DNA of 47,002 bases, from contig CAIRBK010000074.1 in the NCBI GenBank assembly GCA_903876795.1, positions 1-47,002 on the forward strand, written 5' to 3'. How positions within the stretch are numbered: position 1 is the stretch's first letter; the number at the start of each line of letters is the position of its first letter. The notes below the pieces were generated by a model that was not told where the DNA came from, made no database searches, and was given only the letters and a program-made list of their open reading frames with translations. The DNA is from an uncultured Verrucomicrobiota bacterium. Its GTDB lineage: Bacteria; Verrucomicrobiota; Verrucomicrobiia; Opitutales; Opitutaceae. The position numbers and the translations under genes were made by a program. This document shows, piece by piece, positions 1 through 47,002 of this stretch.

Positions 1-774
1 AAGTCCGCTGCCGCGTTGCCGTCGGACATCCAGGCGCGGATGCAGGCCGCGCGGATCAAAGCAGGGCTGGCGGCCAACCGGGAACTGCTGGCGCTCCATC
101 GGGACGCCGGGCGGTTGATCGTCGCCGCGCAGCGCACGAAGGGCTACGGCAGGCAAGTCGTTGAGCAGTTCGCATTGCACGTGCAGCGGGGGCTCCCGGG
201 GATCGCAGGATTTTCCGCTCTGAAGGTGTGGAGAGTGAGGTCCTTTTATGCAGCCTATGTGAGTGCGGCCGAAATTGTGTCACAAGCTGTGACAGAGTCA
301 TCCGGGCCGCCCGAACCCTTTGCTTCGCTGCCGTGGGCGCAAAATCTCCTGCTGCTGCACAAGCTGGAGAAACGAGCGAATCGTTCCGGTGTGCCGCCAA
401 GGTCCTCGGGAATGGCTGGTCGCGCAACGTGCTGGCCCTGCAAATCGAAGCCGCTCTGCACACCCGGCAGGGCATGGCGGTCACGAATTTCAAGGCGACC
501 TTGCCGTCGGCCCAATCCGACCTCGCCCAACAGCCCAACGAGGACCCCTGCCTGTTTGATTTTCCCACCCTGTGCGACGATACCAACGAGCGCATGGTCG
601 AGGACTCGTTGCGCCCCCATGTCGAAAAGTTCTTCGTGGAGAGCCCGCGCAGCCGTGCTCACCGCGATCAAGGACACCTTGGTCGAAGGCCTGCCCCGAG
701 CCTACACCCCGGAAATCTTCGAAAAAAAGTGCTCCACCCACTTCGAGCATATCTACGAGGCTGGGGTGGCATGA
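1..774 (+). pseudogene. Decayed DUF1016 (YhcG-type) nuclease fused to a type I restriction HsdR C-terminal remnant
   Basis: The frame is open to the left edge, so the gene begins outside the window. The first ~125 residues match the DUF1016 N-terminal region (VVEQFALHVQRGLPG, LPWAQNLLLLHKLEKR). Near 370-395 the homology shifts to another frame, which carries AAKVLGNGWSRNVLALQIE and AVTNFKATLPSAQSDLAQQ, the middle of the same PDDEXK-family nuclease. Near 640-655 it returns to the first frame, but the sequence there (AVLTAIKDTLVEGLPRAYT, FEKKCS.FEHIYEA) resembles the C-terminus of type I restriction R subunits and not DUF1016. The catalytic part is missing. I read this as two frameshifts plus a fusion of two defence-gene remnants, so no active product is expected. 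Family assignment is from memory of conserved motifs. Confidence 0.75.
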
Positions 775-775
775 T

Positions 776-1573
776 ATGACCTTGATCGACACCCACACGC
801 ACCTGGATGGTTTTGCCCGGGCGGGCACGCTCGACGGCGTGTTGATGCGCGCCCGCGCGGCGGGGGTGACGGAGATGATTTCCATCGGAACGGAGAGCGA
901 CGACTGGGCACTCATCCGCGATCTTGCCGCGGCGCACCCGGGAGTCGTCCATTTTACGGTCGGTCTGCATCCGTGCTGCGTGCGCGAAAACTGGGCCAAC
1001 GAAGTCGCGCAGATCGAGGCTTTTTGGGACGGTCAAAAAAAACCCGTCGCTCTCGGGGAGTGTGGACTGGACCGGTTTCACCTGCCGAAGGATGACGCGG
1101 CCAAGGCGGAGCAGGTGTTCGCCTGGCAGAAGGCGGCGTTTGCGGAGCAGTTGGGGATCGCGAGGCGACTGGGGTGTCCGCTGGTGGTGCATTCGCGAGG
1201 GGCGTTTGCCGAGGCGGTGGCGATGATCGACGCGAGCGGCGTGGATTGGACGCGCGTGGTGTTTCACTGCTTCAGCGAAGGACCGGCGGAGATGAACGAG
1301 CTGCTTGATCGAGGCGCCTATGGCTCCATCACCGGCGTGCTTACTTACAAGAATGCGGAGAACGTGCGTGCGGCGGCCAAGGTGCAGGGGTTGGGGCGGC
1401 TGATGTTGGAGACGGACGCGCCCTACCTGACGCCGGTGCCGCATCGCGGGAAACCCAACGAGCCGGCCTTCATGCGTCATACTGCGGAGTATGCAGCGGC
1501 GATGTTTGGTGTAGGCGTGGAGGAGCTGGCGAGCGCATCGACGAAGACGGCGCGGCGTTTTTTTGGAGTTTAG
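776..1573 (+). CDS. TatD family metal-dependent hydrolase (3'-5' DNA exonuclease-like)
   Basis: 265 aa, the usual TatD length. The start is the ATG at 776, two bases after the stop of the preceding remnant; it places the metal-binding motif DTHTHLD at residues 4-10. Further family signatures follow in order: GECGLDRFH (bridging Glu), LVVHSRGAF (metal His), VVFHCFSEG, and LETDAPYLTP with the catalytic Asp near residue 205. TatD proteins are cytoplasmic TIM-barrel enzymes acting on DNA 3' ends or on D-aminoacylated substrates, and the sequence does not say which. A hairpin lies 20 bp downstream and may also stop this transcript, although its T-tract suits the opposite strand better. Confidence 0.92.
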   Translation: MTLIDTHTHLDGFARAGTLDGVLMRARAAGVTEMISIGTESDDWALIRDLAAAHPGVVHFTVGLHPCCVRENWANEVAQIEAFWDGQKKPVALGECGLDRFHLPKDDAAKAEQVFAWQKAAFAEQLGIARRLGCPLVVHSRGAFAEAVAMIDASGVDWTRVVFHCFSEGPAEMNELLDRGAYGSITGVLTYKNAENVRAAAKVQGLGRLMLETDAPYLTPVPHRGKPNEPAFMRHTAEYAAAMFGVGVEELASASTKTARRFFGV

Positions 1574-1593
1574 CCCGCAGAATACATGAAACG

Positions 1594-1620
1594 AAAAAGG
1601 CGGCCCGAAAAGGGCCGCCT
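1594..1620 (-). terminator. Rho-independent terminator of the HPr gene
   Basis: A perfect 9-bp stem (1598-1606 with 1612-1620) closes a 5-base loop. Read on the minus strand the stem is followed by a run of T, as expected for the HPr gene ending at 1659. It sits between convergent genes and may also slow transcription arriving from the TatD gene. Confidence 0.85.
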
Positions 1621-1658
1621 AAAGTTCTGATTTTGCCGTGTATGCTGAGGACGACAAC

Positions 1659-1955
1659 TCAGGCCTCGTCGAACTTGCGGGTGAAGAGTTGTTCGAGCTC
1701 GGTGAGCATCTGCGGGGCGTCGTCTCCGGTAGCGAGAAACTTGACCTTGGAGCCCTTGCCTGCGGCGAGCATCATCAGGCCCATGATGGATTTCCCGTTT
1801 ACCTGCTCCTCGTCCTTTTCGACGAATACGTCGGCTTTAAACTTGTTGGTGATGCGCACGATCATGGCGGCAGGGCGCGCGTGGATGCCCATTTTGTTCT
1901 GAACAACCAGTTCTTTGATGTGTTGCCCGGTCGTGGTCGTGTCGTTCTTTTCCAT
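1659..1955 (-). CDS. ptsH: HPr family phosphocarrier protein
   Basis: 98 aa. It contains the phosphorylatable histidine motif GIHARPAAMI (residues ~24-33) and the regulatory serine region NGKSIMGLMMLAAGKGS (~54-70), both hallmarks of HPr/NPr. The start was taken at MEKNDTTTT, giving a ~10-residue N-terminal extension over classical 85-88 aa HPr; a much longer upstream open frame is only the shadow of kdsB. HPr relays phosphate from Enzyme I to EII permeases or acts in regulation. No Enzyme I, EII or HPr kinase gene is next to it, so a regulatory role as in many PTS-poor Verrucomicrobiota is possible. It is divergent from kdsB across a 78-bp gap that must hold both promoters. Confidence 0.9.
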   Translation of the reverse strand: MEKNDTTTTGQHIKELVVQNKMGIHARPAAMIVRITNKFKADVFVEKDEEQVNGKSIMGLMMLAAGKGSKVKFLATGDDAPQMLTELEQLFTRKFDEA

Positions 1956-2033
1956 TGCGGTATGACCTAGCAGAGTCCGGGCCGAGCGGACGGCTTGCAA
2001 CCCAAAAACCCGTCGCCCAGCGTGGGGCGCATC

Positions 2034-2780
2034 ATGTCCACGACAGCGATCATCGTCCCCTGCCGGCTCGAATCCACCCGGTTTCCGCGCAAGCTGCTGC
2101 ATGTCATAAAAGGCCGTCCGCTGGTGCTTTGGGTGGCTGAGCGTATCCGGGAACAGGCCCCGGAATTTCCGCTGTTTTTCGCGGTGGACGACGAGTTGCT
2201 GGCCGCGCCGCTGAGGGAGGAGGGATTTCGGGCGATTTTGACCAACGTGACTCACCAAAGCGGCACCGACCGAATCGCCGAGGCCAACCGCACGGTGAAG
2301 GCCGACCGGGTGATCAACGTCCAGGCCGACGAGCCGCTGGTCACGCGGGCGCAGATTTTGACGCTGGCTGAACTGATCGGCGGGACGGCCGCGATGGCGA
2401 CGCTCGGCACGCCGTTCACCGCGGCGACGGATTTCAACAACCCGAATCAGGTTAAGGTGGTCTTCGCGCCGGGGGGCGGGAGGGCCCTGTATTTTTCGCG
2501 GTCGCCGGTGCCGTTTGCGCGTGATCGGGCCGGGCAGGTGGATGACGCGTGGGTGCGGTCGAATCCGTGTTTCAAGCACCTCGGGCTTTACGCCTATCAG
2601 GCGGAGTTGATCGAGAAATTCGCCCGGTTGCCGGCCGGTCGCTACGAGCAGATCGAGAAACTGGAGCAGTTGCGCGTCATTGAAAACGGTTACGAGATCC
2701 TCTGCGGAGTGACCCACGACCCGACCATCGGTGTGGATACGCCGGAGGATGCGGTGAAATTCGAGGAGTGGCTGGGGTAG
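2034..2780 (+). CDS. kdsB: 3-deoxy-manno-octulosonate cytidylyltransferase (CMP-KDO synthetase)
   Basis: 248 aa, the usual length. The N-terminal nucleotide-binding motif VPCRLESTRFPRKLL, the CTP/metal site NVQADEPLV and the TNVTHQSGTDRIAEA segment are all diagnostic of KdsB. It activates KDO with CTP for lipid A-core assembly in the cytoplasm, which implies an LPS-bearing outer membrane. The start at MSTTAIIVP was preferred over an in-frame codon 39 bp upstream because it matches the family N-terminus. No other KDO gene is adjacent. Confidence 0.95.
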   Translation: MSTTAIIVPCRLESTRFPRKLLHVIKGRPLVLWVAERIREQAPEFPLFFAVDDELLAAPLREEGFRAILTNVTHQSGTDRIAEANRTVKADRVINVQADEPLVTRAQILTLAELIGGTAAMATLGTPFTAATDFNNPNQVKVVFAPGGGRALYFSRSPVPFARDRAGQVDDAWVRSNPCFKHLGLYAYQAELIEKFARLPAGRYEQIEKLEQLRVIENGYEILCGVTHDPTIGVDTPEDAVKFEEWLG

Positions 2781-2802
2781 CGCGCCCCGGTCTGCTCTGC
2801 GG

Positions 2803-3384
2803 CTAGCGTTCGATGCGGGTGATCCAGAGCACCTCGCAGGCGCCGCCGCGGGTGTCGGTGCGGCTGAGCGAGGAGCGCCAGCGGTAGCCTCCGGGGCCTG
2901 TCACCTCGACCAGTTGACCCTCCAGCGTCACGATGTCGTGGCGACGGATCGCGAGCAGCTGGCGGCGGATCTCGGGGCTGGCGGGCAGGCAATGGGTGTT
3001 TGCGGAGTGCGCGGCGATTTGGTCGGGAGGGAGAGGTTCTTCATCGGACCAACTGTATTCATACCAGCGGCCGGACTGGCTGACGTGAAGATCGTTGATC
3101 ACCGCAGCGGAGGACATCGGTCCCCAGCCCAGGGCGAGATCGACGGGGGAGAGCGGGGCGGCGCAGTCGTAGCGATAGCGCTGGCGGGAGAGCACGACGG
3201 CTTTGATCCGGTAATCCGCGAGTGGTGTGAGGGTGTAGTCGCCTTGGCGAAACGGGGCGGAGCCGGGTGTGTTGGTCTGCATGGGGTCGCGGGCTGCGGG
3301 CAGGCCCCGCCAGTCGGCGGCGGGTTCGTGCCACCACCACCAGGTACCGGCGGCGAGCAGGAGGAGCGTAAACCAGGTTTTCAT
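2803..3384 (-). CDS. Conserved hypothetical exported/anchored protein
   Basis: 193 aa starting at MKTWFTLLLLAAGTWWWW, a short hydrophobic segment that is either a signal anchor or a non-cleaved signal peptide. The mature part holds a conserved core (SPVDLALGWGPMSS, INDLHVSQSGRWYEY) that I recognise from uncharacterised proteins of many Gram-negatives, plus three cysteines (near residues 71, 130 and 186) that could pair in the periplasm. It is codirectional with and just downstream of carA, but a terminator separates them, so it probably has its own promoter. No function can be assigned. Confidence 0.7.
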   Translation of the reverse strand: MKTWFTLLLLAAGTWWWWHEPAADWRGLPAARDPMQTNTPGSAPFRQGDYTLTPLADYRIKAVVLSRQRYRYDCAAPLSPVDLALGWGPMSSAAVINDLHVSQSGRWYEYSWSDEEPLPPDQIAAHSANTHCLPASPEIRRQLLAIRRHDIVTLEGQLVEVTGPGGYRWRSSLSRTDTRGGACEVLWITRIER

Positions 3385-3409
3385 GCCGGAGAGGGGTGGG
3401 CGCGGGCGC

Positions 3410-3436
3410 AAAAAAGCCGCCCGGGATTCGGGCGGC
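3410..3436 (-). terminator. Rho-independent terminator of carA
   Basis: An 8-bp perfect GC-rich stem (3416-3423 with 3429-3436) with a 5-base loop, followed on the minus strand by six T. It begins 11 bp after the carA stop. Confidence 0.88.
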
Positions 3437-3446
3437 TGCGGGTGGG

Positions 3447-4619
3447 TCAGATTTTGCCAACTTTGCGTTTCTCGACCAGGTTGTAAAAATCCTGGAATAG
3501 CGGGTCGGCGTCATTCGGGCCGGGGGCGGCCTCGGGGTGATATTGCACCGAGAAGATCGGCAGCTCCTTGTGGCGGAGGCCCTCGACGGTGTTGTCGTTG
3601 AGGTTGATCTCGGTGACGATGGCGCCGCCTTTTTCGAGGGACTTCGGGTCGGTGGCGAAGCCGTGGTTTTGGGCGGTGATGGAGACCTTGCCGGTTTCGA
3701 GGTTCTTGACCGGCTGGTTGCCTCCGCGATGGCCGAACTTGAGCTTGAAGGTGGTGCCGCCGAGGGCGTGGGTAAGCATTTGGTGACCGAGGCAGATTCC
3801 GAAGATCGGGTAGTGCGGCACGAGACCGGTCACGGTCCGGTGGATGTAAGAGAGGGCGGAAGGGTCGCCCGGTCCGTTGGAAAGAAACACGCCGTCGGGA
3901 GCATGCTCCTTGATCTGATCGGCGGTGGCGGTGGCGGGGAACACCTTCACGTCGAAGCCGTGGTTGATGAGCTTGCGGAAGATGGAGTGCTTCGCGCCAA
4001 AATCGAAGGCGGCCACGGTGAAGCGTTTGGCCGGCGTATGCGGAAGGCCGAAGGTGGTGCCGGCGGGGACGTAAACGGCGTTGTGATTGGCTGCATCATC
4101 GGCGCGCCAGAGGTAGGGCGCCTTGCAGGTGGTGTCCTTCACGTAGTCGCTGCCGGCCATGTCATGCCAAGCCCTGGCCTTGGCGACGGCCTCGGCGTCG
4201 GTGAGCGGGAGCGTTGAAAGGCAGCACTTCATGGCGCCGTCCACGCGGAGTTTTTTGGTGAGGGCGCGGGTATCCACCTCGCTGATGCCGGGGATGCCGT
4301 ATTTGAGGAGGTAGGCCTCAAGGGAGGACTGGCTGCGCCAGTTGCTGACCATCGGTGAGAGTTCACGCACGACCAAGCCGCTGGCGCGGGGTGCGGAGGC
4401 TTCGGTGTCCTCGTCGTTGACGCCGTAGTTACCGATCATCGGCGCGGTCATCGTGACGATCTGGCCGAAGTAGGAGGGATCGGTGATGATCTCCTGATAG
4501 CCGGTCATCGATGTGTTGAACACGCATTCGCCGGCGATCGTGGCATCGGCGCCAAAGGCGCGTCCGCGAAAAACGGAACCATCTTCGAGGGCGAGGACTG
4601 CGGGCTTGAAAGTGGACAT
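3447..4619 (-). CDS. carA: Carbamoyl-phosphate synthase small subunit (glutaminase)
   Basis: 390 aa. The N-terminal CarA domain starts with ALEDGSVFRGRAFGAD; YQEIITDPSYFGQIV is typical. The C-terminal class I glutamine amidotransferase carries the nucleophile in FGICLGHQML and the His/Glu pair in VQYHPEAAPGP. It hydrolyses glutamine and channels ammonia to CarB for arginine and pyrimidine synthesis. The start MSTFKPAVLALEDG was chosen over an upstream in-frame codon. carB is not adjacent, and the gene stands alone with its own terminator. The 215-bp gap to divergent kamA contains the palindrome at 4726-4758. Confidence 0.96.
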   Translation of the reverse strand: MSTFKPAVLALEDGSVFRGRAFGADATIAGECVFNTSMTGYQEIITDPSYFGQIVTMTAPMIGNYGVNDEDTEASAPRASGLVVRELSPMVSNWRSQSSLEAYLLKYGIPGISEVDTRALTKKLRVDGAMKCCLSTLPLTDAEAVAKARAWHDMAGSDYVKDTTCKAPYLWRADDAANHNAVYVPAGTTFGLPHTPAKRFTVAAFDFGAKHSIFRKLINHGFDVKVFPATATADQIKEHAPDGVFLSNGPGDPSALSYIHRTVTGLVPHYPIFGICLGHQMLTHALGGTTFKLKFGHRGGNQPVKNLETGKVSITAQNHGFATDPKSLEKGGAIVTEINLNDNTVEGLRHKELPIFSVQYHPEAAPGPNDADPLFQDFYNLVEKRKVGKI

Positions 4620-4725
4620 TAAAGATGAACGAAAAGGCGTCGGGTCGCGCCTGCCAAGGGGTTTTTGTGAAAACGTTGGGCGGATCATTCCCCGAAGCTA
4701 AGCGCATCGCGTCGAAGGAATTAAG

Positions 4726-4758
4726 GATAACAACTAACCCATTGTGTTAGGTGTTATC
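4726..4758. promoter_or_regulatory. 33-bp palindrome upstream of kamA (copy 1 of a shared site)
   Basis: Arms 4726-4738 and 4746-4758 are inverted repeats matching at 12 of 13 positions (GATAACAACTAAC against GATAACACCTAAC) around a 7-base centre. The core at 4732-4756 recurs at 33348-33372 with one difference in 25 bases, upstream of the deoxyhypusine-synthase-like gene. It lies ~75 bp before kamA and ~107 bp before divergent carA. A dimeric repressor or activator site is the simplest reading. Confidence 0.65.
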
Positions 4759-4786
4759 GGGGTCGGCGTAAATTTTACCGGGGCGT

Positions 4787-4814
4787 TTGACAGGTGGCGG
4801 ATGTGTTTTAGCCT
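4787..4814 (+). promoter_or_regulatory. Possible sigma-70-type promoter of kamA
   Basis: TTGACA at 4787-4792 is a perfect -35 hexamer; 16 bases later TAGCCT (4809-4814) is a weak -10. It lies between the palindrome and the kamA start, so a protein bound at the palindrome would sit just upstream of the polymerase. Confidence 0.4.
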
Positions 4815-4833
4815 TTTTGCAAAATCTTATCCC

Positions 4834-6033
4834 ATGTCCTACTCCGAAGATCGCTCTGTATGGTTCGCTGGTCAGGGACTCTGGCAGCATGTGCCCGTAA
4901 CCGAATGGGCCGACTGGTCGTGGCAACTGAAAAATCGCCTGACCAAACTCGAGGACTTGGAGCGCTATATGGTGCTCACACCCGAGGAGCGCGCGGGTGT
5001 TCTTCTCGCCGGCAGCAAGCTGGCTATGTCGATCACGCCTTATTTTTTTAATCTCATCGACCGTCAGAACCCAAATTGTCCCATACGTTTGCAGATGATT
5101 CCGCGGGCGGGCGAGGGGCAACTGCACGTTGAAGAGATGCTGGATTCGCTCGGCGAGGATGAGCATTCTCCGGTGCCCGGCCTGGTACATCGCTACCCGG
5201 ATCGAGTGTTGTTTCTGGTTACGGACCGGTGCGCGTCGTATTGCCGTTATTGCACGCGCAGCCGCCTGGTTTCCAACGCGCAGGACTACAACTTCCATCC
5301 TGAATACGAACAGGGGTTGCGCTATATCGAGTCGCATCCCGAAATTCGCGATGTGCTGCTCTCGGGGGGGGACCCGCTGCTGCTCTCGGATCGCAAGCTC
5401 GACCACCTTCTCGGTCGTCTTCGCGCGATCAAACATGTCGAGTTTATCCGTATCGGCTCGCGCATCCCGGTTTTCCTGCCGCAGCGCATCACGCCGGAGC
5501 TGTGCGAAGTGTTCAAGAAGCACGGTCCCGTCTGGATGAGCATCCACGTGAATCATCCCAGGGAGGCCACCGCCGAGCTCAAGGACGCCTGCGAGCGGTT
5601 GTCTTTCGCCGGCGTGCCGCTGGGCAACCAAAGCGTGCTGCTGAAGGGCGTGAACGACGACGACGAGATCATGAAGGCCCTCGTGCACCGTCTTTTGCGG
5701 ATGCGCGTGCGGCCCTATTATCTCTACCAGATGGACCTGATAACGGGTGGATCCCACTTCAAGGTCGATGTGCGCAAGGGCATGGAAATCATCCAGGCGC
5801 TGCGAGGCCACACCACTGGGTATTCTGTTCCCCAATACGTGATCGATGCGCCGGGAGGCGGGGGCAAGGTCCCGATCAATCCGGACTACGTCGAAAAAAT
5901 CACCGACGACGAGGTGGTCTTCAAAAACTACGAGGGCCGCACATTCCGCTATCCGCTCACGGCCACGCCGGTGCAGGCCTCGGGTGAGGCGGAGCAGAGG
6001 CCGGCCAAACTCCATGTGGAGCTTCACGGTTGA
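4834..6033 (+). CDS. kamA: KamA family radical SAM lysine 2,3-aminomutase
   Basis: 399 aa, close to clostridial lysine 2,3-aminomutase (~416). It has the radical-SAM cluster motif CASYCRYCTRSR (CxxxCxxC, residues ~133-140) and the PLP-lysine motif DAPGGGGK. Both acidic residues used to bind the substrate lysine side chain appear conserved (MDL in LYQMDLITGG and the D of IDAPGGGGK). That argues for lysine over glutamate as substrate and against an EpmB-type enzyme. The reaction converts L-alpha-lysine to L-beta-lysine, for osmolyte synthesis, lysine breakdown or EF-P modification. No beta-lysine acetyltransferase or EpmA gene is next to it. Start ATG 4834 (MSYSEDRS) was preferred to a GTG at 4744 inside the palindrome. 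Confidence 0.9.
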   Translation: MSYSEDRSVWFAGQGLWQHVPVTEWADWSWQLKNRLTKLEDLERYMVLTPEERAGVLLAGSKLAMSITPYFFNLIDRQNPNCPIRLQMIPRAGEGQLHVEEMLDSLGEDEHSPVPGLVHRYPDRVLFLVTDRCASYCRYCTRSRLVSNAQDYNFHPEYEQGLRYIESHPEIRDVLLSGGDPLLLSDRKLDHLLGRLRAIKHVEFIRIGSRIPVFLPQRITPELCEVFKKHGPVWMSIHVNHPREATAELKDACERLSFAGVPLGNQSVLLKGVNDDDEIMKALVHRLLRMRVRPYYLYQMDLITGGSHFKVDVRKGMEIIQALRGHTTGYSVPQYVIDAPGGGGKVPINPDYVEKITDDEVVFKNYEGRTFRYPLTATPVQASGEAEQRPAKLHVELHG

Positions 6034-6080
6034 TGGTCTGGCGAAATCGGTTTCTATTAGCTATTTTAAATCAATGACTT

Positions 6081-6108
6081 AAAATCCGTTTGGGGATTTT
6101 TATTTTTT
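6081..6108 (+). terminator. Terminator of kamA
   Basis: Stem AAAATCC/GGATTTT (6081-6087 with 6094-6100), 6-base loop, followed by a T-rich tract to 6108. It lies 48 bp after the kamA stop. Confidence 0.7.
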
Positions 6109-6118
6109 CCTGAACTTT

Positions 6119-6229
6119 TTTTGAGCGTTTTGCCGACTGCCACGTCTATCTCCGTGTAGTCAGTTTTGTAGTTCTAAAGGTTTGCTTGGTGTCAGGTCAC
6201 AACAGCCGTCTCTTGCGAGGCGGCTTTTG
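6119..6229 (+). ncRNA. Candidate small RNA with its own terminator
   Basis: Between the kamA terminator and the aldolase operator is ~110 bp that codes for nothing recognisable but is structured. A hairpin (GACT..CACG at 6135-6144 pairing with CGTG.AGTC at 6153-6161) is followed by a strong intrinsic terminator: 6204-6212 with 6217-6225, loop TTGC, then T-rich sequence. A second terminator so soon after kamA's own suggests a separate short transcript starting within this gap. A TTGAGC-like -35 lies at 6121-6126, but no convincing -10 follows. It could also simply be a back-up terminator for kamA. Confidence 0.35.
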
Positions 6230-6263
6230 TGTTTTCGGGGGGTAAATTCACTCGGATATGTTT

Positions 6264-6299
6264 TGGTAGATTTTGGTGGAAAACTACCAAAATCTACCA
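6264..6299. promoter_or_regulatory. Perfect 14-bp inverted-repeat operator before the aldolase-rhaEW unit
   Basis: TGGTAGATTTTGGT (6264-6277) is repeated exactly as its reverse complement at 6286-6299, with an 8-base spacer. Each arm is itself a tandem of a 6-base unit at 10-bp spacing (CTACCA at 6284-6289 and 6294-6299). The same arrangement, TGATAGATTATGAT in mqo orientation, occurs at 14523-14541 before mqo-rhaB. It ends only 12 bp before the ATG at 6312, so a bound protein would block initiation. Probable rhamnose-responsive regulator site. Confidence 0.65.
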
Positions 6300-6311
6300 T
6301 TACTTGACCTC

Positions 6312-7076
6312 ATGTCATCCCCTAATGACCCCCTGTCCCGCATGTTGGAGCTGTCTCATCAACTAGGTCGTGAAGAGCGCAAGCTCGCCATTCTTGGCGA
6401 GGGCAACACGTCCGCACGGCTCTCGGCCGACACGTTTGTCGTGAAGGCCTCCGGTTCCAACCTGGCCACGCTCTCCGCCGCCGGCACCGCCGAGTGCCGT
6501 TTTGACAAACTCATCCCGTTGCTCTCCGAGAAATCAATGAGCGACACCGCTATCGACGAGGCGCTCTTCGCCGCCCGTGTCTCGCCCGAATCCAAGAAGC
6601 CTTCCGTCGAGGCCATCTTCCATGCCTATCTGCTGACACTGCCTGGCGTGAACTTCGTCGGCCACACCCACGCGATCACGGTCAACCAGATCCTGTGCTC
6701 CAATCATGCGCGCTCTTTCGCCACCCAACGCCTTTTCCCTGACGAGATCGTGTGTTGCGGCGTTGAAAGTGTCTTCGTGCCCTACACCGATCCGGGATTG
6801 AAGCTCTCCCAGGCGATCAAGGCCGCCACCGAGGACTACATTCAGCGCCTTTCCCGCGCCCCCCGCATCATCCTCCTTGAAAACCACGGCCTCATCGCCT
6901 TGGGCGCCACGCCCGAAGCCGTGCTGGCCGGTTCGCTCATGGCCGCCAAGGCCGCCGAGATCTTCGTGGGTGCTGCCGCCATCAGCGCCGTGCCCCGGTT
7001 CCTGACCGCCGAGCAGGTCGAGCGCATCGCCGGCCGTCCCGACGAGCACTACCGCCAGAAGGCGCTCGGGCTCTGA
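6312..7076 (+). CDS. Class II aldolase/adducin family protein (putative sugar-phosphate aldolase)
   Basis: 254 aa. Class II aldolase features: substrate-phosphate loop LGEGNTSARL (residues ~24-33), zinc-binding histidines in VGHTHA (~119-124), and ENHGLIALGATPEAV with another conserved His (~193). Relatives are fuculose/rhamnulose-phosphate aldolases and related epimerases or decarboxylases. It lies 149 bp upstream of rhaEW in the same direction behind the rhamnose-like operator, so it probably serves the same pathway, although RhaEW already has an aldolase domain. It could handle a related sugar acid or ketose phosphate. The start is uncertain: ATG 6312 lacks a clear ribosome-binding site, and ATG 6345 (MLELSHQLG) is the alternative. 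Confidence 0.8.
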   Translation: MSSPNDPLSRMLELSHQLGREERKLAILGEGNTSARLSADTFVVKASGSNLATLSAAGTAECRFDKLIPLLSEKSMSDTAIDEALFAARVSPESKKPSVEAIFHAYLLTLPGVNFVGHTHAITVNQILCSNHARSFATQRLFPDEIVCCGVESVFVPYTDPGLKLSQAIKAATEDYIQRLSRAPRIILLENHGLIALGATPEAVLAGSLMAAKAAEIFVGAAAISAVPRFLTAEQVERIAGRPDEHYRQKALGL

Positions 7077-7093
7077 TTTCAAAAACTCCGCAG

Positions 7094-7186
7094 TGCAGGA
7101 GCCTGCTTGCAGGCGATTAACCGCCCGCCCGCTCCCGGCTCCTCGCATTTCCGTTCCGATCCATCGCCTGCAAGCAGGCCCCTGTA
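7094..7186. repeat. Inverted pair of REP-like sequences (REPIN-like)
   Basis: A 24-bp palindromic unit with core GCCTGCTTGCAGGCGAT (7094-7117) is followed by an inverted copy (7163-7186, 21 of 24 matching). The pair would form one large stem with each unit also a small hairpin. Further single copies lie at 9422-9445 and 46726-46749. It lies 17 bp after the aldolase stop. The core closely resembles the Pseudomonas REP consensus with GAGC.TGCTTGC.GCGAT. Confidence 0.8.
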
Positions 7187-7225
7187 TTTCGATCCGTTCG
7201 CACACTTCACACCCCCGCACCCACC

Positions 7226-9418
7226 ATGTCCTCCTACAACTACGTCAACTTCCTCTGGGACGATGCCAAAGCCGCGTCCCTTGATCCCGTCGAGCGTCTC
7301 GTTTACCGCTCCAACCTACTCGGCAGCGACCAGCGCATCACCAACACCGGCGGCGGCAACACCTCCTCCAAGCTCGTGGAGCTCGACCCGCTCACCGGCC
7401 AGAAGGTCGAAGTCCTCTGGGTCAAGGGCTCCGGCGGCGACCTGCGCACCTCCAAACGCGACAACTTCTCTTCGCTCTACCAGGACAAGCTCATCGGCCT
7501 CCAGCAGGTCTATGCCGCCAAGGCCAACAAGGGCATCAAGTCCGAGGCCGAGGACGCGATGGTGAACATGTATTTCCACACCACGTTCAACCTCAACCCC
7601 CGCGCCTCCTCCATCGACACGCCGCTGCACTCCTTCCTGCCCGGCAAGCATGTCGATCACATGCACCCCAACGCGATCATCGCCATCGCCGCCTCCAAGA
7701 ACTGCGAGAAGCTCACCAAGGAAATCTTCGGCGGCGACATGGCCTACGTGCCCTGGATGCGCCCCGGCTTCGAGCTCGGCCTCGCCATGCAGGAGGTCGC
7801 CCGCAAGCAACCCGCCGTCAAAGCCATCATGATGGGCCAGCACGGCTTCATCTCTTGGGATGACAACGACAAGGTCTGCTACACCCGCACCCTCGACCTC
7901 ATCGAGAAGGCCGCCGCCTACATCGAGGCCAAATACGCCGCCAAGGGCGGCGACGCCACGGCCTTCGGCGGACCCAAATACGCCGCCCTTGCCCCGGAGG
8001 CCCGCGCCGCCGCCTTTGCAGCCATCCTCCCCTGGCTCCGCGGCCAGGTCTCCCAGCAGAAGCGTTTCATCGGCACCGTGCAGGACGACGAGAAGATCCT
8101 CCGTTTCGTCAACTCCAAGGACGCCGCCCGCCTCGCCGAACTCGGCACCTCCTGCCCCGACCACTTCCTGCGCACCAAGATCAAGCCCCTCTATGTGGAC
8201 TGGAATCCCCAGTCCGAGGACGCCGCCACGCTCAAGAAGAAGCTCGCCGCCGGTCTCGAACAGTATCGCAAGGACTACGCCGCCTACTACGCCGCCAGCA
8301 AACACGCCAACTCCCCGGCGATGCGCGACCCCAACCCGACGGTCGTCCTCATCCCCGGCCTGGGCATGATCGCCTGGGGCAAGGACAAGTCCGAATCCCG
8401 CGTCACCGCCGAGTTCTACAACTGCGCCGTCGAAGTCATGCGCGGCGCCGAGGCCATCGACACCTACATCTCCCTCCCGCAACAGGAGGCCTTTGACATC
8501 GAATACTGGCTCCTGGAAGAGGCGAAACTCCAGCGCATGCCCGCCGAGAAAGAACTCGCCCGCCAGTCCATCGTCGTGATCGGCGCCGGCTCCGGCATCG
8601 GCAAGGAAACCGCCCACCGCCTCGTCAAAGAAGGCGCCCATATCGTGTGCGTTGACCTCAACGCCGCCGCCGCCGAAGCCACCGCCAAGGAGATCGAGGC
8701 CAAATACGGCGTCGGCATCGGCGTCGCCGGCACCGGCGTGTCCAACTGCGGTCCGGCCATCGGTCTCGCCGCCAACATCACCGACCGCGCCAGCATCCGC
8801 GCGATGCTGGACAAAGTCGCGCTCGCCTACGGCGGCTTCGACTCGATCTGCGTGACCGCCGGCATCTTCGTCCCCTCCGACACCACGGGCCACATCCCCG
8901 ACGACAAGTGGGCGCTCACCTTCAACATCAACGTCACCGGCAGTTACCTGGTCGCCGACGAAGCGTTCAAGACCTGGAAAGAGCAGGGCCTGCGCGGCAA
9001 CCTCGTGCTCACCACGTCGGCCAACGCCGCCGTCTCCAAGAAGGGCTCGCTTGCCTACGACACCTCGAAGGCCGCCGCCAACCACCTCGTGCGTGAACTC
9101 GCCATGGAGCTCAGCCCGTTGGTGCGAGTCAACGGCGTCGCCCCCGCGACGGTCGTGCAGGGTTCCGCGATGTTCCCCCGCGACCGCGTGATCGGTTCGC
9201 TGGCGAAATACGCGATCCCCTACACCGACGACGAGGCGACCGAGAGCCTCGTCAAGAAGCTGGCCCAGTTCTACGCCGACCGCACGCTGACCAAGAGCCC
9301 GATCACCCCGGCCGACCAGGCCGAGGCCTATTTCCTCCTGGTGACCCAGCGTCTCAGCAAGACGACCGGCCAGATCGTCACGGTGGACGGCGGCCTCCAC
9401 GAGGCCTTCCTCCGGTAA
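7226..9418 (+). CDS. rhaEW: Bifunctional rhamnulose-1-phosphate aldolase / L-lactaldehyde dehydrogenase (RhaEW type)
   Basis: 730 aa. Residues ~1-435 form a class II aldolase domain (GGGNTSSKL loop; zinc histidines around HVDHMHP, and GQHGF). Residues ~449-730 form a short-chain dehydrogenase: VIGAGSGIGKETAHRL is the Rossmann glycine motif, YDTSKAA the catalytic YxxxK, and TGQIVTVDGGLHEAF the typical SDR tail. The fusion matches the RhaEW class of rhamnose catabolism, which cleaves L-rhamnulose-1-phosphate to DHAP and L-lactaldehyde and oxidises the latter to L-lactate. It follows the class II aldolase gene across a REP pair and is followed by a REP and a terminator. Assignment of the dehydrogenase substrate rests on the family. 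Confidence 0.9.
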   Translation: MSSYNYVNFLWDDAKAASLDPVERLVYRSNLLGSDQRITNTGGGNTSSKLVELDPLTGQKVEVLWVKGSGGDLRTSKRDNFSSLYQDKLIGLQQVYAAKANKGIKSEAEDAMVNMYFHTTFNLNPRASSIDTPLHSFLPGKHVDHMHPNAIIAIAASKNCEKLTKEIFGGDMAYVPWMRPGFELGLAMQEVARKQPAVKAIMMGQHGFISWDDNDKVCYTRTLDLIEKAAAYIEAKYAAKGGDATAFGGPKYAALAPEARAAAFAAILPWLRGQVSQQKRFIGTVQDDEKILRFVNSKDAARLAELGTSCPDHFLRTKIKPLYVDWNPQSEDAATLKKKLAAGLEQYRKDYAAYYAASKHANSPAMRDPNPTVVLIPGLGMIAWGKDKSESRVTAEFYNCAVEVMRGAEAIDTYISLPQQEAFDIEYWLLEEAKLQRMPAEKELARQSIVVIGAGSGIGKETAHRLVKEGAHIVCVDLNAAAAEATAKEIEAKYGVGIGVAGTGVSNCGPAIGLAANITDRASIRAMLDKVALAYGGFDSICVTAGIFVPSDTTGHIPDDKWALTFNINVTGSYLVADEAFKTWKEQGLRGNLVLTTSANAAVSKKGSLAYDTSKAAANHLVRELAMELSPLVRVNGVAPATVVQGSAMFPRDRVIGSLAKYAIPYTDDEATESLVKKLAQFYADRTLTKSPITPADQAEAYFLLVTQRLSKTTGQIVTVDGGLHEAFLR

Positions 9419-9421
9419 AAA

Positions 9422-9445
9422 TGCAGGAGCGTGCTTGCGCGCGAT
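9422..9445 (+). repeat. Single REP-like sequence
   Basis: 24-bp unit of the same family as 7094-7117 (GCAGGAGCGTGCTTGC then GCGCGAT), starting three bases after the rhaEW stop. Confidence 0.75.
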
Positions 9446-9600
9446 GTCCGGGTCCTTCGCCAACCGCGCAGGCCCCCGACTTCGCGTCGGCGTGCTCCGG
9501 CCCGTCCCCGCCGACCCTCCACGGGAAGGCGGGGCGCTCCCTTTCCCGGGCGGTTTTCGACTCCGCCCGGGGCTACTGATACAAGGTTGGGAAACCTGAA

Positions 9601-9635
9601 ACGCCGCGCGCCCATCACGGGTGCGCGGCGTTTTA
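9601..9635 (+). terminator. Rho-independent terminator after rhaEW
   Basis: 13-bp stem (9601-9613 with 9619-9631, one G-T pair), 5-base loop ATCAC, followed by TTTTA. It lies ~180 bp after the rhaEW stop and before the DUF4153 gene, so it closes the rhamnose unit. Confidence 0.85.
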
Positions 9636-9681
9636 TTGGTCCATCTTGTCATCGGCGCGGTGTTGTGGCGGTGTGGCGGAC

Positions 9682-11460
9682 ATGCAGGAGCAATTTGCGG
9701 AGGCTTGCGGTCGGCTGATCGGCGGGGCGGTGCGCGCTTGGGCGCGGTTTCCGCTCGCGGCGCTGTCGGCGCTGGTCGTTGTCACGGCCATGCTCGCGGC
9801 GGTGGAGACGCGGTCGAACGCGGACTGGGTGTGGCTGCGCCTGGCCGTGTCGGCGGGGTTCGGTGTGCCGCTCGGGGTTTTGCTCGTCGTGGCGGGCGAG
9901 AGTCGCGCCTGGTCGCGGGTCGTGCTTGCGGGGCTCCAGGCGGCCGGCTTCGGCGGCTTGGTCATGCATTGGGCGCTGTTGCCGGCGACATCGACCGAGT
10001 TGCCGGAGTCGTTTTGGATCCGCACGGGCATGGTGTTGCTCGCGTTGCATCTGGCGGTGGCGGTGGTGGCGCGGCACCGGAGCCACGCGGCGTTTTGGAC
10101 GTTCAATTGGAGCCTGTTCAAACGGTATTGGGCCGGGGTGTTGTATGCGGCGATTTTTTACGCCGGGCTGGCGTTGGCGCTGGCGAGCGCGGTGCGGCTG
10201 TTTGAGTTTACGCTGAAGCCGGAGCGTTACGCGCAACTCTGGATGTTGGTCACGTTTGGCTTTCATCCCTTGTGGCTGCTGGCGGGGGTGCCCGCCGTGC
10301 GGACGGGGGAACAGGCGGAGACGGAGCCGCCGCGTGCGTTGAGGTTCTCGGCGGGCGGGGTGCTGTTGCCTTTGGTCGGGGTGTATCTGGCGATCCTTTA
10401 TCCCTACGCGGTGAAGATATTGGCGACGTGGGAGTGGCCCGATGGATGGGTGGCGGCGCCGGTGCTCGGGCTGGCGGTGATCGGTTTGCTCGCGGTGCTC
10501 CTGGTGCAGCCGATGGCGCGGGAGGGGCTGTGGTGGGCGGAGTGGTTTGCCGGTCGCTGGTTCGGGCGGTTGCTGGTGCCGATGGCGGTGCTGCTGGCCC
10601 TGGCCGTCGGCGTGAGGGTGGGCGACTACGGGCTGACGGAGTCACGCTACGCCGGATACGTGCTGGCCGGCTGGCTGGCGGCGATGGGACTGTATTTCGG
10701 CACGGGCGGGGCGGCGCGGCGCTCGCTGCGGGCGATGCCGCTTTCGCTGCTGATCGTGGTCGTGGTGCTGGCGGCGGGGCCGTGGGGTTTGTTTGCGGTG
10801 GCCGAGCGGGCGCAGTTGGGTCGCCTCGATGATTTGCTGGCGAAGCACGGGTTGATGGAAGATGGCGTGGCGCGGCTCAAGGCGCAGACGATCACGGGCC
10901 AGGAGTTTGATGAGCTGCGTTCGATCTTGGACTATCTGCACCGGCGGCATCGCTCGGCGGCGTTGTACGCGCGGTTCGAGCCGTGGTTGGAAAAAAACGC
11001 CGCGTCGCGTGAGCAATATTGGGGTTTTGGCCTCGACGCGCTGGGCTGGATGCAGGTCAAGGCCTCGGAGAAGGACGAGTGGCGGGTACGGCGGCTGGCC
11101 TTCACCGTGGCGCCGGTCCGGATAAATGGTTTCACGAGCGCGGAATACGTCGCGCTGGGACGCGAAGGGACGGAGCCGGCCGGCGTCTCCGGGCTCCAGC
11201 TACGGTTGTCCGAGGATTTATCGGCGCTTGAGGTGAGAGCCGGCGGAGAGTGGACGCCGGCGGCCGGGATCAACGACGCCTTGGAAAAACAGTGGAGCGA
11301 GGCTGGGCAGGAGACGACGCCTGTGTCGATCGTGGCCGATGTCGAGGCCGCAGGTGGCGAGAGCCGCCGCCTGGTGGTCTTGAACGCCGTAGGCGGGAAC
11401 ACCCACAACGAGCACCGGCTGCGGATCGAGCGGATCGACTTGCTGGTGCTGGCGCCCTGA
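9682..11460 (+). CDS. DUF4153-type polytopic membrane protein
   Basis: 592 aa starting at MQEQFAEACGRL. About eleven to twelve hydrophobic segments span residues ~20-390 (for example LLVVAGESRAW flanks, IFYAGLALALASAVRL, LLIVVVVLAAGPWGLFAVA). A soluble domain of ~200 residues follows, rich in Arg/Glu and probably periplasmic or cytoplasmic. The arrangement and the FYAGLALALASAVRLFE.TL segment suit the DUF4153 family, whose role is unknown. It is convergent with rhaB with only 9 bp between the stops, so nothing but position ties it to rhamnose use. Confidence 0.7.
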   Translation: MQEQFAEACGRLIGGAVRAWARFPLAALSALVVVTAMLAAVETRSNADWVWLRLAVSAGFGVPLGVLLVVAGESRAWSRVVLAGLQAAGFGGLVMHWALLPATSTELPESFWIRTGMVLLALHLAVAVVARHRSHAAFWTFNWSLFKRYWAGVLYAAIFYAGLALALASAVRLFEFTLKPERYAQLWMLVTFGFHPLWLLAGVPAVRTGEQAETEPPRALRFSAGGVLLPLVGVYLAILYPYAVKILATWEWPDGWVAAPVLGLAVIGLLAVLLVQPMAREGLWWAEWFAGRWFGRLLVPMAVLLALAVGVRVGDYGLTESRYAGYVLAGWLAAMGLYFGTGGAARRSLRAMPLSLLIVVVVLAAGPWGLFAVAERAQLGRLDDLLAKHGLMEDGVARLKAQTITGQEFDELRSILDYLHRRHRSAALYARFEPWLEKNAASREQYWGFGLDALGWMQVKASEKDEWRVRRLAFTVAPVRINGFTSAEYVALGREGTEPAGVSGLQLRLSEDLSALEVRAGGEWTPAAGINDALEKQWSEAGQETTPVSIVADVEAAGGESRRLVVLNAVGGNTHNEHRLRIERIDLLVLAP

Positions 11461-11469
11461 CGAGGGGTA

Positions 11470-12909
11470 TCAGCGTCGCGGCGTGTAGGTGGTCTGTTTG
11501 AGGGTGGGGCCGAAGAGGGCGCGGAAGGCGGCGGTGTTTTTGACCGCCTTAAGGGCGACCAATTGGCTGGCGAGGTTGCCCACGGCGGCACCTTCCAAGG
11601 CAAACGAGACCACGGGCACTCCCGAGGCGTCGGCGGTGGCCTGGCAGAGGAGGCGGTTTTTGGAGCCGCCCCCGACGATAAGGATCCGCTTGAACGTGCG
11701 GCCGGACATTTTCTCGAAGGCGGCTTTGGCATCCGCGTGGCCCTGGCCGAGGGAGTCGCAGATGAGCCGGGTGTAGCCGGCGAGGTTCCTCGGGATCGCG
11801 AGCCGGCGTTTCTTCAACTGGGCGTCGATGGCGGCCTTCATCGACTTCGGATTGGTGAACGCGGGGTCGGTGACGTCGAGGAGCCCGGCGGGCGCGGGGA
11901 GTTTTTCGGCGTCGGCGATGAGGCGGGTCCAGTCGGCGTCGGACTTCGGGCGGGAGGCGAACTCCTTCATGATGCCTTCGAGGAGCCAGAGGCCGATGAC
12001 GTTGGTGAGCGGGCGGTAGCGGCCGTCGCCGATGCGCTCGTTGGAGATGCGGGCGGAGAGGGCCTCGGGCCCCAGGACGGGCTGGTCGCTTTCAAAGCCT
12101 ACGAGTGACCAGGTGCCGGAACTGAGAAAAAGATCCGTGCCGCCGGGGGAGGCGGGCATGGCGTCGTAGGCGCAGGCGGTGTCATGGCCGGGCACGGCGA
12201 CGACCTGGGTGCCGGCGAGCGCGGGTATGTCGCGGACCTTGCCGAGCTTGGTGCCGGCGAGGACGGGTTTGGCGAACCACTGGGCGGGCACGCGGAAGTG
12301 GTCGAGCGCGGCGCGGGACCAGTCGGTTGAGTGGACGTCGAGGAGCTGCGTGGTGCTGGCGATGGTCAGCTCGTTGGCCATCCTGCCCGAGAGCAGGAAA
12401 TTGAAATAGTCGGGCAGGAAGAGGCAGCGCGTGGCCAGATCGGTGATGGCGGGGCAGGAGGCGACGGTCTCCTCGAGTTGCAGGGAGGCGTTGTAGAAGA
12501 CGGCGGGGATGCCGGTGGCCGCGTAGATGCGCTCCAAGGCGGCGCGGGTGTCCCCGAGACGCTTGAGGCCGGGCTGGGTGCGGGCGTCGCGATAGGCGTG
12601 GACCGGAAACACGAGGCGGCCCGCGTCGTTGACGAGGACGTGATCAACGCCCCAGGTGTCCACGCCGACCGAAGCCAGGGTCGCGCCTTTGGGCAGGGCG
12701 GCGACGGCGGCGCGCAGGCCGGCCTGGATTTCGTTCCAGAGGCCCGCGATGTTCCAGTAATCGTGTCCGCCGATGGATTGGAAGGCGTTGGGGAAGCGGT
12801 GGACCTCCTGGAGGGAAAGTCGGGAGTTTTTCCAGGTGCCGAGGATGACACGGCCGCTGGTGGCGCCGAGATCGATGGCGGCGAGGTGGAGGGGCTGGGC
12901 GGAGGGCAT
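11470..12909 (-). CDS. rhaB: Rhamnulokinase (FGGY family)
   Basis: 479 aa, the normal length. It has the FGGY N-terminal ATP-binding segment AAIDLGATSGRVILG (residues ~10-24), GVDTWGVDHVL (substrate region, ~82-92), GHDTACAYDAMPAS (~242) and the phosphate-binding IVGGGSKNRLLCQATAD (~418). AIDLGATSGR together with GVDTWGVD is characteristic of RhaB. It phosphorylates L-rhamnulose to rhamnulose-1-phosphate, the substrate of RhaEW. It lies 36 bp downstream of mqo on the same strand, so the two are probably cotranscribed from a promoter upstream of mqo with the direct-repeat operator. Confidence 0.93.
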   Translation of the reverse strand: MPSAQPLHLAAIDLGATSGRVILGTWKNSRLSLQEVHRFPNAFQSIGGHDYWNIAGLWNEIQAGLRAAVAALPKGATLASVGVDTWGVDHVLVNDAGRLVFPVHAYRDARTQPGLKRLGDTRAALERIYAATGIPAVFYNASLQLEETVASCPAITDLATRCLFLPDYFNFLLSGRMANELTIASTTQLLDVHSTDWSRAALDHFRVPAQWFAKPVLAGTKLGKVRDIPALAGTQVVAVPGHDTACAYDAMPASPGGTDLFLSSGTWSLVGFESDQPVLGPEALSARISNERIGDGRYRPLTNVIGLWLLEGIMKEFASRPKSDADWTRLIADAEKLPAPAGLLDVTDPAFTNPKSMKAAIDAQLKKRRLAIPRNLAGYTRLICDSLGQGHADAKAAFEKMSGRTFKRILIVGGGSKNRLLCQATADASGVPVVSFALEGAAVGNLASQLVALKAVKNTAAFRALFGPTLKQTTYTPRR

Positions 12910-12945
12910 GGGCGGAAGAGCGTGCAGGCCGGCAGGGGGGCGGGA

Positions 12946-14448
12946 TCAGACGAGGCCGAGGAGCTCCGAGGCGCGGCGGGAGTGTTCGGAGAAGAAGGCG
13001 GCGTTTTCCGGTTTCTTGATGTCCACGCCGTAGGTGGGGATCATGGTCTTGAGGCGGGCGCGGCCTTCCTCGGTGGCGACGAGGTGGGGCAGGCACTTTT
13101 CGATGACTTCAAGAACGATGTGGACGCAGACCGAGGCGCCGGGCGACGCGCCGAGCAGGGCCGAGATGGTGCGGTCCTGGTTGGTGATGACTTCGGTGCC
13201 GTAGTGGACGATGCCGGCCTGGCCGTCGGTCTTTTTGATGGCCTGCACGCGGATGCCGCCGTCGATGAGTTTCCAGTCTGTTTTCTTGGCGCCGGGATAG
13301 AAGACGTGAAGGACCTTGAGGCGGTCGTCCATGGATTGCGTGCCCTGTTGGACGAGGTATCTAACGAGGTCGAGGTTGCTTGCGCCGATTTTGAGCAGCG
13401 TGAGCAGGTTGTGGGGTTTCACCGAGCCGGGCAGGTCGAGGACGCTGCCTTTTTTGTGGAGGAACTTGGTGGTCCAGGCGGCGAAGGGGCCGAAGAGGAG
13501 CGTCTTTTTGCCGTCGAGAATGCGAGTGTCGAGGTGGGGGACGGCCATGGTGGGCGCGGCGTCGAGGGGTTGTCCGTAAACCTTGGCCTCGTGCTGGGAG
13601 ACGATGGCGGGGTTGTCGCAGACGAGCCATTGGCCTCCGATGGGGAAGCCGCCCAGGCCCTTGCTTTCGGGGATGCCGGCTTTCTGGAGCAGATGGAGGC
13701 TGCCGCCGCCGGCACCGACGAAGACGAATTTTGCGCGGTTGCGGCGGATCTCGCCGGTGGCGAGGTCGCGGATTTTCACGTCCCAGCCTGCGGGGGTCTT
13801 GTCGAGGTCGATGACGCGGTGGTTGGAGGCGATGCCGCAGCGGTCCTGTTTGCCGAGCCACCCGAGGAGCTTGCGGGAAATCTCGCCGAAGTTCACGTCG
13901 GTGCCGGTGTCCATCTTGGTGGCGGCGATGGGCACGTCGGGACGCTCGGCGGTGAGCAGGGGCGCCCACGAGCCGATGGTGCCGCGATCGGTGGAGAACG
14001 CCATGTCCTTGAAAAAATGGTGGGCCGACATGGCCGAGTGGCGGGCGCGCAGGTAGTCCACCCACTTCGCGCCGTGGACGAAGCTCAGATGGGCGACGGG
14101 ATTGATGAACTCCTTGGGTTTCCCGACCAGGCCCTCGGCCACGGCGGAGGCCCAGAACTGGCGTGACTTCTCGAATTGCTCGAAAATCTTGATGGCGTTG
14201 GACACATCGACGGTGCCGTCGGCGGCCTGGGTGGGCGTGTAGCTGAGTTCGCAGATGCCGGCGTGGCCGGTGCCGGCGTTGTTCCAGCCGTGGGAGGCCT
14301 CTTGCGCGAGCTCCTCGGTGACCTCGTAAACCTGGATCGCGATCTTGGGGTCCAGGCGCTTGAGCAAGGCGCCGAGGTTGGCGGACATGACGCCGCTGCC
14401 GATGAGGATGACGTCAGGATTCTCGATGTGTTGAGACAGGGGCTTCAT
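12946..14448 (-). CDS. mqo: Malate:quinone oxidoreductase family protein
   Basis: 500 aa. The N-terminal FAD Rossmann motif is VILIGSGVMSANLGALL; SHGWNNAGTGHAGICELSYT and FVFVGAGGGSLHLLQKAG are MQO signatures, as is VLLGASPG-like ALLGASPGAS near the C-terminus. MQOs are membrane-associated flavoenzymes that oxidise (S)-malate to oxaloacetate and pass electrons to quinone. Family members can differ in substrate: a staphylococcal MQO paralogue is an L-lactate:quinone oxidoreductase. It sits in an apparent operon with rhamnulokinase and its upstream site resembles that of the aldolase-rhaEW unit. An L-lactate role would complete rhamnose breakdown (inference). Confidence 0.9.
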   Translation of the reverse strand: MKPLSQHIENPDVILIGSGVMSANLGALLKRLDPKIAIQVYEVTEELAQEASHGWNNAGTGHAGICELSYTPTQAADGTVDVSNAIKIFEQFEKSRQFWASAVAEGLVGKPKEFINPVAHLSFVHGAKWVDYLRARHSAMSAHHFFKDMAFSTDRGTIGSWAPLLTAERPDVPIAATKMDTGTDVNFGEISRKLLGWLGKQDRCGIASNHRVIDLDKTPAGWDVKIRDLATGEIRRNRAKFVFVGAGGGSLHLLQKAGIPESKGLGGFPIGGQWLVCDNPAIVSQHEAKVYGQPLDAAPTMAVPHLDTRILDGKKTLLFGPFAAWTTKFLHKKGSVLDLPGSVKPHNLLTLLKIGASNLDLVRYLVQQGTQSMDDRLKVLHVFYPGAKKTDWKLIDGGIRVQAIKKTDGQAGIVHYGTEVITNQDRTISALLGASPGASVCVHIVLEVIEKCLPHLVATEEGRARLKTMIPTYGVDIKKPENAAFFSEHSRRASELLGLV

Positions 14449-14522
14449 GGGAGGTTTGGTTTGGCGGATACTATGAAAGAGGTGCCAGACAGGTGACGAG
14501 ACTATCCCTCAAAACATTTCAG

Positions 14523-14541
14523 AATCTATCATAATCTATCA
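14523..14541. promoter_or_regulatory. Direct-repeat operator upstream of mqo-rhaB and the MBL gene
   Basis: AATCTATCA occurs at 14523-14531 and again at 14533-14541, exactly one helical turn apart. In mqo orientation it reads TGATAGATTATGATAGATT. This matches the arm at 6264-6282 except for G/A and A/T exchanges. It is 75 bp upstream of mqo and 25 bp upstream of the divergent MBL gene, so it may control both. Tandem one-turn repeats suit AraC-type regulators, the usual rhamnose sensors. Confidence 0.55.
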
Positions 14542-14565
14542 GTCGGTATCATCAGCGAGGCCCTG

Positions 14566-15672
14566 ATGACGATGGCAGGTGCTTGCGAAATCCAGAGGGC
14601 TGGGCTCAGTGGCGGCATGTTTCCCCTGATCTCTTCCACATCGGCCGGCGGCAAGGCCGGGGTTTCGCGCCGCGAGGCGCTGCGTTTGTTGGGTTTGGGT
14701 GGCGCGACCGCGCTGCTGGCCTCGTCCGGCGGATTGCGGGCGGCGGAGTCGGCGGCGGTGGCCGCGGGCGTCAAGCTGAGCGGCCAGCCCGGCTTTTATC
14801 GTTTCAAAATCGGAGCGCATGAGGCCCTGGCCTTCAACGACGGCGGGTTTGCCGCGCCGTTTGACCAATCCCCCTACGCGGCCGGGGTCGCCGATGGCTC
14901 CGCTCAAATCGCCGAGACCCTTAAGAAGGCCTACCTGCCGCCCGACAAGGTTCAGGTGCCGTTCAATGTGTTGCTGGTGCGGATCGGAACGGAGTGGGTG
15001 CTGATCGACACGGGGGCGGGTTCCGCTTTCGGGGCGGCGGCCGGGAAACTTCGCGCGCAACTCGCCGCCGCCGGCTTGGGGCCCGGGCAGATTTCCGCCG
15101 TGCTGATCAGCCATGCCCATGGCGACCACATCGGCGGCCTGCTCGACGACGACACGAAGCAGCCGGTGTTTAAAAACGCCACGCACTACATCGGCCGCCG
15201 TGAGTTTGAATTCTGGATGGGGGCCGATCCCGACCTGGGCCGGCTGCCCCTCGGCGCGGAGGTGGCCAGGCAGATGATCGCCGGCGCCCGATCCGTGCTG
15301 GGTGCGCTCAAGGACAAGTTCCAGCTGGTCGCGCCCGGCGAAAAGCTGATCGACGGACTGGAGATCGTGGACGCGCCGGGTCACACCCCGGGGCATCTGG
15401 CGTTTTTGGTGTCCTCGGGCGACGAGCAACTCCTGCACTTCGTGGACGCGGCCCATCACCATGCGCTTACCTTCGCGCATCCCGAGTGGGCCTTTGCCTA
15501 CGACGCGCAGCCCTCGGCGGCGGCGGCGACCCGCAAGGCGCTGCTGGACCGGGCGGCGGCGGATCGCCTGCGGGTCTTCGGGGCGCACATGCCTTTCCCC
15601 GCGCTCGGTCATGTGAAGCCCATCGCCGGCGGACGCTACGAATACGTGATCGAGCCGTGGTTGCCGGGCTGA
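14566..15672 (+). CDS. MBL fold metallo-hydrolase with Tat signal
   Basis: 368 aa. A twin-arginine-type signal SRREALRLLGLGGATALLA (residues ~34-52) implies export of a folded, metal-loaded enzyme. The metallo-beta-lactamase-fold core has SHAHGDHIGGLL (HxHxDH), a downstream His in DAPGHTPGHLAF and a metal Asp in FVDAAHH. This resembles quorum-quenching lactonase or organophosphate-hydrolase-like exported MBL proteins, but the substrate cannot be told. ATG 14566 is supported by a GCGAGG ribosome-binding site 5 bp upstream. It gives a long n-region; ATG 14617 (MFPLISSTSAGG) is also possible. It is divergent from mqo, and an inverted palindromic element follows 13 bp after its stop. Confidence 0.82.
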   Translation: MTMAGACEIQRAGLSGGMFPLISSTSAGGKAGVSRREALRLLGLGGATALLASSGGLRAAESAAVAAGVKLSGQPGFYRFKIGAHEALAFNDGGFAAPFDQSPYAAGVADGSAQIAETLKKAYLPPDKVQVPFNVLLVRIGTEWVLIDTGAGSAFGAAAGKLRAQLAAAGLGPGQISAVLISHAHGDHIGGLLDDDTKQPVFKNATHYIGRREFEFWMGADPDLGRLPLGAEVARQMIAGARSVLGALKDKFQLVAPGEKLIDGLEIVDAPGHTPGHLAFLVSSGDEQLLHFVDAAHHHALTFAHPEWAFAYDAQPSAAAATRKALLDRAAADRLRVFGAHMPFPALGHVKPIAGGRYEYVIEPWLPG

Positions 15673-15685
15673 GACGGGTTTTGTC

Positions 15686-15774
15686 AGGGTGTGTTTGTGA
15701 ACAAAACTCGGGTCGACTTGAGAGGAGAATCGGGCTTGGCCACGGCGACCGAGACCGAGACGACCCGGCGGGCC
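15686..15774 (-). repeat. Truncated copy A of the ~175-bp palindromic element (reverse orientation)
   Basis: Matches the reverse complement of copy B from its terminal AGGGT.TGTTT through CGGGCTTGGCCA and GGCGACCGAGACCGAG to the central GACGACCCGGCGGGC. The other half is missing and is replaced by unrelated sequence leading to the HAD gene. It starts 13 bp after the MBL gene stop. Confidence 0.7.
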
Positions 15775-15839
15775 TTGCAGGCGAGGCGAAGGGAGAGAGC
15801 TTGCGCTTGCCGGCGCGAACGGAAGGATGCGCGGCCATC

Positions 15840-16445
15840 ATGCACCTGGACATTCCCGCCGGCGATTTTGCCGGCTTCATCTTCGATCTCGACGGCACGC
15901 TCATCGACACGATGCCACTCCACTATCTGGCCTGGGACGAGGCGATGCGCCGGCACGGGTTGGGGGAGGTGTTGAGTGAAGATCTGTTTTATTCTCTCGG
16001 CGGCGTGCCCACGGTGCGCGTCGCGGAGTTGATCGGGGCGCATTACGGACTCGTGATCGATCCCCGTGCCGTGGAGGAAACCAAGGAGCGGTTGTTCCTG
16101 GAGCGACTGGCCGCCTCGGGCGTGGGGCACATCAAGCCGGTGGTGGCGTTTGCGCGGAACGTGGCGCCCACGCATCCCGTGTCCATAGCCACCGGCGGGT
16201 TGCCCGAGGTGGCGTTGCCGGCCATCCGGTCGGCGGGGCTGCACGATCTTTTCCCGATCGTGGTGACGCCGCGTGACGTGGCTCCCGGGCGCGGCAAGCC
16301 CGCGCCCGACATGTTCTTGCTGGCAGCCGACAAGATGGGAGTGCCGCCGGAGCGCTGTCTGGTGTTTGAGGACGCCGAGCCCGGCATCCGCGCGGCGCTC
16401 GCCGCCGGCATGACGGTGGTGCGCGTGCCCAGCCGCGGCGTCTGA
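15840..16445 (+). CDS. HAD superfamily phosphatase (beta-phosphoglucomutase-like)
   Basis: 201 aa starting at ATG 15840. HAD motif I FDLDGTLIDTMPLHYLAW is at residues ~15-32, motif II is the Thr/Ser in SIATGGLPEV (~117), and motifs III/IV are the Lys of RGKPAPDMFLLAA and FEDAEPGIRAALAAGM. The cap domain between residues ~30 and ~95 is of the small helical type found in beta-phosphoglucomutases and 2-deoxyglucose-6-phosphatases. It probably dephosphorylates or isomerises a small sugar phosphate in the cytoplasm. It is codirectional with hisC, 46 bp upstream, but no histidinol-phosphatase signature was seen, so the pairing may be chance. Confidence 0.88.
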   Translation: MHLDIPAGDFAGFIFDLDGTLIDTMPLHYLAWDEAMRRHGLGEVLSEDLFYSLGGVPTVRVAELIGAHYGLVIDPRAVEETKERLFLERLAASGVGHIKPVVAFARNVAPTHPVSIATGGLPEVALPAIRSAGLHDLFPIVVTPRDVAPGRGKPAPDMFLLAADKMGVPPERCLVFEDAEPGIRAALAAGMTVVRVPSRGV

Positions 16446-16491
16446 CAAAAGGCTTTTGCCGCGCCGGCGGATCGGTTTGGCTCACGCCTTT

Positions 16492-17586
16492 ATGAAAATC
16501 GAAGCGCTCGCCAATCCCTCCGTCCTCAGCCAGCCGGTTTATGAGCCGGGCAAGCCGATCGAGGATGTGGCGCGCGAGCTCGGCCTTGATCCGGCGACCA
16601 TCATCAAGCTCGCCTCGAACGAAAACCCCTTCGGCCCTTCTCCGTTGGCGAAGGCCGCCGCCGTTCGCGCTCTCGACCAGGGCGAGCTGTATCCGGACGG
16701 TGGTTGCGTGGCGCTGCGGGCGAAGCTTGCCAACGCCTTTGGGCTGGACGCCTCCCGGTTCGTGATCGGCAACGGATCCAACGAACTGATCGAGTTGCTG
16801 GGCCATGTCTTTCTGAGGCCGGGCGACGAGGTGGTGATGGGCAACCCTTCGTTCGCGGTCTACAAGCTGGTGACGCTGCTTTTCGGGGCGAAGCCCGTCG
16901 AGGTGCCCTTGGTCGACCACACCCACGACCTCAAGGCGCTGGCGGCGGCGGTCACGCCGAGGACGAAGCTGATTTTTGTGCCGAGCCCGAACAACCCGAT
17001 GGGCACGGCCAACGGCGAGGCGGAGTTGCTGGCGTTTGCCCGCGGCCTGCCGGAGCACGTGGTTTTCGCCTTTGACGAGGCTTATGCGGAATATCTGGAA
17101 AATCCGCCGGACCTGCGTCCGTTGATCCGCGAGGGGCGCAAGGTCGTGTGCCTGCGCACGTTTTCCAAGATCCATGGGCTGGCCTCTCTGCGCGTGGGTT
17201 TCGGATACGCCTCGGCGGAGCTGGCGGGGCTGCTCAACCGCGTGCGTCAGCCTTTCAACGTGAACGCGGTCGGCCAGGCGGCGGCGATCGCCGCGTTGGA
17301 CGACCGCGGGTTTGTGGCCAAGTGCGCCTCGGAAAACCGCGCGGGCCTGCGCCGGTTGGAGGCTGGTTTCAAGGCCCTGGGCCTTGAGATCGTCCCCAGC
17401 GTGGCGAACTTCGTGCTCGTAAAGGTCGGCGACGGCGCGCGCGTCTTTGTCGAGCTGCAGAAGCGCGGCGTGATCGTGAGGCCGATGCGGCCCTACGGCA
17501 TGCCGGAGTGGTTGCGGGTGACCGTGGGCACGCCGGCTCAGAACGAGCGACTGCTCGCCACCCTGGCCGCCGTGCTGGGCGGCTGA
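16492..17586 (+). CDS. hisC: Histidinol-phosphate aminotransferase
   Basis: 364 aa, the family's usual size. KLASNENPFGPSP (residues ~38-50), LYPDGGC, IGNGSNELIELL, PNNPMG and FDEAYAEY are class II PLP aminotransferase/HisC motifs; the Schiff-base lysine is in TFSKIHGLASLRVGFGYA (~226). It transfers the amino group from glutamate to imidazole-acetol phosphate in histidine synthesis, and may also act on aromatic 2-oxo acids. No other his gene is in the window. Start MKIEALANPS was chosen over an upstream in-frame codon. Confidence 0.93.
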   Translation: MKIEALANPSVLSQPVYEPGKPIEDVARELGLDPATIIKLASNENPFGPSPLAKAAAVRALDQGELYPDGGCVALRAKLANAFGLDASRFVIGNGSNELIELLGHVFLRPGDEVVMGNPSFAVYKLVTLLFGAKPVEVPLVDHTHDLKALAAAVTPRTKLIFVPSPNNPMGTANGEAELLAFARGLPEHVVFAFDEAYAEYLENPPDLRPLIREGRKVVCLRTFSKIHGLASLRVGFGYASAELAGLLNRVRQPFNVNAVGQAAAIAALDDRGFVAKCASENRAGLRRLEAGFKALGLEIVPSVANFVLVKVGDGARVFVELQKRGVIVRPMRPYGMPEWLRVTVGTPAQNERLLATLAAVLGG

Positions 17587-17599
17587 GTCTCGAAACGAC

Positions 17600-17620
17600 C
17601 GCAGCCTCGGGGCGGCTGCG
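17600..17620. terminator. Hairpin after hisC
   Basis: Perfect 7-bp stem CGCAGCC/GGCTGCG with a 7-base loop, 14 bp after the hisC stop. No T-tract follows, so it may be only a weak terminator or an mRNA 3' end stabiliser. Confidence 0.4.
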
Positions 17621-17651
17621 TGCTGAGATCGCGGCTTTGTGCTGATGGTTG

Positions 17652-17670
17652 GCCCTTGTTTACCAAGGGC
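17652..17670. promoter_or_regulatory. Perfect inverted repeat upstream of the GH88 gene
   Basis: GCCCTTG (17652-17658) and CAAGGGC (17664-17670) flank TTTAC. GTTTACC within it (17658-17664) recurs at 17694-17700, just before the ATG. It lies 32 bp upstream of the GH88 gene and could be an operator. Confidence 0.35.
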
Positions 17671-17701
17671 GGGAGACGCACGCTTTTCCCATCCGTTTAC
17701 C

Positions 17702-19114
17702 ATGAAAACCGACGCCAAGCTCACCCCCGCCAAGTTGCAAAAGAAGATCGACCGCGTGTTCGCCCTCGCCGGCCAGAAGATCGACTCGATCGACCGGTCC
17801 TGGGATCCCGCCAAGGGCACGCCGGTCTTCACCGTCCAGGGCAAATACACCTCGCGCGGCTGGACCGAGTGGACGCAGGGGTTCCAGTTCGGCATGGCCT
17901 TTCTCCAATACGACGCCACCGGCGACGAGCGTTACCTGAAGCTCGGCCGCGAGAAGACCGTGAAGCTCATGGCCTCGCACGTCTCGCATGTCGGCGTGCA
18001 TGACCACGGCTTCAACAACGTCTCCACTTACGGCAACCTCCGCCGTCTGATGCTCGAGGGCAAAATCCCCCATAATCAGGACGAGCTCAACTTCACCGAA
18101 CTCGCGCTCAAGGTCTCCGGCGCCGTCCAGGCCGCCCGCCACGCCACCACCAACCAGACCGCCCCGTGGTCGCCCGTGAAGGGCTCGCCCGGCGTGACGC
18201 CTTCCGGCTACGTCTATTCGTTCAACGGACCGCAGTCGCTCTTCGCCGACACCATCCGCTCCATGCGCGCGCTGGTCGTCGCCCACCGTCTCGGCCACTC
18301 GCTGATGGGCGAGGGCGACAAGTCCATCAACCTGCTGCACCGCGCCGTCGAGCACGCCGCCACCACCGCGCGTTACAACGTGTTTTTCGGCCAGGGCCGC
18401 GACAGCTATGACGTGCGCGGCCGCGTCGCCCACGAGTCGGTCTTCAACCGCAACGACGGCCAGTTCCGCTGCCCGTCGTCCCAGCAGGGCTACTCCCCGT
18501 TCACCACCTGGACGCGCGGCGCCGCCTGGATCATCTGCGGCTACGCCGAGCAGCTTGAGTTCCTCGACACCGTCGCCGACGCCGAACTGGCCGCCGTCGG
18601 CGGCCGCCGCGCCGTGACCGACCTCTTCCTGGAGACCGCGCTGGCCACCAGCGACTACTACATCGACGGCTACTCGGCCAAGGACGGCGTTCCCTACTGG
18701 GACAGCGCCGCGCTGAACTGGGCCGCTCTCGGCGACATCACCAAGAAGGACGCCGACCCGTTCAACGCCTACGAGCCGGTCGACAGCTCCGCCGCCGCCA
18801 TCGCCGCGCAGGGTTTCCTCCGTCTCGGCCAATGGCTCGCCGCCAAGGGCCGCAAAACCGAGGCCGCCCGCTACACCCAGGCCGGCCTCACCGTCGCGGG
18901 CACGCTCTTCTCCGACGCCTACCTCTCCGCCGATCCCAAGCACCAGGGCCTGCTGCTCCACAGTGTCTATCACCGTCCCAATGGCTGGGACCATATCCCG
19001 AAGGGCCGGAAGGTCCCCTGCGGCGAGTCTTCGATGTGGGGCGACTACCACGCGATGGAACTCGCGCTCCTCATCAAGCGCATGGCCGAGGGCAAGTATC
19101 TGACGTTCTTCTGA
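17702..19114 (+). CDS. Glycoside hydrolase family 88 (unsaturated glucuronyl/rhamnogalacturonyl hydrolase)
   Basis: 470 aa, without an obvious signal peptide. The (alpha/alpha)6-barrel family is recognised by WTEWTQGFQFGMAFLQYD, GVHDHGFNNVSTYGNL (conserved Asp near residue 102), the central DGQFRCPSS region, TTWTRGAAWIICGYAEQ and the C-terminal ESSMWGDYHAMEL. GH88 enzymes hydrate the 4,5-unsaturated uronyl residue left by polysaccharide lyases and so release the neighbouring sugar, often rhamnose. That would feed the rhamnose pathway 3-10 kb upstream, although the gene has its own upstream region. Secretion by an unclassified route or cytoplasmic action on imported disaccharides are both possible; the latter is commoner. 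Confidence 0.85.
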   Translation: MKTDAKLTPAKLQKKIDRVFALAGQKIDSIDRSWDPAKGTPVFTVQGKYTSRGWTEWTQGFQFGMAFLQYDATGDERYLKLGREKTVKLMASHVSHVGVHDHGFNNVSTYGNLRRLMLEGKIPHNQDELNFTELALKVSGAVQAARHATTNQTAPWSPVKGSPGVTPSGYVYSFNGPQSLFADTIRSMRALVVAHRLGHSLMGEGDKSINLLHRAVEHAATTARYNVFFGQGRDSYDVRGRVAHESVFNRNDGQFRCPSSQQGYSPFTTWTRGAAWIICGYAEQLEFLDTVADAELAAVGGRRAVTDLFLETALATSDYYIDGYSAKDGVPYWDSAALNWAALGDITKKDADPFNAYEPVDSSAAAIAAQGFLRLGQWLAAKGRKTEAARYTQAGLTVAGTLFSDAYLSADPKHQGLLLHSVYHRPNGWDHIPKGRKVPCGESSMWGDYHAMELALLIKRMAEGKYLTFF

Positions 19115-19198
19115 ACCGGCCCTTCCGGGGGTTTCCCGCAACCTCGCCCGGTCCGATGACCGGTGCGGACGTTTGCCTTTCCCGTGAATCGGAGCGCG

Positions 19199-20197
19199 TC
19201 ACTCGCGCTTTAATTCGCGCGTCATCAGCGCCGTGAGCGCATCGGCCGGCGGTTTGCCGGCGTAGAGGATGCTGTGGATCTCGCCTAGGATCGGCGCGTC
19301 TATGCCGCGCTCCCGGCAGAGACCGTGAAACGATTCCGTCGTGCGATAACCCTCGACCACGGATTTGCTTGAGGCGATGAGGTCGGCCGCCCGGGCGCCT
19401 TCGCCGAGCCGCTGGCCGAAGGTGCGGTTGCGGCTCCACGCGCCGGTGGAGGTCGCCACCAGGTCGCCGAAACCGCCGAGTCCGAAGAAGGTTTCGGTCT
19501 TGGCCCCGAGCGCCACGCCCACGCGCACCATCTCGGCCAGCGCCCGGGTGAGCAGGGCGGCCTTGGTGTTGTCGCCCAGCTTGAGCCCGTCCGAACAGCC
19601 GGCGGCGATGGCATAGACGTTTTTGAGCGCGCCGCCCAGCTCCACGCCGGCCACGTCGGCGCTTGTGTAAACACGCAGAGTCGGCCCGCTCAGCGCGGCC
19701 TGCACTCCGGGGAGAAACGCGCCGGCACCGGTCGCGGCGAGCACCATCGCGGCGGGTTTGCCGAGGGCGACCTCGGCGGCGTTGGTCGGTCCGCTGAGCG
19801 AACCGGCGGCGAAGTGCGGCAGCACGGCGGTGATGACTTCGCTCGGACGCAGGTGCGTGCCGAGTTCGAGGCCCTTGGCGAGCGAGACGATCAGTTTGAG
19901 TTGCGTGGCCAGCCCGAGACCGGCCTTCACGCGCTCGCACGTCTCGCGCAGCGACTGCGACGGACAGGCCAGCAGGACGACCTCGGCCTCCATCAGCACG
20001 GGGGCGAGTTCATGCCCGATCTGGATGCTCGGGGGCAGCCTGAAGCCCGGCAGGTGGTCGGCGTTTTCCCGGGTGGAGGCGATGGCCAGCGCCTGCTCGA
20101 AACGCCTGGGCACCAGCGTGACGGTGTGGTTGAGCCGCGACAGGTGGATGGCGAAAGCCGTGCCCCAGGCGCCGGCGCCGACGATGACGAAATTCAT
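19199..20197 (-). CDS. gpsA: Glycerol-3-phosphate dehydrogenase [NAD(P)+]
   Basis: 332 aa. N-terminal dinucleotide-binding motif VGAGAWGTAFAIHL, VSLAKGLELGT (residues ~108-118), SGPTNAAEVA (usually SGPSFA.EV), and the catalytic lysine in ELGGALKNVYAIAAG (~190). C-terminal GLGGFGDLVATSTGAWSRN is the GpsA substrate region. It reduces DHAP to sn-glycerol-3-phosphate for phospholipid synthesis. A full copy of the ~175-bp palindromic element begins 12 bp upstream of the start codon, so the native 5' region has been displaced or is read through the element. Confidence 0.94.
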   Translation of the reverse strand: MNFVIVGAGAWGTAFAIHLSRLNHTVTLVPRRFEQALAIASTRENADHLPGFRLPPSIQIGHELAPVLMEAEVVLLACPSQSLRETCERVKAGLGLATQLKLIVSLAKGLELGTHLRPSEVITAVLPHFAAGSLSGPTNAAEVALGKPAAMVLAATGAGAFLPGVQAALSGPTLRVYTSADVAGVELGGALKNVYAIAAGCSDGLKLGDNTKAALLTRALAEMVRVGVALGAKTETFFGLGGFGDLVATSTGAWSRNRTFGQRLGEGARAADLIASSKSVVEGYRTTESFHGLCRERGIDAPILGEIHSILYAGKPPADALTALMTRELKRE

Positions 20198-20208
20198 GTT
20201 CGTTGGAT

Positions 20209-20384
20209 TAGGGTGTGTTTCTGAAATAACTCCGGTCGTCCAACTCTGCGAGTGAGAGGATAAGAAGACTGGGCCGGCGGTGCCCTCGACGGCACGACCC
20301 GCCGGGTCGCCTCCGTCTCGGTCGCCTTGGCCAAGCCCGCTTCGCCTCTCGCGCCGACCCGATTTATTTGAGAAACAAACCCTA
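20209..20384 (+). repeat. Full copy B of the ~175-bp palindromic element
   Basis: Terminal inverted repeats TAGGGTGTGTTTCTG.AATAA and its counterpart ending GAAACAAACCCTA match at 19 of 21 positions. The interior contains CGAGTGAGAGGA facing TTCGCCTCTCGCG, and a central ACGACCCGCCGGGTCG palindrome. The whole 176 bp can fold as a single long hairpin. It lies between the lysA stop and the gpsA start (both leftward). Confidence 0.85.
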
Positions 20385-20476
20385 GCCGGTGAAACCCGCC
20401 GGACACACGGAAAAAGAAACCGCCCGGATGCGGCTGAACCCTCCGCCGGACCGGCGGGCGCCCGGGCGGAGGGCGG

Positions 20477-21781
20477 TCACTTGAGGAACGCCGGGATTTT
20501 CTCGTTGGCGATCTGCTGCTCGAAGGTTTCCCGGGCGTTTATCAGCTCGAAAGTCGCGCCCTTGACCAGCACCTCGGCGGCGAGGTTGCGGGTGTTGTAG
20601 CGGCTGGCCATCGAGAACCCGTAGGCGCCGGCGCTCATGAAGGCGATGTATTCGCCCTCGCCGACCTCCTGCAGCGGGCGCTGCTTGGCGAAGCAGTCGC
20701 CGCTTTCGCAGATCGGGCCGACGACGTCGGCGGTCATGGCGCGGCGGGTGGTGTCGCGCAGCAGCGGCACGATCTCGTGGTAACTGTCATACATTGCCGG
20801 GCGGGCGAGGTCGTTCATGGCCGCGTCGACGATGAGGAAGTTGCGGCCTTCGCCGCGCTTGAGGTATTCGACGCGCGAGAGGAGCACGCCGGCGTTGCCC
20901 ACCAGGTTGCGTCCGGGTTCGAGCAGGATTTTCAGGCCGAGCGGCTTGAGCAGCGGAGCGAGCGCGGCGCCGTAGGCCTCGGGCGTGATCGGGCGGGTCT
21001 CGGCGGGCTGGGCGTCCCACCAGGCCTGCTGGCCGCTGGCGAGCGCATCCTGGTAGACGATGCCGATGCCGCCGCCGATGGAGAAATAGGTGATGCCATA
21101 CTTGGCCTTCAACTCCTCGACAAAGGGCACGACCTTGGTGACCGCCTCGACAAACGGCGACACGCTGGTGAGCTGCGAGCCGATGTGCATCTGCACGCCT
21201 TTGATGAAGATGTTCGGGTATTTGGCCGCGGCCTCGTAGGCGGCGCCGGCGTATTTGAGGGGGATGCCGAATTTGTTTTCCGACTTGCCGGTGGTGATTT
21301 TGGCGTGGGTTTTGGCGTCAACGTCGGGGTTGATGCGGATGGCGATGGGAGCTTTCACGCCGAGCCGGCCGGCAGTGTGGTTGATGCGGGCGATCTCGGG
21401 CTCGCTCTCCACATGGAAGGCGAAAATCCCGTTTTCCAAGGCGAGCTGGATCTCGGCCTCGGTCTTGCCCACGCCCGCGAACACGCTGCGTTTCACGTCG
21501 GCACCGGCGGCCAGCACCCGGCGGATTTCGCCGCCGCTCACCAGGTCGAAGCCCGCGCCCAGGTTCGCAAAGTGACGCAGGATCGCGATGTTGGAATTGG
21601 CCTTCTGCGCGAAACAGATCTGCAAATCGACCCCCGCCAGGCCCTTGGCCAGCCGGTTGTAGGTGTCGGCGAGCGTGCCGGCGCTGTAAACGTAGGTCGG
21701 CGTTCCGTAGAGGCGGGCGATCTCGGCGAGATCAACGGATTCGCAGTGGAGGTTTGAGCCGACGTAGTGGAAGTGGTGCAT
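20477..21781 (-). CDS. lysA: Diaminopimelate decarboxylase
   Basis: 434 aa. Fold-type III PLP enzyme: Schiff-base lysine in CFAQKANSNIAILRHF (residue ~58), phosphate-binding GGGIGIVYQD, EPGRNLVGNAGVLLSRV, the catalytic cysteine in ICESGDCFAK (~358) and GAYGFSMASRYN. It makes L-lysine from meso-diaminopimelate; lysine is the substrate of the KamA enzyme elsewhere in the window. It is a single gene with the promoter presumably in the 21782-22295 gap. A palindromic element lies 92 bp downstream. Confidence 0.95.
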   Translation of the reverse strand: MHHFHYVGSNLHCESVDLAEIARLYGTPTYVYSAGTLADTYNRLAKGLAGVDLQICFAQKANSNIAILRHFANLGAGFDLVSGGEIRRVLAAGADVKRSVFAGVGKTEAEIQLALENGIFAFHVESEPEIARINHTAGRLGVKAPIAIRINPDVDAKTHAKITTGKSENKFGIPLKYAGAAYEAAAKYPNIFIKGVQMHIGSQLTSVSPFVEAVTKVVPFVEELKAKYGITYFSIGGGIGIVYQDALASGQQAWWDAQPAETRPITPEAYGAALAPLLKPLGLKILLEPGRNLVGNAGVLLSRVEYLKRGEGRNFLIVDAAMNDLARPAMYDSYHEIVPLLRDTTRRAMTADVVGPICESGDCFAKQRPLQEVGEGEYIAFMSAGAYGFSMASRYNTRNLAAEVLVKGATFELINARETFEQQIANEKIPAFLK

Positions 21782-22295
21782 GGCGATCTGGATGTGTGAA
21801 CGGGCGAAGTTGCCCGCTCATCCGGGCGAAAACCACTCAAATTTTACCGGCCCGGGGTCTGTTTTCAGGCAGGGCGGCGGCGGTTGAAAAATATCCATGA
21901 AACTCCCGCCTCGGTGGACTTCTCCCTTGAGCTTGGCGGTGGTTTTTCGTTCGTGGGAATGTGCTTCGTTCCCTGCACCGTCTCCTGATCACGTTGAGAT
22001 TTCCGACCTTTGTCCGCGGGTTGGGGCGGGAGAACTGCGGGGGTACGCCGGTGCATAACGCCAAGTTCGCCAGCTTCATGTCGGTCCAGGGCTGCGGACG
22101 CCGCCGGCATCCTGATCGCCACGACCGTCGCCTGCGCAGGCAGAAATTCACACGCACGTTTGCCTTTTTGTGCGCCGTGCTGGGTGCCGCGTGGGTCGCG
22201 CTGGAGAGCGCCAAGGCCTTCTCGCTTTTTTGAGGCCGCCAAAAGTTGCGTCTGCGGGTTTGCGCCCGTCGGGCGAACGCCTTTTGTTCGCCGTC
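21782..22295. other. 514-bp gap between divergent lysA and lipoprotein genes; possible structured RNA
   Basis: No open frame here has recognisable homology or a believable start; frames of 70-90 codons exist on both strands but have unusual composition. Several complementary segments were seen: GGGAA/TTCCC around 21955-21973, TGCACCG (~21976) with CGGTGCA (~22049), CCGACC with GGTTGG, and CTCC with GGGAG nested between. Together they would form a long imperfect stem with an asymmetric bulge on the plus strand. No SRP, tmRNA, RNase P or riboswitch signature was found; a 6S-like RNA is only a guess. A perfect hairpin (22272-22278 with 22286-22292) lies just before ATG 22296. Confidence 0.3.
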
Positions 22296-22733
22296 ATGCG
22301 CTCTCCGCTTCTTTTTCTTGGTTTGGTCCTGTCCCTTGGGTTGGCCGGTTGCTCGACGCCTCCCGAGGCCCGTCTGGAACGCCCCGCGCTGCGGGTGGTT
22401 TCGCTCGACGCGGGCGATGGCAAGCTCGCTTTGCGTTACATCAATCCCAACAACGTGCCCCTCGTCGTGAACAATTCGACCCACGTCCTTTCTCTGGACG
22501 GCCAGCACATCGGCCGCATCAAGGAAAAGGAGCCCATCGGCATGCCGCCGATCGGCGAGATCGTGCACACGGTCGCCCTGCCTCCCGAAATCGCCAAGGG
22601 CGCGCGCGACTACCTCGCCGCCCATCCCGGCCGGGTGCGCGCCACCGTCGAGAGCAAGCTCGAGGTTTTACTGTATGACGATGAGACCGTGACCCTCAAA
22701 AGCTCGGGCGGCGGCACGGTTGGCGAGCCCTGA
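22296..22733 (+). CDS. LEA type 2 family lipoprotein
   Basis: 145 aa. Signal peptide with lipobox LGLAGC, so the mature N-terminus is Cys ~21 and the protein is lipid-anchored. The body reads like an LEA14/WHy beta-sandwich: a short segment LALRYINPNNVPLVVNNSTHVLSLDG, then HTVALPPEIAKG and VESKLEVLLYDDETVTLKS. Such bacterial proteins are periplasmic and linked to desiccation or envelope stress, but a role is unproven. ATG 22296 follows a perfect hairpin (22272-22292) that occupies the ribosome-binding region and may limit translation. The longer frame upstream of it has no signal peptide and was rejected. Confidence 0.78.
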   Translation: MRSPLLFLGLVLSLGLAGCSTPPEARLERPALRVVSLDAGDGKLALRYINPNNVPLVVNNSTHVLSLDGQHIGRIKEKEPIGMPPIGEIVHTVALPPEIAKGARDYLAAHPGRVRATVESKLEVLLYDDETVTLKSSGGGTVGEP

Positions 22734-22757
22734 TCCCGTCCCGGTTTGCGCAGGAGG

Positions 22758-22795
22758 TTGAACCGAAACCCTCCGGGAGAGGGTTTCAGGTTCAA
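22758..22795. terminator. Bidirectional hairpin between convergent genes
   Basis: TTGAACC.AAACCCTC (22758-22773) pairs with GAGGGTTT..GGTTCAA (22779-22795) around a CGGGA loop: 15 pairs with a small bulge. It overlaps the slyX stop codon and follows the lipoprotein gene by 24 bp. There is no strong T-tract. Confidence 0.6.
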
Positions 22796-22995
22796 TAGTG
22801 CGGCGGGCGTTCGTCGGTCGTATTGACCTCGGCCGTCGTCGGCTGCGTGTCGGCGCGATGCCTGAGACGGCCAATCTCCGCTTTGAGCCGGTCGATCTGC
22901 CCGGCCATCTCCAGCATGGCCTTGTCCTGCTCCGTCACATGGCGCTGCAACCAGGCCAGCCGCTCCTCCAGACGGTCAATGCGCTCGTTCGACAT
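22792..22995 (-). CDS. slyX: SlyX family protein
   Basis: 67 aa. Almost entirely coiled coil: RIDRLEERLAWLQRHV, then QDKAMLEMAGQIDRLKAEIGRL, ending in RPPHY, the conserved SlyX C-terminus. SlyX is a small cytoplasmic protein of unknown function that neighbours slyD in E. coli. Here it overlaps the 3' end of the response-regulator gene by 20 bp on the same strand, so the two are probably translated together. Its stop codon lies in a strong hairpin. Confidence 0.85.
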   Translation of the reverse strand: MSNERIDRLEERLAWLQRHVTEQDKAMLEMAGQIDRLKAEIGRLRHRADTQPTTAEVNTTDERPPHY

Positions 22996-23599
22996 GCGGC
23001 TTGGAGGGGGCTATCGCGCCGGATGAAGTTCCATCGGCGCGCAGTTTGGCCAGCTCGGGGACGACCACGCTCTGGTAGCAGTCGGGGCATACGGAATGGC
23101 TGAAATCCGTGCCGGTGCGTTCGTTGATGTAACTCTCGATCTGCTGCCAGTAGTTGTGGTCGTCGCGGATCTTTTTGCAGTAGCCGCAGATGGGGAGGAA
23201 GGCTTCCAGTTGGCGCACTTCCGTCGCGTAACGCAGGATACGCTCGGCCACGCGGAGACGCATCCAGATTTCCTGTGGGTCGATGGGCTTGGTGAGGAAG
23301 TCGTCCACGCCGGCCTCGATGGCCTCGCGCTGGTTTTCCACGTCGGCCTCGCGGCCGGTGAGCAAGATGAAGTAAACGTAGTCGGCGCCGACGCGATTGC
23401 GCACCGCGCGGCAAAGCCCGAGGCCGTCGAGCTCGGGCATCATCCAGTCGCTCACGATCAGCCGCACCGGCTCACGGGCGAGAATCTTCAGGGCTTCGTT
23501 GCCATCCCTGGCTTCGAGGACTTCGTGGCCGTGGCGCAGCAGCACTTGTCTGAGAATGGCGCGGGCCACGTTGTCGTCTTCTACGGCTAGGATTTTCAC
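22976..23599 (-). CDS. Response regulator with C-terminal two-CxxC (zinc-binding-like) domain
   Basis: 207 aa from a GTG start giving VKILAVEDDNVARAIL; the only upstream ATG adds 31 residues unlike any receiver. The receiver domain (1-~120) has the acidic pair EDD, the phosphorylatable Asp in IVSDWMMPELDG (residue ~53), LLTG and the Lys of FLTKPID (~103). After a helical linker the output region has ICGYCKKIRDDHNYWQQIE and VCPDCYQ, two CxxC pairs ~31 residues apart, a module common behind receivers and PAS domains. No DNA-binding or enzyme output domain is present. No histidine kinase is adjacent. Confidence 0.85.
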   Translation of the reverse strand: MKILAVEDDNVARAILRQVLLRHGHEVLEARDGNEALKILAREPVRLIVSDWMMPELDGLGLCRAVRNRVGADYVYFILLTGREADVENQREAIEAGVDDFLTKPIDPQEIWMRLRVAERILRYATEVRQLEAFLPICGYCKKIRDDHNYWQQIESYINERTGTDFSHSVCPDCYQSVVVPELAKLRADGTSSGAIAPSKPHVERAH

Positions 23600-23688
23600 G
23601 AGAGGCGGGAGGTGCTCTTGAAATAACTTTGAGATTCCTGATGTCGAGAAGTCTATGGATTTGCGACCGCTCCCGCAGGCCCCCGGTT

Positions 23689-25857
<2,169 letters not shown>

Positions 25858-26015
25858 GTTGATGGCGCAGATTACACCGAGTGCGCAGTCCGCGCCAAGA
25901 CCCGCGTCGCCTCCCCAACCAATCAGCCCAAAAACCCGCAGGTCGCCATAATGTAACATTACTGAACCGGCACAACGTTGCCCGCGGCCGCTATCGAACT
26001 CAGCTTGCAGATTTT

Positions 26016-28187
26016 ATGTCCACCGTGCCCGTCGCGTCATCGGCCAAATCATACACTTCCAACATTCTAGCCGGGGGTATTTGCGCCCTGATGACGCTGG
26101 CCTACGCAAGCGGCTTCGCTGCGCTGATCTTCGGCGGCTCGCTCGCCGTGCATTCAGGTCAGGCGGTTCTGGCCGCGATCATCGGCAGCGTGGTGACCAT
26201 CCTGGTGTTGTCGTGGCGCAGTTCGTTCAATTTTGCCATGGGAGGTCCGGACTCGAATCCCTCGGCAATTTTGGCCGTAACCGTTGCGGCAATCGCGGCG
26301 GAAATCATCCGCGCCCCCGAGGCAAATACGGGCGAGATTTTCCCGACTGTGCTGATGTTTTTGTTTGTCTCTTCGGCTGGCTGCGGACTGCTGCTTTATC
26401 TGGTGGGCGAGCGCAGGTGGGGCCGTTATGTCCGCTTCATCCCGTATCCGGTGATCGGAGGGTTTCTGGTTGGCACGGGTTGCCTGCTGGTATCCGGCGG
26501 CTGGAAGATGCTTGTTGGCACCTCACCCATCCACACGACACTCGTGCAAATCTCGTCGGTTCACCCGCTGGCGTGGTTCTCCGCCGCGACCGTGGCGCTG
26601 GCACTGCTGGTATTGATGCGCCTCACCAAACATTTCCTGGTGATCCCCGGCGTGATCTTCGGTTCCGCGATTCTCTTCCATGTGGTTCTGCGCTTGAACG
26701 GGATCGATACAAACCAAGCGCACGCGACAGGGCTTTTGCTTAATCCCATGCCGCTCGGCGCCTGGGCCAACCCCTTCAACCAACCCTGGGGGCTGGTTCG
26801 CTGGGACCTGATCCTGCAGCACGCGAACGACTTCATTGCCATGACCATGGTTGTGGTCATCACGATTCTGCTCAACGCAACCAGCCTCGACCACGCCACC
26901 GGACAAGACGCCGATTTCGACCGCGAACTCAAAGCCCTCGGTTTGGCGAACATCCTCGCCGGCCTCGCTGGTGGTCTTGTTTCGGTCAATTCCTTCAACC
27001 GCAGCCTGCTCAACCTCCGCGCCGGAGCCAATTCGCCCTGGGCCGGCCGCATTTGCGTGGTCTTCGTGCTGGTTCTTACGCTGTTCGCGCCCGGCGTGGT
27101 CGTGCTGCTGCCCAAGCCGGTGCTCACCGGCCTGATCATTTACCTGGGACTTTACCTCCTGATCAACTGGCTGTGGGACTGCCGTCGCGAGATGCCCGCG
27201 ATCGACTACATAACGATGCTGGCGATCCTCGTGATCGTCGCCGGCTTTGGCATCGTGCCAGGCGTGATCCTCGGAGTGGTGATCTCGATGCTCAGCTTCG
27301 TGGTCACCTTCAGCCGCACTTCGGTCATCAAGCATCGCTTCAACGGCATTGTGCGCCACTCCAATGTCGAACGTCCCCCGCATGAAATGGAGTGGCTGCG
27401 CAACCACGGCGACCGCGTGCAAGGCGCTTCATTCCAAGGATACCTGTTTTTTGGCACAGCCTCCGCCATTCTCGATCAACTGCGCGATGTCCCCGGCAAG
27501 GCCACCGTTCTCATCCTCGATTTCTGGTTCGTACGCGGCATCGACGCCTCCTCGGTCATGGTCATGCGGAAACTCCTCAAGCTCTGCAACGAAGCCAACA
27601 CACAGGTCGTCTTCAGCGGCATCAATCATGCGATCCAAGCCAAAATGCTGGTCTGCGGCCTCGACGTCGGGCGCAGCCCGGCGCGCAATTTCACCGATCT
27701 GGATCGCGGCCTCGAATGGGCCGAGCAGACGATCCTCAGCGAGGCCATCGAGCGGATCACCTTTGCGGAGATGCTTGGCGGCTTTTCCGATGCGGAAAAC
27801 GACACTGTATCGCGATTTTTCACGGAAAAAGTCGTGGCCCCGGACGAGACATTCATCCGACGCGGCGACAACGCGGATACCCTTTTCATCGTTCTCGAAG
27901 GTCGTGTGAGCATCCAGCTCATGCTCAAGGGCACCAACTATCTCAAGCGCCTCCGCACCTACGGTCCCGGCACCATTATCGGCGAGATGGGCTTCTACAG
28001 CGGCGCACCCCGCAGCGCCGACATCAGCGCTGACATACAAACGCGGATGCTGGTGATTAATCGGGCCGACTTCGCCCAACTAGAAACCGAGCAGCCCGTC
28101 CTCGGCGGGAAGATTCACCGACTAGTGATCAGCTCTCTCTCCTCCCGCCTCCGCGTCGCCAACGAGGCACTCAGCGACCTACTGTGA
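26016..28187 (+). CDS. SulP family anion transporter with STAS and cyclic-nucleotide-binding domains
   Basis: 723 aa. Residues ~15-440 hold the SulP (SLC26-like) membrane core with 12-14 hydrophobic segments; the quinone-pocket-like sequence MGGPDSNPSAILAVTVAAI and NRSLLNLRAGANSP are typical. A STAS domain (~475-580) has VLILDFWFVRGIDASSVMVM. A C-terminal cNMP-binding domain (~595-715) has the phosphate-binding cassette GEMGFYSGAPRSADISA. Substrates of SulP proteins are sulfate, bicarbonate or dicarboxylates, and none can be chosen. The fused sensor domain suggests gating by cAMP, c-di-GMP or a similar ligand. No carbonic anhydrase gene is adjacent. Confidence 0.9.
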   Translation: MSTVPVASSAKSYTSNILAGGICALMTLAYASGFAALIFGGSLAVHSGQAVLAAIIGSVVTILVLSWRSSFNFAMGGPDSNPSAILAVTVAAIAAEIIRAPEANTGEIFPTVLMFLFVSSAGCGLLLYLVGERRWGRYVRFIPYPVIGGFLVGTGCLLVSGGWKMLVGTSPIHTTLVQISSVHPLAWFSAATVALALLVLMRLTKHFLVIPGVIFGSAILFHVVLRLNGIDTNQAHATGLLLNPMPLGAWANPFNQPWGLVRWDLILQHANDFIAMTMVVVITILLNATSLDHATGQDADFDRELKALGLANILAGLAGGLVSVNSFNRSLLNLRAGANSPWAGRICVVFVLVLTLFAPGVVVLLPKPVLTGLIIYLGLYLLINWLWDCRREMPAIDYITMLAILVIVAGFGIVPGVILGVVISMLSFVVTFSRTSVIKHRFNGIVRHSNVERPPHEMEWLRNHGDRVQGASFQGYLFFGTASAILDQLRDVPGKATVLILDFWFVRGIDASSVMVMRKLLKLCNEANTQVVFSGINHAIQAKMLVCGLDVGRSPARNFTDLDRGLEWAEQTILSEAIERITFAEMLGGFSDAENDTVSRFFTEKVVAPDETFIRRGDNADTLFIVLEGRVSIQLMLKGTNYLKRLRTYGPGTIIGEMGFYSGAPRSADISADIQTRMLVINRADFAQLETEQPVLGGKIHRLVISSLSSRLRVANEALSDLL

Positions 28188-28203
28188 ACGCTTCTGTCAC
28201 GGC

Positions 28204-28330
28204 TCACTTGCCCAGCACCCAGCTGAAAATCTGCGGAGCCACCATGGTCACGTCCATCCCGAGGATGAACTTCAGGATGGCTTCCGGCCGAGCTCACCCC
28301 CGGTGATTTTCTCGCCGGGCACCGCAGAGA
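28204..28330 (-). pseudogene. 3' fragment of a deoxyhypusine-synthase-like gene
   Basis: On the minus strand the last ~25 codons read KFILGMDVTMVAPQIFSWV then LGK and TGA, against KFIVESDATIVAPLIFSWV of the intact gene at 32183-33229. Upstream, after a two-base net insertion near 28280, another frame gives AVPGEKITGGELGRKP against AVPNEKITWGKLGQKT. Homology fades near 28330-28345, where the iron-regulated promoter begins. Only the C-terminal ~43 residues remain and they are frameshifted, so this is dead. The active-site motif WGK has become GGE. Divergence from the intact gene is considerable, so it is not a recent duplicate. Confidence 0.82.
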
Positions 28331-28345
28331 AAGCGAAATTATTAG

Positions 28346-28400
28346 TGAGACTGAGTCCTAAAAACAAATTGACGCCGATAAATTATGATACTGAGTCTCG
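28346..28400. promoter_or_regulatory. Two Fur-box-like sites before the TonB receptor
   Basis: TGAGACTGAGTCCTA (28346-28360) and TGATACTGAGTCTCG (28386-28400) each fit the 7-1-7 Fur architecture TGAnACTnAGTnTCA with 5 of 7 symmetric pairs, and lie exactly 40 bp apart. The second ends 6 bp before the receptor ATG. Together with the siderophore-type receptor this suggests iron repression. Confidence 0.6.
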
Positions 28401-28406
28401 ATATTA

Positions 28407-30698
28407 ATGACATCTAAATCTCGCTTTGATCGCCCTGTACCCGTTGTTCTCCAGGGCGCAACCGTCGGCCGCACCGCCTCTTGGTTGGCCGGAGTACTGG
28501 CCCTCGCTTACTCGAATCTGGACGCAGCCGAGGCTTCGCCCTCCGTCGATGCATCCGTGGTCAACCTCCCCCGCCTGGAAGTCTCCGAAAGTCGCAGCCC
28601 TGAAGCCGACCGCACCCCGCTCAAGCTCCCGCTGAGCCTTCATGAGACGCCGCGCAGCGTCAGCGTGATCGATTCCGCCCGCATCCGGGAGCAAAACTTC
28701 CGCACGCCGGTGGACACCTTTTATTACACGCCGGGCATTTTCCCCAACAGCACGGCCCGGGGGGGCTACCACTATATTTCGCGTGGGTTCCGCATGTCGG
28801 CCGACGAGACGCGCATCGATGGTTTCACCGGCTTCTACGTCGGCGGCGGCCAATCCTCCCAAAACCTCTACGGCGTCGATCGCGTGGTTACTTTGCGCGG
28901 CCCCGCCGGCCTGCTCTACGGCGCTTCAACCCTGCCCGGAGGCCTGATCAACATCATCACCAAAAAACCCCGCGCCGAGGCGGTCACGCGCCTGGACACC
29001 ACCGTCGGCACCTACGCTGGCGGCGGCGTGGCCGCCACCGACCGCGGCTCACTGGGCTTCGAACTCGACTCCACCGGCCCGCTCACCCGCGACGGACGCG
29101 TCCTCTATCGCGGCATCATCGCCGGCGACGACAGCCAAACCTACACCCGCGGCATCAACAACCAGACCCGCTACGTCAATGGCTCCCTGACCTTCCGTCT
29201 CGACGCCGAGGGCCGCAACACGCTCACCCCGCTTGTCCAGTTCGCCCACTACAACCGGCCCCACGGCGCCGCCATGGTGATCTCGCCCACCACCTCGTTG
29301 TCCACCGCCGACGGCTCCTCCGGCCCGATCAACCGCCTCGACCTGTCTCCGCTCGACGTAAACCTTTACGGCGGCGGCCGCACCGACGACATGTTCGTGG
29401 CCGGCTTCGACTTTCGCTCCCATCCGACCGACCCGCTCACGCTCAACGCCAACTACCGCTACATCGGCTACGAGACCGACATCAACCAGTGGACGCCCGT
29501 CGTGACGACCGCCGCCCAGCGCGCCCAACTCGCCGCCACCCACACCGTTTTGCGCACCCAGGCCAAAAGCGCCGCCGAGCGCGCCAGCCACAACGGCGAC
29601 CTCAACGCCGTCTACGCGTTCTCACCGGTTGATGCGTGGAAAAACCTCGTTCAGGCCGGCCTCAACGCCCGCACCCTTCGCACCTTCACGCGCACCGGCA
29701 CCGGCCCCAACACACCTCAATCGGCCATCAACATCTACACCGGCCGGACCGCCGACCCGCTCGCCGACCGCCTCGTCCTCGGCGGCCCCGTGGTCGACAC
29801 CGACGACGTCCACTGGAACGCCTACCTGCAGAACCAGGCCGCGTTTTTCAACGAACGCTGGGTCTTCACCGTCGGCCTCGGCTACGGCGAACAGTACATC
29901 GGCCAAGCCGCCGCCGGCGCGCGTCGCCGCCGAGGCGATGTCACGCCCAACCTGGCCCTCGTGTTCAACCTCACCCGCCAGCTCGCCTTCTACGCCAGCG
30001 AATCCACCAGCTACTCGCCCGCCGACCCCGCCCAGCAAAACTTCGCCGGCCAAAGCGGCGTCTTCGACCCGCAGACCGGCGTCAACCACGAGCTCGGCCT
30101 CAAGCTCGATCTCGCCGAACGCCGCGCCTCCCTGGCCGTCGCCCTCTTCCAAACCGAGCGCGATAACGTCATCGTGCAGGACACCTCGCTCGGCGCGATC
30201 AACCGCAACGGCCAGCCCTACTACCTTCAGCAAAGCGGCCAGAGCGCCCGCGGCGTCGAACTCAGCTCCGAAGCGTTCCCCACGCGCCAGTGGCGAGTGA
30301 ACACCTCCTTCGCCTACATCGACGCCAGCTACGAAACCGGCACCGCCTTCGCCGATCCCGTGGCCAAGACGCCCGAGTACTCCGCCAGCTTATACACGCG
30401 CTACGACTTCGCTTCAGGCGCACTGCGCAAAGTCGGCGTGAGCCTCGGCGCGGTCTGGCAGGACAAACGCCTCGGCGGCAACGCCGCCCGCACCGCCGCC
30501 GCGCCCGATCCGCTCGTGCTGCCGTCGTTTATCCGCCTCGACGGCGGTTTGTTTTACCGTCTGGGTCGCCACTGGGACTTCGCCCTCAACATCGAAAACC
30601 TGCTCGACGAAACGATCTTCGTCGACGGCACCACCGGCGCCAATCTCCAGGTCGCGGCCCCGCGCACGTTCACCCTCCGCGTCGGCTATACGTTCTGA
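28407..30698 (+). CDS. TonB-dependent siderophore receptor
   Basis: 763 aa. A signal peptide (residues ~1-42, WLAGVLALAYSNLDAAEA) is followed by a plug domain: LPLSLHETPRSVSVIDSA, FYYTPGIFPNS, RGFRMSADETRIDGF, VTLRGPAGLLYGASTLPGG and INIITKKP, which are ferrichrome/pyoverdine-type receptor signatures. A 22-strand barrel follows, ending in the aromatic-terminated strand TFTLRVGYTF. PRSVSVID is typical of siderophore rather than vitamin or carbohydrate receptors. It imports ferric siderophores across the outer membrane using TonB-ExbBD, which is not in the window. A PepSY reductase gene follows 20 bp later, so the two form an operon behind two Fur-like boxes. Confidence 0.93.
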   Translation: MTSKSRFDRPVPVVLQGATVGRTASWLAGVLALAYSNLDAAEASPSVDASVVNLPRLEVSESRSPEADRTPLKLPLSLHETPRSVSVIDSARIREQNFRTPVDTFYYTPGIFPNSTARGGYHYISRGFRMSADETRIDGFTGFYVGGGQSSQNLYGVDRVVTLRGPAGLLYGASTLPGGLINIITKKPRAEAVTRLDTTVGTYAGGGVAATDRGSLGFELDSTGPLTRDGRVLYRGIIAGDDSQTYTRGINNQTRYVNGSLTFRLDAEGRNTLTPLVQFAHYNRPHGAAMVISPTTSLSTADGSSGPINRLDLSPLDVNLYGGGRTDDMFVAGFDFRSHPTDPLTLNANYRYIGYETDINQWTPVVTTAAQRAQLAATHTVLRTQAKSAAERASHNGDLNAVYAFSPVDAWKNLVQAGLNARTLRTFTRTGTGPNTPQSAINIYTGRTADPLADRLVLGGPVVDTDDVHWNAYLQNQAAFFNERWVFTVGLGYGEQYIGQAAAGARRRRGDVTPNLALVFNLTRQLAFYASESTSYSPADPAQQNFAGQSGVFDPQTGVNHELGLKLDLAERRASLAVALFQTERDNVIVQDTSLGAINRNGQPYYLQQSGQSARGVELSSEAFPTRQWRVNTSFAYIDASYETGTAFADPVAKTPEYSASLYTRYDFASGALRKVGVSLGAVWQDKRLGGNAARTAAAPDPLVLPSFIRLDGGLFYRLGRHWDFALNIENLLDETIFVDGTTGANLQVAAPRTFTLRVGYTF

Positions 30699-30718
30699 GC
30701 TTCGCGCCCCTTTAACCC

Positions 30719-31954
30719 ATGAGCTTCCGCAAACTGTTTTTCTGGCTGCATCTTTCGGCCGGCCTCGTCGCCGGTCTGATCATCGCCATACTCTGCTGCA
30801 CCGGCACCGTGCTCGCGTTTGAGAAAAAGATCGTCGCCTGGTCCGAGCGCGATGTCCGCCGCGTCAGCCCGCCTTCCGCCGAGGCCCGCCCGCTCGGTCT
30901 CGATGAACTGCTGGCCGCGTTTCGCGCCGCCCGGCCCGAGGCGCGCATCGCTCACGTCATCGTCTCCGCAGATCCGCGCACCGCCGTAGCCATCATGACG
31001 ACCAAGGACGCCAGCACGTTTTATCTCGATCCTTATACCGCCGCCCTGCGTCCTTCCGGCCCCACACCCGTCCGCGACTTCATGAAGCTCGTGACCGAGT
31101 GGCATCGCTACCTCGCCCGCAACGGCGATCAACGGCCCATCGGCAAGGCCGTCACCGGTGCGGCTAATCTTGTCTTCCTCTTCCTCGCCGTCTCCGGGCT
31201 CTACCTGTGGTGGCCGCGCCAGTGGACCGCACGCGCGCTGCGCCCTTCGCTCTGGTTTGTGCGCAGCGCCACCGGCAAGGCGCGCGATCGGAACTGGCAC
31301 AACGTCGCCGGATTCTGGTCGCTGCCCGCACTCATCGTGCTCACCACCAGTGGCGCGGTCATCGGCTACACCTGGGCCGGCGATCTGGTTTACAAGCTGT
31401 CCGGCGAGACGCCCCCGCGCCCCGGTGCCGCCGCCCCGATGTTTGCCGGGATAATCGCTGCGCCCACCGCCGAAACCCGCCGCCTCACTGCGTCCGAAGC
31501 GCTCGCCCGCGTACAAGCCGCCCACCCGACCTGGCAGACCATCCTCCTGCGCGAAGGTCTGCCGCCGCGCCGGGGCGCGCCCACTCCCCAGGAGGTTGGA
31601 CCTGCCGGACCGACCGGGCCGACTGCTCCCGCGCCCACCGGACCAGCGCCGTACAGCGCGACGGTGACTGGTGCGAACATCGTCACCGACACGGTTCAAC
31701 TCATCCTGAATCCGTTCACCGGCGAAGTTCTCCAAAGCCAGGGCTACGCCGACCAGACACCCGGCCGTCGGGCGCGCATGTGGCTGCGTTACCTGCACAC
31801 GGGCGAGGCGCTAGGCTGGGCCGGGCAACTCATCGCGGGACTCGCCAGCCTAAGCGGATGCCTGCTGGTCTACACAGGGTTTGCGCTGAGCTGGCGGCGG
31901 TTCTGCACGATGCGGACCAAGTCCAAAATTGGCGTCAGGCCCACCGGGCCATGA
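30719..31954 (+). CDS. PepSY-associated TM helix protein (putative inner-membrane ferric reductase)
   Basis: 411 aa with four membrane segments: FFWLHLSAGLVAGLIIAILC (residues ~7-26), a second at ~143-163 ending GLYLWWPRQW, a third around NVAGFWSLPALIVLTTSGAV (~195-214) and a last at ~365-385. Histidines in WLHLSAG, TEWHRYL, NWHNVAGF and YLHTGEALGW are the conserved haem-ligand candidates of this family. PepSY_TM proteins next to siderophore receptors reduce ferric siderophores at the inner membrane. A Pro/Gly/Thr-rich low-complexity stretch (residues ~290-320) is unusual. It is probably cotranscribed with the receptor. Confidence 0.88.
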   Translation: MSFRKLFFWLHLSAGLVAGLIIAILCCTGTVLAFEKKIVAWSERDVRRVSPPSAEARPLGLDELLAAFRAARPEARIAHVIVSADPRTAVAIMTTKDASTFYLDPYTAALRPSGPTPVRDFMKLVTEWHRYLARNGDQRPIGKAVTGAANLVFLFLAVSGLYLWWPRQWTARALRPSLWFVRSATGKARDRNWHNVAGFWSLPALIVLTTSGAVIGYTWAGDLVYKLSGETPPRPGAAAPMFAGIIAAPTAETRRLTASEALARVQAAHPTWQTILLREGLPPRRGAPTPQEVGPAGPTGPTAPAPTGPAPYSATVTGANIVTDTVQLILNPFTGEVLQSQGYADQTPGRRARMWLRYLHTGEALGWAGQLIAGLASLSGCLLVYTGFALSWRRFCTMRTKSKIGVRPTGP

Positions 31955-32009
31955 CGCCGCACCCAGAGCCATTTTAAGGATAGTTATAGCCGCAGTAGGG
32001 GGAATGAAG

Positions 32010-32105
32010 GTAGGGCGGGACCGCTGGGCTCGCCGCAGGCTGATGGTTAACTTCCCTCTGGGAAACCAGCACTCCGACGCAGCGAGCCCAGCGGTCGCGC
32101 CCTAC
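32010..32105. repeat. 96-bp inverted-repeat element
   Basis: Outer arms 32010-32033 and 32082-32105 match at 23 of 24 positions (GTAGGGCG.GACCGCTGGG and its complement). The interior GGTTAACTTCCCTCTGGGAAACC holds a small hairpin. It lies 55 bp after the PepSY gene and 77 bp before the DHS-like stop, between convergent genes. It resembles a REPIN-type dispersed repeat; no second copy is in the window. Confidence 0.7.
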
Positions 32106-32182
32106 CCAAAAAAAGCCAGCAGGCCGAACCTTGAGTGTATCCGCGAGGTCATTGCCGACCTCGGGGCCCAACATCCCGGAGC

Positions 32183-33229
32183 TTACTTGCCGAGCACCCA
32201 GCTGAAGATCAGCGGGGCCACGATGGTCGCGTCGCTCTCGACGATGAACTTGGGGGTCTTCTGGCCGAGCTTGCCCCAGGTGATCTTCTCGTTCGGCACC
32301 GCGCCGGAGTAGCTGCCGTAGGACGTGGTCGAGTCGCTGATCTGGGAGAAATAACCCCAGAGCGGAACGCTGGTGCGGCCGAGATCCTGGTGGAGCATGG
32401 GCACGACGCAGATCGGGAAGTCGCCGGCGATGCCGCCGCCGATCTGGAAGAAGCCGATGGAGCCCTCGCCGTTTTTGAGCAGCTTGGCTGTCTTGGTATA
32501 CCAGTCGGCCAGCCAGGTCATGTATTCGATGCCGGAGCGGACGGTGTGGACGTTCTTGATTTCGCCGGTGATGCAGCGGCCGGCATACATGTTGCCCAGC
32601 GTGGCGTCTTCCCAACCGGGGACGATGATCGGGAGGTTCTTCTCGCAGGCGGCGAGCATCCAGGAGTTCTTCGGGTCGATCTGATACATCTTCTTCAATT
32701 TCCCGGAGCGAAGAATCTTATACATGAACTCATGCGGGAAGAAGCGCTGGCCGGACTGGTCGGCGGCGACCCACTCTTCGGCGACGGCGGCCTCGATGCG
32801 GCGCATGGCCTCGCCCTCGGGGATGCAGGTGTCGGTCACGCGGTTCATGTGGCGGTCGAGCAGCGCCTGCTCGTCGGCGGCGGTGAGATCGCGGTAGCCC
32901 GGCACGCGCTCGTAGTAATCGTGGGCGACGAGGTTAAAAATGTCCTCCTCGAGGTTGGCGCCGGTGCAGACGATGGCGTGGACCTTGTCGGCGCGGATCA
33001 TTTCGGCGAGGGTGAGGCCGAGTTCGGCGGTGGACATGGCGCCGGCGAGGGTGACGAGCATCTTGCCGCCTGCCTTGAGGTGGTCCTCGTAGCCCTTGGC
33101 GGAGTCGAGCAGTGCGGCCGCGTTGAAGTGGCGGTAGTTGTGGGCGATGAACTGGGAGATCGGGCCCTTTTTGGCGGCGAGCTTGGCGTTGATGTCCTCG
33201 GGACGCTTCTGGCGTTTGGCTTTCTTCAT
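32183..33229 (-). CDS. Deoxyhypusine synthase family protein (bacterial DHS-like / homospermidine synthase-like)
   Basis: 348 aa, similar to eukaryotic DHS (~370). NAD-site and family motifs: LAGAMSTAELGLTLAEMIR, CTGANLEEDIFNL, IIVPGWEDATLGNMYAG, IGFFQIGGGIAGDFPI and GAVPNEKITWGKLGQKTP, where the catalytic lysine (K329 of human DHS) is kept in WGK. Eukaryotic DHS transfers an aminobutyl group from spermidine to eIF5A; bacteria lack eIF5A and several bacterial homologues make homospermidine or related polyamines. Polyamine synthesis is therefore the likely role. Its upstream gap contains the palindrome shared with kamA. A dead 3' fragment of a homologue lies 4 kb away. Confidence 0.9.
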   Translation of the reverse strand: MKKAKRQKRPEDINAKLAAKKGPISQFIAHNYRHFNAAALLDSAKGYEDHLKAGGKMLVTLAGAMSTAELGLTLAEMIRADKVHAIVCTGANLEEDIFNLVAHDYYERVPGYRDLTAADEQALLDRHMNRVTDTCIPEGEAMRRIEAAVAEEWVAADQSGQRFFPHEFMYKILRSGKLKKMYQIDPKNSWMLAACEKNLPIIVPGWEDATLGNMYAGRCITGEIKNVHTVRSGIEYMTWLADWYTKTAKLLKNGEGSIGFFQIGGGIAGDFPICVVPMLHQDLGRTSVPLWGYFSQISDSTTSYGSYSGAVPNEKITWGKLGQKTPKFIVESDATIVAPLIFSWVLGK

Positions 33230-33344
33230 GGAAAAGTGGCCCGAGACTTACAGCGCCCCCCAAAACCAACGCCACAAAAAACGCCCGCCGCTCCGTGCCA
33301 TTCCTGCAACCTCCCGCCCCACCGCTTCCTCCCCGCCGCCCGGC

Positions 33345-33374
33345 AATAACTAACCCATTGTGTTAGTTGTTACC
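33345..33374. promoter_or_regulatory. Palindrome upstream of the DHS-like gene (copy 2 of the shared site)
   Basis: The 25 bases 33348-33372 match 4732-4756 at all but one position, including the asymmetric centre. The inner CTAACCCATTGTGTTAG is a near-perfect palindrome. It is ~116 bp upstream of the DHS-like start and 4 bp from the stop of the DUF1348 gene, which is transcribed towards it. Confidence 0.65.
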
Positions 33375-33378
33375 TGGG

Positions 33379-33816
33379 TCAGGGGGAGAGGGTGGCGCGG
33401 TCCCAGCGGAACTTGCGCTCGGCCTCGGTGATTTTGAGATCGTTGATGCTGGCGTAGCGGCGGCGCATGAAACCGTGTTCATCAAACTCCCAGTTTTCGT
33501 TGCCGTAGGCGCGCCACCATTGGCCGTCGGCGTCGTGGAATTCGTATTCGAAACGCACCGCGATCCGGTTGCCCTGGCAGGCCCAGAGTTCCTTGCGCAG
33601 GCGGTAGTCGAACTCGCGGGCCCACTTGCGGCGCAGAAATTCGACGACTTCGGCCCGGCCCCGGATGAAGTCGGCGCGGTTGCGCCATTCGGTGTCGGGG
33701 GTGTAGGCGAGTGAAACGCGTTCAGGATCGCGACTGTTCCAGGCATCTTCGGCGGCCTGGATTTTTTGACGGGCGGTCTCTTCGGTAAAGGGCGGGAGTG
33801 GCGGACGGGAATTCAT
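33379..33816 (-). CDS. DUF1348 family nuclear transport factor 2-like protein
   Basis: 145 aa, single NTF2-like domain. [28 protein letters not shown] and [19 protein letters not shown] and [17 protein letters not shown] are strongly conserved features of the DUF1348 family (~150 aa). Members are soluble cone-shaped proteins, and their ligand or reaction is unknown. It is divergent from a TetR regulator with two palindromic operators in the 169-bp gap, so it is probably the regulator's main target, perhaps in response to a toxic small molecule. Confidence 0.9.
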
Positions 33817-33898
33817 GGTTGGCGGGTGCCAATTAAGATGTGCGTATTGAGGGTGAGAGCTGCCGCCCGATCAGAAAAACCGGCCGACTTTAATAATA

Positions 33899-33950
33899 AG
33901 ACAGATCTGTCTATTTCAGGCAAGCGAGAATATACAGATCTGTCTATTTC
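33899..33950. promoter_or_regulatory. Two TetR-type palindromic operators
   Basis: ACAGATCTGT occurs at 33901-33910 and 33934-33943, each within the longer repeat ACAGATCTGTCTATTTC. The first is a perfect 14-bp palindrome AGACAGATCTGTCT. The 33-bp spacing is about three helical turns, and both sites lie in the gap between divergent DUF1348 and TetR genes. Autoregulation and control of DUF1348 are the likely purpose. Confidence 0.8.
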
Positions 33951-33985
33951 CTTGTGCCGGATGCTTCTTTCACCACCGTAAAATC

Positions 33986-34564
33986 ATGTCCAACGCCCTC
34001 GCCTCCTCCCCCAAGCGTGACCACCTGATGGCGACGGCGTGGCGGTTGTTTTATCGGGACGGCCTACGTGCCGTGGGCATCGACACCATCTTGGCCGAGG
34101 CCGGCGTGGCCAAGATGACGCTCTACAATCACTTCGCGTCCAAGGAGGAGCTGATTATCTCTATCCTCGAAAAACGCGACGTGGAGTTCCGGGCCTCGTT
34201 AATGGGCCATGTCGAGGCGGCTGGTCCCGATCCCGAGAAACGCCTGCTCGCCGTTTTTGATTGGCTCGAGGGTTGGTTTGGCAGCGAGAGCTTTAAGGGC
34301 TGCGTGTTTATCCGTGCCGTTAGCGAATATCCCGACCCGTCCCACCCGATTCACCAGACCGCGAGGCGGCACAAAGTCGCCGTGAAAGCCGCGCTCACCG
34401 ACCTTTGTGCCGCAGCCGGGGCGAAGGAGCCCGCGACGTTGGCCGAAGCCCTCGGTCTCTTGATCGACGGCGCCATCGTCACCGCCCACGCCACCCGGTC
34501 CACCGCGCCCGCCCGTTCGGCGGCGGTCGCCGCCTCCGCGCTGCTCAGGCTCGCGACCGCCTAA
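33986..34564 (+). CDS. TetR/AcrR family transcriptional regulator
   Basis: 192 aa. The N-terminal helix-turn-helix spans residues ~12-58: LMATAWRLFYRDGLRAVGID, then TILAEAGVAKMTLYNHFASKEELI, the standard TetR signature. The C-terminal ligand/dimer domain contains GWFGSESFKGCVFIRAVSEYPDPSHP, a pattern of the TetR_C group close to regulators of DUF1348 and oxidoreductase genes. It is divergent from the DUF1348 gene and has two matching palindromes 36-87 bp upstream of its start, so it is most likely an autorepressor. The inducer is unknown. Confidence 0.92.
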   Translation: MSNALASSPKRDHLMATAWRLFYRDGLRAVGIDTILAEAGVAKMTLYNHFASKEELIISILEKRDVEFRASLMGHVEAAGPDPEKRLLAVFDWLEGWFGSESFKGCVFIRAVSEYPDPSHPIHQTARRHKVAVKAALTDLCAAAGAKEPATLAEALGLLIDGAIVTAHATRSTAPARSAAVAASALLRLATA

Positions 34565-34586
34565 AACTTCGTCGCATGGGCCCCAT

Positions 34587-34616
34587 GAGGATGAGGCGTT
34601 GACCGTCGGCATCCTC
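34587..34616. terminator. Weak hairpin between tetR and the ABC-F gene
   Basis: GAGGATG (34587-34593) pairs with CATCCTC (34610-34616) across a 16-base loop. No T-tract; tentative. Confidence 0.25.
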
Positions 34617-34637
34617 CGCGTTTGGCTGTCTGATTTT

Positions 34638-36506
<1,869 letters not shown>

Positions 36507-36563
36507 GCGCAGGGCGCCCCTCAAGCCGCCCGTTGCGGCAACCCGCTAAACACACCCTTGGGG

Positions 36564-36612
36564 CTTGTTTCTGAAATCACTCACGTCGTGAACTCTGCGC
36601 GTGAGAGGATGA
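36564..36612 (+). repeat. Partial copy C of the ~175-bp palindromic element
   Basis: Left end only: CTTGTTTCTGAAATCACTC then TCGTGAACTCTGCGCGTGAG and AGGAT, as in copies B and D. The rest of the element is absent. AAACACACCC at 36549-36558 is the opposite terminus of such an element. It lies ~57 bp after the ABC-F stop. Confidence 0.7.
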
Positions 36613-36645
36613 TACCAATGGTTGCGTGAATTAAGATTATCCCGG

Positions 36646-36706
36646 CGAAACGGCTCCGCCGTTCCGCTACGGATTCCCAAAGTAGCGGAATCGCGGAGCG
36701 ATTTCG
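36646..36706. repeat. 61-bp hairpin repeat
   Basis: Arms 36646-36670 and 36682-36706 pair at 21 of 25 positions (CGAAACGGCTCCGCCG opposite CGCGGAGCGATTTCG) around an 11-base loop. It sits between element copies C and D. No second copy was seen; probably a further REP-like family. Confidence 0.55.
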
Positions 36707-36721
36707 GTTTGGAGATCGTTA

Positions 36722-36896
36722 AGGGGGTGTGTCTGAAATCACTCAGATCGTGGCACTCCGCGAGTGAGAGGAGAAGCCGGCTGGGCCGGCGTTGACCTCG
36801 ACGGCACGACCCGTCGGGTCGCCTCCGTCTCGGTCGTCTTGGCCGAGCCCGCTTCTCCTCTCACGCCGAACCGATTTTTTCCGAAATACGCCCTAG
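36722..36896 (+). repeat. Full copy D of the ~175-bp palindromic element
   Basis: Begins AGGGGGTGTGTCTGAAATC and ends CGAAATACGCCCTAG. The interior GTGAGAGGAGAAGCCGGCTG faces CCGAGCCCGCTTCTCCTCTC; the centre ACGACCCGTCGGGTCG is a perfect palindrome. The terminal CTA supplies, on the minus strand, the TAG stop of the nucleotidase-RTX gene. Confidence 0.85.
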
Positions 36897-39352
36897 AGCG
36901 AGAAATCGCGGGCGGGCTTGACCTGGGCGGCGGTGAGGCCGCGCAAGGTGGCGATGGTGCGGCCCGCGCCGCGACCGGCATCGCCATCGACGTCGAGCTG
37001 GATGGCGACGCCGCCTATGGTATCGACGATCTTGATATAGCCGTCGGTGACGGCGGCGTTGCCGGTGGGGGCGCCCACGTTGGTGAGCAAGGTGGCGAGG
37101 CTCAGCTTGTCGGCGTAGGGCGTGAAGTCGGTGATCGTGTCGCCGATCTCGCGCAGGGAGTTGTAGACAAACTTGTCGCCGCCCGCGCCGCCGGTAAGGA
37201 CATCGGCGCCGAGACCACCGGTGATGGTATTGTCGTTGGCGTCGCCGCCCAGGGTGTCGCGGCCACTGGTGCCGACAGCGGGCGCGCCCTCGACCGGGGC
37301 GATTGAGACCGCGAGGTCGACGAGGCGGCCGTAGCGGTCGTAGGGATTCTCGACTCCGTAGGCCTGGCTGGTGATGGCGGGACCATCCGCAGCACTGGAG
37401 CGGCCGAGACCACCGAGATTTTTCTCAGTCGCGATGAAGTCGGCCAGTGCCTCCTGGTAGGTGATGGTGTTGACGTTGTTTTCAAAAGCGACGTTGTTGG
37501 CCGCGAAGGGGTAACCGTCACCGCCGGCGGCGGTGAAGTCGATGGTGGCGAAGCTGAAGGCCGGGGCGGAGATGTTTACGACGCCGTCCGAGACAAGCAC
37601 GGTGCCATTGTCCATGACGACCTCGCGGATGCGGCTGCCGGTGCCGACGCGGGTGGCTTCGGTGCCGGAACTCGAACGGGCCGTCCGAGTGGTGTCATAA
37701 ACCACGCGGATGCCGGAGACCTGGGCGAAGCGGCCCTGGGCTGAGCCGGCGGGGGTGGACGCGGCGACCGAGTGCTCGAGCAGGTCCTTGAGCTGGGCGG
37801 CGGTCATGGCGGGAGCGCGCTTCACGAGGTTGGTGAAGGGCAGCACGTTGAAGGTGTCTCCCACCGAGACATCGCGGGCCGTGGCGGGAGAGGTGGGGCC
37901 GGCAACGGTGGTGCGGATGCCGCCGCCGTTTTGAATGGCCACCTCGGCGGCGCCGGCAAAGCGCATGGCGTCGGCGACGAGGTTGCCGAGGTTGGTCTCG
38001 GCATTGCGCACCCCGATGGCGGAGTAAACGGTGCCGCTCGGGGCGCTGACGCCGCGGTCGCCATTCAGGCGCACGGCGGTCTGGCCGACGATCTGGGCGT
38101 TGAGGTCGTTGATGAAATTTTGGACGGGGGTGATGACCGAGTTTTGCAGGGCGACGTTGCCGGAGACCGCGTCTGCATCGGCGTTGTAGGTGATGGCGGT
38201 GACTCCGGACGTGCCTCCGCCGTTCGTGATGGTGGAGGTGAGACCCGATACGCGCAGCATGCGGGTGGAGTCGATGGCGGTGACCAGGCCGGTGGTGTCG
38301 TTGATCGTGAGGTTCACCTCTCCCACGTAGCGGTTTCCGAAGTGGCTGGTCACGATGGGAGTGGGGGTGCCGTCAACATCGTTGTTGTAGACCGGATGGG
38401 TGTTGAACGTGGCCGAGACACCGCCGTTGATCAGCAGGTCGTCGGTGTCGGTCATCAATTCATGGCCGCCGCCGGAGACGACAAGGTCCACGTTGTTGAG
38501 GCCGGGCACGAGGATGTTCCGTTCGTTGGCGGCGTTTTGCAGATGGCTCATGACGACGATGACGGTGACGCCCTCGTTGTTGCGCAGTCGGTCGATCTCG
38601 GCCTGCACGAAGGGCAGAAGAGCCTGGAGGTTTTGCGTCTCGGAGTTGGTGGAGCTGAAACCGGCGGTCATGTTAACCGGACTTGGAGAGGAGATGGTGG
38701 GCAGGAGCGGGGTGGTTACGCCGATGATGCCGACTTTTTTGCCTCCGGGGGTGGTGATGATCTTGGAGGAGGCGACGTCACCGGAGGCCTTTAGCGCGGC
38801 GAAGGCCGGTGAGGCGTCGAAATTCAGATTGATTGAAAGGTAGGTGGTTTCCGAGACCTTGACAAAGCGGGCGGCATCGGCGGCGCCCTGATCGAACTCG
38901 TGGTTGCCGAACACGGCGGCATCAAAGCCGATCTCGCGCAGAGCGATGGCGTCGTAGAAGTCCTGGCCGCTGTCGGTGTAGGCGTTGGCCAGATTGGTGT
39001 AACTGGCGGTGAAGCGAGGGCCGGGCAGGAACGCGTCACCGGCATTGAGTTTGATGACGAAGCGATTGGCGGAGGCGGCGGTGGTTTCGGCGTTGTCGAT
39101 CACGGCGGCGAGACGGTCCACGCCACCGTAATAGGAGATGATCTGGAAGGCGCTCGCCACGGCATTGCTCGTCGAGCTCGTTGGCGTGTTGCGCAGGTTG
39201 CCCTGGGCGGAGAGCAGCCAGGATTCCTGGTCGCCGACGTGAAGGATGGTGAGGCCCTCGGCCTGCAAGGCGGCGGGGGTGAAGGCAAGGGTGGCGATGA
39301 AAGCGGCGAGGCCGAGGGCGGGCCGCTGGAAAAAGGCGGGAAAAGATTTCAT
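36893..39352 (-). CDS. Secreted 5'-nucleotidase/metallophosphatase with C-terminal RTX repeats
   Basis: 819 aa. A signal-like N-terminus (MKSFPAFFQRPALGLAAFIA, cleavage near LQAEG) leads into a calcineurin-like phosphatase domain (~30-330) with GDAFLPG, FGNHEFDQGAAD and VVMSHLQNAANE. The usual first metal motif DxH is instead GDQES, and the later GHTH-type motif reads SGGGHE, so metal use may differ. A 5'-nucleotidase C-terminal domain follows (~430-690; NLVADAMRF, QNGGGIRTTV). Residues ~715-770 hold hemolysin-type calcium repeats (GGDANDNTITGGLGADVLTG), normally a type I secretion mark, which is odd beside a Sec-like signal. The stop codon comes from repeat copy D, so the original C-terminus may be altered. 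The start is given to within a base. Confidence 0.85.
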   Translation of the reverse strand: MKSFPAFFQRPALGLAAFIATLAFTPAALQAEGLTILHVGDQESWLLSAQGNLRNTPTSSTSNAVASAFQIISYYGGVDRLAAVIDNAETTAASANRFVIKLNAGDAFLPGPRFTASYTNLANAYTDSGQDFYDAIALREIGFDAAVFGNHEFDQGAADAARFVKVSETTYLSINLNFDASPAFAALKASGDVASSKIITTPGGKKVGIIGVTTPLLPTISSPSPVNMTAGFSSTNSETQNLQALLPFVQAEIDRLRNNEGVTVIVVMSHLQNAANERNILVPGLNNVDLVVSGGGHELMTDTDDLLINGGVSATFNTHPVYNNDVDGTPTPIVTSHFGNRYVGEVNLTINDTTGLVTAIDSTRMLRVSGLTSTITNGGGTSGVTAITYNADADAVSGNVALQNSVITPVQNFINDLNAQIVGQTAVRLNGDRGVSAPSGTVYSAIGVRNAETNLGNLVADAMRFAGAAEVAIQNGGGIRTTVAGPTSPATARDVSVGDTFNVLPFTNLVKRAPAMTAAQLKDLLEHSVAASTPAGSAQGRFAQVSGIRVVYDTTRTARSSSGTEATRVGTGSRIREVVMDNGTVLVSDGVVNISAPAFSFATIDFTAAGGDGYPFAANNVAFENNVNTITYQEALADFIATEKNLGGLGRSSAADGPAITSQAYGVENPYDRYGRLVDLAVSIAPVEGAPAVGTSGRDTLGGDANDNTITGGLGADVLTGGAGGDKFVYNSLREIGDTITDFTPYADKLSLATLLTNVGAPTGNAAVTDGYIKIVDTIGGVAIQLDVDGDAGRGAGRTIATLRGLTAAQVKPARDFSL

Positions 39353-39395
39353 GGGAAGGGGCTGGCGGGATTCAAGGGTTCGGAGCGGGGGGAAA

Positions 39396-40097
39396 TCAGG
39401 CGGAGCGGCGACGGCGCATCGCGACGAGACCAAGGGCCAAGGAGCCGACGAGCGCGGCGTAGGTGGACGGCTCGGGAATCGCTGTGAGCGTGACGTTGTC
39501 GATCAAAACGGCCGAGGTGACGTCAAAGCTCGCGGTATCGACCACGCCGAGGCTGAGTTTAACGGTGCCGGTCGAGGTGAAGACCTGAACGTAGGTTTTC
39601 AGACCCGTCTCAGTGCCGTAGCTGGTGGAAGCAGTGATCGCGTCACTGGAATCGGCGAAAGAGAACACGTTGCCATCAATGCCCACAAAGGCGTGGTCAA
39701 AAGTGCCGGTTTCGTTGGTGAAGAAGTTGTAGCTGAAGCTCAGTTCGTAGAGACCGGCCGGAAGGCTGAAGGTCTGGCTGAGGCCGGAGCCTTCATTGGC
39801 GGGATCCAGCCCGAGATTCGCGTCGCCGATGGCGAGACCGGTGCTCTCCTCCAGCCCCAGGGCCACGTTGGCCTCGAGTGGCGAAGTGCCGGAGACGTTG
39901 AAGTTGGCAGTATCGTCAGCACCACCGTTGGACGCGGTGGTCAGGAAAGCACCTCCGGATTGGGAGATGGCATCACCGACAGGGTTCCAGTTGGCGAGAC
40001 CACTGCCGAAGTCGGCATTGACGGGCTGGGAATAAGCGTGGCTTGCGAGGATAATTGCGGCCGTCGCGGAGCAGATGAAACGGAGAGTGCAAAACAT
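39396..40097 (-). CDS. PEP-CTERM sorting domain protein
   Basis: 233 aa. Signal peptide (IICSATAAIILASHAYS-like, cleavage after YSQ). The mature part begins NADFGSGLANWNPVGDAISQ and has the jelly-roll pattern of DUF642/choice-of-anchor-type secreted proteins (LPAGLYELSFSYNFFTN, GVVDTASFDVTSAVLIDNV). The C-terminus PEPSTYAALVGSLALGLVAM followed by RRRR is the PEP-CTERM tripartite signal that the exosortase/archaeosortase system recognises for envelope or exopolysaccharide attachment. No exosortase is in the window. It lies 43 bp upstream of the nucleotidase gene in the same direction and may share its transcript. Confidence 0.88.
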   Translation of the reverse strand: MFCTLRFICSATAAIILASHAYSQPVNADFGSGLANWNPVGDAISQSGGAFLTTASNGGADDTANFNVSGTSPLEANVALGLEESTGLAIGDANLGLDPANEGSGLSQTFSLPAGLYELSFSYNFFTNETGTFDHAFVGIDGNVFSFADSSDAITASTSYGTETGLKTYVQVFTSTGTVKLSLGVVDTASFDVTSAVLIDNVTLTAIPEPSTYAALVGSLALGLVAMRRRRSA

Positions 40098-40187
40098 GAT
40101 TGGGTGTGATTGAGGGTTGATCTTCGGCTGCCGCCAGGATGCCCGACAAATGTCACGCTTTCGCGACCATTGAGTTACACCTGTATT

Positions 40188-40362
40188 AAGGTGTGTTTCG
40201 GAAATCACTCAGATCGTCGAAATCTGCGATTGAGAGGAGAAGCCGGCTGGGCCGGCGTTGCCCTCGACGCCACGACCCGCCGGGTCGCCTCCGTCTCGGC
40301 CGCCTTGGCCGAGCCCGCTTCTCCTCTCACGCCGACCGATTCATTTCAGAAACACATCCTGG
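40188..40362 (+). repeat. Full copy E of the ~175-bp palindromic element
   Basis: AAGGTGTGTTTCGGAAATCA at the left faces TTTCAGAAACACATCCT at the right. The interior TGAGAGGAGAAGCCGGCTGG faces GCCGAGCCCGCTTCTCCTC; it is ~90% identical by eye to copy D. Its right end overlaps the glycoside hydrolase gene and provides the last six codons and TGA of that gene. Confidence 0.85.
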
Positions 40363-41642
40363 CGCAGGCGGATGCGCTCGGCGCGGGCGTTGATCTGGGC
40401 GATCAACTCGGTGTGCTCGACGGCTTCCCGGTCGTCGATGTGCACCAGCCCCGAGCCAAACGGCGGGATGTCCTCGGGTTCGTCCGCCCAGCGCGCCCAT
40501 TCGTAGCCGACGACCGCACGGTGCGCGCAGGCCGCCGTGAGCGCCCTCCGGCCGTCGCGCAACATCCGCTCGAGCCGCGTCGGTCCCGAGTGGGGCTTGA
40601 ACGGGGCGACGCGGAAGCGCTCGTTGGACAAGCCGAACGAGGTCAACACCAGCGGCATCCCCGCGGTGTCCGCGTAGAGCTCGGCCAGCGCGGCGAACTC
40701 CGGCCCGTGGCAATGCCACGAGACCGTGTCCACATGCGGATACACGCACTCGGCGAGCACCGCCGATCCGGGCGGGTGATGGAAGCGGCAGCCCAGCACG
40801 AGATGGTCGGGATCGTGCCGCCGGAGCGCGGCCGCCGTCGTTGTGAAATAGCGGTGCGCCACCTCGCGGGCGAACCGGTCGTGGTCCCGCAGATAACCCA
40901 CGGTGGACAAGGGCCGGTCGTGCGTCGTCCGCTGGCGGATGACCTCGCGGTTGGGCAGGTCGATGCTCCACGCTCGGGCCAGCGAGCCGAGGTCTCCGCC
41001 GTTGGATGCCAGCACAAACTCCCATGCGGCGTGGTAGGCGGAGAAACCCGGTTCCAGGCTCAGGCACACTTGCAGCAGCGAGGGGCGGTCGTTCCTGACT
41101 TCGCCCCAGCCGAGCGCATCGTCGGTGTAATATCCCACAAGGTCCTCCCGCCCGATCCACCGCCCGGTCACGTCCGCAGCCTGTCGGTCGCAGGCCGCCG
41201 TCCATCCCGGGTCGAACACATCCGGCAGGCGGACGCCGTGCATGTGGATGACCGGCACGCCGCAGCCACGGAAATCCGCCAGCGCGGTGACGTAGAGCCC
41301 CGCCTTCTCGAGCGAGGGCTCGGGCCAGGGGCCGAGGGTGTTGACGTGCCAGTTGCGCAATCGCAACAGGGCCGATTTCGCGAAGCCGCCCGCGTCCCCG
41401 GTCCCGTGGATATTCTCGAGCGCCCGCGCATAGGCGCCCGGATGCCCGGTGGACGCGCCGACACGCCCGTGGCGGTTGACCGCCGCCACCCCTTTCAAAA
41501 AAAACGGCCCGCCGTGTGGATCCATCAGCCACCACCGGCCTGCGGGCGTCTGGCCCACGCGAAAAAATCCCGGACGCCCGCGCAGTGATTCGGGTTTCAG
41601 AGAAAAACGGCCGTGAGACTCCGCGTCGCGGACTTTCGCCAT
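40341..41642 (-). CDS. Clan-A (TIM-barrel) glycoside hydrolase-like protein, agarase-like
   Basis: 433 aa without signal peptide. Opening GFFRVGQTPAGRWWLMDPHG with PFFLKGVAAVN is the entry of beta-agarase/GH50- or GH5-like barrels. LRLRNWHVNTLGPWPEPSL, LVGYYTDDALGWGE and YEWARWADEPED follow in barrel order. The acid/base Glu is expected after beta-4, where LVGYYTDDALGW has Asp instead of the canonical NE pair. The nucleophile candidate near VLTSFGLS is also not a clear Glu, so activity is doubtful or the family is unusual. The last residues QDVFLK and the stop come from repeat copy E. Confidence 0.65.
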   Translation of the reverse strand: MAKVRDAESHGRFSLKPESLRGRPGFFRVGQTPAGRWWLMDPHGGPFFLKGVAAVNRHGRVGASTGHPGAYARALENIHGTGDAGGFAKSALLRLRNWHVNTLGPWPEPSLEKAGLYVTALADFRGCGVPVIHMHGVRLPDVFDPGWTAACDRQAADVTGRWIGREDLVGYYTDDALGWGEVRNDRPSLLQVCLSLEPGFSAYHAAWEFVLASNGGDLGSLARAWSIDLPNREVIRQRTTHDRPLSTVGYLRDHDRFAREVAHRYFTTTAAALRRHDPDHLVLGCRFHHPPGSAVLAECVYPHVDTVSWHCHGPEFAALAELYADTAGMPLVLTSFGLSNERFRVAPFKPHSGPTRLERMLRDGRRALTAACAHRAVVGYEWARWADEPEDIPPFGSGLVHIDDREAVEHTELIAQINARAERIRLRQDVFLK

Positions 41643-41721
41643 GACTGCTGACGCTAGCGGCCATCCGCCCCGGATGGGAAGCCCGCTCGTCGCGGGCGCG
41701 GAGGTATCTTCCGTGCCCCGG

Positions 41722-42336
41722 TCAAGGCCGGTCCGGCCGCTTCAGGCTGAAGCGGTCCCGGGTCGTCACGTAGTTTTCACCGCCGAGACGGCCCACCGTG
41801 TCGAGGAGCGCGGGGTCGATCCCGCCGCCGGCCGCGAGCACCGCGTCGCTCACGTAAGCCGACACGATGCGGCCGAACACCACGCTGGCCGCGCCGGCAC
41901 CCTCGCCCACGGGCACGATGGTATGAAGACGGCACTCGAAGGCGACGGGAGCGGCCTCGACGCGCGGGGGACGGACCTGCGCGGACGCCGCCGGGGCGAT
42001 CCCGAACTTGTCGAACTCGCTCTCGCCGTAGGGCAGCAAGGCGGCGCAGGCGTTCATCTGCCCTGTGTGCGCGTGGGTCACCAGGTTCACGACAAACTCG
42101 CCGGTCGCCTCGATGTTGCGCACGGTGTCCTTGCGCTCGCCCGAGCGGTTGTTGACCGCCGAAAACATCAGGGTGGGCGGGTTGCCGGTGATGCCGTTGA
42201 AAAACGAAAAGGGGGCCAGATTGGTGCGGCCTTCGGGCGAGACCGTGGAAACCCAGGCGATGGGCCGGGGCGTGATCGTGTCGGCCATCCAGTTGTAGGC
42301 GTCGCGTGGAGACAATTTGGTGAAATCGATAACCAT
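41722..42336 (-). CDS. Flavin reductase family protein (FMN-binding split barrel)
   Basis: 204 aa. DTITPRPIAWVSTVSPEG, TNLAPFSFFNGITGNPPTLMF and KDTVRNIEATGEFVVNLV are the FMN-binding motifs of the DIM6/NTAB flavin reductase family; HTIVPVGEGAGAASVVFGRI matches its dimer interface. Such proteins reduce FMN with NAD(P)H for partner monooxygenases or act as flavoproteins with unknown substrates. The gene stands alone between the glycoside hydrolase (79 bp downstream, same strand) and a divergent membrane protein. Start MVIDFTKLSPRDAYNW agrees with the family. Confidence 0.9.
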   Translation of the reverse strand: MVIDFTKLSPRDAYNWMADTITPRPIAWVSTVSPEGRTNLAPFSFFNGITGNPPTLMFSAVNNRSGERKDTVRNIEATGEFVVNLVTHAHTGQMNACAALLPYGESEFDKFGIAPAASAQVRPPRVEAAPVAFECRLHTIVPVGEGAGAASVVFGRIVSAYVSDAVLAAGGGIDPALLDTVGRLGGENYVTTRDRFSLKRPDRP

Positions 42337-42474
42337 CGCGCCACGCTGCCCGCCTCCGGCCCGAACGCAACGCGCGAGCCGGCCTCCCAAGGAATGATTA
42401 AAACGCCTCCTGCCTCCGATCAGAAATCTTCCCGCTCGCCCGGAACCGTCCGCGCGGGCAGGCTCGGCAACCCT

Positions 42475-43173
42475 ATGTCAGCCCATTCTCCGATCGAAGA
42501 AGCTCCCTGGAAGGCCGGCCTGCGCAGCGCGCGGGCCAACCTCGCGCCCGGACTGGTGCTGCAGGCCTTCGCGCTGGCGGTGGTGCTCGGGTATTATTTT
42601 CACGGCCCCACCCGCGAGTGGCTGTCACAGCTCGGCGACCTGCGCATGAGGATGGGCGCTGCCTTCGGCATCCTCTCGACCGCGCTCTTCGGGGGGCTTC
42701 TGCCTTTGCTCTGCCTGAAATCGACCCGGGCCACCCGCGACCAATACTCCTGGGGACAGGGCGGTTTCCTGACATTTTTCTGGGGCTTGAAGGGCGCCGA
42801 ACTCGCCCTCTGGTATGGATTCCTCGCCTGGAGCGTCGGTCCGGGCAACGATCCCGGCACCGTGGCCGTCAAGGCCTTGATCGACCAGCTGGTCTATTGC
42901 CCGATCTGGGCGATCCCCTCGACCACCCTGGCCTACGCCTGGTGCGAACTCCGCTTCGACACTCGCGCGGTGATCGCCGACGTGCGCGCTCCGCGCTGGT
43001 ATGCCCGCCGCGTGCTGCCCCTGCTCTGCGCCAACCTCGGCCTGTGGCTGCCCATCGTGTGCATCATTTACGCCCTGCCCACGCCCCTCCAGCTCCCGCT
43101 GCAAAACATCGTGCTCTGCTTCTTCACCCTGATGCTCGCCCACCTGACGGCCCGCCCCGCCAAACGCGAATAA
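42475..43173 (+). CDS. Integral membrane protein of unknown function
   Basis: 232 aa starting at MSAHSPIEEAPW. Five or six hydrophobic segments are visible: LVLQAFALAVVLGYYF (~23-40), AAFGILSTALFGGLLPLL (~58-76), the aromatic GGFLTFFWGLKGAELALWYG (~95-115), VYCPIWAIPSTTLAYAW (~139-155), CANLGLWLPIVCIIYAL (~180-198) and NIVLCFFTLMLAHL. I do not recognise a family. It ends 54 bp before the dsbD-like gene and is codirectional, so cotranscription is possible. A longer upstream frame lacks membrane character and was not used. Confidence 0.7.
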   Translation: MSAHSPIEEAPWKAGLRSARANLAPGLVLQAFALAVVLGYYFHGPTREWLSQLGDLRMRMGAAFGILSTALFGGLLPLLCLKSTRATRDQYSWGQGGFLTFFWGLKGAELALWYGFLAWSVGPGNDPGTVAVKALIDQLVYCPIWAIPSTTLAYAWCELRFDTRAVIADVRAPRWYARRVLPLLCANLGLWLPIVCIIYALPTPLQLPLQNIVLCFFTLMLAHLTARPAKRE

Positions 43174-43227
43174 CGCGCCCCGCCTTTGCATCCGGGACGT
43201 AAACGGATTAAGTCCCGACATCCCGCC

Positions 43228-45327
43228 ATGCCGCTTCGCGCCCTCCTCGCCCTGATCGTTTTTGTCGTCGGACTCTGCGTCCCGGCCGCGCGCGCGCAGG
43301 TCCGGGCCGCGCTCGTCGCCGCCGAGCAATCGGTGCAGCCCGGGCGCCCGGTCAACGTCGCGCTTCGCCTGGAGCATGATCCTCACTGGCATTCCTACTG
43401 GATCAATCCCGGCACCGGTTACGCGACTTCGCTCAACTGGAACCTCCCGCCCGGCTGGTCCGCCTCCGAGATCCGCTGGCCCGTCCCGTCAGTCGTGCGC
43501 GACACCGCCGGCATCATCACAGGCAACGGTTACGAGGGCATCGTTTACCTGCCCGTCATCCTCACGCCTCCCGCCGATCTCCGGCCGGGCGAAACCGTCA
43601 CGCTCTCCGCCGAGGCCAAATGGCTCATGTGCGAGAAAATCTGCGTCCCCGGCAAAGCCCCCGTCTCGCTCTCCCTGCCCGTCCTCGCCGCCGTCCCCGC
43701 CCCTTCCACTGACGCCGCCCTCGCGGCCACGCTCGCCGCGCTCCCGCAGCCGCTGCCCTCGCTCAACGCCCGCGCCTCGCTCAAAGGCCCCACCCTCACC
43801 CTCACGTTGTCTCCCGCCGGCGACACTCCGCCGCCGAAACTCGCCAACCCCTGGTTCTTCTCCACCGACGAAACCGTCCAGTTCGACCAACCCCAATCCG
43901 TGCGGGCCGCCGGCCCGGGCGTGACCGTTCTGGAACTCCCGCTCGCGCCCAGCCTCGCGGAGCCGCCCGCCCGCCTCGCGGGGGTCCTGCGCTTCGAGCG
44001 GGGCGACGGCTCCGTCGCGGGCATCGCCATCGACACGCCCGTCGAGGCGGCGGCCAACGCCGCCGGCTCGTTTTCCTTCAACGTCACGCGCGCCACGCCC
44101 GGCGCCGCCGTCGCCGTCAACACCCTCGCCGGCACGCTGGCGCTGGCCTTCGTGGGCGGACTCATCCTCAACCTCATGCCGTGCGTCTTCCCCGTGCTCG
44201 GCATCAAGATCCTCGGCTTCGTCAACCAGGCCGGCGCCGACCGCCGGAAGGTCACGCTCCACGGTCTAGCCTTCGCCGGCGGGGTGTTGCTCTCGTTCTG
44301 GGCGCTGGCCGGCGTGCTGGCCGTCCTCCGCGCGGGCGGCGACCAGCTCGGCTGGGGCTTCCAACTCCAGTCGCCCGCCTTCGTCTTCGCACTCGCGGCC
44401 GTGATGCTCGTGTTCGCCTTGAGCATGAGCGGCGTGTTCGAGTTCGGGCTCGGCGCGACCGGCGTCGGCGCGGGCCTTCAGTCCAGACAGGGCATCGCCG
44501 GCTCGTTTTTCACCGGCGTACTCGCCACCGTCGTGGCCACGCCGTGCAGCGCACCCTTCCTCGCCCCCGCGCTGGGGGCCGCGCTCGCGTTGCCCGTGGC
44601 GGAGTCGTTCGCGGTGTTTACCGCCATCGCCGCCGGCCTCGCGTTGCCCTATCTGCTGCTGTCGATCTTCCCGCAGGCCGTGAAGGCCCTGCCCCGCCCC
44701 GGCGCGTGGATGGAGACGTTCAAACAGGCCATGTCGTTCCCGCTTTACGCGACCGTCGGCTACCTCGTGTGGGTGCTCGCCGGCCAGCTCAAGGCCGACG
44801 ACACCGCTCTGCTCGCCGTGCTGCTCGGCCTCGTGGTGATCGCGTTGGCCGCCTGGCTCTACGGACGCTACGCCGTGTTCGGCGCGAAACCCGCCCGGGC
44901 CCGCCTTGGCGTGGTCGGCGGTCTCGCCCTGCTCGGCCTAGGCTTATGGATCGGCTGGCCGCGCCCGCCCGCACCGACCGCGATCAGCTGGCAGCCTTGG
45001 AGCGCCGAAGCCGTGGCCAAGGCCGTGGCCGACGGGAAGCCCGTGTATGTCGATTTCACCGCCCGCTGGTGCTTCACCTGCCAGACCAACAAAAAGGTCG
45101 TCTTCGGCTCGGCCGAGGTGCTCAAAACCTTCCGCGATAAAAAGGTCGCCACCCTCCGCGCCGACTGGACCGACGAGGACCCGCTCATCACCGCCGAGCT
45201 GGCCAGGTGGAACCGCAGCGCCGTGCCGTTCAACCTCCTTTACCTCCCCGGTAAATCCGAGCCCGTCGCCCTGCCCGAATTGCTCACCCCGGGCATCGTG
45301 TTGGAGGCGTTGAAGACCGCCCTCTGA
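43228..45327 (+). CDS. dsbD: DsbD/ScsB-type thiol:disulfide interchange protein
   Basis: 699 aa. Signal peptide (LLALIVFVVGLCVPAARA) then a periplasmic DsbD-alpha-like domain with HWHSYWINPGTGYATSLNW and WLMCEKICVPGKAP (the CxxxC pair of ScsB-like proteins, residues ~140-146). A membrane core of eight segments (~295-580) has the paired cysteines in NLMPCVFPVLGIKIL and ATPCSAPFLAPALG, which carry electrons across the membrane. The C-terminal thioredoxin domain has FTARWCFTCQTNKKVVF (CxxC). It passes reducing power from cytoplasmic thioredoxin to periplasmic proteins. It is the middle gene of three rightward genes at the end of the window. Confidence 0.92.
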   Translation: MPLRALLALIVFVVGLCVPAARAQVRAALVAAEQSVQPGRPVNVALRLEHDPHWHSYWINPGTGYATSLNWNLPPGWSASEIRWPVPSVVRDTAGIITGNGYEGIVYLPVILTPPADLRPGETVTLSAEAKWLMCEKICVPGKAPVSLSLPVLAAVPAPSTDAALAATLAALPQPLPSLNARASLKGPTLTLTLSPAGDTPPPKLANPWFFSTDETVQFDQPQSVRAAGPGVTVLELPLAPSLAEPPARLAGVLRFERGDGSVAGIAIDTPVEAAANAAGSFSFNVTRATPGAAVAVNTLAGTLALAFVGGLILNLMPCVFPVLGIKILGFVNQAGADRRKVTLHGLAFAGGVLLSFWALAGVLAVLRAGGDQLGWGFQLQSPAFVFALAAVMLVFALSMSGVFEFGLGATGVGAGLQSRQGIAGSFFTGVLATVVATPCSAPFLAPALGAALALPVAESFAVFTAIAAGLALPYLLLSIFPQAVKALPRPGAWMETFKQAMSFPLYATVGYLVWVLAGQLKADDTALLAVLLGLVVIALAAWLYGRYAVFGAKPARARLGVVGGLALLGLGLWIGWPRPPAPTAISWQPWSAEAVAKAVADGKPVYVDFTARWCFTCQTNKKVVFGSAEVLKTFRDKKVATLRADWTDEDPLITAELARWNRSAVPFNLLYLPGKSEPVALPELLTPGIVLEALKTAL

Positions 45328-45334
45328 TTTTCCC

Positions 45335-45368
45335 GCGCCGGGCTTGCCGCCCCACCGCAACCCGGCGC
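45335..45368. terminator. Hairpin after dsbD
   Basis: GCGCCGGG (45335-45342) and CCCGGCGC (45361-45368) pair perfectly across an 18-base loop, 7 bp after the dsbD stop. No T-tract follows, and it overlaps the region 17 bp before the next gene. Confidence 0.35.
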
Positions 45369-45385
45369 ACCGTGGGGCTTAGCCA

Positions 45386-46684
45386 ATGAAAGCGCTGCCC
45401 CTCCTGCTTGCCGCGTCCCTCGTCGCCAACATCGTGCTCGTCCTCCCCCGTGCGCGACCGGACTGGGTCTCTTTCGCCGGTTCTCCAGAAAACGGTGCCA
45501 ACGCATCCTCCGCCCCGCCCGCCGGCTCGTCCGCCCCATCCGCCTCCGCCGCAACCGATCTCGCCGCCGCGTTGAAGTCGCAGGACCCCGAGTCCCTCCG
45601 TGACGCCCTGCGCGTCATCGGCCTGCCCGCGGAAACCGTGCGGATGATGGTCACCTCCGCCGTCTGGAGCCGCTACCAGGAGCGCATGAAGGCGCTCCGG
45701 CCCAACCCGGAGCCCGACCGGCCTTGGTGGAAAAACGAAACCGGCACTTGGTCAGGCGGCATGTCCCGCGAACAACGCGCCGAACTGCGCAAACTCCAAC
45801 GCGAAGCCGGCGACGAGGCGCTCCGCCTGCTCGGTCCCGGCAAGGAAAACACCGACTGGGGCTGGCGGGACCCGCGCCTCGCCTTCCTCCCCGACGCCAA
45901 ACGCAAGGACCTCCAGGAAATCGAGCAGGACTACCAGGACCTCCTCAACGAGGTGCAACAGGACATGCAGGGCTTTGTCCTGCCCTCCGACTCGGAGAAA
46001 ATTCGCTTCCTCCAGGAGGAAAAGAAACGCGACCTCGCCGCCCTGCTCACCCCGCAGGAACTCGCCGATTACGACCTGCGCATGTCCAACACCGCCCAGC
46101 AGCTCCGCTGGAAAATGACCCGCTTCGACGCCTCCGAGGAAGAATACCGGAAAATCTTTGCCCTCCAGAAAGCCTTCGACGACGCCCGGCAGACCGACGC
46201 CTACGGCAACCCCGTGCGCCAGGGACCGGAAGACTGGAAGCAGCGCCAGGAAGCCGAGAAGGCCCTCACCGCCCAATTCAAAGAGGCCCTCGGCCCCGAC
46301 CGCTACGCCGACTATGACCGGTCTCAAAATGATGAATACCAGCAACTGGTCGCCGTCTCCCGGCGCCTGTCGCTGCCCCCCGGGACCGCGACCGCCGTCT
46401 TCAACCTGCGCCACGAGATTGCCGCCGAGTCCCGCCGCATCGCCGACGACGCCAACCTTGATGCCGGACAGAAAAAACAGGCCTTCGCCGACCTCGCCGC
46501 CCGCTCCCGCGACGAGGTGCGCGCCCGCCTCGGCGACGAGGCCGCCGAGGTTTACCTGCGCAGCGGCATGCACTGGCTCAAAAACGTCGGGGACGGCAAC
46601 GTCCTCACCTTCTTCGAAGAGGGGAACCGGCAAGGCAGCCGCCCCGGCATCCCCAAGGAACCCAAAAAACCCGCCGCGAAGTAA
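45386..46684 (+). CDS. Secreted or anchored hypothetical protein, helix-rich
   Basis: 432 aa. MKALPLLLAASLVANIVLVL forms a signal anchor; an Ala/Ser/Pro-rich linker (~33-57) follows. The rest is highly charged and helical, with repeated Leu/Glu/Arg heptads (EQRAELRKLQREAGDEALRLL, DLQEIEQDYQDLLNEVQQDM, DLAALLTPQELADYDLRMS). LTPQELADYDLR together with LGPDRYADYDRSQNDEYQQL is a pattern I associate with uncharacterised proteins of Verrucomicrobiota and Planctomycetota. No catalytic motif or cysteine is evident. Codirectional with dsbD, it may use the same transcript. Confidence 0.75.
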   Translation: MKALPLLLAASLVANIVLVLPRARPDWVSFAGSPENGANASSAPPAGSSAPSASAATDLAAALKSQDPESLRDALRVIGLPAETVRMMVTSAVWSRYQERMKALRPNPEPDRPWWKNETGTWSGGMSREQRAELRKLQREAGDEALRLLGPGKENTDWGWRDPRLAFLPDAKRKDLQEIEQDYQDLLNEVQQDMQGFVLPSDSEKIRFLQEEKKRDLAALLTPQELADYDLRMSNTAQQLRWKMTRFDASEEEYRKIFALQKAFDDARQTDAYGNPVRQGPEDWKQRQEAEKALTAQFKEALGPDRYADYDRSQNDEYQQLVAVSRRLSLPPGTATAVFNLRHEIAAESRRIADDANLDAGQKKQAFADLAARSRDEVRARLGDEAAEVYLRSGMHWLKNVGDGNVLTFFEEGNRQGSRPGIPKEPKKPAAK

Positions 46685-46725
46685 GGGCGGACCGATCCGG
46701 TCGGGAAGGCGTGGCCACACCGCCA

Positions 46726-46749
46726 TGCAGGAGCTTGCTTGCAGGCGAT
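46726..46749 (+). repeat. Single REP-like sequence
   Basis: TGCAGGAGCTTGCTTGCAGG followed by CGAT, the same 24-bp unit as 7094-7117, 42 bp after the preceding stop. A degenerate opposite piece (GTGCCTGCATTCC) lies near 46777-46789. Confidence 0.75.
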
Positions 46750-46925
46750 GGTCCGCAGGACCGCCCTGCCGGCGGGTGCCTGCATTCCAGGCGGTGCCGG
46801 ACGCAAGGGGCGACCGACAGCTTACGCGAGACGACCCGATGTCACTGCGTTTTCCAGGTTGAACCTTAAATGCGCAGTTAAAGGGCTGCGGATATTGGCG
46901 AGGCATCTGCTGCACAGGGGTTTGT

Positions 46926-47002
46926 ATGCAAACCGAGACTGTCAGCGAGTTTCACCCGGCGGGTGAAGGCGATTTTGTGTTTACGACGGCGGGCGGCAAG
47001 GT
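46926..47002 (+). CDS. 5' end of an unidentified gene cut by the window edge
   Basis: ATG 46926 opens a frame (MQTETVSEFHPAGEGDFVFT, then TAGGK) that runs off the right end. 25 codons are too few to place it. The ~150 bp before it (46750-46925) holds no gene; its base composition is more AT-rich and less patterned than its neighbours. Confidence 0.35.
   Translation, partial: MQTETVSEFHPAGEGDFVFTTAGGK

Follow-up and report, generated by a model that had tools for sequence, protein, structure and literature searches.

The window analysed here is an entire contig (C74; 47,002 nucleotides) of the 3.57-Mb, 98% complete genome of an uncultured member of the Opitutaceae (Verrucomicrobiota). On its minus strand lies an open reading frame of 500 amino acids with an ATG start (12946-14448), whose product scores 584.1 bits against the malate dehydrogenase (quinone) model TIGR01320 (cut-off 549.95) and thus belongs to the MQO family in the broad sense; we predict it to be an FAD-dependent L-lactate:quinone oxidoreductase. 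It is followed after 36 bp, on the same strand, by a gene for a rhamnulokinase-like kinase (11470-12909), the top NCBIfam match of which, the rhamnulokinase model TIGR02627, reaches 377.7 bits and stays below the cut-off of 527.95, so that the name rhaB is based on best similarity. An operator-like tandem repeat with 10-bp spacing, TGATAGATTATGATAGATT (14523-14541, minus strand), lies 74 bp ahead of the mqo start codon. The preliminary description had placed an MQO homologue just ahead of rhaB and behind a rhamnose-type operator, in a locus without a lactate dehydrogenase, and each of these points was borne out.

Two kilobases past the distal end of rhaB, the plus strand carries a second unit, composed of a stand-alone class II aldolase-like gene (6313-7076) and rhaEW (7226-9418). 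The product of rhaEW exceeds the cut-offs of the models for bifunctional rhamnulose-1-phosphate aldolase/L-lactaldehyde dehydrogenase, and RhaEW homologues are reported to yield L-lactate and DHAP (PMC3870299). Ahead of this unit lies a related operator, an inverted repeat with 14-bp perfect arms (6264-6299, assigned to neither strand), which the tandem repeat at mqo resembles. The start of the aldolase gene was set at the ATG at 6313 (the ORF program begins at a TTG at 6273, within the operator); the protein shows a weak relationship to the aldolase domain found in RhaEW-type proteins. Divergent from mqo is a gene for an MBL-fold hydrolase (14566-15672, plus strand) that resembles AidB-like lactonases below the cut-off. 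The same hydrolase is found downstream of lutA-lutB in two relatives (L117, 1-1084, minus strand; L130, 9541-10548, plus strand), and it is possibly a further member of a lactate module. At 36893-39433 (minus strand) the window encodes a 5'-nucleotidase-like body with C-terminal glycine-rich repeats that by eye are of the calcium-binding kind.

With at most one mismatch, TRGATTNTGRTAGATT occurs at exactly two sites genome-wide, both at rha units, compared with 0 matches for the reversed pattern and 0.09 expected from base composition; by this shared operator, mqo is placed with the aldolase/rhaEW unit in a putative rhamnose regulon. A scan of 120 loci from relatives and comparison genomes with a 19-base consensus (up to 4 mismatches) returned 43 sites, of which 24 lie within 500 bp ahead of a gene of the rha locus; for the first 40 loci, the 25 sites obtained stand against 0-3 for ten shuffled patterns. 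Directly ahead of mqo a site was present in just 8 loci of relatives (four of them from other genomes of the same genus), which counts against lactate as the substrate. In L117, from a genome with no mqo match (G134), and in L130, from a genome with no rha-type mqo (G118), the operator lies between divergent lutA and rhaB. No match to a DeoR-type regulator was found within the window. A regulator of the DeoR family stands beside the rha cassettes of relatives (L116, 15422-16246, and seven further loci, among them L084, L087, L088 and L122), and the 10-bp repeat spacing of such a regulator would fit the operator.

The MQO-family protein and its active site

The AlphaFold2 model of the window protein has a mean pLDDT of 84.2, with low confidence at residues 327-334 and 408-416, and its best structural match is the mycobacterial MQO 9dm1 (TM 0.89 by query length, 44% identity). 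The nearest named relative is a protein from a Rariglobus sp. MAG (89%). A quick maximum-likelihood analysis of 117 proteins (midpoint root; the program gave long-branch warnings) placed 91 non-canonical sequences, including the window protein, on one side of a branch with a support of 100, and the Mqo proteins of Escherichia coli and Staphylococcus aureus, the genome's own paralogue and four Staphylococcus Lqo sequences on the other. The 91 sequences fall into groups of 8, 10 and 73, the branching order of which under one node is not resolved by the tree, and for this reason a claim that the 83 sequences of the latter two form a single sister group was dropped. A third MQO group, represented by twelve loci from as many genomes, is 52-57% identical, carries GGPHLD in place of the MAVPHLD stretch and lies away from rha genes. 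The window protein neither groups with characterised Mqo nor carries all of the residues that are invariant in canonical Mqo.

Residues were compared between the 83 sequences of the group (10 + 73) and 22 canonical Mqo sequences. A302, I399 and S69 are present in 83 of 83 group members, where all 22 canonical sequences have S, Q and N, respectively; position 300 is mostly T in the group in place of P (21 of 22 canonical sequences), and position 325 mostly W in place of F (20 of 22). Staphylococcus Lqo has T302, K399 and V325, and keeps N69 and P300. Malate has a distal carboxylate, which lactate lacks. In L-2-hydroxyglutarate dehydrogenase, Arg393 and the Leu299 main chain are reported to bind the distal carboxylate, and Ser88, Tyr289, His302 and His92 the reacting end (PMC10726252). 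By alignment, Arg393 and Leu299 correspond to R400 and M301 of the window protein, and Tyr289, His302 and His92 to Y291, H305 and H62; the group-specific residues T300, A302 and I399 flank M301 and R400, the aligned contacts of the distal carboxylate. The reacting end would therefore be unchanged and the changed residues would adjoin the contacts of the distal carboxylate, an after-the-fact pattern read from printed alignments that were numbered by hand against the residue numbers of PMC10726252, i.e., from aligned positions and not from structural distances. Group-specific residues occupy 3 of the 4 flanks of the distal contacts (P = 0.0002) and 3 of the 12 flanks of all contacts (P = 0.007), both values having been computed after the pattern was noticed. 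The conservation of R400 in the group was counted against lactate as the substrate; R400 is also kept in Staphylococcus Lqo, and thus does not decide between lactate and malate.

Exclusivity of rha-type mqo and LutAB

The preliminary description had asked whether the genome holds a second mqo or an ordinary malate dehydrogenase, and both are present. A canonical mqo, by its score of 758 bits on TIGR01320, lies among unrelated genes on contig C97 (49% identity to the window protein), and an NAD-malate dehydrogenase is encoded on contig C96 (PRK05442, 480 bits, cut-off 271), so that the window gene is not the sole mqo or mdh of the genome. The one protein with an Ldh_1_N domain in the genome is the malate dehydrogenase. 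Neither FMN_dh (LldD, lactate oxidase) nor the LUD domain (LutB/LutC) was found in the genome, in searches whose positive controls matched in 14 of 14 and 8 of 14 named genomes, respectively. RhaA (PF06134) was not found in the genome either, despite the presence of rhaB, rhaEW and the operator, and we regard this as a real gap in the pathway. The six AP_endonuc_2 (PF01261) proteins of the genome have open frames of 277-331 amino acids, and none was assigned as a RhaI-type isomerase. A protein of 536-541 amino acids with a weak match to Fucose_iso_C (26.3 bits, cut-off 29.3) recurs in the rha loci of relatives (eleven loci, often without a visible rhaA) and may be an alternative rhamnose isomerase.

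The same 200 genomes of the family were searched for mqo, RhaEW, FMN_dh and LUD, an mqo being taken as rha-type at an identity of at least 60%; the weakest short mqo hits were excluded, the match tables were transcribed by hand, and the choices were fixed before counting. A rha-type mqo was found in 67 genomes, LUD/LutAB in 94 and both in none, with an mqo fragment of the LUD-positive genome G182 (60% identity) set aside as not rha-type; were it counted, the overlap would be 1, not 0. A check made afterwards showed 93% identity between this fragment and the neighbouring MQO group, compared with about 62% to the best match from elsewhere. Thirteen genera hold both states, and the genus of the source is one of them (6 genomes with mqo, 3 with LUD). 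When mqo was shuffled within genera, 14.4 overlaps were expected and the minimum in 20,000 runs was 6; the exact probability of none is 4e-13, which is a guide and not a strict test, because the genomes within a genus are related. As controls, LUD is present in 16 of 26 genomes whose mqo is canonical or otherwise of lower similarity, and in 12 of the 13 genomes of the third, neighbouring MQO group, the thirteenth of which also carries a rha-type mqo.

FMN_dh is only weakly avoided: of the 51 RhaEW genomes with a rha-type mqo, 13 also hold it (P = 0.04). It was counted from about 90 bits upwards, which gave 60 genomes; the cut-off of the family is passed in 84 genomes, and 123 reach E <= 0.001. 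RhaEW was counted at an identity of at least 60%, which gave 121 genomes (a weaker match of some kind occurs in 199 of the 200). All three enzymes are missing from six of these 121 genomes, of which three are 91-95% complete. Conversely, RhaEW of at least 60% identity is absent from 16 of the 67 mqo genomes, several of which keep rhaB-rhaA-mqo (L086, L090, L094 and L099).

Linkage was counted where the gene shares a contig with rhaEW: a distance of at most 20 kb was seen for rha-type mqo in 27 of 29 genomes, for LUD in 21 of 23, for LldD-type FMN_dh in 7 of 13 and for other mqo in 0 of 1. The enzymes replace each other in the same slot of the cassette. Within one genus (g38), the order deoR-rhaEW-rhaB-rhaA-mqo (L084, L087 and L088; the cassette of L087 also with an ald fragment) is matched by deoR-ald-rhaEW-rhaB-rhaA-lutA-lutB in L122. 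The genus of the source includes ald-rhaEW-rhaB-lutA-lutB (L116) and rhaA-lutA-lutB (L118); three loci of genus g41 (L119-L121) read rhaA-rhaEW-rhaB-lutA-lutB, and four of genus g48 (L124-L127) rhaEW-kinase-lldD, with a kinase 34-37% identical to rhaB. A set of 20 loci was picked mainly for lut or lldD near rhaEW, so the cassettes drawn from it serve as illustrations, and the linkage counts are taken from the 200-genome survey. In all three loci examined for it, LutB scores above the cut-off of TIGR00273; a small third protein carries the LUD domain, and the LldD-like protein has the L-lactate dehydrogenase model PRK11197 as its best match, below the cut-off. In some RhaEW-bearing Actinomycetales and Rhodobacterales, lldD and lldEFG are reported as members of rhamnose regulons (PMC3870299).

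Among 65 loci of the family with an mqo of at least 60% identity, rhaB lies within 300 bp in 41 (co-directional in 40 of the 41), and some rha gene within 5 kb in 57; in five of the remaining eight the contig ends within 350 bp. In the cultured relative Cephaloticoccus capnophilus CV41 (L235), too, mqo is a neighbour of rhaB. Family loci with an mqo of 57% identity or less have a rha gene in 0 of 16 cases. In loci from other families or classes with an mqo of at least 59%, a rha gene is present in 7 of 16, mostly rhaEW with a distant kinase, and none lies within 5 kb in the other 9. A Pfam scan of 10 neighbours of members outside rha loci revealed no lactate permease or other lactate gene. These members outside rha loci, the mqo genomes without RhaEW, the RhaEW genomes without any of the enzymes, the weak avoidance of FMN_dh and the RhaA gap of the source genome count against lactate as the substrate, as does the score of the protein above the cut-off of TIGR01320 and far below that of the Lqo model NF040844.

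Predicted function and competing explanations

The gene occupies the place that known lactate-oxidising enzymes hold in relatives, and its product therefore very probably oxidises rhamnose-derived L-lactate, as far as genomes can tell. We assign a probability of roughly 0.8 to the explanation that it encodes an FAD-containing L-lactate:quinone oxidoreductase of the MQO family that serves rhamnose breakdown and was recruited independently of Staphylococcus Lqo. Rhamnose carbon would leave RhaEW as DHAP and L-lactate, the window enzyme would oxidise the L-lactate to pyruvate, and the electrons would presumably pass to the membrane quinone pool. The enzyme would be made together with RhaB, probably upon induction by rhamnose, behind the operator common to the aldolase/rhaEW unit. 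The same activity had been proposed in the preliminary description; its operon logic is supported by the exclusivity, the slot exchange, the shared operator, the separate mqo and mdh and the searches that found no FMN_dh or LUD protein in the genome, and its appeal to the lactate-oxidising MQO paralogue of S. aureus does not hold in the sense of orthology (see below).

It appears unlikely that the protein is a conventional malate:quinone oxidoreductase whose regulation is tied to rhamnose use so as to serve the TCA cycle, or gluconeogenesis, on DHAP and C3 acids. The protein passes TIGR01320 and conserves the catalytic residues and R400, and Mqo and NAD-malate dehydrogenase are reported to coexist in some bacteria, e.g., Campylobacter jejuni (PMC9908594). 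However, a canonical mqo and an NAD-malate dehydrogenase are already at hand in this genome, the group as a whole departs from canonical Mqo at positions where the latter is invariant, and malate oxidation offers no reason why the gene should exclude LutAB or exchange places with lutAB and lldD.

A slightly slimmer chance is left to a dual or broad L-2-hydroxyacid:quinone oxidoreductase that accepts L-lactate and L-malate (or related acids) about equally, with lactate being relevant only during growth on rhamnose. The retention of R400 and the members outside rha loci, beside unrelated genes, would agree with such an enzyme, but the replacement of Q399 and S302 in every one of the 83 sequences would rather suggest that specificity has shifted for good than that it has widened. 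A substrate unrelated to lactate, be it another 2-hydroxy acid or a by-product of the breakdown of deoxysugars, is very improbable, since LutAB and LldD, both names for L-lactate oxidation, replace mqo in the same cassettes, even though the conserved neighbouring MBL-fold hydrolase is unexplained and lactate is a predicted substrate.

Returning to L-lactate oxidation, we also consider it probable, with somewhat less confidence than for the window gene itself, that the MQO family gave rise to L-lactate:quinone oxidoreductases at least twice, once as Staphylococcus Lqo and once as a group found in Verrucomicrobiota and in Planctomycetota, in which the pocket for the distal carboxylate would have been reshaped and the catalytic end retained. 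In Opitutaceae that degrade rhamnose, LutABC would usually be exchanged for members of the latter group, and a large set of proteins automatically annotated as malate dehydrogenase (quinone) would be misnamed. In that case, a respiratory step that does not depend on NAD would complete rhamnose breakdown to pyruvate in a major group of polysaccharide degraders, and a single flavoprotein family with two lactate enzymes of independent origin would offer a natural test of how malate/lactate specificity is set. The pattern of mutual exclusivity yields a sharp prediction about the activity of the enzyme. No link of MQO with rhamnose or with the use of lactate in Verrucomicrobiota was announced in the titles and abstract openings of the literature searched.

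Comparison with known enzymes

With canonical Mqo (E. coli b2210; 9dm1) the window protein shares the fold, the FAD domain, the NAGTGH motif with the presumed catalytic His62, and Y291, H305 and R400. It differs in belonging to its own group in the tree, in the replacements S302A, Q399I and N69S found throughout that group (83 of 83), and in the rhamnose-gene context, which Mqo lacks. The nearest other solved fold is L-2-hydroxyglutarate dehydrogenase (LhgD/dmL2HGDH; 8w75, 8w78 and 8w7f; TM about 0.63), the active site of which can be aligned although identity is about 17%; this enzyme is reportedly inactive on L-lactate and L-malate (PMC10726252).

Staphylococcus Lqo (NF040844; PMC5312079, PMC11742581) is of the same superfamily and matches the window protein in the proposed reaction, and positions 302, 325 and 399 are altered in both, to different letters. 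In the tree, however, Lqo groups with the Mqo of Bacillota, whereas the window protein is found elsewhere. On NF040844 (cut-off 915) the window protein scores 488 bits, i.e., less than the canonical proteins (652 for an S. aureus Mqo, 589 for the canonical paralogue in the source genome and 555 for E. coli Mqo), whereas Lqo of S. epidermidis reaches 1014. Orthology with Lqo is thereby ruled out, and the S. aureus enzyme lends no support by kinship.

LutABC/LldEFG and LldD belong to unrelated families (iron-sulfur and LUD proteins, and an FMN enzyme, respectively), but they fill the same slot and take the same step, from L-lactate to pyruvate, behind RhaEW, and in two relatives lutAB shares the operator.
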